NCBI GenBank assembly: GCA_027460465.1
Contig: JAPZAV010000001.1
Coordinates: forward strand, 1-56,604
Reading direction: 5' to 3'
Source of the DNA: Candidatus Methanoperedens sp.
Lineage (GTDB): Archaea > Halobacteriota > Methanosarcinia > Methanosarcinales > Methanoperedenaceae
Length of the DNA: 56,604 nucleotides
A model generated the notes under the pieces. The model had not been told where the DNA came from, searched no databases, and saw only the letters and a program-made list of their open reading frames with translations. Made by a program: the position numbers and the translations under genes. Each line of letters begins with the position of its first letter. The first letter of the stretch is position 1. Shown piece after piece: positions 1 through 56,604 of the stretch.

Positions 1-302
1 CAGCTGGCTGGTCTAAGACGTTCAATTGGAAGATAAAGCCCAATGGCGCCTGGACTAATGGCAATGCTCCAATTAATGTTTTAATTACATTTTATGATAT
101 TAAGAGCAAAGAAAGTAAAAAAATTGAATTCACCATAGCCAACCCTTACATTCTTGACGAGCAATACTCTGGCTCCATCCCCACACTAGTCCAGACCTCA
201 GGCATCACACCCGGCGCCGCTGCGCCAATGAAGGCGCCGTTTGTCCCAGTGATCGCAGCGCTTGCGGTAATGTTGGCGATATGGTGGTGGAGGCGCGGGT
301 AA
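1..302 (+). CDS. Sarcinarray-type exported protein, C-terminal part (5' end outside window)
   Basis: The reading frame is open from the window edge to a TAA at 300-302, giving about 99 residues without a start. The visible part contains the run NGAWTNGNAPINV and the motif FTIANPYILDEQY. It closes with a Pro-rich linker, a hydrophobic segment (APFVPVIAALAVMLAIWW) and RRG. This is the layout of an archaeal surface protein with a C-terminal anchor/sorting-type tail. The complete paralogue at 633-1232 matches it closely along its length, so the two are tandem copies. The match to the sarcinarray (MAST domain) family of Methanosarcinales is from memory of that family. Function is unknown and the location is probably the cell surface. 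Confidence 0.7.
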   Translation, partial: AGWSKTFNWKIKPNGAWTNGNAPINVLITFYDIKSKESKKIEFTIANPYILDEQYSGSIPTLVQTSGITPGAAAPMKAPFVPVIAALAVMLAIWWWRRG

Positions 303-342
303 ATCCGGGTGTTGCCTGTAATGCCACCACTGGATCATAACA

Positions 343-636
343 GTGAATTCATGGAAGATAGATGTTGAGGGTGAGTTCGTGAAGTTTGTGGTTTATGACG
401 CTGATAATGAGGTTCATCCGAATGCTATTTTCGGGCATGATGCACAGGTGTATGTGAGAAGAGAGGAGAGCATTTTAGATTCATTAAATAACTATAGAAG
501 AATCGGAGATAATCTGCCTATTAAATTCAGCTTCACAACAGGAACTTTCATTGCAGTACCTCCAGGTAAAATATCAGGTGTAGGAGATAAGAATTCATTG
601 GATCCTGTTGAAGAATCACCGGGATGGAAAATATGA
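343..636 (+). CDS. Hypothetical protein between two sarcinarray-type genes
   Basis: The frame encodes 97 residues with a GTG start; an in-frame stop lies at 319-321, so no longer version is available. No signal peptide, membrane segment or Cys is visible. The sequence looks like a compact beta-rich domain. Its 3' end overlaps the next gene by a few bases, which suggests co-transcription. The start codon is weak and no clear Shine-Dalgarno site precedes it, so it may be the tail of a gene that lost its 5' part. I do not recognise the family. Confidence 0.4.
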   Translation: MNSWKIDVEGEFVKFVVYDADNEVHPNAIFGHDAQVYVRREESILDSLNNYRRIGDNLPIKFSFTTGTFIAVPPGKISGVGDKNSLDPVEESPGWKI

Positions 637-1232
637 AATTTAGAATTTCAATCGCAATTATATCTATAATACTAATTTTTAATCTGCAAATAATTGCTGC
701 AGAAGAGAATGAGTATGGAATTGTTAAGGCATGGTTTAATGAAAAAAATGCAACTTCAGAAACTATAAAGGGTATAAAGTTAAAGGTTGGGGAACCGGTC
801 GAAGTCAAAGTTGAGATCATATCTAAAATTAATGGGCATGTGTTTGTAAAAATAAAAGAACCTGGAATTACAAAGGCCTTCGATGTATTAAGTGGGCCGA
901 CAAAACAAGATCAATCTATCGATAATTATGATATAACGAATGGATGGTCCCAAACATATACTTGGACTATTGCTCCCAATGGCGCCTGGAAAAATGGAAA
1001 TGCGCCAATAAATATTTTTGTCCAATTTTTCAATATGAAAACAAAAGATAGTAAAATGATTGAATTCACCATAGCCAATCCCCATATCCTCGACGAGCAG
1101 TACCCAGGCTCAACTCCAGCCAAGACCTCAGGCATAACACCTGGCGCCACTGCGCCAAAGGAGGCGCCGTTTGTCCCTGTGATTGCGGTGCTTGCGGTGA
1201 TGATGGCGATATGGTTGTGGAGGCGCGGGTGA
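633..1232 (+). CDS. Sarcinarray-type exported protein with C-terminal hydrophobic anchor
   Basis: The protein has 199 residues from the ATG at 633; an in-frame ATG at 624 is the alternative. The 633 start has a GGATGG-like site 7-8 bases upstream and gives a clean signal peptide (about 1-23). The mature domain (about 25-150) begins YGIVKAWFN and ends FTIANPHILDEQY. A Thr/Pro/Ala linker follows, then a hydrophobic helix (APFVPVIAVLAVMMAIWL) and RRG. The tail has a PGF/PEF-CTERM-like plan but not the consensus, so it may be processed by an archaeosortase variant or simply stay as an anchor. It is a tandem paralogue of the gene at the window edge. The family assignment is by resemblance; its role is unknown. 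Confidence 0.65.
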   Translation: MKFRISIAIISIILIFNLQIIAAEENEYGIVKAWFNEKNATSETIKGIKLKVGEPVEVKVEIISKINGHVFVKIKEPGITKAFDVLSGPTKQDQSIDNYDITNGWSQTYTWTIAPNGAWKNGNAPINIFVQFFNMKTKDSKMIEFTIANPHILDEQYPGSTPAKTSGITPGATAPKEAPFVPVIAVLAVMMAIWLWRRG

Positions 1233-1307
1233 TCCAGGAATTGCATTTCAAAATTACATTTTGAGCTTTGAAAAAATTTATACGAAAAAGCGTTATCTAA
1301 GTAAAAT

Positions 1308-1421
1308 ATGCCTGAAGAAGAGCTCCGAAAGCTCTTTAATAAGAATACTATTATCGTCGAACATTTCATTAAGCCAGGGGTAGAGATCAGAAGGATTGTA
1401 AATGGAATTGGAAACAAATAA
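1308..1421 (+). CDS. Possible small protein of 37 residues
   Basis: A short frame from the ATG at 1308 to the TAA at 1419 encodes a charged peptide starting MPEEELRKLFNK. Codon use looks coding-like (Glu, Lys, Ile rich). No good ribosome site precedes it, and a TAT-rich stretch lies about 25 bases upstream. It may be a genuine small protein or the 5' remnant of a lost gene. There is no recognised family. Confidence 0.25.
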   Translation: MPEEELRKLFNKNTIIVEHFIKPGVEIRRIVNGIGNK

Positions 1422-1490
1422 TGAAATCATATTGAAATATAATGACTGCAGTTTCGTTAAAAAGTATCTGCGTTCATCGGCATCCTGCCC

Positions 1491-1572
1491 GCCGCAATGC
1501 AGAGACGCGTATGCCCTGGGGCATACGTGGATGCGCCCTCCCGAGGCGCGACTCGGGGTGTTCATCTGCGGT
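1491..1572 (+). other. GC-rich fold-back element upstream of cobZ
   Basis: Three pairings nest in 82 bases. An outer GCCGCA/TGCGGT stem (1491-1496 with 1567-1572) encloses a perfect 9-bp hairpin, CGTATGCCC at 1508-1516 with GGGCATACG at 1519-1527. It also encloses a second hairpin with two mutually exclusive pairings: GCGCC/GGCGC (1533-1549) or CCCGAG/CTCGGG (1540-1557). A TATA-like TTTAAATA follows at 1572-1579. If that is the cobZ promoter, the element lies upstream of the transcript and could be an operator or the terminator of the previous unit. No B12-box sequence of the known cobalamin riboswitch is visible. Confidence 0.4.
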
Positions 1573-1651
1573 TTAAATACGTTTCATAGCATCAAACAGC
1601 CTTCAAATCTTATTCTCATCGTTAATAGCGGTTAATAATCAGGAGAAAATC

Positions 1652-2176
1652 ATGAAATTATCCTCAATAAAAGGAAAAAAGAAAAAGCACCAGCCAGAAG
1701 AGGTCGGTAAAAGGAATACCAGGAGTATGATCAAAGTACTCGAAGATGCCGGGATCTCTGAAGAAGTGCTCGTTTCCACAGCCATGGAATTATATGTGCC
1801 GCATCCCGGGGTCGAGAATAAAGAAATTGCAGAGCAGGTCTTCAAAAGAGAGCTAAGACTTGCACTCTCAGATCCCAATCTGTGCATATTATTATACGCC
1901 GGCATGTTGCTTGAAAAAGAAGGAGAGAAAGGAGAACTGCCAGGCATGAGCAGGGAGAATTTCCGCAAAGACCTGACCTATCTTATTGTGGACGAGGTGC
2001 TCGGGATGAGCATCGCCAAATACATCAGCGGGGACAAAGGGATCTTTGAATACGTGAGGTTTGATAAATCAAAGCCAGGCATCCTGTCCGAACTTGGACC
2101 TTTCATGGACGACGTGATCGCAGGGCTTGTGGGAGGCGTATCTGCAAATATGTACACACGGGGAAAAGATGAGTGA
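1652..2176 (+). CDS. cobZ: Alpha-ribazole phosphatase CobZ
   Basis: The protein is 174 residues, close to the archaeal CobZ length. It resembles CobZ of Methanosarcina, which removes phosphate from alpha-ribazole phosphate or cobalamin phosphate in the last steps of B12 assembly and replaces bacterial CobC. It has a basic Lys-rich N-terminus, a helical body and a Gly-rich end (DDVIAGLVGGVSANM), as in phosphatidylglycerophosphatase-A-like proteins. The ATG is preceded by CAGGAGAAAATC, a good Shine-Dalgarno site. It overlaps cobS by 8 bases, and cobS in turn overlaps cobY, so the three form one operon for nucleotide-loop assembly. Confidence 0.85.
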   Translation: MKLSSIKGKKKKHQPEEVGKRNTRSMIKVLEDAGISEEVLVSTAMELYVPHPGVENKEIAEQVFKRELRLALSDPNLCILLYAGMLLEKEGEKGELPGMSRENFRKDLTYLIVDEVLGMSIAKYISGDKGIFEYVRFDKSKPGILSELGPFMDDVIAGLVGGVSANMYTRGKDE

Positions 2177-2930
2177 ATTTCTTTCTGCCCTCCGTTCAGG
2201 CTTTGGCTTTCTCACGACCATACCGGTTGGCATAACTATGGAAGGCATTGAGAAACTCATGAAGCACATATACCTTTTCCCTGTGGTCGGCGCTGTGATG
2301 GGCTTGCTGATCGGCGGGACAGGTTATGCGGCTTCGATCATATTTCCCCCGATTCTGATATCTGTCACGGTGATCATCTCCATTTATTTCCTCACAGGGT
2401 TCAACCATATTGACGGGCTTGCTGATTTCGGAGATGGGATCGCAGCGCACGGTACTAAAGAAAAGAAGATCGCTGCCATGCGCGATACCGCTGTGGGTAC
2501 AGGTGGTATGATCTTCTGTGTGATAGCGATTCTTGGTATTTTCTCGTCTTCCCTTTCCATAGCAGAGATCGACACGCTTTCGCTCCCCTTTGCCCTGATC
2601 GTTGCCGAGATAAGCGCAAAACAGACCATGGTCACGGTCGCAGCATTTGGCACAAAGCTTCATCAGGGATTTGGAGCGATCACAGTTGATAATGCGAACA
2701 CCTCGGACTTTGTGACAGGAATGGTTTTTTCAGGAGCAGTGTGTTTTCTTGTCCTTGGCATCTATGGCATCATGGCACTGATAATATCCCAGCTTGCAGG
2801 GATTCTTGTGCTTAACACAGCCAACAGGAATTTCGGAGGCGTGAGCGGGGATGTGGTCGGTGCCTCAAACGAAGTGGGCAGACTGGCAGCCCTGCTCTTT
2901 ATCGGAGGGGTCTCATGGATGCTGTTGTGA
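2169..2930 (+). CDS. cobS: Adenosylcobinamide-GDP ribazoletransferase (cobalamin synthase) CobS
   Basis: This integral membrane enzyme joins adenosylcobinamide-GDP to alpha-ribazole (or its phosphate), the final condensation in cobalamin synthesis. The 253-residue protein has several hydrophobic segments and the family signatures GFNHIDGLADFGDG (about residues 77-90) and FGGVSGDVVGASNEVGR near the C-terminus. Both are acidic motifs expected to bind metal. The ATG at 2169 lies inside the end of cobZ and gives the usual family N-terminus (phase LSALRSGFGFLTTIPVG). An upstream in-frame GTG at 2127 would add residues the family lacks. The 3' end overlaps cobY by 16 bases. Confidence 0.92.
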   Translation: MSEFLSALRSGFGFLTTIPVGITMEGIEKLMKHIYLFPVVGAVMGLLIGGTGYAASIIFPPILISVTVIISIYFLTGFNHIDGLADFGDGIAAHGTKEKKIAAMRDTAVGTGGMIFCVIAILGIFSSSLSIAEIDTLSLPFALIVAEISAKQTMVTVAAFGTKLHQGFGAITVDNANTSDFVTGMVFSGAVCFLVLGIYGIMALIISQLAGILVLNTANRNFGGVSGDVVGASNEVGRLAALLFIGGVSWMLL

Positions 2931-3553
2931 TGGCAGGAGGGATGGGAAGGCGGCTTGGAAAGGATGAGAAGCCCCTTACAGATCTCCTGGGAAAACCAAT
3001 GATACATTATGTGATTTCAGCTCTACTTGATTCAAAGAACATAGACCGGATATTTATTGCGACCTCACCCAGGGTCAGGAAAACTGTATCGTGGGTCTCT
3101 GATTTCACCAGAAGCCATGCCGGTGTTGAGCTGATACAGACACCTGGAGAAGGTTTTGTGAATGATATGGTAATGGCAGTAGAAAGAGCTGGAATAAAAG
3201 GGAAGGTGTTCATAATAATGGCTGATCTGCCCCTTGTTACAGGTGAACTGATAGACAGGATAATAAATAAATACAATGAAGCCGCCACACCCGCGCTTTC
3301 CGTTCACATGAGGCTTGAAGTGTTCAATAACCTGGGTCTTCGTCCCGACACGGTATTCCATAAGAACGGCGGGTTCATAGTCCCGTGCGGTATAAACATT
3401 CTCAATGCAGACAGGATCCACGAGGAACAGGAAGATTATAACCTGATCCTGGCTGATGAGGAACTGGCGCTGAACGTAAATACGGTGGAAGATCTTGCAG
3501 TGTGCGAGAAAAAGCTCACGAAAGCTTATAAGAGGATAATACAAAATGAATGA
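2915..3553 (+). CDS. cobY: NTP:adenosylcobinamide-phosphate guanylyltransferase CobY
   Basis: The 212-residue nucleotidyltransferase activates adenosylcobinamide phosphate with GTP, giving adenosylcobinamide-GDP for CobS. It is the archaeal replacement for the bacterial CobU transferase activity. The N-terminal nucleotide-binding signature MDAVVMAGGMGRRLG is followed by KPL, as in MobA/GlmU-like Rossmann transferases, and MADLPLV (about residues 107-113) supplies the metal-binding Asp. It overlaps cobS upstream and the 56-residue Cys protein downstream by 8 bases, so translation is likely coupled. Confidence 0.9.
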   Translation: MDAVVMAGGMGRRLGKDEKPLTDLLGKPMIHYVISALLDSKNIDRIFIATSPRVRKTVSWVSDFTRSHAGVELIQTPGEGFVNDMVMAVERAGIKGKVFIIMADLPLVTGELIDRIINKYNEAATPALSVHMRLEVFNNLGLRPDTVFHKNGGFIVPCGINILNADRIHEEQEDYNLILADEELALNVNTVEDLAVCEKKLTKAYKRIIQNE

Positions 3554-3716
3554 ATCAGCGGCAAAAAATAATCCATACGTATCCCTGATCTGCACGCACT
3601 GCGAATTTTATAAAGATGATGATGTCGAACTTGAATGTGCTGCATTCAAGGTATTGAAAAGAATGCTCCAGAAGGGCATCATCACGCAGGAAGAGGTAAA
3701 GGATGCGTTCGGATAA
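3546..3716 (+). CDS. 56-residue cysteine-containing protein preceding a radical SAM enzyme
   Basis: This small frame starts at an ATG inside the cobY stop region and ends at a TAA (3714-3716) inside the start of the radical SAM gene, so it is overlapped on both sides. It has CTHC at residues 16-19 and a third Cys at 31, then an amphipathic basic helix (FKVLKRMLQKGIIT) and an acidic tail. The coupled overlaps and coding-like composition argue that it is real. It could be a small iron- or zinc-binding partner of the radical SAM protein, or a peptide substrate that the enzyme modifies. Neither role is demonstrated. Confidence 0.65.
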   Translation: MNESAAKNNPYVSLICTHCEFYKDDDVELECAAFKVLKRMLQKGIITQEEVKDAFG

Positions 3717-4887
3717 GCTCTATCCTGTGCTCGCTCCAGGCTGCGTGCTTCGGAGGCTTGAAAGCCCTTTTGCATACAGGATCCATGAAGACCAGTTATA
3801 TGAACTGGATGAGGAGGCATTTGAATTTTTAAGAAAATGTGACGGCATGACCCCTTACTCGGAACATGATGCAGGGGATGAAGTCCAGAAAACCATAGAA
3901 TACATGCTTGACGAAGGGATACTCGATCTCAGGGATGCACCTTTGCAAAGGAAGATCAAAATAGAGCAGTCGCCGATACCTTCACTGCGCTATCTTCTGT
4001 TCAATATAACAGATAGATGCAATTTGAAATGCAGACACTGCTTTCTTGGAAATGCCGGCAGCAGGGAAATAAGACCTGAACTTTTTGAAAAAGCGGTATC
4101 TCAGTTCGAAGAAATGGGCGGGATGAAGCTCATGATCTCAGGCGGAGAGCCGCTGATCCACTCTGGATTCTGGGATCTTATGGATGCAGCGGCTTCATAT
4201 GAGCTCAGGATAATTCTTCTTTCAAACGGGACATTGATAGACAGGATCGTGGCAAAAAAGCTCTCATCATACGTGGATGAAGTGCAGGTCAGCATAGATG
4301 GCATACAGGGGCACGACATGCTTCGAGGAAAAGGCACTTATGATAAAGCCATGTCAGGGATCTTTGCTCTTCAAAGCTTCAATATCCCTGTTTCTATTGC
4401 TACCATGGTGCACAGGCATGATATCCTGGAATTTGAGGCAATGCAGAAGCTTTTTTCTGATCTTCATATCCTTTCATGGAGCGTGGATGTGCCATGCGAA
4501 GCCGGCAGCCTGAAGGAGAACCCTGATTTCATACTTCTACCTGAGGAGGCAGCACCTTTCTTAAGTTACGGTTTTGGCGCAGGAGCGCACGAGAGCACCG
4601 GAAACCATACCTGCGGCTCGCACCTCTGCGCTGTATCGCCCGAAGGAGAGGTAAGTAGATGCGGGTTTTTCGAGAATGAGCCTGCCGGAGATGTAAGCGA
4701 TCTCAAAGGGGCATGGATGAGATTATGCAAAAATTATCTGTGGACGCTTGATATGCTTGAGTGCAGCGATTGCGAAGTCGTTCATGATTGCAGGGGAGGA
4801 TGTCGTTTCAGGGCAAAGCTTCATAAAGGGATGCTGGCTCCAGATCCGATTGTCTGCCATGCCAATAGCATTCTGAAATATCTATGA
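3703..4887 (+). CDS. Radical SAM protein with C-terminal SPASM-type cysteines
   Basis: The enzyme has 394 residues. The first 85 form a small wHTH/RRE-like region reminiscent of PqqD-type recognition domains. The radical SAM core starts at about residue 95, with the cluster motif CNLKCRHC (C106, C110, C113) and SGGEPL in the SAM-binding strand. The C-terminal third carries many Cys (CGSHLC, SRCGFF, CSDCEVVHDCRGGCRF and a last CHAN), the pattern of SPASM auxiliary Fe-S clusters. Such enzymes modify peptides or act in heme d1 and heme biosynthesis (NirJ/AhbC/AhbD-like). It overlaps the upstream 56-residue protein by 14 bases and ends in convergent overlap with the next gene. The substrate is unknown. 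Confidence 0.8.
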   Translation: MRSDKLYPVLAPGCVLRRLESPFAYRIHEDQLYELDEEAFEFLRKCDGMTPYSEHDAGDEVQKTIEYMLDEGILDLRDAPLQRKIKIEQSPIPSLRYLLFNITDRCNLKCRHCFLGNAGSREIRPELFEKAVSQFEEMGGMKLMISGGEPLIHSGFWDLMDAAASYELRIILLSNGTLIDRIVAKKLSSYVDEVQVSIDGIQGHDMLRGKGTYDKAMSGIFALQSFNIPVSIATMVHRHDILEFEAMQKLFSDLHILSWSVDVPCEAGSLKENPDFILLPEEAAPFLSYGFGAGAHESTGNHTCGSHLCAVSPEGEVSRCGFFENEPAGDVSDLKGAWMRLCKNYLWTLDMLECSDCEVVHDCRGGCRFRAKLHKGMLAPDPIVCHANSILKYL

Positions 4888-5490
4888 TGTTTCCGCTGCA
4901 GGCGCGGGAGCCTCAATGTACATCTTTTTGGTTTTCATGAACTCCCTTGCCCTCTTCATCGCTGTTGCATAAGCAAACATCCATCCCTCATTGATCATAA
5001 TGGTCCCGTCCCTTATGGTCTCTTTGCTCACACTTCCTGCGCTGAACTCTATGATCAACTGAATCGTTGCCATACATGCGGCTGAGTATTCATCCATTTC
5101 CCGGTCCTCTGTTGCAATATCATGGAGCAGCATTTTGAAAATTGTCCTGAATTTACCTGTGGGGATGATATCCTGTCCCCCGACCTTTACTAGAACATTG
5201 ATCTCGACAAGGTCGCTGATCAATTTGGTTACTCTATTTTCTTCCCACTGCTCGACCGGATTGTCTGTAAGCTCGTAGGCTGCCCAAACATCCCTCAGCA
5301 GCCCTTCCAGTTCCTCCTTATTTTCGGATCTTTTGAGTGCATATTCTGATGATTTCAATTCAGGTATTGTGGAGATATAAAGCCTGAGAAGATTATGCAA
5401 TTTTTCGCCATCTTCTCCCTCCACTACCTTCATCTTTTTGAGAATCTCGTACTCGAGGTCGCTCAGGGTGACGGTCAATTCTTTTGGCAT
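4882..5490 (-). CDS. Hypothetical acidic helical protein, 202 residues
   Basis: The frame runs from MPKELTVTLSDLEYEILKKMK to an Ala/Pro-rich tail. The sequence is mostly helical and acidic, with no signal peptide, membrane segment or metal motif. The first 25 residues resemble a ribbon-helix-helix or short HTH start, but this is weak. It converges with the radical SAM gene (6-base overlap) and follows the Cys-rich gene at 5545-5922 on the same strand. I do not recognise the family. Confidence 0.65.
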   Translation of the reverse strand: MPKELTVTLSDLEYEILKKMKVVEGEDGEKLHNLLRLYISTIPELKSSEYALKRSENKEELEGLLRDVWAAYELTDNPVEQWEENRVTKLISDLVEINVLVKVGGQDIIPTGKFRTIFKMLLHDIATEDREMDEYSAACMATIQLIIEFSAGSVSKETIRDGTIMINEGWMFAYATAMKRAREFMKTKKMYIEAPAPAAETS

Positions 5491-5544
5491 TTAGCACCTT
5501 CAGGAAGAAACGACCTCAAGAGATTCGCATCATAGCAGCATAAT

Positions 5545-5922
5545 TCATTCAACCAGCTCCGCCACAAAGAGGCATTCTTCTTTACCCTCAAGGACGCAGA
5601 ATGCGCCTTTCTTGCAATAGTATCGAGGATCAAGATGTTTTCTGGCCATCTCCCCAAAAAAACCTCTGAATATATCGCAATAGCTGCATTTCTTCCCGCT
5701 CAATTGCAGCCCTTTCAACCTGAAATTCACCTTTTTTTCAAGCACCTCGATGGACACAGTTATGCCGTCTTTTTCAAATTCCTTCTGGATATCCTCGAGC
5801 TTCGAAGTCTTGATGTCAATAGCAGCCTGCTCCCCGGCCTCGAACATCAGGACCGAGTTCGCTGATTCGGTCACAACATTATTGCATACTTTTGTGTAGG
5901 ATTCTAGAAATCTCCTGAACAA
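5545..5922 (-). CDS. Hypothetical cysteine-rich protein, 125 residues (V4R-like pattern)
   Basis: The protein begins at a TTG codon with a plausible AGGT site upstream. The N-terminal half is alpha/beta. The C-terminal half has CSYC (79-82) followed by Cys 103, 109 and 117 in the spacing of small Zn- or Fe-binding domains such as V4R/4-vinyl-reductase-like proteins. That comparison is only pattern-based. It is transcribed ahead of the gene at 4882-5490, with a 54-base gap. Confidence 0.6.
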   Translation of the reverse strand: MFRRFLESYTKVCNNVVTESANSVLMFEAGEQAAIDIKTSKLEDIQKEFEKDGITVSIEVLEKKVNFRLKGLQLSGKKCSYCDIFRGFFGEMARKHLDPRYYCKKGAFCVLEGKEECLFVAELVE

Positions 5923-6156
5923 TTACTCACGACCTGTATTCAATATTCAGTCGCATTCCATATATAATAAGCCTATCGATAATAAAAATATCCCTTTCAT
6001 GCTTTATGGGAAAAAGAAAAGCTTATTATCATCATGAATTATCTCTCTGGTGAGAGTTAATATTCATACCTGAAGGTGAAAATATATAATTGGTGCAAGA
6101 GAATATCTGGAAGGTATCGGGAAAACAACCAGTGATGCTGATATCCAGGGGAAACC
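5923..6156. promoter_or_regulatory. Divergent intergenic region with AT-rich promoter elements
   Basis: The 234-base spacer separates divergent genes. TATA-like stretches lie near 5961-5970 (ATATATAATA) for the minus gene and near 6080-6090 (AAATATATAATT) for the permuted binding-protein gene. A short CTCTCT/AGAG fold lies near 6045. No RNA gene is seen. Confidence 0.35.
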
Positions 6157-7212
6157 ATGAAAAAATATATTTATATCAGCATTATTTTATCAATAGGTTT
6201 ACTGATAATTTTATTTGCAGGTATGACTCTATTTGAAAAAGATGGTGCTCAAAAGCGGATTTATGTTGTATCCCTGACCCCGGATGAAATGCTGTCAGGT
6301 CTCAAGAACAGAACCATAGCAGGATTCATCTCATGGGAACCCTACCCGGCAGAGGCGGTGGCTGAGGGATATGGAAGGTATCTTGTCAATTCAACGGACA
6401 TCTGGGAAAACCATCCTGAGTGCGTGCTTGCTGTCTCAGGAAATCTCAGAGACGAAAAAATGGTAAGAGCTCTCGTCTGGGCGCAGATAAAGAGCACAAG
6501 GTTCATCAACGATCCCGCAAACCGGGAAGCAGTCCTTCAATACAGTTCTGAATTAACAGGAATGGATAAGATGACTTCAGCAGCAGCGATCAATAACACG
6601 ATATTTATCGAATTTCCTTACATGAGCGAGATGAAAAAAGGATTCGAGATACTGAACAATGCCGGTGGTTTCAAAAAGGATCCAGCATCCCTGGGCTATA
6701 AGGATGCGGACGATTTTCTATCCAAGATAATATCTGACAGATATTACAATGAAATCAGAAGAAATCTTGATTCTGATCCAGACTGGACTCCCCCCGCTGT
6801 TAATGGAAGCCTGAGAGTGGGAATCATAGAAAAAGATATTCATAATCTGGGTATGTATGTTGCACAGAAAGAGGGCTACTTTGAACGCATCGGCCTTATC
6901 CAGGACAGGAATCTTTATTTCTTGAAATTCAGGAACGGAAGGGCAATTACAACTGCCTTCAGCCATCGTGATGTAGATGCTGCGGTTTTTGGTGCGACCC
7001 AGGTTCTCAGGTATGCGATAGACGATAACGGAAAGATCTATATTGTCAGCGGGGCGAACACTGGAGGAACTGCGCTCGTGGTGAGAAAGGATTCTGATAT
7101 CAGCTCCATTGATGACCTGGACGGCAAAACAATCGCCACCCCTGGTTTTGGCTCAATCCAGGACGTTATAATGAGAAAGATGTTTGAAAGTTTTGAGATA
7201 AGGACGGTGTAG
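6157..7212 (+). CDS. Membrane-anchored ABC substrate-binding protein with circularly permuted lobes
   Basis: The protein has 351 residues and an N-terminal membrane/signal segment (about 4-24). Residues 33-205 correspond to the second part of an NMT1/SsuA-type binding protein: RIYVVSLTPDEMLSGLKN, then FISWEPYPAEAV and the long C-terminal helices. Residues 217-351 correspond to the first part: GSLRVGIIEKD, LGMYVAQKEGYFERIGL, then DLDGKTIATPGFGSIQDV and a stop just after FEIRTV. Joined end to start, the two pieces make one complete binding protein, so the order is permuted. It could also be a remnant of a tandem two-domain gene. No permease or ATPase gene is adjacent. The ligand is unknown; relatives bind nitrate, sulfonates or thiamine precursors. 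Confidence 0.7.
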   Translation: MKKYIYISIILSIGLLIILFAGMTLFEKDGAQKRIYVVSLTPDEMLSGLKNRTIAGFISWEPYPAEAVAEGYGRYLVNSTDIWENHPECVLAVSGNLRDEKMVRALVWAQIKSTRFINDPANREAVLQYSSELTGMDKMTSAAAINNTIFIEFPYMSEMKKGFEILNNAGGFKKDPASLGYKDADDFLSKIISDRYYNEIRRNLDSDPDWTPPAVNGSLRVGIIEKDIHNLGMYVAQKEGYFERIGLIQDRNLYFLKFRNGRAITTAFSHRDVDAAVFGATQVLRYAIDDNGKIYIVSGANTGGTALVVRKDSDISSIDDLDGKTIATPGFGSIQDVIMRKMFESFEIRTV

Positions 7213-7215
7213 AGC

Positions 7216-7710
7216 ATGAAAATAGGCATAATTTCGGATACACATGACAATTTAACGGCTATTGATGAGGCAGCAAAGATCTTCAAGAAGGTGGGAGCTG
7301 GCCTGATCATCCATGCTGGAGACTGGAACGCTCCATTTTCACTGGTCAGGCTTGCCATGGCAAAGATCAGGATAGTGGGGATCTTTGGAAACGTGGATGG
7401 TGAACGGGAGTATTTAAAGACGAAGGCAAAAGATACGGGTGCAGAACTGCTCGGGGAATTTGGAGAATTAGAGATAGAAGGAACTAAAATGGCCATAATT
7501 CATGGAAAAGATGAACGGATCGTGGATGCACTGGCGAAAAGCGGCCAGTACAGCGCAGTGATCAGAGGGCATACCCACAAACAGGAGGTCAGGGAATTGG
7601 GTTCAACACTCGTCATAAATCCTGGAGAGGCGTGTGGGTATCTTACAGATAAAAGAACTGTTGCGATTTTGGATACCTTGAACCTGGAAGTTGAAGTGAT
7701 CGAATTTTGA
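7216..7710 (+). CDS. YfcE/MJ0936-type metallophosphoesterase
   Basis: The 164-residue calcineurin-like phosphodiesterase has the expected metal-binding motifs in order: ISDTHDN (7-13), HAGDW, FGNVDGE, HGKDE and RGHTHK. The length matches the single-domain archaeal family (MJ0936), which hydrolyses phosphodiester model substrates and cyclic nucleotides in vitro; the natural substrate is unknown. It starts 3 bases after the truncated end of the binding-protein gene and may share its transcript. Confidence 0.85.
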
Positions 7711-7789
7711 AGTGAAAAAATTTGCGTTCAGATCTTCTGACATCACCAAAATGATTATGCTTGGCGTGAACAAATACGCAGGACAAGCA

Positions 7790-8284
7790 ATGAATAAAAA
7801 TATCACCAGAATATCAGGAAGAGTATGGAAGTTCGGGGATAATATTGACACAGATGTCATCATCCCCGGGAAATATCTGAGGACCACTGATATGAGTGTT
7901 TTTGCATCGCATGTAATGGAAGGTATAGACCCGCTTTTCTCACAGAAAGTGCAAAAAGGCGATATCATAGTCGCAGGCAAGAACTTCGGGTGCGGTTCAT
8001 CCAGGGAACAGGCGCCCCTTGCTCTGAAACATGCAGGTATAGCCTGCGTCGTTGCAGAATCGTTTGCAAGGATTTTTTTCAGGAATGCGATAAATATCGG
8101 TCTTCCGATCATCGAGGCGAAAATTGAATGCGATGAGAACGATACCATTGAAATAGATCTTGAAAAAGGGCTCGTGAAAAACAAAGGTAAGTCCTACGCA
8201 GGCACAAGACTTCCTGATTTCCTTCGCGAGATCCTTGCAGACGGAGGGCTTGTGGAACACCGGAAAAAGAAGGCAGTCCAATGA
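7790..8284 (+). CDS. hacB/leuD: Homoaconitase / 3-isopropylmalate dehydratase small subunit
   Basis: This is the swivelling small domain of an aconitase-family isomerase, with [21 protein letters not shown] at the N-terminus and [14 protein letters not shown] in the centre. The ATG at 7790 gives 164 residues, the usual length; earlier starts add a 26-residue extension not found in the family. The specificity loop reads YLRT (residues 29-32). In methanogens YLRT is associated with homoaconitase, where the Arg binds the longer substrate, and YLVY/YLVM with leucine-type isomerase. This favours the 2-oxosuberate/coenzyme B pathway, though a dual role is possible. The large subunit is not in the window. 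It overlaps the next gene by 4 bases. Confidence 0.88.
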
Positions 8285-9144
8285 TATTCCCTGCAGATTA
8301 TAAAAGCGTGGGCGTGACACGCACCGATCCTGCGAAGCGAACCGGGGGACCGGTTTATTTCTCAACAGAGTACCTGATCGCAGATCTAACTTCAGGCTGT
8401 TCGATCTATAAGGTAAAAAGCCAGGGAGAAGGACTATTGAAAGAACTTGTATCACTTGAACTCATCGCAAAAGGGGAACAGATAAAGAAATTCAAAGAAA
8501 AGCTTGATTCACATGACAGAACAAGGCTCATCGAATCTGCAGCTGGATTATGCAACGGGACGGTAAACACGGTTATTTTTGAAGGCCTGGACAGGCATAT
8601 CACTTTTGTGCATGAACCCAGCCTTCATGAGGTCATGGAGATAGAGATAATAGATATCATACCACCTGAGCCGCCATGGCTTGTCTCTGCCATAGAAAGG
8701 CTTGTAAAAAGCGGTATACTCGGGGAATTGAACATAAGGTTCACAAAAAGACTCATAGACCTCCGTCAGTTCGAGGGAGAAAAGAGCGTGTTCCCGTGCT
8801 ATGCATCAGAACTTAAAGGAAAATATCTTGATACTGATATCGATATCGAGGATAACTCAGAACTCGTGGGATGCGATATCTCAAAGCAGATATTCGAACT
8901 GAGATTCCCTGACCTCACGTACAGGCATATCAATATGTGCCCTCTGAAAGCCGAGCTGTATATGCCAGAAAAGCCGTTCTTAACGCGGTGCTGCCAGAGC
9001 AAGAAATCCGGGATGATCAACCTCAACGGCATTGACGGGATCGTGGTGCACTGGGGAGCGTCCGAGTACGATATCGTGGATGCGATAAGGATGCTGGTGA
9101 AGGTCCTGAAAGGAATCAAAGAAAATAATAAAATACGGATCTGA
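8281..9144 (+). CDS. Conserved archaeal protein of unknown function, linked to hacB/leuD and leuB/aksF
   Basis: The protein has 287 residues and no signal peptide or membrane span. It starts at an ATG overlapping the isomerase stop (ATGA) and ends 1 base before the dehydrogenase start, so it is locked into that operon. Several Cys are spread along it (GCSIYK, AAGLCNG, FPCYA, GCDIS, NMCPL and RCCQS). The last third is well ordered, with [18 protein letters not shown] and [19 protein letters not shown] recognise it only as a methanogen-type conserved unknown. Context suggests a step or accessory role in the 2-oxoacid elongation, leucine or coenzyme B pathway; this is inference. Confidence 0.75.
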
Positions 9145-9145
9145 A

Positions 9146-10129
9146 ATGAAAGTAGCAGTCGTTCCAGGTGATGGCATAGGCAGGGAAGTAATACCTGCCG
9201 CTCTATCCGTGCTGGATGCTTTTTGTCTTGATATCGAGAAGGTGTCTCTTGAGATTGGTTATGGTAAATGGGAGCGCACCGGGAACGCGATCAATGATGG
9301 GGATCTGGACATAATAAAACAATGCGATTGTGTGCTGTTTGGTGCGATCACAACACCGCCTGATCCTGCATATAAAAGCGTTCTCATGCGCCTGAGGAAA
9401 GAGCTTGATCTATATGCCAATATCCGCCCGTTCTTACCTCTGAAAAATGTCAGACTGCCATGTGCGAAGAAATTCGATTTCATTATCGTCAGGGAAAACA
9501 CTGAAGGATTGTACTCCGGCATAGAGGAATTGCATGAAAATGTGGCTTATACCACCAGGGTCATAACCCGCAGGGGAAGCGAGAGGATAGCAGAGAAGGC
9601 ATGTGTCCTGGCAAACGACAGGAAAAAGCAGATAACGATCGTCCATAAAGCAAATGTATTGAAATCAGACTCATTTTTCCGCGATGTGAGCTCGTCAGTT
9701 GCAAAGAGAAAAGGGATATCGTATAATGAAATGCTTGTGGATGCAATGGCATATGATCTTATCCTTCATCCGGAGAGGTATGATGTGATAGTGACCACAA
9801 ACCTGTTCGGGGATATCCTGAGCGACGTGGCAGCAGCAATAGCAGGCGGGCTTGGTCTCTGCCCGAGCGCCAACATCGGCGACCGTTATGCGCTTTTTGA
9901 ACCGATCCATGGAAGTGCGCCTGATATCGCTGGAAAAGGGATCGCAAATCCGATAGCTGCGATCCTGAGCGTCAGGATGATGCTTGAATGGATGGGAAGA
10001 AAAGAGGAAGCAGGATTGATAGTTAGAGCGGTGGACAGCGTCCTTTCACAGGGAATAGTGACCCCGGACCTTGGAGGCTCATATTCCACTGAAGATCTAG
10101 CCAGAGCAATCTTAAAACGCCTGGATTAA
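9146..10129 (+). CDS. aksF/leuB: Homoisocitrate / 3-isopropylmalate dehydrogenase
   Basis: This 327-residue beta-decarboxylating dehydrogenase has the NAD-binding start VAVVPGDGIGREV, LRKELDLYANIRP in the substrate region, RENTEGLYSG, the catalytic KANVLK and DAMAYDLILHP with metal-binding Asp. EPIHGSAPDIAGKGIANP lies near the C-terminus. It oxidises and decarboxylates the product of the isomerase encoded two genes upstream. The YLRT loop of that isomerase argues for homoisocitrate (AksF, coenzyme B precursor), but sequence alone cannot exclude LeuB. Its 3' end overlaps the convergent phosphate permease gene by 18 bases. Confidence 0.88.
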   Translation: MKVAVVPGDGIGREVIPAALSVLDAFCLDIEKVSLEIGYGKWERTGNAINDGDLDIIKQCDCVLFGAITTPPDPAYKSVLMRLRKELDLYANIRPFLPLKNVRLPCAKKFDFIIVRENTEGLYSGIEELHENVAYTTRVITRRGSERIAEKACVLANDRKKQITIVHKANVLKSDSFFRDVSSSVAKRKGISYNEMLVDAMAYDLILHPERYDVIVTTNLFGDILSDVAAAIAGGLGLCPSANIGDRYALFEPIHGSAPDIAGKGIANPIAAILSVRMMLEWMGRKEEAGLIVRAVDSVLSQGIVTPDLGGSYSTEDLARAILKRLD

Positions 10130-11089
10130 GTTCATCAGAACAAACGCCATGACCCCTGCAAGGAGAGGCGAAACAACCCATGAGATCAATATTTTCTTTA
10201 CTGTGTTGCTTCTTACTACCCGCATCCCATTGCTTGCACACCCGATACCGATCACGCTTGCAGCAACGATCTCCCCGAGCGAGACCGGAATTCCAATGAT
10301 CGAAGCCACATGGACAAGGATTGCTGAAGTGAACTCCACAAATCCGGCCCTGATCACACAGAGTTCACATATCTCTTTTCCTACCGTATCAAGCACCCTT
10401 CCGCCCAGTAAAAGGGCACCAAAACCGATAGCTATGCCTCCTAAAGCTGCCCCGTAGAACGAGGGGATTGTACCTGCGCCCACGAATGGGCCGACTGCAT
10501 TGGCAGCATTATTGGCTCCGGCAGAATATGCGACGTAGCAGCCAGAGACCGTAAGAGCAATATTCAGCACTCTTTTTATCGAAGCTTCAGAATCGCTGTG
10601 GTCTGCAAGCCAGACAAGGATATCGGTGTAAAGGTATTTACCCATAAGATATGAAAGAAACCAGGCAACAATCGGAGTGATGATCCACCAGCTCACGATA
10701 TATCCGAGAAGGGGCAGATTCAGTTTTGAAGCTCCATAGAAAAACCCGATGCCCACAATCGCACCTACTGCAGCCTGGCTGGTGGATATAGGGACCCTGA
10801 GAACATTCGCGAGCATGACAGTGATCGCTGCAGCACCCACTGCAATGATTGCTCCTTCGATCAATATCGTCCCTTTAGGCAGAATCCCGCTTCCGAGCGT
10901 CTTGATAACAGCCTCTCCGCCCAGTATCGCACCGAGGAGAGAGAATATTCCGATCAATATCACAGCCTGGTATTTTGTCCGCACCTTTGCCCCATAGGCT
11001 GCCCCCATCGATGCTGCTGCATTATTGCCGCCGATGTTCATCCCCATAAAGACTGCAACCAGAATCGCTAAAATGAATATAATTTCCAT
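10112..11089 (-). CDS. pit: PiT-family inorganic phosphate transporter
   Basis: The 325-residue permease has about eight to ten hydrophobic helices. It carries two inverted-repeat signatures, GGNNAAASMGAA near residue 20 and SAGANNAANAVGP near 195, the hallmark of PiT sodium- or proton-coupled phosphate (or sulfate-related) transporters. A hydrophilic loop lies near residues 160-175. No DUF47/PhoU-like partner gene is adjacent, although archaeal pit genes often have one. Confidence 0.88.
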   Translation of the reverse strand: MEIIFILAILVAVFMGMNIGGNNAAASMGAAYGAKVRTKYQAVILIGIFSLLGAILGGEAVIKTLGSGILPKGTILIEGAIIAVGAAAITVMLANVLRVPISTSQAAVGAIVGIGFFYGASKLNLPLLGYIVSWWIITPIVAWFLSYLMGKYLYTDILVWLADHSDSEASIKRVLNIALTVSGCYVAYSAGANNAANAVGPFVGAGTIPSFYGAALGGIAIGFGALLLGGRVLDTVGKEICELCVIRAGFVEFTSAILVHVASIIGIPVSLGEIVAASVIGIGCASNGMRVVRSNTVKKILISWVVSPLLAGVMAFVLMNLIQAF

Positions 11090-11153
11090 AAACAGTCTCC
11101 CAAACCATGCGATTTCTTATATAATGTAATGATACAGGCAAAAATTGACCCAA

Positions 11154-11909
11154 TCAATAAGGAACAAGCCGGGAAATCAGTTTTTTCCCTTCATCGGTTT
11201 TAAATATGGGCGTGTTCCATTGCTGGACGATCTTTGTCCTCAGCGTTTTTACCTCTTTTTTCTTTACAGGGTCGTACCCGGATTTTTCATACGTTTCTCT
11301 GGCGATCAGTATGCCGCATCTCTGCCATGATGGCGTCTCAGCAAGGTTGATCCCGTGCTGAAATACCAGCTCATGTATGTCGCTGGCTTTCATATTTTTC
11401 AGGTGTAATGCGGCTTCATTTTCAGAGATACCGCTTTTAAGCAGTGTATAATATCCATAGGAGCTCACGTGGTTTCGCCATGTCTCTGCCTGCCTCCACA
11501 CAAGGTATCTATAGATGTCCTCTTTTCCAAGCAGGATCACCCGTGAGTCGAATGATATCGGATTCCTGAGGTTCAGCTGGATCGTGAGCGCGGAAGAAAA
11601 GAAACCCGGGATTATAGAATCAATCTTCTCGATCCTGTTGTTGTACGGGATCTCGCAGAAAAAAAGGTTGATCTCATCCGAGAACGTGAACGCAAATAAC
11701 GGGTTCATACCGCTATCCCTGAAAAAAACTTCAACCGAATCCGCCATTCCATGCGCAAATCGTTCATCGTATGGCTTCTCAAACCCCAGCAGATCAAGAG
11801 CCCGGCGGAAACCCCGACCATCGATCCTGACCACAAAAGGAGGGAATATCCTGAGATCGGAATAAATTTCCCTCTCTCTCATTTCTTTTTCTGTAAGATC
11901 AATGCTCAA
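11154..11909 (-). CDS. thg1: Thg1-like tRNA 3'-5' polymerase (tRNA-His guanylyltransferase family)
   Basis: The 251-residue protein adds nucleotides to the 5' end of tRNA, in the 3'-to-5' direction. Catalytic motifs are FVVRIDGRGFRR (D30, G31) and FTFSDEINLFF (D78, E79), the palm-domain carboxylates shared with canonical polymerases. WRNHVSSYGYY and the basic C-terminal third are also family-like. Archaeal members are template-dependent repair or editing enzymes more often than true G-1 transferases. It lies 3 bases downstream of the PRC-barrel gene on the same strand. Confidence 0.88.
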   Translation of the reverse strand: MSIDLTEKEMREREIYSDLRIFPPFVVRIDGRGFRRALDLLGFEKPYDERFAHGMADSVEVFFRDSGMNPLFAFTFSDEINLFFCEIPYNNRIEKIDSIIPGFFSSALTIQLNLRNPISFDSRVILLGKEDIYRYLVWRQAETWRNHVSSYGYYTLLKSGISENEAALHLKNMKASDIHELVFQHGINLAETPSWQRCGILIARETYEKSGYDPVKKKEVKTLRTKIVQQWNTPIFKTDEGKKLISRLVPY

Positions 11910-11912
11910 GAT

Positions 11913-12206
11913 CTATTGTTCTTCCTCATCTGATATATTATATTCAGGAGGGATTTCTTCAGATTTCTTGAACTGGTCTTTGACATGCCTTATCAGAACG
12001 ACATCACCAACCGCAGTGACCCATCTATATGGTATGACCACTCCTGGTTTACTCATGTCAAAAACATCAGGGTTCAGTCTCGTTACCGCAAGACCTGTAA
12101 CTTTTCTCTCGCTGACTTCCAGCACAACGTCATTTACTTTTCCGATATAGATCCCCTTGTCAGTGTAAACGTTCAAACCAAATAATGTAGAAACCTCTGC
12201 CTGCAT
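11913..12206 (-). CDS. PRC-barrel domain protein
   Basis: This is a small PRC-barrel protein of 97 residues: LFGLNVYTDKGIYIGKVNDV, then GLAVTRLNPDVF and a valine-rich end (YRWVTAVGDVVLIRHV). The ATG at 12206 is preceded by AAGGTGATTTG. In archaea these stand-alone barrels occur next to RNA or cell-division genes. Its upstream position in a two-gene unit with the Thg1-like enzyme suggests an RNA-related role, which is inference. Confidence 0.85.
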   Translation of the reverse strand: MQAEVSTLFGLNVYTDKGIYIGKVNDVVLEVSERKVTGLAVTRLNPDVFDMSKPGVVIPYRWVTAVGDVVLIRHVKDQFKKSEEIPPEYNISDEEEQ

Positions 12207-12533
12207 CAAATCACCTTGACCTGAATATGAGTGAGACCAATATAAACTTTATTGATTCAGGCATTTATCTTCATGTGGGAACGAAATGCATGGAAATGGT
12301 AATTTCTACCTTTTTGCATGACCATGAATGATTAAGTCAGGTACTCAATGGATAAACTTGATTTTATTATTTATATTCCTGACTCTTTATAGCAATGTTT
12401 AAGTATCAAAAGGTACACTAAATAATAGAGGATTACCAGCTCAACAGAAAAATGGGAGGATAGCCTTGAAGGTGGATTGAAATGACCCGGCAAATGATGA
12501 TCATGCAAAATGGGAGGCAGGTGGGGATATTTT
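12207..12533. other. Intergenic region, AT-rich, no gene recognised
   Basis: The spacer is 327 bases between the PRC-barrel gene and a possible 28-residue membrane peptide. It holds TATA-like stretches (for example TTTATTATTTATATTC near 12364) and short polypurine runs (GGGAGG twice). A 23-residue frame (12482-12553) overlaps the small peptide in another phase. Nothing else is supported. Confidence 0.4.
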
Positions 12534-12620
12534 ATGAGCGGCAGAAGCTATAACCCGTTCTATCTTTTCCTTGCAATAATTGCACTGCTGCTGGGTAGAC
12601 TATTCGGAAAAAATGAGTGA
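12534..12620 (+). CDS. Possible 28-residue single-span membrane peptide
   Basis: A short frame, ATG 12534 to TGA 12618, encodes a peptide with one hydrophobic helix (FYLFLAIIALLLGRLF) flanked by polar ends. A purine-rich site (GGTGGGG) precedes the start. The pattern fits a small membrane protein, but the length gives little statistical support. Confidence 0.3.
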   Translation: MSGRSYNPFYLFLAIIALLLGRLFGKNE

Positions 12621-12705
12621 TAGCCTCTTTGCTGCATTAAATAGAAGCTTCTCCCCTGATTGCCTCTTTTTTGACGCTATCGGCCAATCCGAAAATCAAA
12701 AACTA

Positions 12706-12876
12706 CTATTTGACCTCCATCTGTTCCCCGCAGCAGACCAGATCACACACCTCAACGCAGCCGCAAGCTTCATCAACGGTCACTACCATTCCGCACTCGC
12801 TGCAAGCGTACTTTGCTCCTTTCTTCGATCCTGTTTTTTTCTCTCCACTCTTTTTCGTCGTCTTTTTCGCTGCCAT
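12706..12876 (-). CDS. 56-residue Lys-rich protein with desulforedoxin-like Cys domain
   Basis: The frame runs from an ATG at 12876 to a TAG at 12706. Residues 2-22 are almost all Lys, Ala, Thr, Ser and Gly, a nucleic-acid-binding type tail. Residues 23-56 hold YACSECGMVVTV, ACGCVEVC and LVCCGEQM. That is the layout of a desulforedoxin/rubredoxin-like or zinc-ribbon knuckle, in which two Cys pairs bind one metal; two or three extra Cys lie between. It is too short for routine gene calling but clearly coding. Possible roles are a metal or redox protein or a nucleic-acid-associated zinc ribbon. Confidence 0.75.
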   Translation of the reverse strand: MAAKKTTKKSGEKKTGSKKGAKYACSECGMVVTVDEACGCVEVCDLVCCGEQMEVK

Positions 12877-13014
12877 ATTTGATCAGACTCTTTTTTTGAT
12901 TTCGCCTGAACTGATTGAAATTTCATCAGGCGCATTACAATGAATTATTTTACTGGTATATTAATTCCTCGCCAGAGCGTTCATTTCTTTCTCATTATCA
13001 AAAACGCGCGGCCT

Positions 13015-13902
13015 TCAATCCCCTGGCACAAGGTTGAGTTTACCTACGGCCTCGTTGACATCCTTTGGCCAGACGAAGATCCTGTTGTAGGGCTTAATCC
13101 TGTAATACTCCTGCGGCTGGAAAATCTCGCGAGTGGTCATATCGATGCAGTATCTTTCGACCCATCCATATTTTTCCCGCGAACTCAGACTTTTTCCTTT
13201 TATTAGATCGCCAGTCACGGTCCAGAGTCTATGACACATCCTGAATTCATAGCCTGTTAATGTGTCAGGGTCTGACCAGACACCTTTACCATGCTCGAAG
13301 GCATCTTCAGCAACCTCTTGCAGCAACACCAGATCTTTATATTTCGACAAACTCGGATAAATTGGAAATGGCGCCGCCCAACCAGATTCGACCATAAGGA
13401 GATTAAATGTCGCCCGCTCTTTATAGGATATGGTGCTCAGCTCTTTTTTGGTATAATAAGGAGCAATATAAACAAGCAGCCGACCGTAGTCATCGAAGTG
13501 TTGATCAGCGGTTCTGAGAAAGAGCTGCCTTTTTCTTCCGTTTGGTTTGGTGAGTTTCTGATCAAGAAGTCTCTGGAATTCTTCAGTTGCCTTCTTTCCC
13601 TGCTGTTCCTGCAAACTGCCCGCAGCTCCTGTGGCAAGTTTTGGGTATAGATATGCAGCCAGCCCCGAATCCACAGGAGCCTTACCGCTCTTTAACCAGT
13701 CTGCAAGTTCCTTTAATTTTGCATCAGATTTCGATGGATGTTGTCTTCCGGGATAATGCATCTCCGGGGCATCAATACTGAGCATACGGATGGACATGGA
13801 AACAAAAGGAGTATCTCCATCCGTAATTCGCAACAATTTCTTATTTCCAAGAGAATCAAGTTCAAAACCTTCAGGATCCCAGAACAATTTGACTTTTTTC
13901 AT
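13015..13902 (-). CDS. Staphylococcal-nuclease-like (thermonuclease) protein
   Basis: The 295-residue protein contains an SNase OB-fold. ITDGDT (26-31) is followed by IRMLSIDAPE, where R39, D44 and E47 match the catalytic Arg, Asp and Glu of nuclease. DDYGRLLVYI supplies the second active-site Arg, and LMVESGWAAPF, EHGKGVW are typical later motifs. A long insertion (about 50-120) and an extended C-terminus (about 230-295) distinguish it from the 150-residue core. No signal peptide is visible, so it is probably intracellular. It is followed by decayed genes on its upstream side. Confidence 0.82.
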   Translation of the reverse strand: MKKVKLFWDPEGFELDSLGNKKLLRITDGDTPFVSMSIRMLSIDAPEMHYPGRQHPSKSDAKLKELADWLKSGKAPVDSGLAAYLYPKLATGAAGSLQEQQGKKATEEFQRLLDQKLTKPNGRKRQLFLRTADQHFDDYGRLLVYIAPYYTKKELSTISYKERATFNLLMVESGWAAPFPIYPSLSKYKDLVLLQEVAEDAFEHGKGVWSDPDTLTGYEFRMCHRLWTVTGDLIKGKSLSSREKYGWVERYCIDMTTREIFQPQEYYRIKPYNRIFVWPKDVNEAVGKLNLVPGD

Positions 13903-13945
13903 AATTATTTCTTTGAATTAACCTCCCATTCAGGATATATGAATT

Positions 13946-14157
13946 TTATTTCATATACGGCTTTCGCCTGACGTATCCCGGGTATGTCAATAACAACAAG
14001 GACTCTAACTCAGAGAAAGATTTTGCAATTTTAACACATGCTCCCTCATCTGGACTCTCCCATCCATTACAAAAATGACAATGTCATTCAGCTGAAGATT
14101 ATAGTCCAGTCCCGATTTTGAAAAGAGCGGCCCGGCTATATAAACTGTTTTTTTCAT
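13946..14157 (-). pseudogene. Remnant of a nucleoside 2-deoxyribosyltransferase-like gene
   Basis: An intact Shine-Dalgarno site (GGAGGATAA) and ATG at 14157 start MKKTVYIAGPLFSKSGLDYN, the usual N-terminus of this family. The reading then jumps straight to NDIVIFVMDGRV, which normally lies about 50 residues further on. A one-base shift follows, and frame two continues PDEGACVKIAKSF to a TAA at 13946. So the middle was deleted and the frame broken. Family assignment rests on the AGPLF and DGRVPDEG motifs. Confidence 0.6.
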
Positions 14158-14351
14158 TTATCCTCCGAAATAGTGAATCACCATTATAGGTTCAAGGCGT
14201 TCATGAATTGATTTCATGATATGTTTTTATCTCAATCCTTAATGCTTTATCTTCACATGTTCCGTTATACCACAAACTTTATTGTTATGCATAATTGGTT
14301 AAATAATTGATAGTTTTGACATTTCAAGAAGCCTTTTAAGTTGAGGATATA

Positions 14352-14710
14352 ATGACAATTCGATATATACTGACCGATTACGTGAATCAGCTCATGGCGC
14401 AGGCAGTCTATGATAAACTTGAAGATGGTACATTTAGCGGCGGATTCCCTCATGCAAAGGTGTAGTAGCTTTTGGCTCGACATTGCGCGATTGTGAAGAA
14501 GAGCTGCGCTCTACTCTTGAAGACTGGATTCTGGTGGGTCTGAAATTGGGTCATCATTTGCCAGTGACCGCGGAAATTAATCTGAATACAATGCCGACTT
14601 ATGAGCAAGTGGAAGCCGTGTTAGCGGCGAGAATTCATTCGACGTTTAAGGAAACTTGGCTTTCTACTCAAAACTTTCCGTCTCGGCATACTCGGCGCCA
14701 GGAGCAATAG
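14352..14710 (+). pseudogene. Frameshifted HicB-type antitoxin remnant
   Basis: The ATG at 14352 opens MTIRYILTDYVNQLMAQA, ending at a TAG (14463) after FPHAKV. The adjacent frame continues AFGSTLRDCEEELRSTLEDW, ILVGLKLGHHLPV and TYEQVEAV, the core and end of a HicB-family partial RNase H fold. One base shift separates the halves. No HicA toxin gene is next to it. The last 25 residues before the TAG at 14708 look non-family, so the original stop has probably been lost as well. Confidence 0.65.
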
Positions 14711-14797
14711 ACATGCCATGAATATACTTCCAGCCCAATGACATAAGTAATTGGATAGCGAAGGTTTCAATGTTGGTTTCTGTGAGTTTATTTATTG

Positions 14798-15169
14798 TTA
14801 CAAAACATTAAGCCTTTCCTCTTTAAACAAAGTCCGCAACAACTTATCAGAGGTAAGAAAAACACATTCATCATCTCTTAAAGTTAAGGCTGCCGCTAAT
14901 TGTAATGAATCCAGGGTTCTCAAGCCAAGACCGCCATATTTCATCAACAAGTGTGAAGCTGAATCGACAATATCAGATTGCAACATGATCCATTGAAAAT
15001 TATTCCTGTCACTTATTTTCTTCCATATGGCTGAACGAAACTCCAAGATGGCAAGTTCAGAAAGAAAAATTTCTTTGATATCGCTGGAAAGAGCTTTCAT
15101 TACTGAATCAGACCCTTCCTCTTGATGGTAAAGTTTAATGAGAGATGATGTATCAAGAAATGCTTTCAT
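14798..15169 (-). CDS. vapC: PIN-domain ribonuclease toxin (VapC family)
   Basis: The 123-residue PIN domain has the first catalytic Asp in FLDTSSLIKLY (residues 4-14), Glu in LAILEFRSA, and Asp in LRTLDSLQLAAA near residue 86. A final FLTSD carries the fourth acidic residue. These residues coordinate Mg for RNA cleavage. It overlaps the preceding antitoxin gene by 4 bases (ATGA), the usual toxin-antitoxin arrangement. The target RNA is unknown. Confidence 0.85.
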   Translation of the reverse strand: MKAFLDTSSLIKLYHQEEGSDSVMKALSSDIKEIFLSELAILEFRSAIWKKISDRNNFQWIMLQSDIVDSASHLLMKYGGLGLRTLDSLQLAAALTLRDDECVFLTSDKLLRTLFKEERLNVL

Positions 15170-15396
15170 AAAGCGCTCCTGCGCTCTTCTATAATAACCT
15201 CGCTTAACGACCCCTTATAGCTTTCCAACAGCTTCTTTGCCTTTTTAAACGAGAATTTGCCCAAATCAAGTTTTTCTTGAACCGATGCCTTTACTTCTTC
15301 TAAAAATGTGACTATCACATTAACCGGTTTTTCTGTTTTTATCTTCTCCCGAATAATCACTCTTCCATCCTTATAAGTGCCTTTAACTGAAAGCAT
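15166..15396 (-). CDS. Antitoxin partner of the PIN toxin
   Basis: The 76-residue protein starts MLSVKGTYKDGRVIIREK, an AbrB/DUF2281-like beta N-terminus found in antitoxins paired with PIN toxins. The C-terminal half is Lys/Glu-rich helix that would wrap the toxin. Shine-Dalgarno AGGAG precedes the ATG. Its stop overlaps the toxin start. It presumably represses its own operon, as in other VapBC pairs. Confidence 0.75.
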   Translation of the reverse strand: MLSVKGTYKDGRVIIREKIKTEKPVNVIVTFLEEVKASVQEKLDLGKFSFKKAKKLLESYKGSLSEVIIEERRSAL

Positions 15397-15806
15397 TTTG
15401 AATCTCCTGTTTATTAATTATAATATAATATATCACAATCCTTAATAGTTTACTCTCACCTCACCGCTTATCAGCCTGGGCAGGAGCATATCTCGCAAAA
15501 CTTCTGATAATTAAAAACAACGAACAAACACGAACTCCTCATAAGAGTTCTCTGTGAGCTCGTACATATGATTGTATAATACTTGATATTTCTCACTCCT
15601 TCCTTTTTCCTCACTGAGTTCATGTAGCATGGATTCATACACTGACATGCAATTTCAGCTATGGCACACTTTGAGGCGATGTATATTATTAAAAATTCGC
15701 CTATAAAGTATAATCTTTTTATTAATTATGGCTATGATCCATATCGATTAGATTTTTACATCATCGGAAACGTAAAGAAACAAGAAATTGAATACGGAGA
15801 CAAAAT
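15397..15806. other. Intergenic region upstream of the HAO-like cytochrome
   Basis: The spacer is 410 bases with no gene recognised. AT-rich segments include TATAATATAATATATC near 15420 (promoter of the antitoxin operon on the minus strand) and TATAAAGTATAATC near 15703-15716. The latter lies about 95 bases before the cytochrome start and may be its promoter. Confidence 0.4.
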
Positions 15807-17015
15807 ATGAATGGGAGATATTTAGAAACAGCTGTACTGATTTTTTCCGTGATCGGGCTAACAGGGAATGTTTCAGCCCAGGCGGGAGATGAGAATGCGT
15901 GCATAGGCTGCCATGCAGCAGACCAGGGCGACGCGGACTCGTTCAATCACAACGGCTTTCTTATAACAAAGGAGCCTTCACCAAAAGACTGCAGCAAATG
16001 CCACGTTAACCAGGTAAATCAGTTCAATGCAGGGAAACACAGCCTGGGATGGACAAAGATGCAGGGTGCAGCGCGATATAAGGCGATCCCGAACGATAAG
16101 ATGCGAAAAAGCATGTGCGAGGGCTGCCACAGCGTGGGAAAGGTGTATGCTGACGGCTCAGCAGGAAAATGCGATTCATGCCATACAAGGCACCTGTTCA
16201 GCAAAGTCGAAGCCCGCCAGCCTGAAGCATGCGAAACCTGCCATATGGGACTTGACCATGAGCAGATAGAATATTACAAGACCTCAAAGCACGGCGTGAT
16301 CTTTGACATAGACCGCAAAACCACGCGCATTCCCACCTGTTTTACATGTCATATGGATAAAGGAACGCATGACGTGAGCCAGGGCATCACTCTTGGCACT
16401 GTATCTCAGGGCGCGTTCATAAGCAACAGGAACAGCGGCGATACTTACGTAACTGACCGGTACGGCATCGTCCAGAGATCCATAACACAGGAGGACTTTA
16501 ACGCTGGAAGGGCCAGGATGCTCTCAATCTGCACACGATGCCACTCGACGTCATTCGCAACTGATGTGCTTGAGCGTGCAGATGAGATAAAGAGGCAGTC
16601 AGATGCAAGGACGGGTGAGGCCATCCTGATAATCAAAGATCTGGAAAGGGACGGACTGCTCGACCCGATGCCTGCCAACAGACCGCCAAATCCAGTGACA
16701 GGAGACAAACTACCTCTGACGGGTCAGCAGACCTACTCTGATACATCCAGGATTGAGGCAGAGTTCTTTGAGATGTACAAGTATGCGCTCATACATGCAT
16801 GGAAAGGGGCATACCACATGAATCCTGATTATGCGCACTGGTACGGCTGGGCACAGATGAACCTCCAGCTGGAAAAGATCAAAGGAGAGAACAGGACATT
16901 GCGAAGGCTTGCAGCACTTGAGAAAGCAGAGAGATCCACACCTGGATTCGAGGCTGCTGCGGGGTTAATGGCACTGGCGGTACTTGCTGTGTTCATGCTC
17001 AGAAAAAAGCGATAA
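15807..17015 (+). CDS. HAO-like multiheme c-type cytochrome with seven CxxCH sites and PGF-CTERM tail
   Basis: The exported protein has 402 residues with a signal peptide (about 1-25). Seven CxxCH sites start at residues 32, 62, 104, 122, 142, 178 and 242. Family landmarks are SPKDCSKCH, CDSCHTRHLFS, CETCHMG plus SKHG, CFTCHMDKGTH, CTRCHSTSFA and HMNPDYAHWYGWAQM. All align with hydroxylamine-oxidoreductase-type octaheme proteins, but the usual first, N-terminal heme is absent. The tail STPGF plus a hydrophobic helix and RKKR is a PGF-CTERM sorting signal, placing it outside the cell. HAO relatives oxidise hydroxylamine or hydrazine or reduce nitrite; the direction here is unknown. It lies upstream of CBS, HPP and CooS genes. 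Confidence 0.88.
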   Translation: MNGRYLETAVLIFSVIGLTGNVSAQAGDENACIGCHAADQGDADSFNHNGFLITKEPSPKDCSKCHVNQVNQFNAGKHSLGWTKMQGAARYKAIPNDKMRKSMCEGCHSVGKVYADGSAGKCDSCHTRHLFSKVEARQPEACETCHMGLDHEQIEYYKTSKHGVIFDIDRKTTRIPTCFTCHMDKGTHDVSQGITLGTVSQGAFISNRNSGDTYVTDRYGIVQRSITQEDFNAGRARMLSICTRCHSTSFATDVLERADEIKRQSDARTGEAILIIKDLERDGLLDPMPANRPPNPVTGDKLPLTGQQTYSDTSRIEAEFFEMYKYALIHAWKGAYHMNPDYAHWYGWAQMNLQLEKIKGENRTLRRLAALEKAERSTPGFEAAAGLMALAVLAVFMLRKKR

Positions 17016-17053
17016 GAGAAGATCAGTTAATATACAAAATCGAGGGAACCATT

Positions 17054-17608
17054 TTGGACGAAGAGATAACCGAAGAAGACCTGACAGAAGCACTGAAAGA
17101 AATGCATACCTACATGGACATCACGACTGGAGACCTTAAAAAGATCTATGGTCTTGCGCTCAAGCATGCCAGGAAAAAACTCCTGAGCCCGAAAGCCAGC
17201 GACGTAATGACAGCAGATGTAATCAGCATTTCACAGGGATCCAGTCTTGACGAGGCAATAAACCTCCTGACAGAGCATCATATAAGCGGCATGCCTGTCG
17301 TAGATCAGGATAAAAAGGTCATCGGAGTGCTAACAGAAGATGATATAATAGCAGCCTTCACAGGAAAACGCAGAAATGGTCTTCTCGATTTATTCAGCAG
17401 GAAGAAAGAAAAAATCCCATCAATCGTAAAAGATGTGATGACTTCCCCTGCCATCACGGTGCCGCCCACCACTCCTGTATATGAAATCGCAGAGCTCTTC
17501 ACGCGGAAAAAAATAAACCGTGTTCCTGTGGTGGATGAACAGAACACACTTCTTGGAATTGTGGCGCGCGCAGATATAGTAAGATCATATGAAAAGGTGA
17601 GACCGTGA
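17054..17608 (+). CDS. Two-CBS-domain protein with helical N-terminus
   Basis: The 184-residue protein starts at TTG 17054 and opens with an acidic helical segment (about 1-45). A Bateman pair follows: ASDVMTADVISI with GMPVVDQD and GVLTEDDI, then VKDVMTSPAITV with RVPVVDEQ and GIVARADI. CBS pairs bind adenine nucleotides and report energy state. The stop overlaps the HPP gene start by 4 bases. Fused HPP-CBS proteins exist, so this is likely the detached regulatory half of the membrane protein. Confidence 0.85.
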   Translation: MDEEITEEDLTEALKEMHTYMDITTGDLKKIYGLALKHARKKLLSPKASDVMTADVISISQGSSLDEAINLLTEHHISGMPVVDQDKKVIGVLTEDDIIAAFTGKRRNGLLDLFSRKKEKIPSIVKDVMTSPAITVPPTTPVYEIAELFTRKKINRVPVVDEQNTLLGIVARADIVRSYEKVRP

Positions 17609-18156
17609 TAACCATAAAGCCAGGTGAATTTTTCGCAAAGCTGAAAGGCAGGAGCAGGAGCCCGCCTTCAGTGGGTCTGGACGAGATCTTCTGGTCGTGG
17701 CTTGGAAGCTTCCTTGGAATTGCAGCTGTAGCTTATATTTCCTATCAGTATCTTGAAACCACTGACCTGACAATGATCATCGGAAGTTTTGGTGCATCAG
17801 CTGTATTGATATACGCGGCCATCACAAGCCCCCTGGCCCAGCCAAGAAATCTTGTCGGCGGGCATGTGGTCTCAGCTATGATCGGTGTTGCAGCCTACCA
17901 GCATGTGTCCAATCTCTGGCTTGCAAGCGCCCTTGCAGTTTCTCTGGCGATCGCTTTCATGCACGCAACCAGGACTTTGCACCCTCCAGGAGGAGCAACG
18001 GCACTGATAGCTGTGATAGGGAGCGATAAGATCCACGCTCTCGGATACACGTATATCCTTGTACCTGTGGCATCCGGCGCTGTGATAATGCTGGTAATAG
18101 CACTGATGGTGAACAATCTTGCAAAAAGGAGGAGCTATCCTGAATATTGGCTGTAA
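17605..18156 (+). CDS. HPP-family integral membrane protein
   Basis: The 183-residue protein has four to five hydrophobic helices and the family signature LHPPGGATALIA near residue 128, preceded by ATRT. SFGASAVLIYAA and SPLAQPRNLVGGH are further conserved blocks. HPP proteins of cyanobacteria and chloroplasts transport nitrite. Here it is coupled to a CBS protein and lies just after an HAO-like cytochrome, which would suit uptake or release of a nitrogen oxide. Substrate assignment is inference. Confidence 0.85.
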   Translation: MITIKPGEFFAKLKGRSRSPPSVGLDEIFWSWLGSFLGIAAVAYISYQYLETTDLTMIIGSFGASAVLIYAAITSPLAQPRNLVGGHVVSAMIGVAAYQHVSNLWLASALAVSLAIAFMHATRTLHPPGGATALIAVIGSDKIHALGYTYILVPVASGAVIMLVIALMVNNLAKRRSYPEYWL

Positions 18157-18212
18157 AGATTTGAGGAAATTCTCATTATATCTTATTAAAAATAAGAAAA
18201 TGGAGTGAAATA

Positions 18213-20084
18213 ATGAAAACAATAAGTGCACACGAATCAGTAGTTAAACTACACGATGTATTGAATAAAGACAACATGACGAACTCTTTTGACAGGGCTC
18301 TTGCCCAGGGAAAACGCTGTTCATTCTGTGAGCAGGGCATAAGCTGCCAGCTTTGCAGTAACGGACCATGCAGGATTAAACCTGGTGCTGACAGGGGAGT
18401 ATGCGGAATAGACGCGGATGCGATGGCAATGAGGAATCTGATGTTCCTGAACACTATGGGTACGTCCACCTATACCTTCCATGCAAAGACCGTTGCCAAA
18501 ACTCTAAGAGCCACGGGTCTTGGAAAAACGCCTTTCCAGATAAAGGACGAGGCGAAACTTCGAAGTCTTGCAGAAAAACTTGGGATCAAACCTGACAAAA
18601 ACATCCGTGATCTTGCCATTGCTGTTGCGGACGCAATGCTTTCCGGGATAAACGCAGATTCTGATGATGAGCTTTCTAACGTTCTCCAGTTCGCTCCCAA
18701 GTCAAGGATCGAACTCTGGCGAAAACTCGGCATATTACCTGGCGGACCTGTACATGAGGTCATGGATGCGGTCTCAAGTACAATGACCAATATCGACGGC
18801 GATCATGTCTCACTTGCTAAGAAGGCCCTGCGCCTGGGTATTACCTGTATCTATGGCGCCCAGATACCGCTTGAGATGGGGCAGGATATACTCTTCGGTA
18901 CCCCGCAGCCCCATGCTGTCAATGTTGACATAGGCATAATAGACCCATCCTTCGTGAATATCGCAGCGAACGGTCATGAGCCGTTCATGGGTGCGGCTCT
19001 TATCAAGGCAGCTCATGAGGCAGAGAACCAGGAGAAGGCAAAGGCTGCAGGAGCAAACGGTCTGCACATCATCGGCTCTATTGAAACAGGCCAGGAACTT
19101 GTGCAGAGATTCCCCATAGATGATGTGTTCGTAGGTATGTTAGGGAACTGGCTCTCTATCGAGCCCGCGCTGGCAACTGGCGGCATAGATGTATTCGCGG
19201 TGGACATGAACTGCTCGCCTCCGGCTATTGGTGAATATCAGGATAAATACAACACCAGCATTGTTTCAGTATCCAAGCTCGTCAACATACCCGGGATGAA
19301 AGCTCAGATAATATATCGACCGGAAGATGCGGCAGCACAGGCACAGCAGCTCATTGATATGGCTATCGAGAACTTCAGGAAGAGGAAGGGAAAAACCACC
19401 CACGCCTCGGACATGAAGCAGAACGCTGTTGTGGGTTTCTCAGCTGAAGCATGTCTTGATGCTCTTGGCGGTACACTTGATCCACTGCTTGACGTCATCA
19501 AGAAAGGAACGATCAAAGGTGTTGTGGCCCTTGTGAGCTGCACCACGCTGCGGGATGGAGGTCAGGATATCAATACACTGAGAATGGCAAGGGAGCTTAT
19601 CAAACGCGACATACTGGTCATAAGTGCCGGATGCGGTAATGCCGCTCTTCAGGTAGGCGGCCTTACCACCCTTGAAGCGAAAGAAGAAGCGGGACCCGGT
19701 CTTAAAGCAGTATGTGAACTTCTCAATATCCCGCCTGTGCTGAGCTTCGGTACATGCACTGACACAGGAAGGATCGCTCTCCTTGTCACTGCGGTGGCAG
19801 ATGCTCTGGGAGTTGACCCATCGGCTCTGCCTGTTGCTGTCACAGCGCCCGAGTACATGGAGCAAAAGGCCACAATAGATGCCATCTTCGCACTGGCTTT
19901 CGGTCTGTATACCCATGTTGCGCCTCTTCCCCCTGTCAGCGGGGCGCCCCGTCTTGTGAAACTCCTTACCCAGGATCTTGAAGGGATCACTGGCGGGAAG
20001 ATCGCAGTCCAGACAGACATGGTGGAGGCAGCAAACGGTATAGAAGAGCATATCATGAAAAAGAGATCTGCACTGGGGATATAA
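18213..20084 (+). CDS. cooS: Carbon monoxide dehydrogenase, catalytic subunit CooS
   Basis: This monofunctional Ni-Fe CO dehydrogenase of 623 residues interconverts CO and CO2 with ferredoxin-type electrons. The N-terminal cluster region holds RCSFCEQG and CQLCSNGPCRI with C45, C48, C53 and C64 as the likely B-cluster set, and C36/C39 near the interdimer D cluster. Later Cys-containing blocks (VDMNCSPPAIG, LVSCTTLRDGGQD, SAGCGNAALQ, FGTCTDTGR) carry ligands of the catalytic C cluster. Length and motifs are complete. No cooF, CO sensor or acetyl-CoA synthase gene is adjacent. A hairpin with a T-run follows the stop. Confidence 0.95.
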   Translation: MKTISAHESVVKLHDVLNKDNMTNSFDRALAQGKRCSFCEQGISCQLCSNGPCRIKPGADRGVCGIDADAMAMRNLMFLNTMGTSTYTFHAKTVAKTLRATGLGKTPFQIKDEAKLRSLAEKLGIKPDKNIRDLAIAVADAMLSGINADSDDELSNVLQFAPKSRIELWRKLGILPGGPVHEVMDAVSSTMTNIDGDHVSLAKKALRLGITCIYGAQIPLEMGQDILFGTPQPHAVNVDIGIIDPSFVNIAANGHEPFMGAALIKAAHEAENQEKAKAAGANGLHIIGSIETGQELVQRFPIDDVFVGMLGNWLSIEPALATGGIDVFAVDMNCSPPAIGEYQDKYNTSIVSVSKLVNIPGMKAQIIYRPEDAAAQAQQLIDMAIENFRKRKGKTTHASDMKQNAVVGFSAEACLDALGGTLDPLLDVIKKGTIKGVVALVSCTTLRDGGQDINTLRMARELIKRDILVISAGCGNAALQVGGLTTLEAKEEAGPGLKAVCELLNIPPVLSFGTCTDTGRIALLVTAVADALGVDPSALPVAVTAPEYMEQKATIDAIFALAFGLYTHVAPLPPVSGAPRLVKLLTQDLEGITGGKIAVQTDMVEAANGIEEHIMKKRSALGI

Positions 20085-20092
20085 AAAAGAAA

Positions 20093-20125
20093 GGGCTGAA
20101 GTAAAAATTCAGCTCTCTTTTTCCT
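20093..20125 (+). terminator. Terminator-like hairpin after cooS
   Basis: GGGCTGAA (20093-20100) pairs with TTCAGCTC (20108-20115), one G-U included, around a 7-base loop. A T-rich tract follows directly. It lies 9 bases after the cooS stop. Confidence 0.6.
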
Positions 20126-20278
20126 CTTTCGGCGGTATGAGAGGCCACATTATAAAACGAAGATGTAGATTGTCTCCTGGATTATTATCGCTCAACCGGG
20201 CATGACCTGCCGCCTTCAGTCACGGTACATCCTGCCCGATGTCTGCACACAGCCGGGATCTCATCCCATTTCTATTCT

Positions 20279-20776
20279 TCATCTCATCTCGAAATTCTCG
20301 AACCTTTCCTTCTTTGCCCTGCATATGGGGCAGAGGTCAGGCGGCTCATCCCTCGCGCAGAGGTAGCCGCACACTGTGCATCTGTAAACCTTGCTCATTT
20401 CTTTTCCTCCTGCTCCTTTCTGTTCCAGAATGCCCGGATAACCTTTATCATAATATTCCTGCGGGCGCCGCTCAGGGAGGGGATCATGCGGCTTTCTTCC
20501 GCTTATCCAGTCATCGCTCACGTAGAGCACACAGAGGCAGCATCCGAACTCCTCCACATCAGCATCGCGGTAATTGCACGGGCAGATGATATCCATATCA
20601 TCCGCGATCACACCGCTCGCCATCCTGCAGGGGCATGAAGGATAGCCGTACCTGTGTTCATTGTCCCATAGTCCCTGAAGGATATCATCCAGCTGTTCTT
20701 CCACAGGGTTGAACTGGTAGCCCTCCTCATCCGCGATCTTTTTCATCCCTGCAAACATTTCGGCAACTGTTCTCAT
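20279..20776 (-). CDS. Ferredoxin:thioredoxin reductase catalytic domain fused to rubredoxin
   Basis: Residues 1-100 are an FTR catalytic beta subunit, with CPCR at 48-51, CPCNYRD at 65-71 and GCCLC at 78-82. These ligate the 4Fe-4S cluster and form the redox disulfide that receives electrons from ferredoxin. A 25-residue linker leads to a rubredoxin-type domain (about 130-165) with C133/C136 and C149/C152. The fusion would deliver electrons to or from a mononuclear iron site. The gene is the last of the long minus-strand run and overlaps the glutaredoxin-like gene by 4 bases. Confidence 0.88.
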   Translation of the reverse strand: MRTVAEMFAGMKKIADEEGYQFNPVEEQLDDILQGLWDNEHRYGYPSCPCRMASGVIADDMDIICPCNYRDADVEEFGCCLCVLYVSDDWISGRKPHDPLPERRPQEYYDKGYPGILEQKGAGGKEMSKVYRCTVCGYLCARDEPPDLCPICRAKKERFENFEMR

Positions 20777-21030
20777 AGCTTCAGCGCCTTTTTCAGTTCA
20801 TCCTCGAAGAAACCAACGATCACGGTATCCCCGATCACGACGGTGGGAAAGCGCAGGCTTCCGGTCAGCTTCAGCACTTCTTGGCGCACCTCGTCCCTTT
20901 CTTTCCCGTTAAGTCTGTCCACATCCACATAATCGTATTCGATCCCGTGTTTTTTTAAGAACCGCTTCATCGCACTGCAGTGCATGCAGGTGCTGAGCGT
21001 GTAGAGTTTTGGCTTTAATTTATTCTTCAT
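20773..21030 (-). CDS. Glutaredoxin-like protein (NrdH/Grx type)
   Basis: The 85-residue thioredoxin-fold protein has its active site STCMHC (C15, C18) after the first strand, cis-Pro in RFPTVVIGD and a Gly-Phe end motif typical of glutaredoxins. It is translationally coupled to the FTR-rubredoxin gene on one side and porB on the other. It probably is the disulfide partner reduced by the FTR protein. Confidence 0.85.
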   Translation of the reverse strand: MKNKLKPKLYTLSTCMHCSAMKRFLKKHGIEYDYVDVDRLNGKERDEVRQEVLKLTGSLRFPTVVIGDTVIVGFFEDELKKALKL

Positions 21031-21986
21031 GGTCCATGCATCTCCCTGTGTTCCTCTGTGACAGCATGATGCTCCTCAGGCAGCTCGATCTCGCAGATCT
21101 CAGGTGTACCTTTCTCCTTATAATGAAGATTCCATTTCCTGCACACCCACATCTGGAGCTTCTTTATATCATCTTCGTTCATATGACGGAACCGTCCCTG
21201 GATAATCAGATAATCCTTCACCCTCTTCATCTTTCCTGGCTTATAGGTTATCCTTTTTTCTCCGTTCTCCACTTCATACAGAGTCCACATCCCGCTCTCA
21301 ACCGCAAGCCTGGTTACTTCCACGGTTTTCGCCGGATCCATCTTCCATCCAGGGATGCAGGGTGTGAACATATGGAGGAAGCGGAACCCTTTGATATCTT
21401 TTGCCTTCTCCACTTTCTTTATGAAATCAAGAGGATGACCTATGGAAAGGGTCGCATAATACGGGATCTCATGAGCGATAACAATATCTCCCAGATTTTT
21501 CTTGAAACTTCTGTTCCCCTGTATTCTCTTTCCCACAGGGGTCGTTGTAGTCCAGGCACCGAATGGAGTCCCGCCGCTTCTCTGTATTCCGGTGTTCATA
21601 TATGCCTCGTTATCAAGGCAGATATATATCACATCATCGTTTCGCTCGGCAGCACCCGACATGCTCTGCAGACCTATGTCATACGTTCCGCCATCTCCAG
21701 CGAACCCGACGGCTGTGACACGTTTCCCTTTCATCTCAAAAGCTGCCTGCATGCCTGTTAGACAGGCGCCTGTGTTCTCAAACGCAGTATGGAAGAACGG
21801 CACTTTCCATGCCCCGTAAGGGAACGATGTACCGAACACAGCTGCGCAGCTCGATGGAACATACACTGCGGTGTCTTTTCCCAGTATTCTTATCGCATTC
21901 CTTATTGACATCGCAACCCCGCACCCGGGACAGGCGGTATGCCCTGCTGTGAACAGGTCGTCATCCGGCAGGTCTCTGATTTTCAT
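21027..21986 (-). CDS. porB: Pyruvate:ferredoxin oxidoreductase (pyruvate synthase), beta subunit
   Basis: The 319-residue thiamine-pyrophosphate subunit has an Fe-S Cys pair in CPGCG (19-23). The TPP/Mg region is GDGGTYDIGLQSMSG, followed by NEAYMNTG, with a distal HMFTPCIPGWKM Cys. Together with the alpha and fused gamma-delta subunits it carries out reversible oxidative decarboxylation of pyruvate, supplying acetyl-CoA/pyruvate exchange. It overlaps porA by 4 bases and glutaredoxin by 4 bases. Confidence 0.92.
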   Translation of the reverse strand: MKIRDLPDDDLFTAGHTACPGCGVAMSIRNAIRILGKDTAVYVPSSCAAVFGTSFPYGAWKVPFFHTAFENTGACLTGMQAAFEMKGKRVTAVGFAGDGGTYDIGLQSMSGAAERNDDVIYICLDNEAYMNTGIQRSGGTPFGAWTTTTPVGKRIQGNRSFKKNLGDIVIAHEIPYYATLSIGHPLDFIKKVEKAKDIKGFRFLHMFTPCIPGWKMDPAKTVEVTRLAVESGMWTLYEVENGEKRITYKPGKMKRVKDYLIIQGRFRHMNEDDIKKLQMWVCRKWNLHYKEKGTPEICEIELPEEHHAVTEEHREMHGP

Positions 21987-23155
21987 ACGGTTTCACCCCG
22001 TGTGTTATGCCAGTTTATTATCTTCACTTTTTCTCCTTCTGCCGCTCTCTGCGTTATTTCGAACATCTTCCTGATCTGCCCCTCGGTCACATCCCTCCCG
22101 CCGATGCCTGCGAGGTGATCGATCACAGGAATATTCATGCCGTACAGAGAAGAACGGATCTCATTGAAGGCAGGTCCTCCATCATGGTATGATATCGAAC
22201 GGTCTGCCACACCCACTGCTTTTATACCTGACAGTACTTCCCTCAGTTCTTCTGATGGAAACGGTCTAAAGAACCTGAGCTTGACAAGTCCAGCTTTCTT
22301 CCCTTCCTGCCTGAGCTCATCCACGACCTGGCGTGCTGTGCTCGTGACAGTTCCCATGGTGACCAGTGCGATCTCTGCGTCTTCCATATGATATGTATCT
22401 ATCAGTCCGCCGTAATCCCTGCCGAATGATCTTGCGAACAGTGCAGTTATTTCCTTTATGACTTTTTTCGCTGATTCAAACGCCTCAACTGTCTGCCTGC
22501 GCATTTCCATGATATATTCTGCTGGCATGAAGGTTCCTATCATCGCAGGTCTTGCCGGGTCAAGAACAATGTCTGGATCATATGCAGGCAAAAAAGAATC
22601 CACATCCCGCTGTTCAGGAACTTCAACAGGTTCTACAGTATGTGTGAGCACAAAACCGTCAATACAGGGCATTACAGGAAGCAGGACGCGCTTATCCTCG
22701 GCGATCCTGTATGACTGTATGACCATATCGAGCGCTTCCTGGTTATCTTCCACATATACCTGGAGCCATCCCGAGTCTCTTGCTCCCATGGAATCATTGT
22801 ATTCGCACCATATTCCTGGAGGTCCTCCGAGCGTACGGCTGGCATTTACCATCACAACTGGCAGGCGCAGAGGTGCGGTCGCGTACAGCATCTCGTGCAT
22901 GAACGCAAGTCCCTGCGAGGAGGTTGCTGTGAACACCCTTGCGCCGGCTGCCTCTGCTGCTGCAGCCGCGCTCATCACGCTGTGCTCGGATTCCATAGTA
23001 AGGAATCTGGCATCAAGTTCCCCGTCGTACACAAAATCGGATATATGCTCGATTATCAGCGTTTGCGGTGTGATGGGATATGCAGGCACAACCTCTACAC
23101 GGCAGAGTTTTGCGCCTATGGCAACAGCATGATCGCCTGTGATCACTTTCTTCAT
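21983..23155 (-). CDS. porA: Pyruvate:ferredoxin oxidoreductase, alpha subunit
   Basis: From the ATG at 23155 the protein has 390 residues and begins [12 protein letters not shown]; an earlier in-frame start would add 20 residues lying inside porGD. It shows [29 protein letters not shown] and [13 protein letters not shown], the pyrimidine-binding and substrate-binding blocks of 2-oxoacid oxidoreductases. [13 protein letters not shown] and the C-terminal RFFRPFP are also usual for PorA. The start overlaps the end of porGD by 4 bases. Confidence 0.92.
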
Positions 23156-24051
23156 ACCCTTGCCCTCAGCATTTTTATGGCATCCACAGGACATTCGTTG
23201 GCGCAGACCCCGCATCCCTTGCAGTAATCATAATTGGTCATGAGATCGCCCCGATCAGAGATGCGCACGATCGTGCCCTCAGGACAGTAGAACCAGCACA
23301 GAAGGCACATGGTACACTTCTCTTTATCTCTCAGAGGTCTGAAGGTCGCCCAGCCCATGACCTTGTTTTCAATGAAACTTCCAGGTCCGATAAGGCCTGC
23401 CTCCGTCTTCCCTTCAATAAGAGCACCTCCAGCTGGAAGTTCCTGATAGGTAGGAAGCCACTGCTTCTTTGGCTCAAGTTTTTTTACTCCTCTGCTCCTG
23501 CCTGTAACAGTCCTTTCAAACGCTGTCCTTGCAGCAAGAGCGTTCCGCTCCCCTGTTTTTTTGCCAAGTTTCTCACCGAATCTTGTTCCGATGGCATCCT
23601 CAAGAGAATCAAGCCTGACAATGCCTGTTGTCTTTGCAAAAGCTCCCAGAATCGCGGTATTGGTTATCGGGGCTTTCAGTATCTCAAGAGCCACGGATGT
23701 TGCATCCACTGCTGCAGTTCGAACGCTTACGCCAAGATCAATGTCATCAGGTTCTTCCTTTGAATTTATGACCACGGTTCCTTCTGGTTTTAACCCTGCC
23801 ACGACATCTATGGTATCGAGAAGGGAATCGTCCAGCACGACCACGCAGTCTGGAGCATATACCTGCGTCTTGCTGTATATCTTTTTAGAGTCTATCCTGG
23901 TGAAGGCAAGGACTGGAGCACCTCTTCGTTCAGCACCGAAAAAAGGGAATGCGACAGCATAGTTTCCTTCGATAACCGCTGCCTCGGCAAGTGTCTGGGC
24001 TGCCATGACAGCCCCCTGTCCTCCTCTGCCGTGGAAGCGGACTTCGTACAC
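23152..24051 (-). CDS. porGD: Pyruvate:ferredoxin oxidoreductase, fused gamma-delta subunit
   Basis: Residues 1-180 are the gamma subunit, with [10 protein letters not shown] and [10 protein letters not shown]. Residues 230-299 are a delta-type ferredoxin with two 4Fe-4S sites: C246/C249/C252/C256 and C277/C280/C283/C287. Gamma and delta are usually separate genes in methanogens, so this is a fusion. It leads the por part of the operon and starts 3 bases after a DUF2180 gene. Confidence 0.9.
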
Positions 24052-24054
24052 GCT

Positions 24055-24276
24055 TTACTCACATGCTCCAGGCATCAGGACAGTGGCACAGTCATTGCAT
24101 ATGAATCTTGGAAGACCTTTCTTCAAAATTTTCACTGGTGCAGGGTATCCACCTTCCCAGATAGGAAGGTCAACCCTTTTGGCATGTTCCATACATAGTC
24201 CTTTTCCGCACATAATGCAGACGGCGATCGACTCTTCAGCAACATTGTTTAATGCGCATTCATAACATTTCAACAT
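24055..24276 (-). CDS. DUF2180 zinc-binding protein (downstream copy)
   Basis: The 73-residue protein starts at MLKCYEC. Paired Cys occur at LKCYEC, VCIMCGKGLCMEH and FICNDC, which would bind two zinc ions in a B-box-like cross-brace. The motif GLCMEH followed by a short basic helix is the DUF2180 signature. It is a paralogue of the preceding gene. DUF2180 proteins are small archaeal proteins of unknown role; operon context suggests a regulatory or iron/redox function. Confidence 0.75.
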   Translation of the reverse strand: MLKCYECALNNVAEESIAVCIMCGKGLCMEHAKRVDLPIWEGGYPAPVKILKKGLPRFICNDCATVLMPGACE

Positions 24277-24281
24277 TGAAA

Positions 24282-24503
24282 TCACCAGTTCTCCTTAAGG
24301 GCTACATGACAGGGCTGACATAATATCCGCTTCAGGTTCTCTATATCCTTTTCAACCCTCACAGGATAATCACCCTTCCAGATAGGTGTAAGTTCATAGA
24401 TAGCGTGCTCCATACAAACACCCATCCCGCAGACTATACAGGCTGCCACTGCATCTTCATCCTTTCCCATTTTAGCACATAAATAACATTTCAAATCATT
24501 CAC
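24282..24503 (-). CDS. DUF2180 zinc-binding protein (upstream copy)
   Basis: The GTG at 24503 gives 73 residues beginning MNDLKCYLC, matching its paralogue; the longer frame adds 13 residues that overlap the McrC-like gene. Cys pairs are LKCYLC, ACIVCGMGVCMEH and ILCQPC. It overlaps the end of the upstream gene by 8 bases and is followed by the second copy after 5 bases. Function is unknown. Confidence 0.75.
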   Translation of the reverse strand: MNDLKCYLCAKMGKDEDAVAACIVCGMGVCMEHAIYELTPIWKGDYPVRVEKDIENLKRILCQPCHVALKENW

Positions 24504-25194
24504 TCTCCATTGCTTTCTCTTCACTTGCCAGGAGACCTTCACTGATCAGCAGATCGCTTCTTACTGCATGGATTTCCTCGACCTTCTGGTCCAGGACCTG
24601 GCGGATCTCCTTGACCAGGTCATTGATGTTGCCCCTTGAGCAGGTCTCTCCTCTTGTTATTCCGCTGACAATTGCGACCACTCTGCCTTCTGTCTCAGGG
24701 TTCTTTGGCTTCACGAATTTGGTCTTTATCCCTGCTTTTGCGAAATCTTCAAAATCGATGGGATATTCGCAAGCTATGACCGCAGGAATATTGACGTATT
24801 TCAATATCTTCTTTGTCTTCAAAACGATGTGGGAATTCACATTCCCCATGTGTATCAGGACAAGTTTGTGCCTGGCGATCTGTTCGATTTCTTTCGCTGT
24901 TATGCCGAATTTAGGTCCATAGCCTCTTGAGGTGGCTGAAGAGCCAACATCATCCATCGGGATCCCGGCACCTGCCTCAAGCACAAGCACGCTTACCTGT
25001 ATCCCTTCTCTTCGAAGACCGTAGGTTATCTCGCATACAGGTTTCGTGATATGCCTTCTCCCAGGTGTCATGGCGATTGCCACAACATCCGGTCTTGCTG
25101 CTTCGGATAATGTTCCTCTCTGGGCTATGCCTCCGCCCCTGCCAAGTCCCATTGCTTCTCTGCAGTCAACTAATTGCGTATCTCTTCCAAACAT
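24496..25194 (-). CDS. McrC-like protein (methyl-coenzyme M reductase operon protein C family)
   Basis: The protein has 232 residues. The N-terminus FGRDTQLVDCREAMGLGRGG is almost the family consensus, followed by RRHITKPVCEITYGLRREGI and HMGNVNSHI. McrC is encoded in mcr operons and is part of the A3a complex that activates methyl-coenzyme M reductase. No mcr gene is in the window, so this is a stand-alone paralogue placed in a redox operon with ferritin-like and DUF2180 proteins. It could help activate or protect MCR. It also has an extended acidic C-terminus (about 210-232). Confidence 0.85.
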   Translation of the reverse strand: MFGRDTQLVDCREAMGLGRGGGIAQRGTLSEAARPDVVAIAMTPGRRHITKPVCEITYGLRREGIQVSVLVLEAGAGIPMDDVGSSATSRGYGPKFGITAKEIEQIARHKLVLIHMGNVNSHIVLKTKKILKYVNIPAVIACEYPIDFEDFAKAGIKTKFVKPKNPETEGRVVAIVSGITRGETCSRGNINDLVKEIRQVLDQKVEEIHAVRSDLLISEGLLASEEKAMESE

Positions 25195-25195
25195 A

Positions 25196-25615
25196 TTATT
25201 TTCTTATCCCAAGCGTGGTCTCCCACGTATCAGCATGTCCCTCTTCTTCAGAAAGGATCTCCTCAAGCATGAGCCTTGTAACAGGGTCGCCTTCCTCGAT
25301 TGCAAGTTTGATATGCTCTTTGTACTGCGCTATGGCGCCATTCTCTTTTTTAAGATCGTCCTGGATCATCTTTTTCAGGTCGCCTCCCTCAACGATCTCT
25401 GAAGGCTTCTTTGTCGGTATTCCGCCAAGATAATTGATGCGTTCGCCCAGTTTCTCTGCATGCTTCATCTCATCCTTTGCCGTGTTCTTGAATATCTCAA
25501 GTATTTCCGGGCTCTCCATCCCTTCTCCCTCATAATGATGTTTCATGTACTGTATGATCGCGCTCAATTCGTCTTCGCGGTCCTTGTTCAATGCTTCTAT
25601 TATTCTCTTGCTCAT
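25196..25615 (-). CDS. Ferritin-like diiron protein (bacterioferritin/rubrerythrin type)
   Basis: The 139-residue four-helix bundle has Glu at the helix-1 position (EDELSAIIQYMKHHY), EMKHAEKL on helix 2, ENGAIAQYKEH on helix 3 and EEILSEEEGHADTWE on helix 4. These make the two ExxH diiron sites expected of the family. No rubredoxin domain is present. It starts with a good AGGAGG-like site and is 1 base from the McrC-like gene. Likely roles are peroxide or oxygen detoxification or iron storage. Confidence 0.85.
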   Translation of the reverse strand: MSKRIIEALNKDREDELSAIIQYMKHHYEGEGMESPEILEIFKNTAKDEMKHAEKLGERINYLGGIPTKKPSEIVEGGDLKKMIQDDLKKENGAIAQYKEHIKLAIEEGDPVTRLMLEEILSEEEGHADTWETTLGIRK

Positions 25616-25645
25616 ATTTTCCTCCCGAATATTCTCATTGATGAA

Positions 25646-26047
25646 TCAATGACCTCCAGGTCTTCTTCCAGGCACACAGCCGTGTCCTGCTCCTGCTTCT
25701 CCACCTTCCATTAATTTCAGTGCTCTTCTGCATGAGGCAACCCCTGGTGCTCCTGAAGTGATAAAAATAACGTTCATGGTCTCAATTATCTCTTCCTTTG
25801 TTGCACCGTGGTTAAGGGCGCTCCTCATCTGGGATTCGCAGCAGGCATCGCACCTCTGTGAAGCCATTACAGCAAGCGACATGAGCACTTTCACTTTTGC
25901 AGAAAGCGCTCCATCTGTCTGGATGCCATCATCGCATTTCTTATAATGTTCGAAGAGTTCGGGGTTCAACTCCCCCATCATGTTCATGATCTCCGGGGTA
26001 AATCCCATTTTCTCATCTATGTTTGCTATTACTTTTTTAGGTTCCAT
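25646..26047 (-). CDS. Carboxymuconolactone decarboxylase / AhpD-like protein
   Basis: The 133-residue CMD-fold protein has the redox motif CDACC with a downstream HGAT (about residues 71-85), the AhpD-type thiol catalytic pattern. ALNHGATKEEIIE and TSGAPGVASCRRA are typical of the family. The C-terminus is Gly-rich (GAGHGCVPGRRPGGH). It is probably a thiol peroxidase or disulfide relay in the same stress operon, and may be reduced by the glutaredoxin or FTR pair downstream. Confidence 0.85.
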   Translation of the reverse strand: MEPKKVIANIDEKMGFTPEIMNMMGELNPELFEHYKKCDDGIQTDGALSAKVKVLMSLAVMASQRCDACCESQMRSALNHGATKEEIIETMNVIFITSGAPGVASCRRALKLMEGGEAGAGHGCVPGRRPGGH

Positions 26048-26087
26048 ATGTTTTCTCCCATAGTAGTATCATTGTTCATAGTTGAAT

Positions 26088-26474
26088 TTAATCCTTTTCC
26101 TGTAATTTTAAGATCACTACTTTAAGTCCGGCTTTATGCCTGCTTTCATCATGCATCGCCTCTGTAAAAAATTGAGAGATTTCTTCATTCCCTTCTGCAA
26201 GTGCTATTTTGGCAGCTTCGGCTTTGTCTTTTTCCGTCTTTATCTCATCCTCAAGCATCTGCTGGAGATTTGACTTCGTATCCTTCACCTTCCCCAGAAG
26301 CGTGGCGAACTCTGCCGCATGCCTTGCTTCATCCATAGCCACGTTATACAGGTAAAGCGCAATCTCGGGATGTCCTTCATTTACGGCTTTCTGCGACATT
26401 GCAAGGTACAGCGCTACGTCCCCTGATTCCGCCTCGAAGGTCTTTTCCATGATCTCTAAAATCTGCACTTTCAC
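26088..26474 (-). CDS. Rubrerythrin-like ferritin-fold protein
   Basis: The 128-residue diiron protein has a Glu in the first helix (FEAESGDVALYL), DEARHAAEF on helix 2, EIKTEKDKAEAAK on helix 3 and EAMHDESRHKAGL on helix 4. The last matches a rubrerythrin ExxxxDxxRH metal site. No rubredoxin tail is present. It overlaps the DUF302 gene by 4 bases and probably acts against peroxide or oxygen. Confidence 0.82.
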   Translation of the reverse strand: MKVQILEIMEKTFEAESGDVALYLAMSQKAVNEGHPEIALYLYNVAMDEARHAAEFATLLGKVKDTKSNLQQMLEDEIKTEKDKAEAAKIALAEGNEEISQFFTEAMHDESRHKAGLKVVILKLQEKD

Positions 26475-26866
26475 ACCTGCATATCTACGATTCGCTTAAG
26501 AGCGTCTTCTGCTTCTGCTGCAAGTCTGTTCAATTTATCATAGCCGCTGATCGAGCTTGCAGTGCTCAATGCAACTGTGGGGTTATAAAGCGAAACCTTT
26601 GTCTTTCCCCTGTCCGCGTATACCGCTATTTTGCATGGCAGAATGAGCCCTGCCTGCTTATTGATGGATAGACCCCTGTATGCAAGGTCTGGATTGCAGA
26701 CATCGAGTATGATATAATCATCGAACTCGACCTTGAGTTTCTCGGCAAGGATCTTTTTTACATCGATCACGCTCAGCACCCCCCATTTGTTGTCCATCAG
26801 GTCCTTTGTGAGTTTTTCGACCGCGGATCTTACGTTCATTTTTGATTCTTTTGTGTAGTCTATCAT
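26471..26866 (-). CDS. DUF302 protein
   Basis: The ATG at 26866 has a strong GGAGG site 5-6 bases upstream and gives 131 residues; an earlier start would add 13 residues without support. The order VEKLTKDLMDNKWGVLSVIDV, then LDVCNPDLA and GLILPCKIAVY follows the DUF302 pattern (heme- or metal-associated family, one conserved Cys in LPCKIAV). It is the first gene of the twelve-gene minus-strand run. Function is unknown, but DUF302 is often found with redox and stress genes. Confidence 0.8.
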   Translation of the reverse strand: MIDYTKESKMNVRSAVEKLTKDLMDNKWGVLSVIDVKKILAEKLKVEFDDYIILDVCNPDLAYRGLSINKQAGLILPCKIAVYADRGKTKVSLYNPTVALSTASSISGYDKLNRLAAEAEDALKRIVDMQV

Positions 26867-26944
26867 CACTACCTCCTCCAAACATTTAATGTGCTTCATA
26901 GACAATAAATATATCTAAATTTGCTTATGTTGTAAGGAAAGCCC
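26867..26944. promoter_or_regulatory. Divergent promoter region between the redox operon and the aminotransferase
   Basis: A TATA-like AATAAATATATC lies near 26906-26917, with Shine-Dalgarno sites for both genes: GGAGG for DUF302 on the minus strand and AAGGAAAG for the aminotransferase. The spacer would drive the twelve-gene minus-strand run. Confidence 0.4.
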
Positions 26945-28081
26945 ATGTTCTCTCAAAGATCAGCCAGGCTGCTTCCTTTCCATGTAATGGAAGTGCTGGA
27001 AAGGGCAAAGGAGCTTGAGCGAACAGGAAAAAATGTAATCCATCTTGAGATAGGCGAGCCCGACTTCCCCACAGCTCCCCATATCTGCGAGGCAGCGTTT
27101 CATGCAATGAATGCAGGTGAGACAAAATATACCCACAGTCTGGGTCTTCCTGATCTCAGGGAAGCAGTGGCAGAACATTATAACAGGAAGTTCAGCCTGG
27201 ATCTGAGTTCACAGCATGTCGTGATCACCTCAGGAACCAGCCCTGCGCTGCTCGTGCTGTTCATGTGCCTTCTTGAGAATGGCAACGAAGTGGTGATGTC
27301 AAACCCATACTATGCGTGCTATCCCAACTTTGTGGAATATCTTGGTGGAAAGCCAGTATCTGTCTATACTCAGGAAGATGAGGGCTTCAGCCTCGAAACC
27401 GTGGCACAGAAGATCACGCCCTCTACAAAAGCAGTTCTGATCAATTCGCCATGCAATCCCACAGGACATGTGATGGGTGCAGACACCATGAAAGCCATAT
27501 GCGAAGAGGCAGGATCAGTACCCGTGATCTCTGATGAGATATACCAGGGTTTGATTTATAAAGGTGAAGACCATTCGGTACTGGAATACACGGACAATGC
27601 CTTTGTGCTGAACGGATTCTCCAAGCTTTACGCCATGACAGGATGGAGGCTCGGATACCTGATCGCACCGCCTGAGTATATCAGACCTCTGCAGAAACTT
27701 CAGCAGAATTTCTTTATCTGCGCCAATAGTTTTGTCCAGCATGGCGGCGTTGCTGCACTGAGAGGTTCGCAAAAACATGTGGAAGAAATGGTGGCAACCT
27801 ATGACATGCGGAGGAAGTATATCCTCGGTCGGCTCAAAGAGATCGGTTTCAGGATAGAAAGAGAGCCAGAAGGGGCGTACTACGTCCTTGCAAATGCCAG
27901 GGAGTTTGGCTCTGATTCCATTGAGCTCAGCAAGCGCATACTTGATGAAGCAGGAGTTGCTGTCGCTCCTGGCATAGATTTTGGAGATGGAGCTGAAGGT
28001 TTCTTGAGGTTCTCGTACTCAGGCAGCCTGGACATGATCAGAGAAGGCATGGAAAGAATAGAGGCGTACCTGAGAAAGTAG
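26945..28081 (+). CDS. Class I/II aminotransferase (AspC/AlaA type)
   Basis: This is a complete PLP enzyme of 378 residues. SGTSPALLV (about 96-104) binds phosphate, NSPCNPTGH is the substrate-binding block (Asn171) and SDEIYQGL contains the PLP-stacking Asp. FSKLYAMTGWRLGY holds the Schiff-base Lys (K227), and FLRFSYSGS holds the carboxylate-binding Arg. Such archaeal enzymes transaminate aspartate, alanine or aromatic amino acids. It faces away from the redox operon. Confidence 0.85.
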   Translation: MFSQRSARLLPFHVMEVLERAKELERTGKNVIHLEIGEPDFPTAPHICEAAFHAMNAGETKYTHSLGLPDLREAVAEHYNRKFSLDLSSQHVVITSGTSPALLVLFMCLLENGNEVVMSNPYYACYPNFVEYLGGKPVSVYTQEDEGFSLETVAQKITPSTKAVLINSPCNPTGHVMGADTMKAICEEAGSVPVISDEIYQGLIYKGEDHSVLEYTDNAFVLNGFSKLYAMTGWRLGYLIAPPEYIRPLQKLQQNFFICANSFVQHGGVAALRGSQKHVEEMVATYDMRRKYILGRLKEIGFRIEREPEGAYYVLANAREFGSDSIELSKRILDEAGVAVAPGIDFGDGAEGFLRFSYSGSLDMIREGMERIEAYLRK

Positions 28082-28197
28082 CACTGGTTAGATCCACGGC
28101 TTTGCTCAGGATTTATTTGAGAAAGAAATTTATATTCAGAATGTATCCAGAAGGTAATAATTATCATGTATATCCATTTAATAAATAGAGACGTTGT

Positions 28198-28563
28198 ATG
28201 ACGAAAACAGAAATGCTTGAAAAAATTTTACGAGACATCAATAATATAGGAGGTGTAGAAGCAGTTGCATTAGGAAGCAGAGATGGTTTGCTCATATGTT
28301 CAACCATGGCCCAAAACCTTCATGCTCAAGCCTTTGTGGCAATGCTGGCAACAATGCTCGGAGCGGCTGAAGTATCATCTGCAAAGCTTGGGAAGAGCAT
28401 CCCAGATAGGATAATTGTGGATTCAAAAAATGGAAAGATTATCGTAAAAGAAGCTGGAAAAAAAGCATTGCTTGGTGTTATGACACGTTCTGATGTTCCT
28501 CTCGGGATGGTTCTGATCGGGATGATAAAAGCATCAGAAAGTATAGTACAGATTATGGGTTGA
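28198..28563 (+). CDS. Roadblock/LC7-domain protein
   Basis: The 121-residue single-domain protein has the roadblock pattern: LRDINNIGGVEAVALGSRDG followed by a central helix with Met, Ala and Gly residues, then a Val/Ile-rich strand. Stand-alone roadblock proteins pair with small Ras-like GTPases (MglB type) or act as adaptors. No GTPase gene is adjacent. A TATA-like TTTATATTC precedes it. Confidence 0.82.
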   Translation: MTKTEMLEKILRDINNIGGVEAVALGSRDGLLICSTMAQNLHAQAFVAMLATMLGAAEVSSAKLGKSIPDRIIVDSKNGKIIVKEAGKKALLGVMTRSDVPLGMVLIGMIKASESIVQIMG

Positions 28564-28641
28564 AGATTTTGGCAATAAGGAAGATGAGGAAAGATTATTA
28601 ATTACAAAGATATATATGCTTATGACGTAATAATTATTGAT

Positions 28642-28698
28642 GGACTTCCCCCCTCCTTCGATTCTGTTATTCTGTGACTAATATGAGAAGGGAAGTCC
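28642..28698. repeat. Inverted repeat with 9-bp arms
   Basis: GGACTTCCC at 28642-28650 and GGGAAGTCC at 28690-28698 are exact complements, separated by a 39-base loop. It lies in the gap between two convergent genes and may form a bidirectional terminator. Confidence 0.4.
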
Positions 28699-28781
28699 CC
28701 TGCTACTCTCGACAAACGTTTCTGGGATAGGTTTTGTGATTGCAGAGGAGACATTCATCTCTGTTTGACAAAAAATGCCTG

Positions 28782-29138
28782 CTATTTAATACTTCTGTAT
28801 GAAAAGTACACAAAAGTGATCATGACTAGAGCAAGAACTAATCCGAAAAACCGCTGCAAATCATATCCTGTAGTAGCAGGACATTGCAGGATAGAATAAA
28901 AAAGGTGAGGTATATAGATTAATGTCACGTGAAAGATCAACACGAAAGCGAAAACCGCGAGCAATAGAAAAGCTTTCTTAAATTCATTGAAGTTTAAAAA
29001 AATCTTCGCTCTGATTATATCAGGGTCTTTTTTCCATAGATATACACTTATATACATTAATAAGAAGAATGTTATTATAATTATAGGTAAAACCACTATT
29101 TCGTTAATGAGTATCAAAAAGTTGCTCACATCAATCAT
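28782..29138 (-). CDS. Small three-helix membrane protein, unknown
   Basis: The 118-residue protein is strongly hydrophobic, with spans near 12-34, 55-80 and 95-113. The first loop holds a basic patch (WKKDPDIIRAK). A single Cys lies in ILQCPATTG. No homologous family is recognised. It is the only gene in a stretch between the roadblock gene and PAN, and codon use is more AT-rich than its neighbours, which may mean recent gain. Confidence 0.5.
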   Translation of the reverse strand: MIDVSNFLILINEIVVLPIIIITFFLLMYISVYLWKKDPDIIRAKIFLNFNEFKKAFLLLAVFAFVLIFHVTLIYIPHLFYSILQCPATTGYDLQRFFGLVLALVMITFVYFSYRSIK

Positions 29139-29242
29139 AAATCGCCATCACCTGCAACCAATGATATGGCAAAATTAGTGTTTAAAAATGACTGACTCAG
29201 GAAATCTTTTGCCCCTGATATTACTTTTTTTTTTGCAATCAT

Positions 29243-29273
29243 TATGATTAGATACCACGATTATCTAATCATA
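29243..29273. repeat. 11-bp hairpin palindrome downstream of pan
   Basis: ATGATTAGAT (29244-29253) pairs exactly with ATCTAATCAT (29263-29272), with one more flanking base pair, around a 9-base loop. On the left is a run of T in TTTTTTTTTTT (plus strand). It could be a terminator for the minus-strand pan gene or an operator for the gene at 28782-29138. Confidence 0.45.
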
Positions 29274-29340
29274 TTTAAGATTTGTCTCTTGATTTCAGCT
29301 CGATAATGATAGAGGCATGTCTGAGCCTGCAGGCACTGGT

Positions 29341-30576
29341 TTAGACGAACATGCCGTCAGAGAGATTTTTCTTTACCGAAGGACCTTCTATTTTCTTGAT
29401 GGCCTTCAGAAAGTCATCCATCCCGATGCTGTGGCGTTCTTCTCTTACAGCAAACATCCCAGCTTCCATCGCGATCGCCCTGAGGTCTGCGCCTGTCCCG
29501 CCATCTGTAAGCGCTGCGAGTTCCTCGAAATTCACCTCATCAGAAAGCTTCATTTTTCTGCAGTGGATCCTGAGAATCATCGTGCGGGCTTCTATGGTCG
29601 GCATCGGGATCTGTATGAACCGATCGAAACGTCCTGGTCGCAGGAGCGCGGCGTCAAGGATATCAGGTCTGTTCGTAGCTGCGATGATCCTCACATTTCC
29701 CCTGGCATTGAAACCATCCATCTCTGAGAGAAGCTGCATCAGCGTGCGCTGGACTTCTCTATCGCCAGAAGTAGCTGTATCAAGGCGTTTTGCGCCTATT
29801 GAGTCAAGTTCATCAATGAATACTATACTCGGAGCTTTCTCCTTTGCCATCTTGAAAAGATCGCGCACAAGACGCGCTCCTTCACCAATATACTTCTGAA
29901 CGAGTTCTGATCCCACGATCCTTATGAAAGTCGCTTTTGTCTGGCTTGCCACTGCTTTGGCGAGCAGCGTCTTGCCAGTCCCGGGCCCCCCGTACAGCAG
30001 CACCCCTTTCGGCGGCTCGATGCCGATGCGCTCGAACACCTCAGGTCTTGTGAGCGGCATCTCCACAGTCTCCCTGACTTCCCGGATCTGCTCGTCCAGA
30101 CCCCCTATATCTGAGTAGGATACGTCAGGCATCTCTATCACTTCCATGCCATTCACAAAAGGATCACGCGAAGAAGGCAGGATGCCTATTACTGCAAGGG
30201 ATTGATAATTTAAAGAGACGCGTGCTCCGGGCATAAGCTCTGAATTCTCTATAAACTGAGATGAACCCACCACGAACTGCGGACCGGTGCTGCTTCTGAT
30301 TATTACCTTGCCATTCTCGAGCACATCCACGACATTGCCTACAACCAGCGGGGGAGCTTTGAGTCTTTCGAGTTCGCTTTTCAACTGCCTGAGCTCTCGT
30401 TCGTATTTGAGTTTCTGATTCTCGGTAAAACGTCTTTCCAGTTCTATCTTGTTTGCCTGCTCCCTCAGGAGATTGTTCCTTTCCTCAAGCATCTTGATTC
30501 TATCCATCAGGTAGCGGGAAAAATCATCGCCTCCCAATCCTATCGGACCTTCACGGTTTTCCTGAGCTTCAGACAT
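29341..30576 (-). CDS. pan: Proteasome-activating nucleotidase (PAN)
   Basis: This is the AAA+ unfoldase ring that feeds the archaeal 20S proteasome. The 411-residue protein has an N-terminal coiled coil (about 20-73), an OB domain (75-135), Walker [10 protein letters not shown] (195-203), Walker [11 protein letters not shown] (251-260) and a C-terminal helical domain. The C-terminus is MFV, where the docking motif is usually hydrophobic-Tyr-any; Phe replaces Tyr. Its promoter region is shared with the divergent aMBF1 gene. No proteasome subunit gene is in the window. Confidence 0.95.
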
Positions 30577-30632
30577 TTGTTATCGAATGATATTTAAGCG
30601 TGAACGGTATATAGAGTTTTCGTCGAGATAGA
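30577..30632. promoter_or_regulatory. Divergent promoter between pan and the aMBF1 gene
   Basis: The 56-base spacer contains ATATTTAAG near 30589-30597, about 15-20 bases from the pan start, and GGTATATAGAG near 30608-30618 before the aMBF1 start. Their short distance to both start codons fits leaderless or near-leaderless archaeal transcripts. Confidence 0.4.
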
Positions 30633-31118
30633 ATGCAATGCGAAATATGCGGCAATGACATTAAAGGCAGTCCTGTCAGAGTGACAGTGGAAGGAACTGT
30701 GCTGGACGTATGCGGTAAATGCGCACGGTACGGGAGACCGGCCGATAAATGGAGCCCCGTATCAAGAAAGATGGCACCTGTTGAAAGGGTTATTGTAACC
30801 CGGCGGCCCAGAAGGGATGTTTTCGATAAACTCCAGGATGAGATAGTCCCTGACTATGCCAGGATAATAAAGCAGGCCAGAGAATCACATGGCCTGACTG
30901 TAGAGGAACTTGCCTCCAGGATAATGGAAAAGTCAGCCCTGATCAGAAAGATAGAGCGTGAGGAACTTGTACCTGAAGATACGGTAAGGAAAAAACTGGA
31001 GACTGAATTGAACATAAAGCTAACAGAGAAGATCTCAATGCATGATCAGCGAGGCGGCGGTTTCATCAGGGAGACCACGCTCGGAGACGTGGCGATCATA
31101 AGGAAAAAATCAAAATAA
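30633..31118 (+). CDS. Archaeal multiprotein bridging factor 1 (aMBF1)
   Basis: The 161-residue protein has an N-terminal zinc ribbon (C3, C6, C27, C30) and a C-terminal Cro/XRE helix-turn-helix (about 78-130): YARIIKQARESHGLTVEELA and IRKIEREELVP. The family is conserved in archaea and associates with ribosomes and transcription. It ends with a basic strand (VAIIRKKSK). It faces pan across a short divergent promoter. Confidence 0.9.
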   Translation: MQCEICGNDIKGSPVRVTVEGTVLDVCGKCARYGRPADKWSPVSRKMAPVERVIVTRRPRRDVFDKLQDEIVPDYARIIKQARESHGLTVEELASRIMEKSALIRKIEREELVPEDTVRKKLETELNIKLTEKISMHDQRGGGFIRETTLGDVAIIRKKSK

Positions 31119-31162
31119 GCAGCATACTGCCGCTCAGGACAAAAGGATTTCAATGAAAGCAT

Positions 31163-31206
31163 AACATATAAGCACATCAAAACACATACTACATATCAGG
31201 GAGGAA
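31163..31206 (+). promoter_or_regulatory. Promoter and ribosome site of the CBS gene run
   Basis: A TATA-like AACATATAA lies at 31163-31171, and GGAGGAAT at 31200-31207 is a strong ribosome site 5 bases before the ATG at 31212. No other promoter-like spacer occurs until after the RNA ligase gene, so this may drive all six genes. Confidence 0.45.
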
Positions 31207-31211
31207 TAAGC

Positions 31212-31760
31212 ATGGAAGTCAGGATGCCGGTTAAAGAGATAATGACAAGAGAAGTTGCAACGAATGAAATCAAAAGTGATGTACCGCAGATAGCTAAAAA
31301 GATGCTGGATCTCGATGTCGGCAGCGTCATAGTGACGGACGGACAATTTCCTGTGGGGATTATTACAGAACGCGATATCGTCCGCAAAGTGGTATCCAGG
31401 GATCTTCGACCGAGCGAGGTGTCAATAAAAGAACTGATGACGACCCCGCTGATAACAATACCTTCAAATGAAAGTGTCACGGACGCCATGCATAAGATGG
31501 TGAAGATGAAGATCAGGCGACTTCCTGTGGTTGAAAATACAAAACTCGTTGGCATTGTGACAGATATGGATCTCATCGCGGTCTCGGCAGAAATGGGAAG
31601 TATCTTCTCAGATCTTATCAAGATGCACAGGGAGAAGATCTTTTCAATGGAGGAACCTGTGAAGATCCATCGAGGGATATGTGAGGAATGCGGGGATAAC
31701 GTGGATGATCTACTGCTTGTGAACGGAAAGCTGCTCTGCGAGAGCTGCAGGGAAGCGTAG
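31212..31760 (+). CDS. Two-CBS-domain protein with C-terminal zinc ribbon
   Basis: The 182-residue protein holds a Bateman pair: VKEIMTREVATNE with GIITERDIV, then IKELMTTPLITI with RLPVVEN and GIVTDMDLI. A terminal zinc ribbon follows, with CEECG (Cys pair) and CESC. The ribbon suggests nucleic-acid or protein contact under adenine-nucleotide control. It is the first of five CBS genes, preceded by TATA-like AACATATAA and a strong GGAGGAA site. Confidence 0.85.
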   Translation: MEVRMPVKEIMTREVATNEIKSDVPQIAKKMLDLDVGSVIVTDGQFPVGIITERDIVRKVVSRDLRPSEVSIKELMTTPLITIPSNESVTDAMHKMVKMKIRRLPVVENTKLVGIVTDMDLIAVSAEMGSIFSDLIKMHREKIFSMEEPVKIHRGICEECGDNVDDLLLVNGKLLCESCREA

Positions 31761-31803
31761 CATCTGAAAATAACATATATATACATGATAAATGGAGTAT
31801 GTT

Positions 31804-32580
31804 ATGATGAAAGTGGAAGACGTAATGACAAAGAACCCTGTTTTTTTGCACGATACTGATTTTATGACCCATGCCCGTTCTGTGATAAGGGACAGGCACA
31901 AGCGCACGCTGCCTGTGCTGGACAATAAGAACAGGACAATAGGGATATTGACCGAGAAAGATATCCTGAACATATACTCAACAAAATCCAATGTCACGGT
32001 GGAAGGTTTTGCATCACAATTCCCTGAGGTTTATCCTGAAACGGATATGATGCATGCTGCAAAATTGATGATAGATGCAGGACTTGGTCGTGTCCCTGTA
32101 CTGAAATCAGGTCAGGATAAAAGCCTGGTGGGTATTTTAAGCGTGGTGGACATTTTCAGGAATCTGAATCTGGATAAGATCCCTCCGAAGAAAGTCGAAG
32201 ATGTGATGATCACTGATGTAAAAACATGTTCTCCAAAGGACAGCATTGCAAAAGTGTGGCTGAACATGAAAGAATCCGGATTTTCGGGATATCCTGTGGT
32301 TAAAGATGGAAAATTGATAGGTATGGTAACAAGGAGAAATATCATCAAAGCAGGCTATGCAAGGATAGAGAAAGAAGATGATCACGGGACAAAATCCACC
32401 ATGTCCCCACCTGTTGAGAAGATCATGAGCACTCCTGCGTACACTCTATCTCCGCAGACCACATTGAAAGAAGCGATCCAGGCATTTTTGAAACTTGATG
32501 TGGGCAGGCTTTCTGTGGTGAATGACGGGAATCTTGTGGGTATAGTGGACAGAAGCGATATAATAAAAGCATTGATTTAA
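31804..32580 (+). CDS. Four-CBS-domain protein
   Basis: From ATG 31804, with GGAG 6 bases upstream, it has 258 residues: four CBS motifs (VEDVMTKNPVFL, FASQFPEVYP, VEDVMITDVKTC, VEKIMSTPAYTL), each followed by the LP/RVPV and GI(L/V) strand. There are two Bateman modules and nothing else, so it is a pure nucleotide-sensing protein. The start at 31792 or 31807 is also possible. It precedes the next CBS gene by 9 bases. Confidence 0.82.
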   Translation: MMKVEDVMTKNPVFLHDTDFMTHARSVIRDRHKRTLPVLDNKNRTIGILTEKDILNIYSTKSNVTVEGFASQFPEVYPETDMMHAAKLMIDAGLGRVPVLKSGQDKSLVGILSVVDIFRNLNLDKIPPKKVEDVMITDVKTCSPKDSIAKVWLNMKESGFSGYPVVKDGKLIGMVTRRNIIKAGYARIEKEDDHGTKSTMSPPVEKIMSTPAYTLSPQTTLKEAIQAFLKLDVGRLSVVNDGNLVGIVDRSDIIKALI

Positions 32581-32589
32581 AGGTGTTTT

Positions 32590-33528
32590 ATGAACAATCT
32601 TGGCAAAAAAATAACAACCGTAACAAAAGAAGTCCGTGGCGCGTACAATCGGAACATGGGACCTCTTGATTTTAAAACCAGAATTTCCGAACATCAGGGG
32701 GATGTGATGTCCATTGCATCCAGAGAAGTGGTGACGATTCCCCCAACCATGCCTATTATAGACGCAGTTAAAACCATGTTAAATAAAGGCTTCAGAAGGA
32801 TCCCTGTCGCTGATGCGGGCACAAACCGCTTAAAAGGCATAGTGACATCGCAGGATATAGTGGATTTTCTGGGTGGAGGACAGAGACACCTCATAGTTCG
32901 GAACAGGTTCAAAGGTAATCTCCTTGCTGCGGTCAATGCGAGCATCAGCGAAATCATGGAGGAGAATGTGATCTCGCTCAATGAAAAGGATTCGCTCAAA
33001 GACGTTCTGAGCACGATGATAAAAGAGAATGTGGGAGGGATCCCGATCACGGACGGTGATAACAGGGTGAAAGCCATAATTTCTGAGCGCGACTTTGTCT
33101 TTCTTGTATCAGGAGTCATCACAGGCAAGACAGTGGGCGAATACATGAGCAAGAATATTGTCACTGCTCCGCCTGACATGACAGTGGGTACTGCGGCAAA
33201 ATCGATGATAAATAACGGCTTCAGAAGACTTCCCCTCATCAGAGATAACGTGCTCGTAGGCATAGTAACAGCCTCGGACGTATTGCGTTTCCTGGGGAGC
33301 GGAGAGATGTTTGACCGACTTGTCACAGGAAATGCCAGGGAAGTCTTCGAGGTACCGATCCGAACGCTAATAAAGAGGGACGTTATTTTCACGGGTTCTG
33401 ATGTGGATCTCGGAGATGCTGCAGCCACAATGCTTGAAGAGAAAATAGGTTCGCTTCCTGTGCTTGAAGACGGTGAGCTGAAAGGGATCATTACAGAGCG
33501 CGATTTTGTCAGGGCTATAGCTGAATGA
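32590..33528 (+). CDS. Four-CBS-domain protein with basic N-terminus
   Basis: The 312-residue protein opens with a 38-residue Lys/Arg-rich segment not seen in its neighbours. It then has CBS motifs VMSIASREVVTI, ISEIMEENVISL, VGEYMSKNIVTA and IRTLIKRDVIFT, with RRIPVADA, GGIPITD, RRLPLIRD and GSLPVLED. Spacing to the next gene is 10 bases. Function is unknown beyond nucleotide sensing. Confidence 0.85.
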   Translation: MNNLGKKITTVTKEVRGAYNRNMGPLDFKTRISEHQGDVMSIASREVVTIPPTMPIIDAVKTMLNKGFRRIPVADAGTNRLKGIVTSQDIVDFLGGGQRHLIVRNRFKGNLLAAVNASISEIMEENVISLNEKDSLKDVLSTMIKENVGGIPITDGDNRVKAIISERDFVFLVSGVITGKTVGEYMSKNIVTAPPDMTVGTAAKSMINNGFRRLPLIRDNVLVGIVTASDVLRFLGSGEMFDRLVTGNAREVFEVPIRTLIKRDVIFTGSDVDLGDAAATMLEEKIGSLPVLEDGELKGIITERDFVRAIAE

Positions 33529-33538
33529 GGACACGCTT

Positions 33539-34387
33539 ATGAAAATCAAAGAAATTATGAGCTCACCTGTGTACGTGGTGTCGCCTGACGAGACGGTGGC
33601 AAGAGCCAGGAACCTGATGCTGCGCCATAAAATTGGACGGCTGGTCATAATAGAGGACAACAAACAAACTGGAATAGTGACAAAGAAAGATATCAGCAGG
33701 AGGCTTGACCAGGCAGAGCCGCAGTGGAGGCGAAGACCGATCGATCATATCCCGATCAGGAAGGTCATGACCGAGGGGCTGATCACGATATTTCCAGACG
33801 CCACGCCCAGACAGCTTGCTGAATTGATGAGTGAAAATAATATCAGCGGGTTGCCTGTGATCAATAACAGGAATGAAGTGATAGGGATTGTCACAAAATG
33901 GGATCTCATCAGATATTTCTCAGAACTGGATACAGAACTTAAAGTGAAAGATTTGAAAATAGATATTGCTCTCACTGTACACAGGCACCATACCATAAGC
34001 CATATACTTTATGAACTTGAGGCAAATTCAACAGACAGAGCAATCGTTCTTGAAGACAATGATAAGCCGGTAGGGATCATCACAAACTCGAATCTCGCGT
34101 TTACAGAGATGAAAAGCAAAACCGGGGGTCTTCCTCAGAAAGAAATAAAAATGACGCGCAAGAGCAGCCATGCTGGAAAGAAACAATATAGATATATTCA
34201 GGAGGTGCCTCTTGTCGCAGAAGACATAATGTCAAGCCCTCTTATAATGGTCAAAAGCGATGATCTTGCCACAGATGCAGCGCGTATAATGGTAAAGGAA
34301 AGGATCAACGGAATACCGGTGTTAGGTAACGGGATCATGGGGATGCTGACCGGGGAAAACATAGTGAAAACAATACTTACATTGTGA
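33539..34387 (+). CDS. CBS-domain protein (three or four motifs, one degenerate)
   Basis: The 282-residue protein has clear CBS motifs at IKEIMSSPVYVV, IRKVMTEGLITI and AEDIMSSPLIMV. The third position (LKIDIALTV to NSTDRAIVLEDND) is degenerate. A basic insertion (KMTRKSSHAGKKQ) separates motifs three and four and could bind RNA, DNA or another protein. GAGGACACG precedes its ATG. Confidence 0.83.
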   Translation: MKIKEIMSSPVYVVSPDETVARARNLMLRHKIGRLVIIEDNKQTGIVTKKDISRRLDQAEPQWRRRPIDHIPIRKVMTEGLITIFPDATPRQLAELMSENNISGLPVINNRNEVIGIVTKWDLIRYFSELDTELKVKDLKIDIALTVHRHHTISHILYELEANSTDRAIVLEDNDKPVGIITNSNLAFTEMKSKTGGLPQKEIKMTRKSSHAGKKQYRYIQEVPLVAEDIMSSPLIMVKSDDLATDAARIMVKERINGIPVLGNGIMGMLTGENIVKTILTL

Positions 34388-34396
34388 GGTGAGAAT

Positions 34397-35179
34397 ATGA
34401 AAGTAAAAGACATAATGACAGATCCGATTGTAGTGCACAAGGCAGACATGATTTCTCATGCGATGGAATTAATGAACAAACACGATACACGCAGGCTTCT
34501 TGTGGTCAATGGCAGCGAAATCCTGGGCATTATTACGATGAGGAGTATTGCAAGAAAGCTCGGAACATGGAAGAAGTCAAACCTTCCAGCCTCCTCGCTG
34601 CATGTTGCCACAGCCACGACTGATCTGCTCACAAAAGTGCTTCCAGACACAAGCTTCGATGATGCGGTTGCATTGATGGACAGAGCAGGCGGGGTGATTG
34701 TTGTGGTTGATAATGGCAGGATCCTTGGATGGGTGACGCCACATGAGATCCTTAAAAATGCAAAGGCAGTAAAAGGCTATGCTGCAGAGGTAATGAATGA
34801 ACCGATAGTTGTGAGCCCGGGCGAAAGGGTGGCGCATGCAAGGCGCCTGATCCTGGACAACGATATTGGAAGGCTCCCTGTGATAGAAAATGGTGATCTC
34901 GTAGGTATAGTCACAGAAAGGGACGTTGCAAAAGGCATGATGAATTTCAGGACCCTTGTTCCGGATAACCAGCAGGATGAAAGGATCAGAAATCTGATCG
35001 TGGGCGATATCATGACACATAATGTGAAATATGCCAGGACAAATACCCCGATATCTGAGATAGTCTCATTGATCCTGAACGAGAACATAGGTGGAGTACC
35101 TGTTCTGAATCTCAAGAATGAACTTGTAGGTATGGTCAGCAGGAGAGGGATCATAAGGCTCCTGGTGGCAAAAGGATGA
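34397..35179 (+). CDS. Four-CBS-domain protein, coupled to the RNA ligase gene
   Basis: The 260-residue protein has CBS motifs VKDIMTDPIVVH, TTDLLTKVLPDT (weak), AAEVMNEPIVVS and VGDIMTHNVKYA. GAGGTGAG precedes the start. The stop overlaps the RNA ligase start by 4 bases, so the two proteins are probably made in fixed ratio. This is the most direct hint that the CBS run regulates, or is regulated with, RNA repair. Confidence 0.83.
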   Translation: MKVKDIMTDPIVVHKADMISHAMELMNKHDTRRLLVVNGSEILGIITMRSIARKLGTWKKSNLPASSLHVATATTDLLTKVLPDTSFDDAVALMDRAGGVIVVVDNGRILGWVTPHEILKNAKAVKGYAAEVMNEPIVVSPGERVAHARRLILDNDIGRLPVIENGDLVGIVTERDVAKGMMNFRTLVPDNQQDERIRNLIVGDIMTHNVKYARTNTPISEIVSLILNENIGGVPVLNLKNELVGMVSRRGIIRLLVAKG

Positions 35180-36345
35180 GACGGGACGCCTCTTCTGAAC
35201 TGATCAAAAAACTGGATCTGGAAAAAGTATCAGGTCTGCTGGATATTCCTGATTACAGGCTCACCGGCGCGATCGAGAGGAAAACACTCCAGCATGTTGC
35301 TTCAAGACCAGAGCTGTTCAGGTTCGATAAACCGATCTCTTCAGTAGAAGGCGGCACATCCATATTCATAGAACCTTTCGACATCGTGCGCGGTTTTCCC
35401 AAGATACAGCGCACGCTGGTTCTATATCCAGGGCTTGTGACCCATTTCTCTTCCTGTAATAAAGTTGCAGTTGAAGAGAAAATGAACGGTTATAATACGA
35501 GGTTAGCGCTTGTGGGAGACGAGCTTGTCGGGCTGACCCGCGGCGGTTTTCTGTGCCCATACACAACTGAAAAAGCAAATGAACTCGTTGGGCTTGAATT
35601 CTTCCTTGATCATCCTGACCTTGTCATATGCGGCGAGATGGTAGGACCGGACAGCCCTTATGTCCCAAAATCGATCTATGATATCGAGTCCCTGGATTTC
35701 TTTGCTTTCGATGTGAGAGAGAAAATATCGGGAAAGCCCATGCCTGTGATGGAAAGGCGTGGACTTATGGAAGAATACGGGATCAATTCTGCCAGGTTCT
35801 TCGGGGAATACGATGTGGAGGAAGCGCATAACGAGATCACAGGGATAATCAAAGGCTTCGGCGACTCGCTGCACGAAGGCGTGGTGATCAAAGATCCTCA
35901 GATGGTGATAACACCTGTGAAATATACGAGTTCTCTGAGCAACTGCGCTGATCTGAGGTATGCGTTCGAGTTCTACAATGACTATGGAAGGGACTTTTTC
36001 TTCCCAAGGGTGTGCAGGGAAGCCTTTCAATCCATGGAATGGGACGAGGATGAAGAGAGCAGGAGGAAAAGGTGCCTTCGCCTCGGGGAGAGCATACTTC
36101 TGCCCATGATAGAGACCATTAAAAAGAAAAAAAATGGGGAGAGGATCGCAGAGAAGGTGCAGATAAGGGTGAAGAACCTGAAGACAGCCCTGGATTTCGA
36201 GACTCACCTGAGAGTGCTTGGCGTGGATGCTGTTTTTGAAGAACCCGAGCAGATAGGTGACGAATACCTGATCAGGATAAGGAAAATATACCACAGCACC
36301 AATGATAAGACCGAATCGATCCTGCGCGGAGAGATGTGGAGCTGA
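35176..36345 (+). CDS. ATP-dependent RNA ligase, archaeal Rnl3 family
   Basis: The 389-residue protein is a nucleotidyltransferase ligase with motif I EKMNGYNTR, Lys102 being the adenylation site. The remaining blocks include VICGEMVG (motif III region), DFFAFDV, HEGVVIKDP (motif IV) and VKYTSSL (motif V). Archaeal Rnl3 enzymes of this size seal 5'-phosphate and 3'-OH RNA ends and can circularise RNA. The C-terminal 110 residues form the usual all-helical dimerisation part. It follows the CBS genes without a gap. Confidence 0.88.
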   Translation: MRRDASSELIKKLDLEKVSGLLDIPDYRLTGAIERKTLQHVASRPELFRFDKPISSVEGGTSIFIEPFDIVRGFPKIQRTLVLYPGLVTHFSSCNKVAVEEKMNGYNTRLALVGDELVGLTRGGFLCPYTTEKANELVGLEFFLDHPDLVICGEMVGPDSPYVPKSIYDIESLDFFAFDVREKISGKPMPVMERRGLMEEYGINSARFFGEYDVEEAHNEITGIIKGFGDSLHEGVVIKDPQMVITPVKYTSSLSNCADLRYAFEFYNDYGRDFFFPRVCREAFQSMEWDEDEESRRKRCLRLGESILLPMIETIKKKKNGERIAEKVQIRVKNLKTALDFETHLRVLGVDAVFEEPEQIGDEYLIRIRKIYHSTNDKTESILRGEMWS

Positions 36346-36405
36346 GGATCAAATTCGAAAGGTATTTAGTCGTTCTCTGTCATATGATAACATGGGACAT
36401 TTCAT

Positions 36406-36795
36406 ATGAACAGCACTGATGACAAAGTCAGACAGATCGAAGAAGGACTGAAATATCTTGCCGAACTTGATCTGATCGATGATTTTTATGACACTGTATG
36501 GAAGGAAGGTGTGACCAGGCTGCTGGAAAGATACAAGGATCAGAGCGAATACCGTGATCTATCCCTGGAAGAGACGGATGGGGTAAAGAGAAAGGTAGTG
36601 GAATGGTTCGGAGATGATTATGGGCTGGCAGAGATAGATGATGAGTTCTGGATGGTCTCTGTAGGCAGTATCGATGAAGGCGGCAACAAGTGGTGGTATA
36701 AAATAAAGCTCAACACCGATGATCCAGAGAATGCCAAAAAAATCGTTCTGATGGAAAAGTGCCTTCCTGGAAAATATTGCAACGTGTTACTGTAA
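36406..36795 (+). CDS. Hypothetical acidic protein, 129 residues
   Basis: The protein is strongly acidic in its first 85 residues (DDKVRQIEEGLKYLAELD). It has Trp-rich stretches (EFWMVSV, NKWWYKI) and a CLPGKYC end with two Cys. No membrane span or signal peptide is seen. I do not recognise the family. A TATA-like segment and weak ribosome site precede its ATG. Confidence 0.55.
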   Translation: MNSTDDKVRQIEEGLKYLAELDLIDDFYDTVWKEGVTRLLERYKDQSEYRDLSLEETDGVKRKVVEWFGDDYGLAEIDDEFWMVSVGSIDEGGNKWWYKIKLNTDDPENAKKIVLMEKCLPGKYCNVLL

Positions 36796-36831
36796 AATAT
36801 ATATCACATCTCAGCTACTTCTGTGATCGAA

Positions 36832-38064
36832 ATGGATCTTGAGAAAATACGGCTTGATTTTCCCGCACTTGCGAAGAAGTGGAACGGTAAGCAACTGATC
36901 TATTTTGATAATGCATGCATGACCCTGAAGCCAGGGCAGGTCATGGATGCCATGGATAGATACTACAGCGATTATCCGGTATGCGGCGGACGCTCTCTGC
37001 ACAGGATGGCAAAGCAGGTGGATGAGAAAGTGACTGAAAGCAGGGAAAAGATCCAGAAGTTCCTGGGTGCAGCACGACCTGAGGAGATAATTTTCACGCG
37101 CAATACCACAGAAGGACTCAACCTTGTTGCCAACTGCCTTGAATTCAAAAAAGGGGATATTGTCCTGACAACAGACAGGGAGCATAATTCTAATCTTATC
37201 CCATGGCAGATTCAGTCGCATAGAAAGGGAATAAGGCACGTTATTGTTTACTCAGATCAGGATAATACCTTCGATCTTGCGGGATTTGAAGAGATATTCA
37301 ATAAAAATAATAACGTGCGGCTCGTGAGCATGGTGCACACAGCTAATCTGGACGGCTATACCATCCCTGCAAAAGAGATAGTGAAGATCGCGCATGATCA
37401 CAGCGCTCTCGTCATGCTTGATGGAGCCCAGAGCGCGCCCCACAGACCTGTGGACTTAAAGGCGTTAGATGTGGATTTCTTCGCGCTCTCGATTCACAAG
37501 ATGCTCGGACCCACTGGCATGGGCGTGCTTTACGGAAAGCAGCATCTGCTCGAAAAGATGGCGCCTTTCATGGTAGGAGGAGATACAGTGAGCGATACCA
37601 CCTTCGAAGCCGCAAAGTTCCTGCCCACTCCTGAGAAATTCGAGGCAGGGCTGCAGAACTATGCAGGTATCATAGGTTCAGGAGCTGCCGTGGATTATCT
37701 TACAAAGATCGGGCTTTCGAATATAGAAAAGCACGAAGAGAGACTGAACAGGATAATCACAGAAAGGATAAAGGACATACCAGGGTTGACGATCATCGGA
37801 CCTCAGGATCCGGGGCAACGAGGCGGAATCATCTCATTCACGGTCGAGCTTCCAAAAGGAGGCGATGCCCATGATATCGCCATAGTGCTCGATGAGACCG
37901 CGAACATAGCCGTGCGCTCAGGCGCTTTCTGCGTGCATTCATGGTTCAATTACAGGAAATGCCAACCTGCTGTGCGTGCCTCTCTTTACCTGTACAATAC
38001 AGAGGATGAGGCAGAGACCTTCATAGATACATTGAGAAAGACAATCAACCTGTTCAATCCCTGA
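36832..38064 (+). CDS. sufS: Cysteine desulfurase, SufS-like (class V aminotransferase)
   Basis: From ATG 36832 it has 410 residues; a GTG at 36823 would add three. Class V motifs are FTRNTTEGLN, DREHNSNLIPW, MLDGAQSAPH and SIHKMLGPTGMG with the PLP Lys (K223). RSGAFCVHSW carries the likely catalytic Cys. The family removes sulfur from cysteine for Fe-S or other sulfur transfer. No sufB/C/D or iscU gene is adjacent. It converges with the epimerase gene after 3 bases. Confidence 0.85.
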   Translation: MDLEKIRLDFPALAKKWNGKQLIYFDNACMTLKPGQVMDAMDRYYSDYPVCGGRSLHRMAKQVDEKVTESREKIQKFLGAARPEEIIFTRNTTEGLNLVANCLEFKKGDIVLTTDREHNSNLIPWQIQSHRKGIRHVIVYSDQDNTFDLAGFEEIFNKNNNVRLVSMVHTANLDGYTIPAKEIVKIAHDHSALVMLDGAQSAPHRPVDLKALDVDFFALSIHKMLGPTGMGVLYGKQHLLEKMAPFMVGGDTVSDTTFEAAKFLPTPEKFEAGLQNYAGIIGSGAAVDYLTKIGLSNIEKHEERLNRIITERIKDIPGLTIIGPQDPGQRGGIISFTVELPKGGDAHDIAIVLDETANIAVRSGAFCVHSWFNYRKCQPAVRASLYLYNTEDEAETFIDTLRKTINLFNP

Positions 38065-38067
38065 TAC

Positions 38068-39003
38068 CTACTGTTGCCTGAACCATTCGATCGTTTCTTC
38101 CAGACCTTTTTCCAGGGAAAACTCAGGCGAAAATCCGATCTTCTTTATTTCACCGATATCTGCTACACTGTGTTTTATATCCCCTGTTCTTGGTTCCTTG
38201 TATATGATCTCTGATTTTGACCCGGTCAGTTCGATAATCAACTTCGCAAGTTCATTGATCGATACTGCACTGCCGTTTGCCACATTAAAGATACCTCCTT
38301 CTCCTTTTGACATCGCAAGCTCGTTTGCGAGCACAACATCCCTGACAAAGATAAAATCGCGTGTCTGCGACCCATCGCCATAAATGGGTATGGCCTCATT
38401 TCTCAAGGCTTTCCTGATGAAAATAGGGATGGCTGCAGCGTAAGGGGATGCGGGATCCTGTCCTGGGCCGTAGACATTGAAATAACGCAGCGAGGTGGTT
38501 TTCAGACCATATTCCTCATAAAATATTCTTGCAGCATATTCGCAGTCGAGTTTTGATATCGCATAGGGAGATCTGGGAGCAGGGATCATATCTTCTATTT
38601 TCGGGAGTGCGGGCAGGTCTCCATACACTGCTGCAGAGGAGGCGATTATTACTTTTTTTACATCGCCTTTCATTCCAGCGCCTAGGACGTTCAGCGTCCC
38701 GATCGTGTTCACCTCTATGGTCTTAACTGGATCTTTCATGCTCTCGACCACAGACACGAGCGCTGCTTCGTGGAATATGTAATCTATGTCCATGACAAGT
38801 CTTTTCAGCAGCTCAGCATCGCGAATGTCCCCTCTCACAAGTTCAAAATCTTCATTTTCAAGAAAATGGTCAACATTGGCTTTTTTTATTTCCAGGTCAG
38901 GATCAAAATTATCCAGGCACAAGACCTCAAAGCCCCTGTCCAGTAAATGACGGACTATATGCGACCCTATGAACCCTGCGCCGCCTGTCACCAGACATTT
39001 CAT
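38068..39003 (-). CDS. NAD-dependent sugar-nucleotide epimerase/dehydratase (GalE-like)
   Basis: The ATG at 39003 gives 311 residues beginning MKCLVTGGAGFIGSHI, the Rossmann motif of extended short-chain dehydrogenases. SSAAVYGD and YAISKLDCEYAA supply the Ser/Tyr/Lys catalytic set, and RYFNVYGPGQDP is typical of UDP-glucose 4-epimerases. The start overlaps the stop of the membrane phosphoesterase gene (ATGA). A role in surface polysaccharide or glycoprotein sugars is likely. Confidence 0.85.
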   Translation of the reverse strand: MKCLVTGGAGFIGSHIVRHLLDRGFEVLCLDNFDPDLEIKKANVDHFLENEDFELVRGDIRDAELLKRLVMDIDYIFHEAALVSVVESMKDPVKTIEVNTIGTLNVLGAGMKGDVKKVIIASSAAVYGDLPALPKIEDMIPAPRSPYAISKLDCEYAARIFYEEYGLKTTSLRYFNVYGPGQDPASPYAAAIPIFIRKALRNEAIPIYGDGSQTRDFIFVRDVVLANELAMSKGEGGIFNVANGSAVSINELAKLIIELTGSKSEIIYKEPRTGDIKHSVADIGEIKKIGFSPEFSLEKGLEETIEWFRQQ

Positions 39004-40280
39004 GCTTTTGAAAACCTCATGATATCCTGGTTTGTAAAATGGGAGATACAGTCTATCTTCCCGCCTCCTGCCCATTTCAAAAGACATACCCCGTCAGGAT
39101 CGATATATACAAAGGTATTGACATCTCGACCTTTTTCATTGACCCAGCAGCCAGTGTTGACGAATAACTTGTGTTTCAGGAGTTCATCTGCCCCGGGAAG
39201 ATACGTGCTTGCCTGATGCGTATGACCAAATACCACAACATTGGCGTCTATCGTATCTTTCTTGAGGTTGAAATAATTCTCTTTCACTATTTCTTCAGCA
39301 CTTTTATCCTTTGATTTTCGAAACCTGTTGTAGAAGCCCCGCATGGAAGACGTGATTATTCTGGGAATCACACTAAGAAGGACAAGATACGTGAGAACTG
39401 AGAATACAATAGAATAAAGGATAGAAAAGATCTGTGTATTTGTTACCCCTGCTGCCAGAATAACCATCATACCGGCAAATGCGATCAAAAAAATATATTT
39501 AAACCAGCCTGATACATTCCTTTCTTTTACCACTTTCCTGCTCGATAGAAAATATCTAAATAAAGCCGCTGAAGCGATGATCCCTGAAGCAGCACCTATA
39601 CCTCTGGTGATGATCAAATCCGGAAGGAAAGCACTCAGTAAAATGAATGCAAGCCACAGTATGAGCAAGCCTATGGAAACAAGGACTGACAGTCTTTTTG
39701 TAAAATGAACGTTCGCAAGGTCCTGGAAGAAATCTATCGGATCAAACCTGGTATTTATGATCCTGCTCAATGTATAGGTTATCTGCTCCCTGTCGTATTG
39801 ATGACCGTGAAGGAAAGAATACCGAAGACCATTGACTTCGACCCCTTTCTTCACTTCATTTTCAGGAGGATAATGCCTTGGATATAAAAAGAATTTATTC
39901 TTTCCTTTCCAGTCAAAGGATTTTATTTTTTTCGCCACTTCCTCCATATTTTCATCATGGTTACCTGTAATGTAGATCTTATCGCAATCGATCTCGTGTA
40001 GCAGAGAAAACGGCGCTGTCGAATCTTTGATAACGCTGTTCCTGTCCTGTTCCCTGGGACCCCAGAGCTCCAGGACATCTCCTAGAAGGATAAGCTTCGC
40101 AGGAGGTCTTATTGTTATGGTTTTTCCACCTTCCTGTTTGCATTCGACTGTCATGGTTCTGCCTTCAGGAGGCAGATCCCTTATCCATTCCAGGAAACTG
40201 CAGAATTCAGAAAGATTGGGTCCATAGTTATCCTCGCCACCCATGTGCAGATCCGAAACAACGATAAAACTCTCTGGCAT
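39000..40280 (-). CDS. Metallophosphoesterase with inserted transmembrane domain
   Basis: The 426-residue calcineurin-like enzyme has VVSDLHMGG (7-15), LLGDVLELWG, TGNHDEN, FLHGHQYD and VVFGHTHQAS metal motifs. Between the fourth and fifth motifs, about residues 195-320, sit four or five hydrophobic helices, so the catalytic domain is split by a membrane domain. LpxH-like enzymes have the GDVLELWG segment, so a membrane lipid or lipid-linked pyrophosphate substrate is plausible. It is the first gene of a coupled pair with the sugar epimerase. Confidence 0.82.
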   Translation of the reverse strand: MPESFIVVSDLHMGGEDNYGPNLSEFCSFLEWIRDLPPEGRTMTVECKQEGGKTITIRPPAKLILLGDVLELWGPREQDRNSVIKDSTAPFSLLHEIDCDKIYITGNHDENMEEVAKKIKSFDWKGKNKFFLYPRHYPPENEVKKGVEVNGLRYSFLHGHQYDREQITYTLSRIINTRFDPIDFFQDLANVHFTKRLSVLVSIGLLILWLAFILLSAFLPDLIITRGIGAASGIIASAALFRYFLSSRKVVKERNVSGWFKYIFLIAFAGMMVILAAGVTNTQIFSILYSIVFSVLTYLVLLSVIPRIITSSMRGFYNRFRKSKDKSAEEIVKENYFNLKKDTIDANVVVFGHTHQASTYLPGADELLKHKLFVNTGCWVNEKGRDVNTFVYIDPDGVCLLKWAGGGKIDCISHFTNQDIMRFSKA

Positions 40281-40589
40281 CTTAATCCCCTGACGTATTT
40301 AAATGTGCATGGTATTAAAACTTTCAGTATGATCATTGATGTTTTTCAGTTCATGGTACCTTGAAAGCAGGTACCACGAACTGAGAAGGCAGTAATTCCG
40401 TCTAATCTTTTGGAGACAGAAACCAATAAAGGCATTATCCCTATTGGCAGCAATTGCCGTGTAACACGTCACCAAGCTGGAATGTGCCGCAGTCGCTGGC
40501 TGAACAGGGCCTATGTTGAGCGAGAAACCGGTGATCTTCATGTCTGTGTCAGGTGCTGCCTGGTCAAGATCAATCATGACCTTCTGCCT
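40281..40589. other. Spacer without a gene, containing a long hairpin
   Basis: The spacer is 309 bases. No coding frame with family resemblance is visible. It holds a 14-bp imperfect hairpin at 40347-40383 and otherwise unremarkable sequence between two minus-strand units. Confidence 0.4.
40347..40383. terminator. 14-bp hairpin between the phosphoesterase and protease units
   Basis: CAGTTCATGGTACC (40347-40360) pairs with GGTACCACGAACTG (40370-40383) with one A-C mismatch and a 9-base loop. It lies about 210 bases past the stop of the emfourin-like gene. A T-run precedes it on the plus strand. It may end transcription of the protease operon or serve as an operator. Confidence 0.45.
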
Positions 40590-40883
40590 CTACTTACCAA
40601 GTTTCATCAGTGTTTGAAACAGAGACCGCAGTTCAGGCGTCGCTGCTGGTTCGCTTATCTCAACTGTATGTTTCTTCCCTTCTGCTTCGATTGCCAGCCT
40701 GTACACAAAGTAATCAGCACCGCGCTCAGGCAGAGGGAACTTTTCAGGTAGATTAAAAAAACCAGCAGCATTCACCATCTCTTGCAGCTTTCGTGCCTCA
40801 TCTGAAGGAAGTGTTTCAGTATCCAGAGCGACTTCTCTTCGCATACCTGCAAAGCCACCTGTGCGCTCAAGACGGATCCGCAT
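40590..40883 (-). CDS. Emfourin-like protealysin inhibitor
   Basis: From ATG 40883, preceded by AGGAAGGA, the protein has 97 residues: MRIRLERTGGFAGMRREVALD, a mid-region DEARKLQEMVNAAGFFNLPE and a C-terminal RLAIEAEGKKHTVEISEPA. This matches the emfourin family, small inhibitors of M4 protealysin-like proteases encoded next to them. It lies directly downstream of the M4 gene. It would keep the protease silent inside the cell. Confidence 0.85.
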   Translation of the reverse strand: MRIRLERTGGFAGMRREVALDTETLPSDEARKLQEMVNAAGFFNLPEKFPLPERGADYFVYRLAIEAEGKKHTVEISEPAATPELRSLFQTLMKLGK

Positions 40884-40903
40884 CTTCTGTCCTTCCTGCC
40901 TCA

Positions 40904-42013
40904 CTATTTTGTTTTAACAGTGATCCCCACAGTGGACCAGCCCTTCTTGACTGCCAGCTGCTCCTTGCTTCCAGAACCATACATCACCCCTGCTACCTGA
41001 TATGTCTTGTTCGCAGCATCCTGGAAATTTGATCTGGATCTGAGTCTGTCTCTCAGTGTAATATACCAGATCTTCCCTGCCTTTTCCCAGGAGTATCCAC
41101 CGATTTCCATAGCAGTGATACAGAATGCGCGGTTCGGGATACCAGAGTTTATGTGCACACCTCCATTATCTTCTGAAAGTGATAATTTCTGATAATCCCT
41201 CATATGCGCTGGCTGAGGATCTTTGCCAAGCACAGGATCATCGTATGCTGTTCCTGGCTCTTTCATAGAACGCAGGGCTTTACCGTTCACGTTCGAGGTT
41301 AAAAGTCCTTCGCCTATAAGCCAGTCTGCCCCCGCTGCTGTCTGGTTGAGTGCACGCTGCTTCACAAGAGAGCCGAATACATCAGACATGGACTCATTCA
41401 AAGCACCTGATTGATCTGAATAGGCAAGTCCTGCCTCATGCTCAGTAACACCATGCGTCAATTCATGCCCTATGACGTCAATTGAAATGGTGAATCGATT
41501 GAATAATTTTCCATCACCATCTCCATAGACCATCTGCCGTCCGTCCCAGAAAGCATTGTCGTACTTCTCCTCATAATGCACCGTAGAGTTTATACACATG
41601 CCCTTATCATCAATAGAGGTTCGCTCAAACACGTCATGGTACATGTCATAGGTGGCATCTGCACCCCCGAAAGCTTCTTTCACTGCTTCGTCCGTGCTGT
41701 TGGCAGGATCCTGCACCTGTACACCCGGAAGCTCCTGCCCATTTTTTGCATCAAAAACATTGAGGCACTTCGCGCCAGATGAAGTTGCAACATAGAATTC
41801 ACCGAACGCCTCACGTCTTCCACGTATTCTTTCAGATATCATTAAATGTTTCAAAGCCAATTCTCGCTGTTTTGGATCTCCCCTCTTTGCAATCTCCTTC
41901 AACATATGCGGAGGGACTATACATTGAAAAGGAATCCTTTCGATCACTGGCTTTTTTCCTGCTTTTCTTCCCACATTTGAAATACGTATATTTTGTATTT
42001 TATTTCTGCACAT
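40904..42013 (-). CDS. M4 metalloprotease, protealysin-like
   Basis: The 369-residue thermolysin-family zinc protease has GHELTHGVTEHE (182-193) with two zinc His and the catalytic Glu, then NESMSDVFG (206-214) with the third ligand. DNGGVHINSG holds the transition-state His. The N-terminal stretch (about 1-65), including CIVPPHMLKEIAKRG, resembles the short protealysin-type propeptide rather than a long thermolysin propeptide. No signal peptide is visible, so it is likely cytoplasmic or unconventionally exported. It is encoded just upstream of its probable inhibitor. Confidence 0.9.
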   Translation of the reverse strand: MCRNKIQNIRISNVGRKAGKKPVIERIPFQCIVPPHMLKEIAKRGDPKQRELALKHLMISERIRGRREAFGEFYVATSSGAKCLNVFDAKNGQELPGVQVQDPANSTDEAVKEAFGGADATYDMYHDVFERTSIDDKGMCINSTVHYEEKYDNAFWDGRQMVYGDGDGKLFNRFTISIDVIGHELTHGVTEHEAGLAYSDQSGALNESMSDVFGSLVKQRALNQTAAGADWLIGEGLLTSNVNGKALRSMKEPGTAYDDPVLGKDPQPAHMRDYQKLSLSEDNGGVHINSGIPNRAFCITAMEIGGYSWEKAGKIWYITLRDRLRSRSNFQDAANKTYQVAGVMYGSGSKEQLAVKKGWSTVGITVKTK

Positions 42014-42086
42014 ATTTTTTCTCCCATTTATCTCTAAAAGGATCGCCGATATCTCGGCTGCCCTTCAGAAGCATAATTTCCTGAAT

Positions 42087-43334
42087 TCATTCTATTATCG
42101 AACCTCTGGCTTTTTTTAATAATTGATACGCATCATATGCCTGGATTATGCCGTATCCTGAGTTATGATCAAAACCTGATTCGCCGATATCCCTGGCTGT
42201 CTTTCGAAGCACCGCCTTTACCTGTGCCTGAGTTAACTTCGGTATGGCGCACTTTAATAAACCGACGACTCCTGCCACTATCGGTGTGGCTGCTGATGTC
42301 CCGGTATCAGGATCATTGTATCCCTTGAAATGAGTTATCCCGCAAAAGTCAGGTTTTTCTGACGAAAGGGCTGCAGGCCCCTGACTTGAGTAACCTGCCA
42401 GTTCTCCTTTGACATTTACTGCCCCAATGGTAATAACCTCAGGATGCCCGTTCGCTCCCCAGATGCTGCGTCCCTCACCCAGATCAGGACCGCAGCGTAG
42501 ATCCGGGTCTGAACAGAACTCACCGCAGTTTCCAGCACTGAAGCAAACTATAATGCCCTCTCTTATCGCCTCCACCGCCTTTCTTGTAAAAGGATGGTCT
42601 GGATCCCTTGCATAATCAGGAGCCCACGATTCCTGATAGCAGTTCCAGCTGTTGGAAAGGATCTGAGGCTTACCGTCTTTCCTGTGATGTTCAATAGCCC
42701 ACTGGAAGCCGGCTATTGCATTTGAAATTGCACCGTCGATATCTGGAAGGGTTCCAGGAGGATTTTTTAGCACACCTATGTCATAGATCTTTGCTTCAGG
42801 ACACATGCCAAGAGCATCGGTCGCTGTCATGTTGCCGTGTCCCCCCTCGGCTCCAAAAGGAGTGCAGTTTTCTGGAGAAAAGCCGTCGACCACGATATCA
42901 CGGGATATTGCATTTACTCCATCATCGCAGATGCCTATAACAACGCCTTTTCCGCGTATGCCTTTAGCCCATATTTTATCTACGCCCAGATATTTTGCAA
43001 CGCTTCTGAAATCCCCTTTGGAAGTATCTGTGTCGCAGTCAAAGGTAGGTGCTATTCTCGCATCTGTCCACACCTTAATGACATTGGGTCGTGATTCAAG
43101 ATCTTTCTCTTTGCCCTCATCTATTTCACCCCGCACCAGTAATACGGTCTCATTGGAAGCCGCAAAGCTTGCAGCGAGATGATCTGGCGGGCTTCCTGGA
43201 ACTGGTTTGAAGTCTTTATCCAGTTTAAATCCGGGAATATCTAACCTGGACGTGATATCCCGCGCAGCTGCTGCAAATCCTGATTCAGGTACCTTCGGTA
43301 CCCTCATCTCCACAATAACCTTTTTCTTAGCCAT
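42087..43334 (-). CDS. Subtilisin-family (S8) serine protease, no signal peptide
   Basis: The 415-residue protein has a catalytic Asp in GICDDGV (D137), His in GGHGNM (H166), Asn in SAGNCG (N269) and Ser in GTSAATP (S347). The first 95 residues are charged and read like an intramolecular chaperone or propeptide. The start has AGGAGG-type spacing, and no signal sequence or membrane segment is present. Several Cys (C136, C157, C178, C270, C274, C281) could form disulfides. It is on the same strand as the M4 and emfourin genes, 73 bases upstream, and possibly part of a protease set with them. Confidence 0.85.
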   Translation of the reverse strand: MAKKKVIVEMRVPKVPESGFAAAARDITSRLDIPGFKLDKDFKPVPGSPPDHLAASFAASNETVLLVRGEIDEGKEKDLESRPNVIKVWTDARIAPTFDCDTDTSKGDFRSVAKYLGVDKIWAKGIRGKGVVIGICDDGVNAISRDIVVDGFSPENCTPFGAEGGHGNMTATDALGMCPEAKIYDIGVLKNPPGTLPDIDGAISNAIAGFQWAIEHHRKDGKPQILSNSWNCYQESWAPDYARDPDHPFTRKAVEAIREGIIVCFSAGNCGEFCSDPDLRCGPDLGEGRSIWGANGHPEVITIGAVNVKGELAGYSSQGPAALSSEKPDFCGITHFKGYNDPDTGTSAATPIVAGVVGLLKCAIPKLTQAQVKAVLRKTARDIGESGFDHNSGYGIIQAYDAYQLLKKARGSIIE

Positions 43335-43656
43335 AGATTTCCTCCCTTCTCATTTTCAAACTCCCGGATAACCTTAAACAAACGATATGAGTGATCCCTA
43401 ACTCATCATGTAAATTCGCTATCTTAGTACTTATAAATTTGCTTCCTGATGAATTCATCCAATAATTCCAAATCTCAACAACTGGAGCATGAGCCACTGA
43501 GGCGCAGAGAGCTTTTATGAAATTTCTCTGTTCTCCGTGCCTCCGTGACGATTTCAAGAACCAGACACAGCAACAGCGATACCATCGGCCTGTCATGGCG
43601 AAGCTCTCGCTTTCTGGCAGGATACATTGTGATAGTATCTTCAGTGCTTCAAGGAG
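43335..43656. other. Spacer with an imperfect inverted repeat, no gene
   Basis: The spacer is 322 bases. CACTGAGGCGCAGAGAG (43495-43511) and CTCCGTGCCTCCGTG (about 43533-43547) are imperfect complements separated by an AT-rich loop. Read on the minus strand this is the CACGGAGGCACGGAG type of dispersed element that I have seen in many environmental genomes. No coding frame is convincing. Confidence 0.45.
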
Positions 43657-44451
43657 CTATTTAATGCCCAGGACATCTTTCATCTCATATATCCCTGGCC
43701 TGGCAGTCGAGACCCACATTGCGGCTCTTACAGCACCATTCGCAAACGCCTGCCTGCTGTGTGCCTGATGCTTTATCTCTATTCTCTCACCATCGCCGGC
43801 AAACAGTACTGTATGGTCGCCCACGATATCACCGCCCCTCACAGCGTGGATACCGATCTCTTTCCGGCGCGGAGAAAGACCGTGCCTGCCGTGCACGAAC
43901 TCCTTTCCGCCGAGTACCTTTGAGATCACCTCGGCGGCTTTCATGGCAGTTCCGCTCGGCGCATCTTTTTTCTGGTTATGATGGGCTTCTATGATCTCAA
44001 TATCATAATCTTCAAGGTTTCTTGCAGCTTCTGCAAGCAGTCCCCAGAAAACATTCACTCCTATGGAGAAATTTGGTGAAATGACCGCAGCGACATCATT
44101 ATCCCTGATTGATTTTTCCATTAAAACGCGCTGCTCGGGTGTAAAACCCGTTGTCCCGACCACAAGATTGACTTTTTTTCCAGAGGCTGCGATCACATTC
44201 TTTACTGCGGCTGAAGCTATGGTGAAATCAATAAGCACATCGGGCTTTGACCTCTCAAGCACTGAGGAGATATCGTTTGCATCAGAAACAGGAATATCTA
44301 ATTTTCCTCCTCTGATCACCTCGCCTATATCGCTGCCGATGCCGGTCACATCTATGGCAGAGACGAGTTTCAAATCAGCTGATTTGAGGACATTCTCGAT
44401 GATAAGCCCGCCCATCCTTCCGCATGCGCCCGTTACTGCTATTTTTATCAT
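43657..44451 (-). CDS. dapB: 4-hydroxy-tetrahydrodipicolinate reductase DapB
   Basis: The 264-residue enzyme has the nucleotide-binding GACGRMGG, the active-site segment EAHHNQKKDAPSGTA and RHGLSPRR, as well as GDHTVLFAGDGER. It reduces the DapA product in lysine/diaminopimelate synthesis. It is 7 bases from dapA, in the operon rps17e-dapA-dapB known in methanogens. Confidence 0.95.
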   Translation of the reverse strand: MIKIAVTGACGRMGGLIIENVLKSADLKLVSAIDVTGIGSDIGEVIRGGKLDIPVSDANDISSVLERSKPDVLIDFTIASAAVKNVIAASGKKVNLVVGTTGFTPEQRVLMEKSIRDNDVAAVISPNFSIGVNVFWGLLAEAARNLEDYDIEIIEAHHNQKKDAPSGTAMKAAEVISKVLGGKEFVHGRHGLSPRRKEIGIHAVRGGDIVGDHTVLFAGDGERIEIKHQAHSRQAFANGAVRAAMWVSTARPGIYEMKDVLGIK

Positions 44452-44458
44452 GGACAGT

Positions 44459-45334
44459 TCACTTAATGAGATTGAGATCGTTCAATACAGTTTTCAGCTT
44501 CTTCTCGTTCTCGGGGCTGATCGGGGCAAGGGGAAGCCGCGGCTCTCCAGCAGGAAGACCGATAAGTTCAACCGCCTTCTTTACAGGGATCGGGTTTGTT
44601 TCCAGAAAGACAGCACGGACAAGAGGAGCAAGTTTAATATGCGTTTGCCTGGCTTTTTCTAAATCTTTTCTGCGAAACGCTTCCACCATAGAAACCACAA
44701 GTGCAGGAGCAACGTTCGCAACCACCGAGATCACTCCAATGCCTCCGAGCGACAATATTGGCAGCGTGAGGGCATCATCCCCTGAATAGACCACAAAATC
44801 CTCGTCCTGCGTCATTTCGATGATGCGGGTTACCTGCTCAAGGTTGCCGCTGGCTTCCTTTATTCCTGCGATATTACTTTCTTTTGCGAGCTCTGCCACG
44901 ATCTCGGGTTTCAGATTGATGCCAGTCCGTGAAGGTACATTGTATAAAATCAGCGGAATGTCGACCTTATTTGCAATGGTCTTAAAATGGGCGATCATGC
45001 CCCTGTCGTTGGGCTTGTTATAGTAAGGAGTGATCAGAAGCGCAGCATCAGCACCGCTATCCTCTGCAGACTCTGTAAGCTCGATTGCTTCCACGGTATT
45101 ATTGGAACCTGTACCCGCAATAACAGGAACAGTGGAATGCTCAACTGTGATTTCTATGACCCTTTCGTGTTCCTGGATCGAGAGGGTCGCTGATTCGCCT
45201 GTGGTACCGCACGGGACTACGCCAGAGACACCACCTTCGATCAAGAATTCGATGTTTTTCCTCAGACCTTCTTCATCAATCTTATTATCCTTTGTGAATG
45301 GAGTAATAAGAGCAGGAAGGACGCCTTGGATCAT
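44459..45334 (-). CDS. dapA: 4-hydroxy-tetrahydrodipicolinate synthase DapA
   Basis: The 291-residue TIM-barrel aldolase has GTTGESATL (43-51), ITPYYNKPNDRG, YNVPSRTG with the proton-relay Tyr131 and GIKEASGN with the Schiff-base Lys159. It condenses pyruvate and aspartate semialdehyde. The start follows the S17e stop by 5 bases. Confidence 0.95.
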   Translation of the reverse strand: MIQGVLPALITPFTKDNKIDEEGLRKNIEFLIEGGVSGVVPCGTTGESATLSIQEHERVIEITVEHSTVPVIAGTGSNNTVEAIELTESAEDSGADAALLITPYYNKPNDRGMIAHFKTIANKVDIPLILYNVPSRTGINLKPEIVAELAKESNIAGIKEASGNLEQVTRIIEMTQDEDFVVYSGDDALTLPILSLGGIGVISVVANVAPALVVSMVEAFRRKDLEKARQTHIKLAPLVRAVFLETNPIPVKKAVELIGLPAGEPRLPLAPISPENEKKLKTVLNDLNLIK

Positions 45335-45339
45335 AACAT

Positions 45340-45540
45340 CTACTTCTTTCTTATGGCTTTTACTCTCAATGCACGCACCAGATAGCCTGCTACGCGGTTC
45401 CTGATGACCTTGCTCTCGATATTGGTATATTTCGTGACATTTACTTTATTTTGAGCAAAATCTGTACTGAAGACATCGGGGTACTCCTCAAGCAGCAGAA
45501 CGACAAGTGATTTGATATAATTAGGTCTGATATTTCCCAT
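45340..45540 (-). CDS. rps17e: Small-subunit ribosomal protein S17e
   Basis: The ATG at 45540 (GGAG 8-9 bases upstream) gives 66 residues: [29 protein letters not shown]-like [20 protein letters not shown]. That is the full length and sequence of archaeal S17e. A longer frame adds 28 residues that the family lacks. It leads the dapA-dapB operon. Confidence 0.93.
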
Positions 45541-45671
45541 GGTCTTTCTCCATTTTCCTTCGCTTACAACTCCATTGTTCATAAGGTTTTGGGAAAAATA
45601 ACCCTGCACAAGCATACTGATCATTTACATTAATATACATGTTGCGTTATTTCAAAGAAAAAGAAGTGTCT

Positions 45672-46276
45672 ATGGCAATGCAATATGAAGAAATCCTGAA
45701 GATGTTTGAATCTATGCATGATCCAGAAGCTGCAGCAGGTATGGCTCGTTTTGGGATCAATACAGAGAACACTTATGGAATATCCATACCTGCTCTGAGA
45801 AAGATCGCAAAGGAGACAGGTAGAGACCATCTTCTGGCTCAAAAACTCTGGGCATCTGGTATCCACGAAGCCAGGATACTTGCATGCATGATAGATGCTC
45901 CAACTGATGTGACCGGGGAGCAGATGGAACAATGGGTAAAAGACTTTGACTCATGGGATGTCTGCGACCAGTGCTGCAGCAATCTTTTTGATAAGACCGA
46001 TTTTGCCTATCAAAAGGCGGTCGAGTGGAGCGAAAGGGAGGAAGAATTCGTTAAAAGAGCATCATAATAAAAAGAGAAGCATTGGACAATAGAAATTACG
46101 TCAGGAAGGCTGTCAACTGGGCACTTCGCCAGATCGGAAAACGGAATTTCAATCTGAATAGGGAAGCAGTAAAGCTCGCAAAAGAGATCCAGAGCATTGA
46201 TTCAAAAAGTGCCAGGTGGATCGCATCCGATGCTCTCAGGGAGCTGACAGATAAAAAGGTTCAGGAAAGATTTTAG
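45672..46276 (+). pseudogene. DNA alkylation repair (AlkD-like) gene broken by an internal deletion
   Basis: The first part (45672-46067) encodes the HEAT-repeat N-terminal two thirds: FGINTENTYGISIPALRKIA, KLWASGIHEARIL and FDSWDVCDQCC, ending EEFVKRAS at a double TAA. The C-terminal part resumes at 46082 in another frame (DNRNYVRKAVNWALRQIGKR to ASDALRELT). About 35-40 residues that normally join them are gone. The product would be two fragments, probably non-functional. Both pieces are otherwise well preserved, so the event looks recent. Confidence 0.8.
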
Positions 46277-46731
46277 CCGTGGTAATACGTGGGTTCTTCT
46301 TTTTTCTTCTGCGCCTGCTGGAAGTTGATCACAGGGACTGGCATTGATGGTGGAAGCCCGAGTGCCTTTGAGAGCATAAGTGCAAGAGGCGCCAGATTTG
46401 CAACCATTGAATTTGCAAGTTCATTCTGTATATCACCTGGAGCTTTCCCAGCATCCCATTTTTCCTTCAATTCTGCCAGGTTTTCTTCGCTGTAATAGTC
46501 CGAGACCCCCTCGAACCTGATGTGACCTATGTTCGGGCTGAGGTAATTGATTGCAAATGTGTATTCAACCCTGAGCACAGATTTCTCTCCGAAAGGAGTC
46601 TGCTCGACCACTACTAAAGGATTCCTGAGATTGACATCATAATTTATATTGATATTCTTATACTTTCGAATATCCTCTATGCTCGAGTATGTCTTTGATT
46701 CTACGCTTATGAGCTGGAAATTCAGGATCAT
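46273..46731 (-). CDS. Conserved archaeal protein of unknown function (possible SecB-like fold)
   Basis: The 152-residue protein is rich in beta strands (KNININYDVNL, VLRVEYTFAINYLSP, HIRFEGVSDYYS) followed by a helical C-terminal half with LAPLALMLSKALGLP. The pattern of an N-terminal antiparallel sheet followed by helices recalls archaeal SecB-like proteins (MJ0357 type), but I cannot test this. It converges with the broken AlkD gene with a 4-base overlap. Confidence 0.6.
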   Translation of the reverse strand: MILNFQLISVESKTYSSIEDIRKYKNININYDVNLRNPLVVVEQTPFGEKSVLRVEYTFAINYLSPNIGHIRFEGVSDYYSEENLAELKEKWDAGKAPGDIQNELANSMVANLAPLALMLSKALGLPPSMPVPVINFQQAQKKKEEPTYYHG

Positions 46732-46799
46732 GTTCGCTCTGGCTTAATTATTACTTCAGGGGATATTAACCTATCTTTCATGGATTTAGCTCCTTCGGT

Positions 46800-47942
46800 T
46801 CATGTCTGATACAGAAGACGCCTTAACAGCTGTTTTCCAAGAAATGATGTCTTCAATTTTACAGCACTGTTCCTGCACAGTTCATGACAGCAGTAACATC
46901 GTATGCATTTCTTCTGGTCAATGACAGGATACGGCTCAAGCATTATCGCTGATGCAGGACAGCTTTCAAAGCAGATCCCGCATTTCTTGCAATCATCCTC
47001 AGAGATGAACACTCTTGAAATATTCTCAGTATTTTTAAAAATAAATTTGCCCAAAAAAGTCGGAAGCCTGTAATAAGCACGGTTCGATTTTTCAAAATCC
47101 AGGCTTACATCACTGATCATTTCACCTTTTACATAGATTTTCTCAAGCTCTCCCGTTCCGAATCCTCGCTCATTTGCAAACTTCGTCGTAAGAACATCCA
47201 TGTGAGAGAATCCCATGATCTCTGAAGCGACCGCATCCATAGCCACGCAGTCAGTGCTCGACAGTATCACCTTTGATTGAATCGGCGTTCCGTTTATGGC
47301 GCCTTCTCCTTCCATCCCGACCACACCGTCCATAACAGCAAGCCCTGGCTTCAGAGCAGAGTATATATCCACAACTGCCTGACAAAGGCTTTCCTCTGTC
47401 GGCGCCTGCCTGTGTACTGCAGCCTTGCCCGGACCCGGGATCACCCCGAAAAAATTTTTCACTGCGCCCGTGTATTTTGTGAGCTGATGCGTTTTCATTT
47501 TTGGAAGTGAAACCAGTACATCGCAATCTATGGCAGGCTTCGCGATATTTATATTCTTCAATATTTTCCCATCCACCTCTACCTGATAGGTTCCGGTTGA
47601 TTCAAAGTTGATGAGTTTGCCCCCGTATTTTTCAGCAGCTTTCTTCATTCCTGATATATCAAGTGATCTGGCAGTATAGCCGTAAGCCCCTGAACTGTCC
47701 CCCACCCACGGGATACCGCCAGCCTCTTTTATTATCTCCACCATTGCGCCCACGACAGCAGGATGCGTGGTTGCTGCCCTCTCAGGCGGGAAACCCACAA
47801 TGACATTCACCTTCAGAAGCACATCATCCCCGGGCTTGACCACGTTCTCAAGCCCGCCTGTCAGGTCCAGGCTTTGAAGGATCGCGCTTTTGACACGCTG
47901 ATGTTCGTAATCCTCGCATTTTACAACCGATACCTCGACCAT
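46800..47942 (-). CDS. DUF362 protein with C-terminal 2x[4Fe-4S] ferredoxin domain
   Basis: The 380-residue protein has a DUF362 core (about 30-280): LKVNVIVGFPPERAATTHP, SLPKMKTHQLTKYTGAVKN and a phosphate- or metal-type DGVVGMEGEG. A ferredoxin domain (about 318-365) with CKKCGICFESCPA and CIRCYCCHELC follows. Members are predicted Fe-S flavoprotein-like or iron-uptake factors; the exact reaction is unknown. It follows surE by 17 bases. Confidence 0.85.
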   Translation of the reverse strand: MVEVSVVKCEDYEHQRVKSAILQSLDLTGGLENVVKPGDDVLLKVNVIVGFPPERAATTHPAVVGAMVEIIKEAGGIPWVGDSSGAYGYTARSLDISGMKKAAEKYGGKLINFESTGTYQVEVDGKILKNINIAKPAIDCDVLVSLPKMKTHQLTKYTGAVKNFFGVIPGPGKAAVHRQAPTEESLCQAVVDIYSALKPGLAVMDGVVGMEGEGAINGTPIQSKVILSSTDCVAMDAVASEIMGFSHMDVLTTKFANERGFGTGELEKIYVKGEMISDVSLDFEKSNRAYYRLPTFLGKFIFKNTENISRVFISEDDCKKCGICFESCPASAIMLEPYPVIDQKKCIRCYCCHELCRNSAVKLKTSFLGKQLLRRLLYQT

Positions 47943-47959
47943 CCTGTCTCCTCTGATAG

Positions 47960-48745
47960 TCAGAGCAATCCCCGTATTTCCCCAAAATCGATCCTGGCTG
48001 TGGAATCAAGCGACAGAGGTGTGATCGAGATATGCCCTTTTTTCATCACTGCCTTTACATCCGTCCCTTCCTCAGCATCCCGGACAAGGTCTCCATTTAT
48101 CCAGTAGTAAGGTCTTCCCCTGGGGTCAAGGCGCTTTTCAACTCCTGTCAGGAATATCTTTCTTGCAAGCCTTGTGATCTCGATTTCAGTATCCATGGTT
48201 GCATGTCTGGGTATATTGATATTCAGCAGGTCCACACCTTCGGGAAGTCCTTTATTGATCACGTTTCTTGCTATCCTGTTCACGAACTTGATCCCTACTT
48301 CAAAGTCATAGCTGTACGTGCGATGGTCGTCGAACTTGTCGCCTTCGTCTATGACCTGTATGGATGCTGCGATCGCAGGGATGCCGTAACTTGCTGCCTC
48401 AAGTGCAGCTCCGATTGTACCGCTCGTGGATACAGTGTCGGTGCTGATGTTCTCACCAACATTGAAACCTGAAAGCACAAGGTCTGGACGCTCTTTCATT
48501 ATTGAGAACAGCCCGATGATCACAGAATCGGTCGGAGTCCCGGCCACGGCATACGCCATGAAACCATCCACGTTAGCATGCGATACACGGAGGGGCTCGA
48601 ATATGGATATCCCTCTCCCAACGCCGCTTTTTTGCGTGGAAGGAGCTACCACAGTCACTTCCCCCAGATCGCGCACGCTTTCGTAGGCAGCTTTGAGACC
48701 TGCAGAATATACACCATCGTCATTGGTTATAAGTATTTTTTTCAT
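47960..48745 (-). CDS. surE: 5'-nucleotidase SurE
   Basis: The 261-residue phosphatase has ITNDDGVYSAGL (5-16) at the N-terminus, LSGFNVGENIS and a TSGTIGAALEAASYG central motif. It dephosphorylates nucleoside 5'- and 3'-monophosphates and short polyphosphates in housekeeping and stress. It is the first of a two-gene unit with the DUF362 ferredoxin protein and is divergent from pheT. Confidence 0.92.
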   Translation of the reverse strand: MKKILITNDDGVYSAGLKAAYESVRDLGEVTVVAPSTQKSGVGRGISIFEPLRVSHANVDGFMAYAVAGTPTDSVIIGLFSIMKERPDLVLSGFNVGENISTDTVSTSGTIGAALEAASYGIPAIAASIQVIDEGDKFDDHRTYSYDFEVGIKFVNRIARNVINKGLPEGVDLLNINIPRHATMDTEIEITRLARKIFLTGVEKRLDPRGRPYYWINGDLVRDAEEGTDVKAVMKKGHISITPLSLDSTARIDFGEIRGLL

Positions 48746-48850
48746 TGCTATCAGATATGCTCTGGTTCAAATAAATCTGTGGTTTGCCTTCAGTTCACAT
48801 TTTGAACAGAATGATTAATATATTTTCAATTCCTTCTTCAGGTGATCAAA

Positions 48851-50449
48851 ATGCCTGTCATCACATTGTATTACGACGACCTTGAAGAACTTTCAGGGCT
48901 TGATAAAGATACGATCGTTCAGCGCATCCCGATGATGGGATGTGATATCGAACGCATAGAAGATGATCATGTGGACATCGAGTTCTTTCCGAATAGACCT
49001 GACCTGTACAGCGCAGAAGGCGTATCTCGCGCAGTGAGGGGATTCTTTGACATCGAGACAGGGCTCAGGAATTTCAGCGTCATCCCTTCAGGCATCAGGA
49101 TAACAAAGGATAAAGAGATCAACAGGATCCGCCCCTATCTTGCATGTGCCGTTGTCAGGGGGATCAGGTTCAATTCAAGAAGCATTGAATCCCTCATGTC
49201 ATTGCAGGAATCGCTCCACTGGGCAGTGGGGAGGAACAGGAAAAAGGTGTCAATAGGCGTGCATGATCTCCGCAAAATAAGACCGCCTTTCAGATACATA
49301 GCACAGGAACCTGATTTCAGGTTCATACCCCTTGATTTCGCCGGGCCGATGACGATGAGAGATATTCTTGAGAAGCATCCCAAAGGCATAAAGTTCGCGC
49401 ACATACTTGAGAGATTCGATAAATACCCTCTCATCCTTGATTCGGAGGACAATGTGCTCTCATTCCCTCCCATAATAAACAGTGAGCTCACGAAAGTAAT
49501 AGAGAACACAGAGGATCTTTTCATAGAAGTGACAGGTCTTGACCCTGCTGTGTCTTTTGCCCTCAACATCGTTGCAGCATCGCTCGCAGAACGAGGGGGA
49601 AGGATAGAATCCGTCACAATAAACGGAAAAACAGAAACCCCTGATCTTGAGCCCAGGCGCATGAAGCTCAAGAGCAAAGAGGCATGGGCGCATCTTGGTT
49701 TCGAACTCCCTGGTGAGGAGATGGTTCACTGCCTTGAAAAGATGAGATACGGTGCAAAAGCCTCAGGGAATATGATCGAAGTATCAGTCCCTGCTTACAG
49801 GTCAGACATACTCCATACCTGGGACCTGATCGAGGATATCGCCATAGGATATGGTTTTGATCGGATCGTACCTGAGCTTCCCTCGACATCCACCACTGGA
49901 AGAGCGCATCAGATCTCAAAGCAGAGAGATGCTGTTCGCGAGATCATGGTCGGCATTGGCTATTTCGAAGTAATGCCATTCACTCTGACAAATGATCGAG
50001 TTCAGTTCGAGATGATGAGAAGGGATAAAGCAGAAGGCACCACCCACATCCTGTATCCAATAAGCGAGGACCATACCATCGTGCGTCCCGCGATCCTTCC
50101 AAATTTGCTCGAGATCCTCTCGATCAACAGGCATCGGGAGCTGCCGCAGCGGATATTCGAAGTGGGTGAGGTCGTGATGAAGTGCAGGAATGAGCAGCGT
50201 ATAGGATGCGCAGCCATTCATCCCCAGGCGAATTTCACAGAGATCCAGTCAGTTGTTGATGCTGTAATGAGGGAGAGGCGGATGGAATACGAGGTCGCAG
50301 AGTCAGGCGATCCTGCGTTCATTGCAGGCAGGCGCGCTGAAATCATCATCAAAGGCAGGAAGGCTGGAGTGTTCGGGGAGATCCATCCAGAGGTGATCCT
50401 GAACTTCGGGCTTGAGCATCCTGTGATCGGATTTGAGATCGAGCTATAA
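48851..50449 (+). CDS. pheT: Phenylalanyl-tRNA synthetase beta subunit
   Basis: The ATG at 48851 gives 532 residues of the archaeal-type beta subunit. It has B3/4-like segments (EFFPNRPDLYSAEGV, GVHDLRKIRPPFRY), B5 near 275-345 and a C-terminal synthetase-like domain containing HTWDLIEDIAIGYGFD. A GTG at 48842 gives a three-residue longer form. The alpha subunit is not in the window. It converges with the COG1361 gene by 6 bases. Confidence 0.93.
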   Translation: MPVITLYYDDLEELSGLDKDTIVQRIPMMGCDIERIEDDHVDIEFFPNRPDLYSAEGVSRAVRGFFDIETGLRNFSVIPSGIRITKDKEINRIRPYLACAVVRGIRFNSRSIESLMSLQESLHWAVGRNRKKVSIGVHDLRKIRPPFRYIAQEPDFRFIPLDFAGPMTMRDILEKHPKGIKFAHILERFDKYPLILDSEDNVLSFPPIINSELTKVIENTEDLFIEVTGLDPAVSFALNIVAASLAERGGRIESVTINGKTETPDLEPRRMKLKSKEAWAHLGFELPGEEMVHCLEKMRYGAKASGNMIEVSVPAYRSDILHTWDLIEDIAIGYGFDRIVPELPSTSTTGRAHQISKQRDAVREIMVGIGYFEVMPFTLTNDRVQFEMMRRDKAEGTTHILYPISEDHTIVRPAILPNLLEILSINRHRELPQRIFEVGEVVMKCRNEQRIGCAAIHPQANFTEIQSVVDAVMRERRMEYEVAESGDPAFIAGRRAEIIIKGRKAGVFGEIHPEVILNFGLEHPVIGFEIEL

Positions 50450-51673
50450 GTTCTTTTTCCATTTTAAATAAGCAAATACGCTCATAATGGCTAACACTGC
50501 TCCAAACACGCCGGCAGAGGGTAAATTCTTGTTTTCGGGGTTCACTGTTAATGGGAGCGTGCGCCTGAATATCACAACATTGTTCTTTTCGTCAATACCT
50601 CTTAATTCCACGTCCAGCAGGTACTTCTTGGCTGAAGCTTTACTATCGACCGCCACCTTTAAGACAGCATCTCCGCTTTCATTGCGCTCAAGTTTCCCGA
50701 TGAAATCAGATTTCTCAGTGAAATCAAAAGGCTGCGATGCATCCTTGAAAACGCGCAGGGAGACCGATTGGGCTTTCTCATTGCCTGTATTTCTGACTTT
50801 TATCCTGACATCTGCCTTTGTCCCTGGGACAAGCTTCTCAGGGGCTGTTGTCACTGAATCAATAATAAGATACAATGAAGGTTTGACAGGTATGGCAAGG
50901 TCAAGTGTTTTTGTCCTGTAAGTATTGTTCTCATCGTTTTCATCCTTATAAGTGAGTTCAAGTCTTGCATTGTGTTCCCCTTCTTTTACATTTTCTTCTA
51001 TATCCACAAAGAAATTTGCTGTTTTGGTGCTGCCTTTCTCGATAATTCCAAGACTGACCTCATCTGAATAACTGTATGTCGGCTTGAAGCCTGAAGGCAG
51101 AACCAGCCTGACTTTGACGTTCTCAGCATTCCCTTTACCCAGGTTGTCAATATTCACCGACAGCTTTGCTTCGGTCGTATCGGCTACAAGTTTCTCAGGA
51201 GACGTCACAAGCGCTCCCACCACAAAGTCTGCTCTCTTCGGGTCAATGTATAATGGGAACTCCTTTTTTGTCCAGCCTTCTCCTGTTGACCAGCTCAGGG
51301 TTACATTGTAAGTTCCTTTGTTGGCATTATCAGCTACCCTGAGTTTGTAGTGCAGGACATAAAATACATTGTTATCGTTCGTACCTGCCGAAGCACCAAG
51401 GTCCCTGTCAGGGGAATCGCCTGCTTCAAATAGAAACGGATAATCTGCATCAAGATGGAACCTCAGGTTCTCAACTGTGCCCGAAATAGTATTTACGATT
51501 TGCCATCTTACGTCCACATCTTTTCCGGCGTCGGCAGGGTCAGGGATCTGGCTCATAAAATTTGCCTTGATCCTGTTCCCCTGAACACCGGTGAGGGGCG
51601 CACCAATAACCGGACTGACCAGTACTGATAAAAATACAATCAGTATACCAAATGCTGCGATTCTTCTATTCAT
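50444..51673 (-). CDS. COG1361-type surface protein with signal peptide and C-terminal anchor
   Basis: The 409-residue exported protein has a signal peptide (about 1-24). It then has repeated immunoglobulin-like modules, recognisable by recurring LVPGTKADVRIKVRNTG- and NIDNLGKGNAENVKVRL-type stretches, and a terminal helix (VFGAVLAIMSVFAYL) with KWKKNL. Such proteins accompany RND exporters in archaea, perhaps as extracellular stalks. It overlaps the RND half-gene by 4 bases and ends the operon. Confidence 0.82.
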   Translation of the reverse strand: MNRRIAAFGILIVFLSVLVSPVIGAPLTGVQGNRIKANFMSQIPDPADAGKDVDVRWQIVNTISGTVENLRFHLDADYPFLFEAGDSPDRDLGASAGTNDNNVFYVLHYKLRVADNANKGTYNVTLSWSTGEGWTKKEFPLYIDPKRADFVVGALVTSPEKLVADTTEAKLSVNIDNLGKGNAENVKVRLVLPSGFKPTYSYSDEVSLGIIEKGSTKTANFFVDIEENVKEGEHNARLELTYKDENDENNTYRTKTLDLAIPVKPSLYLIIDSVTTAPEKLVPGTKADVRIKVRNTGNEKAQSVSLRVFKDASQPFDFTEKSDFIGKLERNESGDAVLKVAVDSKASAKKYLLDVELRGIDEKNNVVIFRRTLPLTVNPENKNLPSAGVFGAVLAIMSVFAYLKWKKNL

Positions 51674-52824
51674 GTTCTCTCCTTAAATACATTCATAAAT
51701 CTTTTATACATATCTTTAGCATTGATCGAATCAAATATTATCAAAAGTGCAGGGACAGCGGTGATGGCCGCGAGCATGCTCGCTGCAACACCATAGCCCA
51801 TCATAACTCCCATTTCATTCAAGAAAGACAGCTTGCCAAGCTGCATCGCCTGGAAACCTATCAGAGCAGCAAGCGTTGTCGTTATCATGGGGATGATTAC
51901 ATTATTCAATGAAATCTCCATTGATTGGGCTGGAGATTTACCTGGAAGTTCAAGCCTGTACCTAGTCGTTACCTGAATCCCAAAGTCTATGCCAATGCCC
52001 ATTATCATAGAAAGTACGCCTGAAGTCGCAGAGCTGAGCCCCATCCCTGTGAGTCCCACGTAGCCCATGGTCCAGATAGTCCCGAAAATTATGGTTGTAA
52101 GAGGTGTGAAGCCATATTTTATTGAACGGAACAGGACAAGTATGATGATCAGAATACCGATGAGCGAGTATGCAGAGGTTCTTGACATATCAGGCGAAAT
52201 GGCTTTCTTTACGACCTGCTGTTCCATACTGGTCCCTCCAAGGTTTGTAATAACACCGGCAGGTTGTGGCACCTGACGTATGATCTTTTCAAACTCCATC
52301 TCCATGGAATCCATGTCAACGTCATCCGTAGTTCTGATTCTTACCAGTGCCATGGTATAATCCTTGCTGATATAACTATCAAGCAGACCATTTTTATATG
52401 TGAGCGTCTGAACATCGCGGATAGATTGAGGGATTTTTCCATCATTGAGATTTTTCAGAATGGATGCCGGGCCTGTGACCTCTATCACGTTATCAGTATG
52501 CATTGCAAGATCAGCAATATTATTCATATACTGCAGAACCCTGGGATCCCTTACATCGCGAATCTCATTTGAGCCAGGGTAGTTCGGTTCGATCTCAACC
52601 ACAAAATACAGGATATTGGTACTTCCGAATTCATCCTCCAAAGTGAAAAGGGTTCTTATGGAGTCCATTTCTTTTGGAAGAAAATCCCTGTTACCCGAAG
52701 TCTTCATAGTTATGGTACCCGCCATATAGATGGAAAATACCGTCAGAAAAATCGCGAATGTGAGAACGATATACGGATGGTTTGAAATAAATTCTGAATA
52801 TTTTCCAATGAATTTTTTAATCAT
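51670..52824 (-). CDS. RND-family (HAE3-like) exporter, half-size protein 2
   Basis: The 384-residue protein has an N-terminal helix (about 15-36), a large extracellular domain (about 45-210) and five C-terminal helices with IGIDFGIQVTTRYRLE, the MMPL/HAE3 helix-4 motif carrying an Asp for proton relay. On its own this is half of a typical HAE3 exporter. It overlaps the first half gene by 8 bases and the surface protein gene by 4 bases. Confidence 0.85.
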   Translation of the reverse strand: MIKKFIGKYSEFISNHPYIVLTFAIFLTVFSIYMAGTITMKTSGNRDFLPKEMDSIRTLFTLEDEFGSTNILYFVVEIEPNYPGSNEIRDVRDPRVLQYMNNIADLAMHTDNVIEVTGPASILKNLNDGKIPQSIRDVQTLTYKNGLLDSYISKDYTMALVRIRTTDDVDMDSMEMEFEKIIRQVPQPAGVITNLGGTSMEQQVVKKAISPDMSRTSAYSLIGILIIILVLFRSIKYGFTPLTTIIFGTIWTMGYVGLTGMGLSSATSGVLSMIMGIGIDFGIQVTTRYRLELPGKSPAQSMEISLNNVIIPMITTTLAALIGFQAMQLGKLSFLNEMGVMMGYGVAASMLAAITAVPALLIIFDSINAKDMYKRFMNVFKERT

Positions 52825-53995
52825 AAAAGCCCCCTCTCAGAATATGTTCTTCTTTTTTGGCTGCAAGTTTTTCAAGTTTCCTTCTTGTGCTCTTTACCTC
52901 ATATTCTTCTTCCAGCAGTATGAACACAGGGTTGACAAAAAGTGCAGCAAGGAGACAGAATGCTATGCCGAGGGCAAGAGTCTGTCCGAGGTGCTGTATC
53001 ATGGGCACCGTTGCGAACGAAAGCACTCCAAATCCCACGATGGTTGTTAATCCTGACCCGATGATGGCTGTACCTATCCCATGAACCGTGGTCTTAAGAG
53101 AATCAAGTTGACTGAATTTCTTTCCTCTCTCTTCCTTATATCTGCTTACAACGAATACCCCATATTCAACTCCCAGCCCAAGGATCATGGAGCTTAATCC
53201 AACCGTGGAAACTGCAAGAGGGATTTTAAGCCAGCCCAGAGTCCCCATTGTCCATATAAGTCCTAATGATAAAGGAACAAATATCAGAAGCCCCTGTGTA
53301 TAGGAGCGCTGCATAACGAACAGCAGGATCAATATTATGATTGCAGCAACTGCCAGGGTAACAACAGCATCCCTTTTTAGCAGATCAAAAATCGCTACTC
53401 TCAGGACCGGCGCACCTGTTACTGTGAATTTCACACCCGGCGGCTTCGGCGTATGATCAACATATTTCTGTACCATTCTATTGAAGCTCTGAATCTTTTC
53501 TTCTGCTCCGCCGATATCTGCTGAAATATACATGACCGCAGTACTGTAATCACGACTGAAGAAACTGTCAATGCCAGGTGTTTTTTCAATATCCTCAGGC
53601 GAAATCGTCTCTTTTCCCCTGAAAAAACTTGCTGGCGAACCGATGCTGGTTATACTTTCCTCTCCCCGCAGTTCCTGATCAAGGAAAATGAAGGATTGTA
53701 TTACCCTGGGATCACGAATATCCCGGACTGAGCTCTTCAGATCCACGGACTCATCGATTTCTGCCACTATGATTGACATGTCCTTACCGCCGAATTTATC
53801 CGAAACGCGGTCATTGAGTTGAAATATCGGGATTTCCTGTGGAAGCTCTTTCCTGATATCTGAATTTATGGAGAGATCCTTTAACCCTATACCCAGTACA
53901 ATCGTAAAGACTATGGCGAGTACAGCAAGCAGCTTTGCGTGCTTCATCTGTATATCTGCAAGTTTTTTCAGTCCCTTTTCAAGTATATCAGGCAT
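52817..53995 (-). CDS. RND-family (HAE3-like) exporter, half-size protein 1
   Basis: The 392-residue protein mirrors the next gene: a leading helix (about 20-38), an extracellular domain with DIRDPRVIQSF, and five C-terminal helices with LGLGVEYGVFVVSRYKEE, where Glu takes the place of the Asp in the partner. The two halves would assemble a pseudo-symmetric pump for lipids or hydrophobic compounds. Most relatives are a single chain of about 750-800 residues. It is divergent from trmB and probably repressed by it. Confidence 0.85.
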   Translation of the reverse strand: MPDILEKGLKKLADIQMKHAKLLAVLAIVFTIVLGIGLKDLSINSDIRKELPQEIPIFQLNDRVSDKFGGKDMSIIVAEIDESVDLKSSVRDIRDPRVIQSFIFLDQELRGEESITSIGSPASFFRGKETISPEDIEKTPGIDSFFSRDYSTAVMYISADIGGAEEKIQSFNRMVQKYVDHTPKPPGVKFTVTGAPVLRVAIFDLLKRDAVVTLAVAAIIILILLFVMQRSYTQGLLIFVPLSLGLIWTMGTLGWLKIPLAVSTVGLSSMILGLGVEYGVFVVSRYKEERGKKFSQLDSLKTTVHGIGTAIIGSGLTTIVGFGVLSFATVPMIQHLGQTLALGIAFCLLAALFVNPVFILLEEEYEVKSTRRKLEKLAAKKEEHILRGGFYD

Positions 53996-54077
53996 ATTGC
54001 TCCTGGATCTCTTTAGTACTTCAGTCCTGTAATTTGAAATAGTACTCTTCGTTCAAGTATTTAAAATATTCCAATTA

Positions 54078-54097
54078 AAACAACTCTAGAGTGGTTT
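54078..54097. promoter_or_regulatory. 20-bp near-perfect palindrome, candidate TrmB operator
   Basis: AAACAACTCT and AGAGTGGTTT form a 20-bp palindrome centred between 54087 and 54088, with one mismatched pair. It lies in the 142-base region between the divergent RND and trmB genes, 40 bases before trmB, next to TATA-like stretches (TATTTAAAATATT at 54058-54070). Position and symmetry fit a dimeric repressor site for both genes. Confidence 0.55.
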
Positions 54098-54137
54098 AAT
54101 TCAAAACATTTAAGTATTATAGAAAAGATTAATATTT

Positions 54138-54968
54138 GTGATAGAAAAGCTGAAAAGGCTAGGGCTTACAGGTTACGAGGCATATGCATATATCGCTCTT
54201 CTGAAACTCGGCAATGCAGAGGCAAGCGAGATAGCGATCAGGGCAAAGATACCGATGGGAAGGATATACAATGTGCTTTCCAATCTCGAAGAATCCCGAC
54301 TTATCAGGGCGCAGGATACAAGACCCAGGAAATACGAGTGCGTGGAACCTGCTGCTGCAATGGAGCGGCTTTTAAAGAACAAACAGGAAGAATTCAAACG
54401 CGCAAATGAAGAGATGGAAGAACTGGCGAGCAATCTGGCGTCAGAACTTTCCGGGGTGAGGGTAAAAAAGCAAGAAAAGACCTTCTGGACAGTAGCGATA
54501 GGAGATCGATCGGTCGAGCTCGCACAGGAGTGCATAACCGGTGCCCGGAAGGAAGTATTGTTTTTTATGGCATCAAAGACCACCTCGGAGAGAATAAAAG
54601 ACAGGTTAAGAATTGACAAATTTCCAGGGCTCATAAGCGCTATCCATGAAGCACTTAAGAAAGGAGTCGAGGTCAGGGCGATCCTCAACAGAGATGTGGA
54701 TTTCAGTTCGCTCGAAAGTTCCCCGGCCATCAAAACGCTTCTGAACTACACGGGAAAAGAGTTCAGGTGCAAATTTGCCGCGATACCCGCGACGCCATTT
54801 CACATCATAGATGAAGAGAGCGTGCTTCTGCAGATGCTGAATCCACTGGCTCCGGATGAGCTTTTTGCTGTGGTCAATATCAGGGATATGAATCTTGCAG
54901 GTGAGCTGAGGAAGAAGTTCTTTGCGATCTGGGAAAAAGCTGAAGATCAGGGAAAATGCGGATCATAA
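54138..54968 (+). CDS. TrmB-family transcriptional regulator
   Basis: The 276-residue protein starts at GTG 54138. The winged helix (about 1-75) includes LGLTGYEAYAYIALL and IPMGRIYNVLSNLEE, the recognition-helix area. A coiled coil (75-115) follows, then an effector domain with no strong sugar-binding motif. TrmB proteins repress transport genes until a ligand binds. It is divergent from the RND operon. The stop overlaps the last base of the tRNA gene on the other strand. Confidence 0.87.
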   Translation: MIEKLKRLGLTGYEAYAYIALLKLGNAEASEIAIRAKIPMGRIYNVLSNLEESRLIRAQDTRPRKYECVEPAAAMERLLKNKQEEFKRANEEMEELASNLASELSGVRVKKQEKTFWTVAIGDRSVELAQECITGARKEVLFFMASKTTSERIKDRLRIDKFPGLISAIHEALKKGVEVRAILNRDVDFSSLESSPAIKTLLNYTGKEFRCKFAAIPATPFHIIDEESVLLQMLNPLAPDELFAVVNIRDMNLAGELRKKFFAIWEKAEDQGKCGS

Positions 54969-55039
54969 GCCAAGGTCCGGATTCGAACCGGAATGGAATC
55001 GCTCTGCAGGCGATTGCGTAGCCGCTCCGCCACCTTGGC
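54968..55039 (-). tRNA. trnC: tRNA-Cys (anticodon GCA)
   Basis: The 72-nt gene folds completely. Acceptor GCCAAGG pairs with CCTTGGC, the D stem is GCG/CGC, the anticodon stem ATCGC/GCGAT encloses loop CTGCAGA (anticodon GCA), and T stem TCCGG/CCGGA encloses TTCGAAT. The discriminator is T (U) and CCA is not encoded. An AT-rich region upstream (about 55050-55110) can hold its promoter. Confidence 0.93.
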
Positions 55040-55085
55040 GCATGGGCTACATTATGCATTATAGATATTAAGGTTTTTGTAATTT

Positions 55086-55110
55086 GCAAAAATATATATA
55101 TATTATTCAA
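55086..55110. promoter_or_regulatory. AT-rich promoter region for the octaheme cytochrome gene
   Basis: A run of CAAAAATATATATATATTATT lies about 60-80 bases before the cytochrome start and behind the tRNA-Cys gene, an unusually long TATA-type tract. A GGAGG ribosome site follows at 55157-55161. Confidence 0.4.
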
Positions 55111-55168
55111 CAATAATATATAACATTCCCTCTGAAAAAATCGACGGGATTAGCAGGAGGCAATAAAA

Positions 55169-56398
55169 GTGTGGTATAGAAAAACAGGAATAATGGTTGC
55201 ATTGCTGCTGATGTCAGTATTGATATCCAGTGCATCGGGTGCCTATGAGGGCCCGGAAAAATGTAAAGGCTGTCATATTGAGAAATATGAACAGTGGAAA
55301 AACAGTCTGCATGCCAAGGCAGTAATAGGTGCCAGCGATGCAATAGCAGCAGGTTATCCAGTGCCAGATGGCGTCAATAAAGATGACCTGCAGTCCACAT
55401 GGGCTGGCAAATGGAAGGTGCGATGGGTCAACAAAAGCGGGTATGTGATAACCGGAGATGCTGTCCAGTACAATTCCGTGGAAAAGAAATTCGTTGCCTA
55501 TGATGCAGGACTGATTGTAGGATATAACTGCGGTCCGTGTCATACAACCGGCTATGATAAGAACGGAACCATGTTCAAAGGTGCGAATGCGTATCAGAGT
55601 GGAACATGGCAGATGCCAGGGGTCACATGCGAACGCTGCCATGGAGAAGGGAGCGAGCATATAAAAGCACCTGCAAAAACCAATATTAAATTAGATCGTT
55701 CAGCTGAATTATGCGGAGATTGCCATGGGAGAACAGATGCATCCATAAATCTGATAAAGACAGCTCTTGATCCAAAGAGAAGGCACAGGGTCCAGTACAA
55801 CGACTTATACCAGAGTTCAAAGTACACGGCAGGTGTCACCTGCATCAACTGTCACAACTCTCATGACACCACAGATGCGATGTATGCAGATCTCGGCAAG
55901 AAATATGATAAGGATGCGCTTTCAAACATGAAACCTGCAAAAATCTCGAATTACAGGGGAACAGACAATAATGTTGGAACCACAGATTATGAAGCAGCTT
56001 CAGAACCAATATGCACAGCGTGCCATGTGAAAGTAAGTCCTCTCTATCCCAATGCTATCAAAGTCAAGCTGGAACACGGCAATGCAGTATGCACGGACTG
56101 CCATATGGCAAAAAGCAGGAAGACGGCGACTGCATGGGATGAACGAAGCCATACTTTCAAGGTAGATGACAGGTTCAATTATTCCATGGCAAAACCGTAT
56201 GAGAATTATCCTGAACTCACATGCAAACCCTGCCATGCTGATATGGATTTCAGCAAAGTAAAGCTGAGCAATGCCCTCCACTCAGTGGCTAAACCTGCGG
56301 ATACAGGAACTCCATCTACAACGCAAAAGACGCCAGGATTCGAGTTGATGGCTGCGATCGGGGCACTGGTTGTCGCTCTGCTGGTGAGAAGAAGATAA
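55169..56398 (+). CDS. Octaheme c-type cytochrome (c554-like) with PGF-CTERM tail
   Basis: The 409-residue exported protein starts at GTG 55169, behind GGAGG. The signal peptide is about 1-24. Eight CxxCH sites are CKGCH (32-36), CGPCH, CERCH, CGDCH, CINCH, CTACH, CTDCH and CKPCH. The first is followed by EKYEQWKNSLHAKA, as in cytochrome c554/NrfB-like modules. The tail TPGFELMAAIGALVVALLV plus RRR is a PGF-CTERM signal. It is likely part of the extracellular electron path of an ANME-type archaeon; partners are unknown. Confidence 0.88.
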   Translation: MWYRKTGIMVALLLMSVLISSASGAYEGPEKCKGCHIEKYEQWKNSLHAKAVIGASDAIAAGYPVPDGVNKDDLQSTWAGKWKVRWVNKSGYVITGDAVQYNSVEKKFVAYDAGLIVGYNCGPCHTTGYDKNGTMFKGANAYQSGTWQMPGVTCERCHGEGSEHIKAPAKTNIKLDRSAELCGDCHGRTDASINLIKTALDPKRRHRVQYNDLYQSSKYTAGVTCINCHNSHDTTDAMYADLGKKYDKDALSNMKPAKISNYRGTDNNVGTTDYEAASEPICTACHVKVSPLYPNAIKVKLEHGNAVCTDCHMAKSRKTATAWDERSHTFKVDDRFNYSMAKPYENYPELTCKPCHADMDFSKVKLSNALHSVAKPADTGTPSTTQKTPGFELMAAIGALVVALLVRRR

Positions 56399-56430
56399 GA
56401 TCGATACTCCTGAAAAAGAGTCAGGTACTG

Positions 56431-56464
56431 GATGCTCAGATCAACTGAGCATCTAAATTTTATT
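56431..56464 (+). terminator. Terminator-like hairpin after the octaheme cytochrome gene
   Basis: GATGCTCAG (56431-56439) pairs perfectly with CTGAGCATC (56445-56453) around a 5-base loop, followed by TAAATTTTATTT. It lies 32 bases after the stop. Confidence 0.65.
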
Positions 56465-56526
56465 TACGTATAGGAAAGTATAAACATCTACCCCAAACCT
56501 GCGGCTTATTTTTCAGTCGAAAAATT

Positions 56527-56581
56527 GATGTTCTTGGCTTCCATTCTTGTTTGTGTCTCTAAAAACAAAAGCCAAGACATC
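56527..56581. repeat. Inverted repeat at the window end
   Basis: GATGTTCTTGGCTT (56527-56540) and AAGCCAAGACATC (56569-56581) are complementary except for one bulged T, with a 28-base loop. It is in a gene-free stretch at the edge, so its context is unknown. Confidence 0.4.
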
Positions 56582-56604
56582 AGCAACGATTACGATAACT
56601 ATCG

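Follow-up and report, generated by a model that had tools for sequence, protein, structure and literature searches.

Does a gene whose product carries the two halves of an SsuA/NMT1-like substrate-binding protein (SBP) in swapped order encode a working protein, and, if so, what does this protein do? The question is raised by a gene on the forward strand (positions 6157-7212, stop codon included; 351 amino acids) of a 56,604-nucleotide stretch of DNA from the methane-oxidizing archaeon Candidatus Methanoperedens sp., hereinafter the window, which encodes a permuted, membrane-anchored SBP of this type. An earlier note, made from the sequence alone, recognized the swapped halves, placed the break points at residues 351 and 33, and offered two readings, a functional sensor or a relic of a tandem duplicate.

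The permuted gene and its predicted fold

The protein starts with a single transmembrane (TM) helix lacking a lipobox cysteine (residues 2-25, positions 6160-6231), which is apparent in the sequence and is a helix in the AlphaFold2 (AF2) model, followed by a flexible linker between the anchor and the binding module (residues 26-32, 6232-6252; pLDDT below 50 at residues 24-30). Judging from this hydrophobic helix and the missing lipobox, the protein is predicted to be exported to the cell surface. Segment B (residues 33-205, 6253-6771), assigned to the classical C-terminal half by profile match and conserved columns, contains the strands and helices of lobe II and then the C-terminal helices of lobe I, with conserved WEP (60-62), W83, H86-P87, and C89. 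A new linker (residues 206-216, 6772-6804) connects the old C-terminus to the old N-terminus. Segment A (residues 217-351, 6805-7209), assigned in the same way to the classical N-terminal half, includes the conserved residues H229, G261, G279, N301, and G304 and the GFGSIQ motif (330-335), and ends past the first helix of lobe II.

The Pfam profile NMT1_2 (PF13379) aligns its positions 151-249 with residues 32-128 (6e-26 and 92.2 bits for the whole protein; cut-off 24.7), and NMT1 (PF09084) aligns its positions 5-116 with residues 231-347 (9e-11, 42.5 bits; cut-off 20.5), so that the classical second half comes first and the first half last. Collinear N-to-C coverage by either profile is absent in the native order and appears only when the halves are rejoined (217-351 followed by 33-205), a search that the earlier note had suggested: NMT1_2 then covers positions 19-249 of 252 in a single stretch at 106 bits (previously 92), and NMT1 covers positions 5-209 with the score rising from 42.5 to 52.0 bits. 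Thus, the window protein is a permuted derivative of the NMT1_2/SsuA-like SBP family rather than an ordinary member. Against the NCBIfam SsuA_fam model, it scores 81.7 bits, below the curated cut-off of 163.5, with the match split by the permutation. The nearest solved proteins by sequence are the bicarbonate-binding CmpA and the nitrate-binding NrtA, both in classical order; the search with the rejoined order also reached an SsuA structure.

AF2 modeling from an alignment of 54 permuted homologues yielded one closed two-lobe fold (pLDDT 94.2, pTM 0.86), not two separate pieces, with poor definition only in the linker behind the N-terminal helix; a permuted protein from the ABC-operon class described below was modeled equally well (pLDDT 92.0, pTM 0.86). 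Foldseek aligns structures in chain order, so that a permutation is not directly visible to it. Searched against the PDB, neither the window model (best query TM 0.37 among the matches listed) nor the ABC-class model (best query TM 0.40 among the matches listed) gave a collinear full-length match, yet classical SsuA, NrtA, and CmpA structures are present in that database. The top collinear match of the window model was OpuAC, a weak partial alignment at the query TM of 0.37. The order of the predicted strands, taken together with the profile matches, puts the cut within lobe II, where it separates the first helix (334-342) from the strand at 33-39. The break points given in the earlier note are correct, and the single N-terminal helix that it proposed as an anchor is borne out by prediction.

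A TATA-like element (GAAAATATATAATTG, 6078-6092, forward strand, read from the sequence), a candidate archaeal promoter, lies about 65 nucleotides before the ATG in the gene's own upstream region. A metallophosphoesterase gene on the same strand (7216-7710) starts 3 nucleotides past the stop codon and is probably cotranscribed with the SBP gene; it is not part of the sensor cluster discussed below because the other copies lack such a neighbor.

Conservation and domain orders in the family

Full-length homologues with the same permuted order and 55-71% identity are present in most genomes of the genus Methanoperedens, so the permutation in the window is not a chance event. The order recurs in Archaeoglobales and Methanomassiliicoccales, and altogether more than 100 intact homologues with partner genes, from several archaeal orders, have it, which settles in the affirmative whether relatives have the same arrangement. 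A scan of GTDB species genomes recovered 74 loci, including ones from Archaeoglobales and Methanomassiliicoccales, all archaeal where the taxon was given, although the search patterns were degenerate but limited and the archaeal-only matches are uninformative about bacteria. Further homologues came from surveys covering 393 genomes from the same phylum and 243 genomes from the phylum of locus L163; in viral contigs, the patterns matched 11 stretches, none of them a relative.

Unique SBPs were typed for domain layout using profiles for four segments (A1, A2, B1, and B2). The B-A order of the window protein was found in 100 of these and in 12 longer ones (400-440 amino acids), and the classical A-B order in 35. 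A third order, A2-B-A1, is represented by 12 SBPs from Methanomassiliicoccales (L170:1801-2970 and 11 from loci L226-L237). In two further SBPs that are unrelated to each other (L197:4704-5789 and L200:4890-6038), the cut is at the lobe crossing (hinge) inside A2; the L200 protein ends in a PGF-CTERM-like tail, and the L197 protein starts with a TAT-like lipoprotein signal. Finally, one tandem B-A-B-A protein of 709 amino acids (L168:3888-6017) consists of two permuted units, the first of which is decayed, having lost the WEP and GxGxxQ motifs. This tandem arose later, by duplication of a gene that was permuted already, and illustrates that tandem duplication does happen in this family. Hence, the family encompasses at least four domain orders, including two cut points beyond that of the window protein.

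A maximum likelihood tree was built from an alignment in which the halves were restored to one order (69 rows, 280 columns). A branch with 99/97 support separates the main permuted group, which includes the window protein, from a group containing nearly all classical rows. The A2-B-A1 proteins make up one group (98/92) that lies within the permuted group, as does a classical-order SBP (L232:934-2049), a possible return to the original order; the data do not demand such a reversal (AU test of the exclusion of L232, p 0.155). The two hinge-cut proteins belong to different, well-supported classical groups. The 400-440 amino acid B-A proteins, from other methanogens, fall outside the main permuted group, but a single origin of the B-A order is compatible with the AU test (p 0.275), and we do not claim two. 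With the bacterial A-B order taken as ancestral, the tree requires no fewer than four permutations: B-A once, A2-B-A1 once, and the hinge cut twice.

These observations bear on the reading of the window gene as a functionless relic, left over when a tandem duplicate lost its outer halves. Tandem copies do exist in the wider family, the L168 protein being the case in point, and tandem duplication is the usual route to circular permutation; accordingly, the ancient permutation may well have arisen through duplication followed by loss of the ends. As an account of the present gene, however, a relic is ruled out by the conserved order, common to the intact homologues and their partner genes across several orders, and by selection on both halves, leaving it only a very slim chance. 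In NG86 comparisons with five relatives, dN was 0.19-0.28 and dS 1.3-2.5, alike in both halves; both are under purifying selection at a dN/dS near 0.1, a value that is only rough because dS is near saturation. The window copy contains no internal stop and no frameshift and keeps every invariant column of its 47- and 54-row alignments. The earlier note had named an intact tandem in sister genomes, with the window copy alone truncated, as the sign of decay, and none was found. The host genome is a draft in 176 contigs, which lends some plausibility to an assembly or prediction artefact, two pieces of a classical gene having been swapped; the same order in independent assemblies from many groups and in two paralogues within the host genome rules this out, and we regard the remaining chance as negligible. 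Of the two readings in the earlier note, the relic thus falls away, whereas the sensor gains from the conserved order, the predicted fold, the selection, and the kinase genes beside relatives of the window gene.

Operon context and candidate ligands

Methanoperedens genomes encode two permuted subfamilies. In the ABC class, the gene of a lipoprotein SBP (lipobox AGC) precedes genes for a BPD_transp_1 permease and an ABC ATPase, which together make up a complete importer. The window gene falls in the TM-anchored class, which is associated with signal transduction genes. In 25 of the 28 complete TM-anchored copies, a dCache histidine kinase gene lies immediately upstream of the SBP gene, with a 4-nucleotide overlap in the cases inspected. 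The usual operon order is a small MarR-like HTH protein, an HTH-receiver response regulator, the kinase, and the permuted SBP, with dCache_1, HAMP, HisKA, and HATPase_c domains on the one hand and Response_reg with HTH on the other. The kinase is missing beside the other three complete copies: the window gene, L039 (where the regulators are kept), and L040. At the window locus, no kinase, regulator, permease, or ATPase adjoins the gene, in line with the earlier observation that no permease or ATPase is adjacent.

The host genome contains two further permuted paralogues, among them the lipoprotein SBP L006 with its complete ABC operon. Its only complete operon combining HTH protein, response regulator, kinase, and permuted SBP is broken by an assembly gap, being split over contigs C62 and C153, the ends of which overlap exactly by 139 bp. 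Decayed TM-anchored copies were also observed (L063:1453-2379, 308 amino acids; L064:5998-6288 and L083:5998-6288, 96-amino acid fragments), one of them joined to the start of a kinase gene. A classical SBP near a kinase (L094) is not the same arrangement: the kinase N-terminus is different, and the genes are 0.3 kb apart. SsuA-like, presumably cytosolic proteins of about 300 amino acids without a signal peptide are encoded on host contig C168 (L007:6358-7290) and at L208:4037-4915, between coenzyme M genes and a permuted SBP.

The classical, B-A, and hinge-cut SBPs share a neighborhood in which an HTH regulator (cluster c8) is near the SBP, followed by permease and ATPase, an arrangement suggesting in-place permutation of the SBP. 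Every layout retains, in most of its rows, H229, G261, G279, G304, S/T305, Q335, P62, H86, and C89. Permuted transporter rows of the tree sample all have the first cysteine of the HPCC motif, which is mostly lost in the TM-anchored class (HP[E/S/G/C]C or a variant), so that the ligand may differ from that of the transporters.

Cysteate synthase and sulfopyruvate decarboxylase make precursors of coenzyme M (CoM). Genes for cysteate synthase (TIGR03844, 528 bits) and a fused sulfopyruvate decarboxylase lie inside the SBP-permease-ATPase operon of both a hinge-cut (L200:1442-3976) and a B-A locus (L208:1702-4040), which points to CoM or a sulfonate as the ligand. In Methanosarcina acetivorans, expression of ssuA and ssuC, described as a CoM-specific ABC transporter, rises under CoM starvation (PMC12068725); almost all methanogens carry ssuABC as a CoM transporter, and some Methanomassiliicoccales lack CoM synthesis genes (PMC10658910). 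From these operon links and reports, the ancestral ligand of the family is probably CoM or another sulfonate. Some Archaeoglobales permuted operons adjoin MtaA-like, corrinoid, AcsV-like, and MtrH-family genes, making a methylated compound an alternative ligand. Such genes lie upstream of the SBP at the Archaeoglobales loci L129, L130, and L132, with an MtrH-family gene at all three.

Proposed role and relation to known systems

We consider the window protein to be a working permuted type II SBP of an archaeal SsuA-like family, probably the CoM/sulfonate importer family, that in Methanoperedens and a few relatives was recruited to sense ligands while tethered to the membrane; we put the probability of this reading at about 0.62. 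Under this scheme, a sulfonate-like ligand would close the two lobes outside the membrane, and the closed SBP would contact the dCache domain of the kinase and change the phosphorylation of the response regulator. With the new N-terminus, the tether sits on lobe II and no longer on lobe I. The window protein is most likely a sensor subunit; as a kinase-less paralogue, it may serve the one complete kinase operon of the host in trans or, alternatively, could act alone as a binding protein. Because the kinase has a ligand-binding dCache domain of its own, the SBP might also be a passenger.

Two other roles have to be weighed against the sensor. The tethered SBP could serve an ABC importer in trans, delivering its ligand to the permease and ATPase that the lipoprotein-type operon encodes elsewhere in the genome. 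Such an operon, complete and with a permuted SBP, does exist in the host, and the two classes have many pocket columns in common; still, identity to the ABC-class SBP is only about 30%, that operon has a cognate SBP gene of its own, and nearly all TM-anchored copies adjoin a kinase instead, so that we find this role unlikely. Similarly improbable, in our judgment, is that the TM-anchored class works while the kinase-less window copy is a former sensor being lost: the kinase is missing at this locus as well as at L039 and L040, and decayed members of the class exist (the 308-amino acid L063 copy and the 96-amino acid fragments at L064 and L083), but the intact reading frame, the preserved invariant columns, and the roughly estimated dN/dS of about 0.1 in both halves argue against decay. 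A broader scenario beyond the sensor reading is that the archaeal CoM/sulfonate importer SBP was permuted repeatedly in place, beside an unchanged set of regulator, permease, and ATPase, the tether moving each time to another point of the two-lobe body, and that one line became the tethered sensor of a kinase, with permutation helping to turn transport into a signaling receptor; we advance this tentatively, as possible rather than likely.

SBPs of the SsuA/NrtA/CmpA/TauA type (PF13379, PF09084, TIGR01728) resemble the window protein in the sequence of both halves, the bilobed type II fold, and the cleft motifs, but the window protein differs in the swapped halves, a TM anchor in place of a lipid or signal peptide, and the lack of an ABC partner at the locus. 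Binding proteins encoded beside a sensor kinase, as in TorT-TorS, AioX-AioS, and LuxP-LuxQ, are thought to work via the sensory domain; to our knowledge, none of these is permuted, and the window case differs also in being archaeal and in lacking the kinase at the locus. The SsuABC CoM transporter of methanogens (PMC12068725, PMC10658910; genes as named there) includes an SBP of the same family, and permuted relatives keep the order of c8 HTH regulator, SBP, permease, and ATPase, whereas the window SBP is permuted and has no transporter genes beside it.

Natural permutation of a membrane-tethered SBP has a precedent in TpMglB-2 of Treponema pallidum, assigned to "Type Ic," which still binds its ligand and whose authors raised the idea that permutation may suit tethering (PMC4990184). 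That protein is bacterial, binds a sugar, and has a type I fold with another cut point; the window protein, type II, SsuA-like, and archaeal, lies outside Type Ic, which combines a type I fold with a permuted N lobe. The glycine-betaine-binding proteins OpuAC and ProX, related by a circular permutation found with CPSARST (PMC2395249), are type II SBPs as in the window case, but their family and ligand are different. In the literature covered, which includes few of the subscription journals, we found no report of a permuted SsuA/NMT1-family protein, of a permuted SBP from an archaeal importer family in which several cut points occur, or of one paired with a kinase. Thus, permuted SBPs are already known in two other families, and the SsuA/NMT1 case is, as far as we found, new.

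Families of orthologous operons in which the classical and permuted orders coexist with additional cut points and a tandem form are rare, which makes this SBP family a natural experiment on how permutation arises and how it affects an allosteric two-lobe receptor. Given that profile searches split permuted SBPs, as with the window protein that scores below the SsuA cut-off, such transporters and sensors may be under-annotated. The family also offers a lead on sulfonate sensing and import in archaea that need or make coenzyme M.
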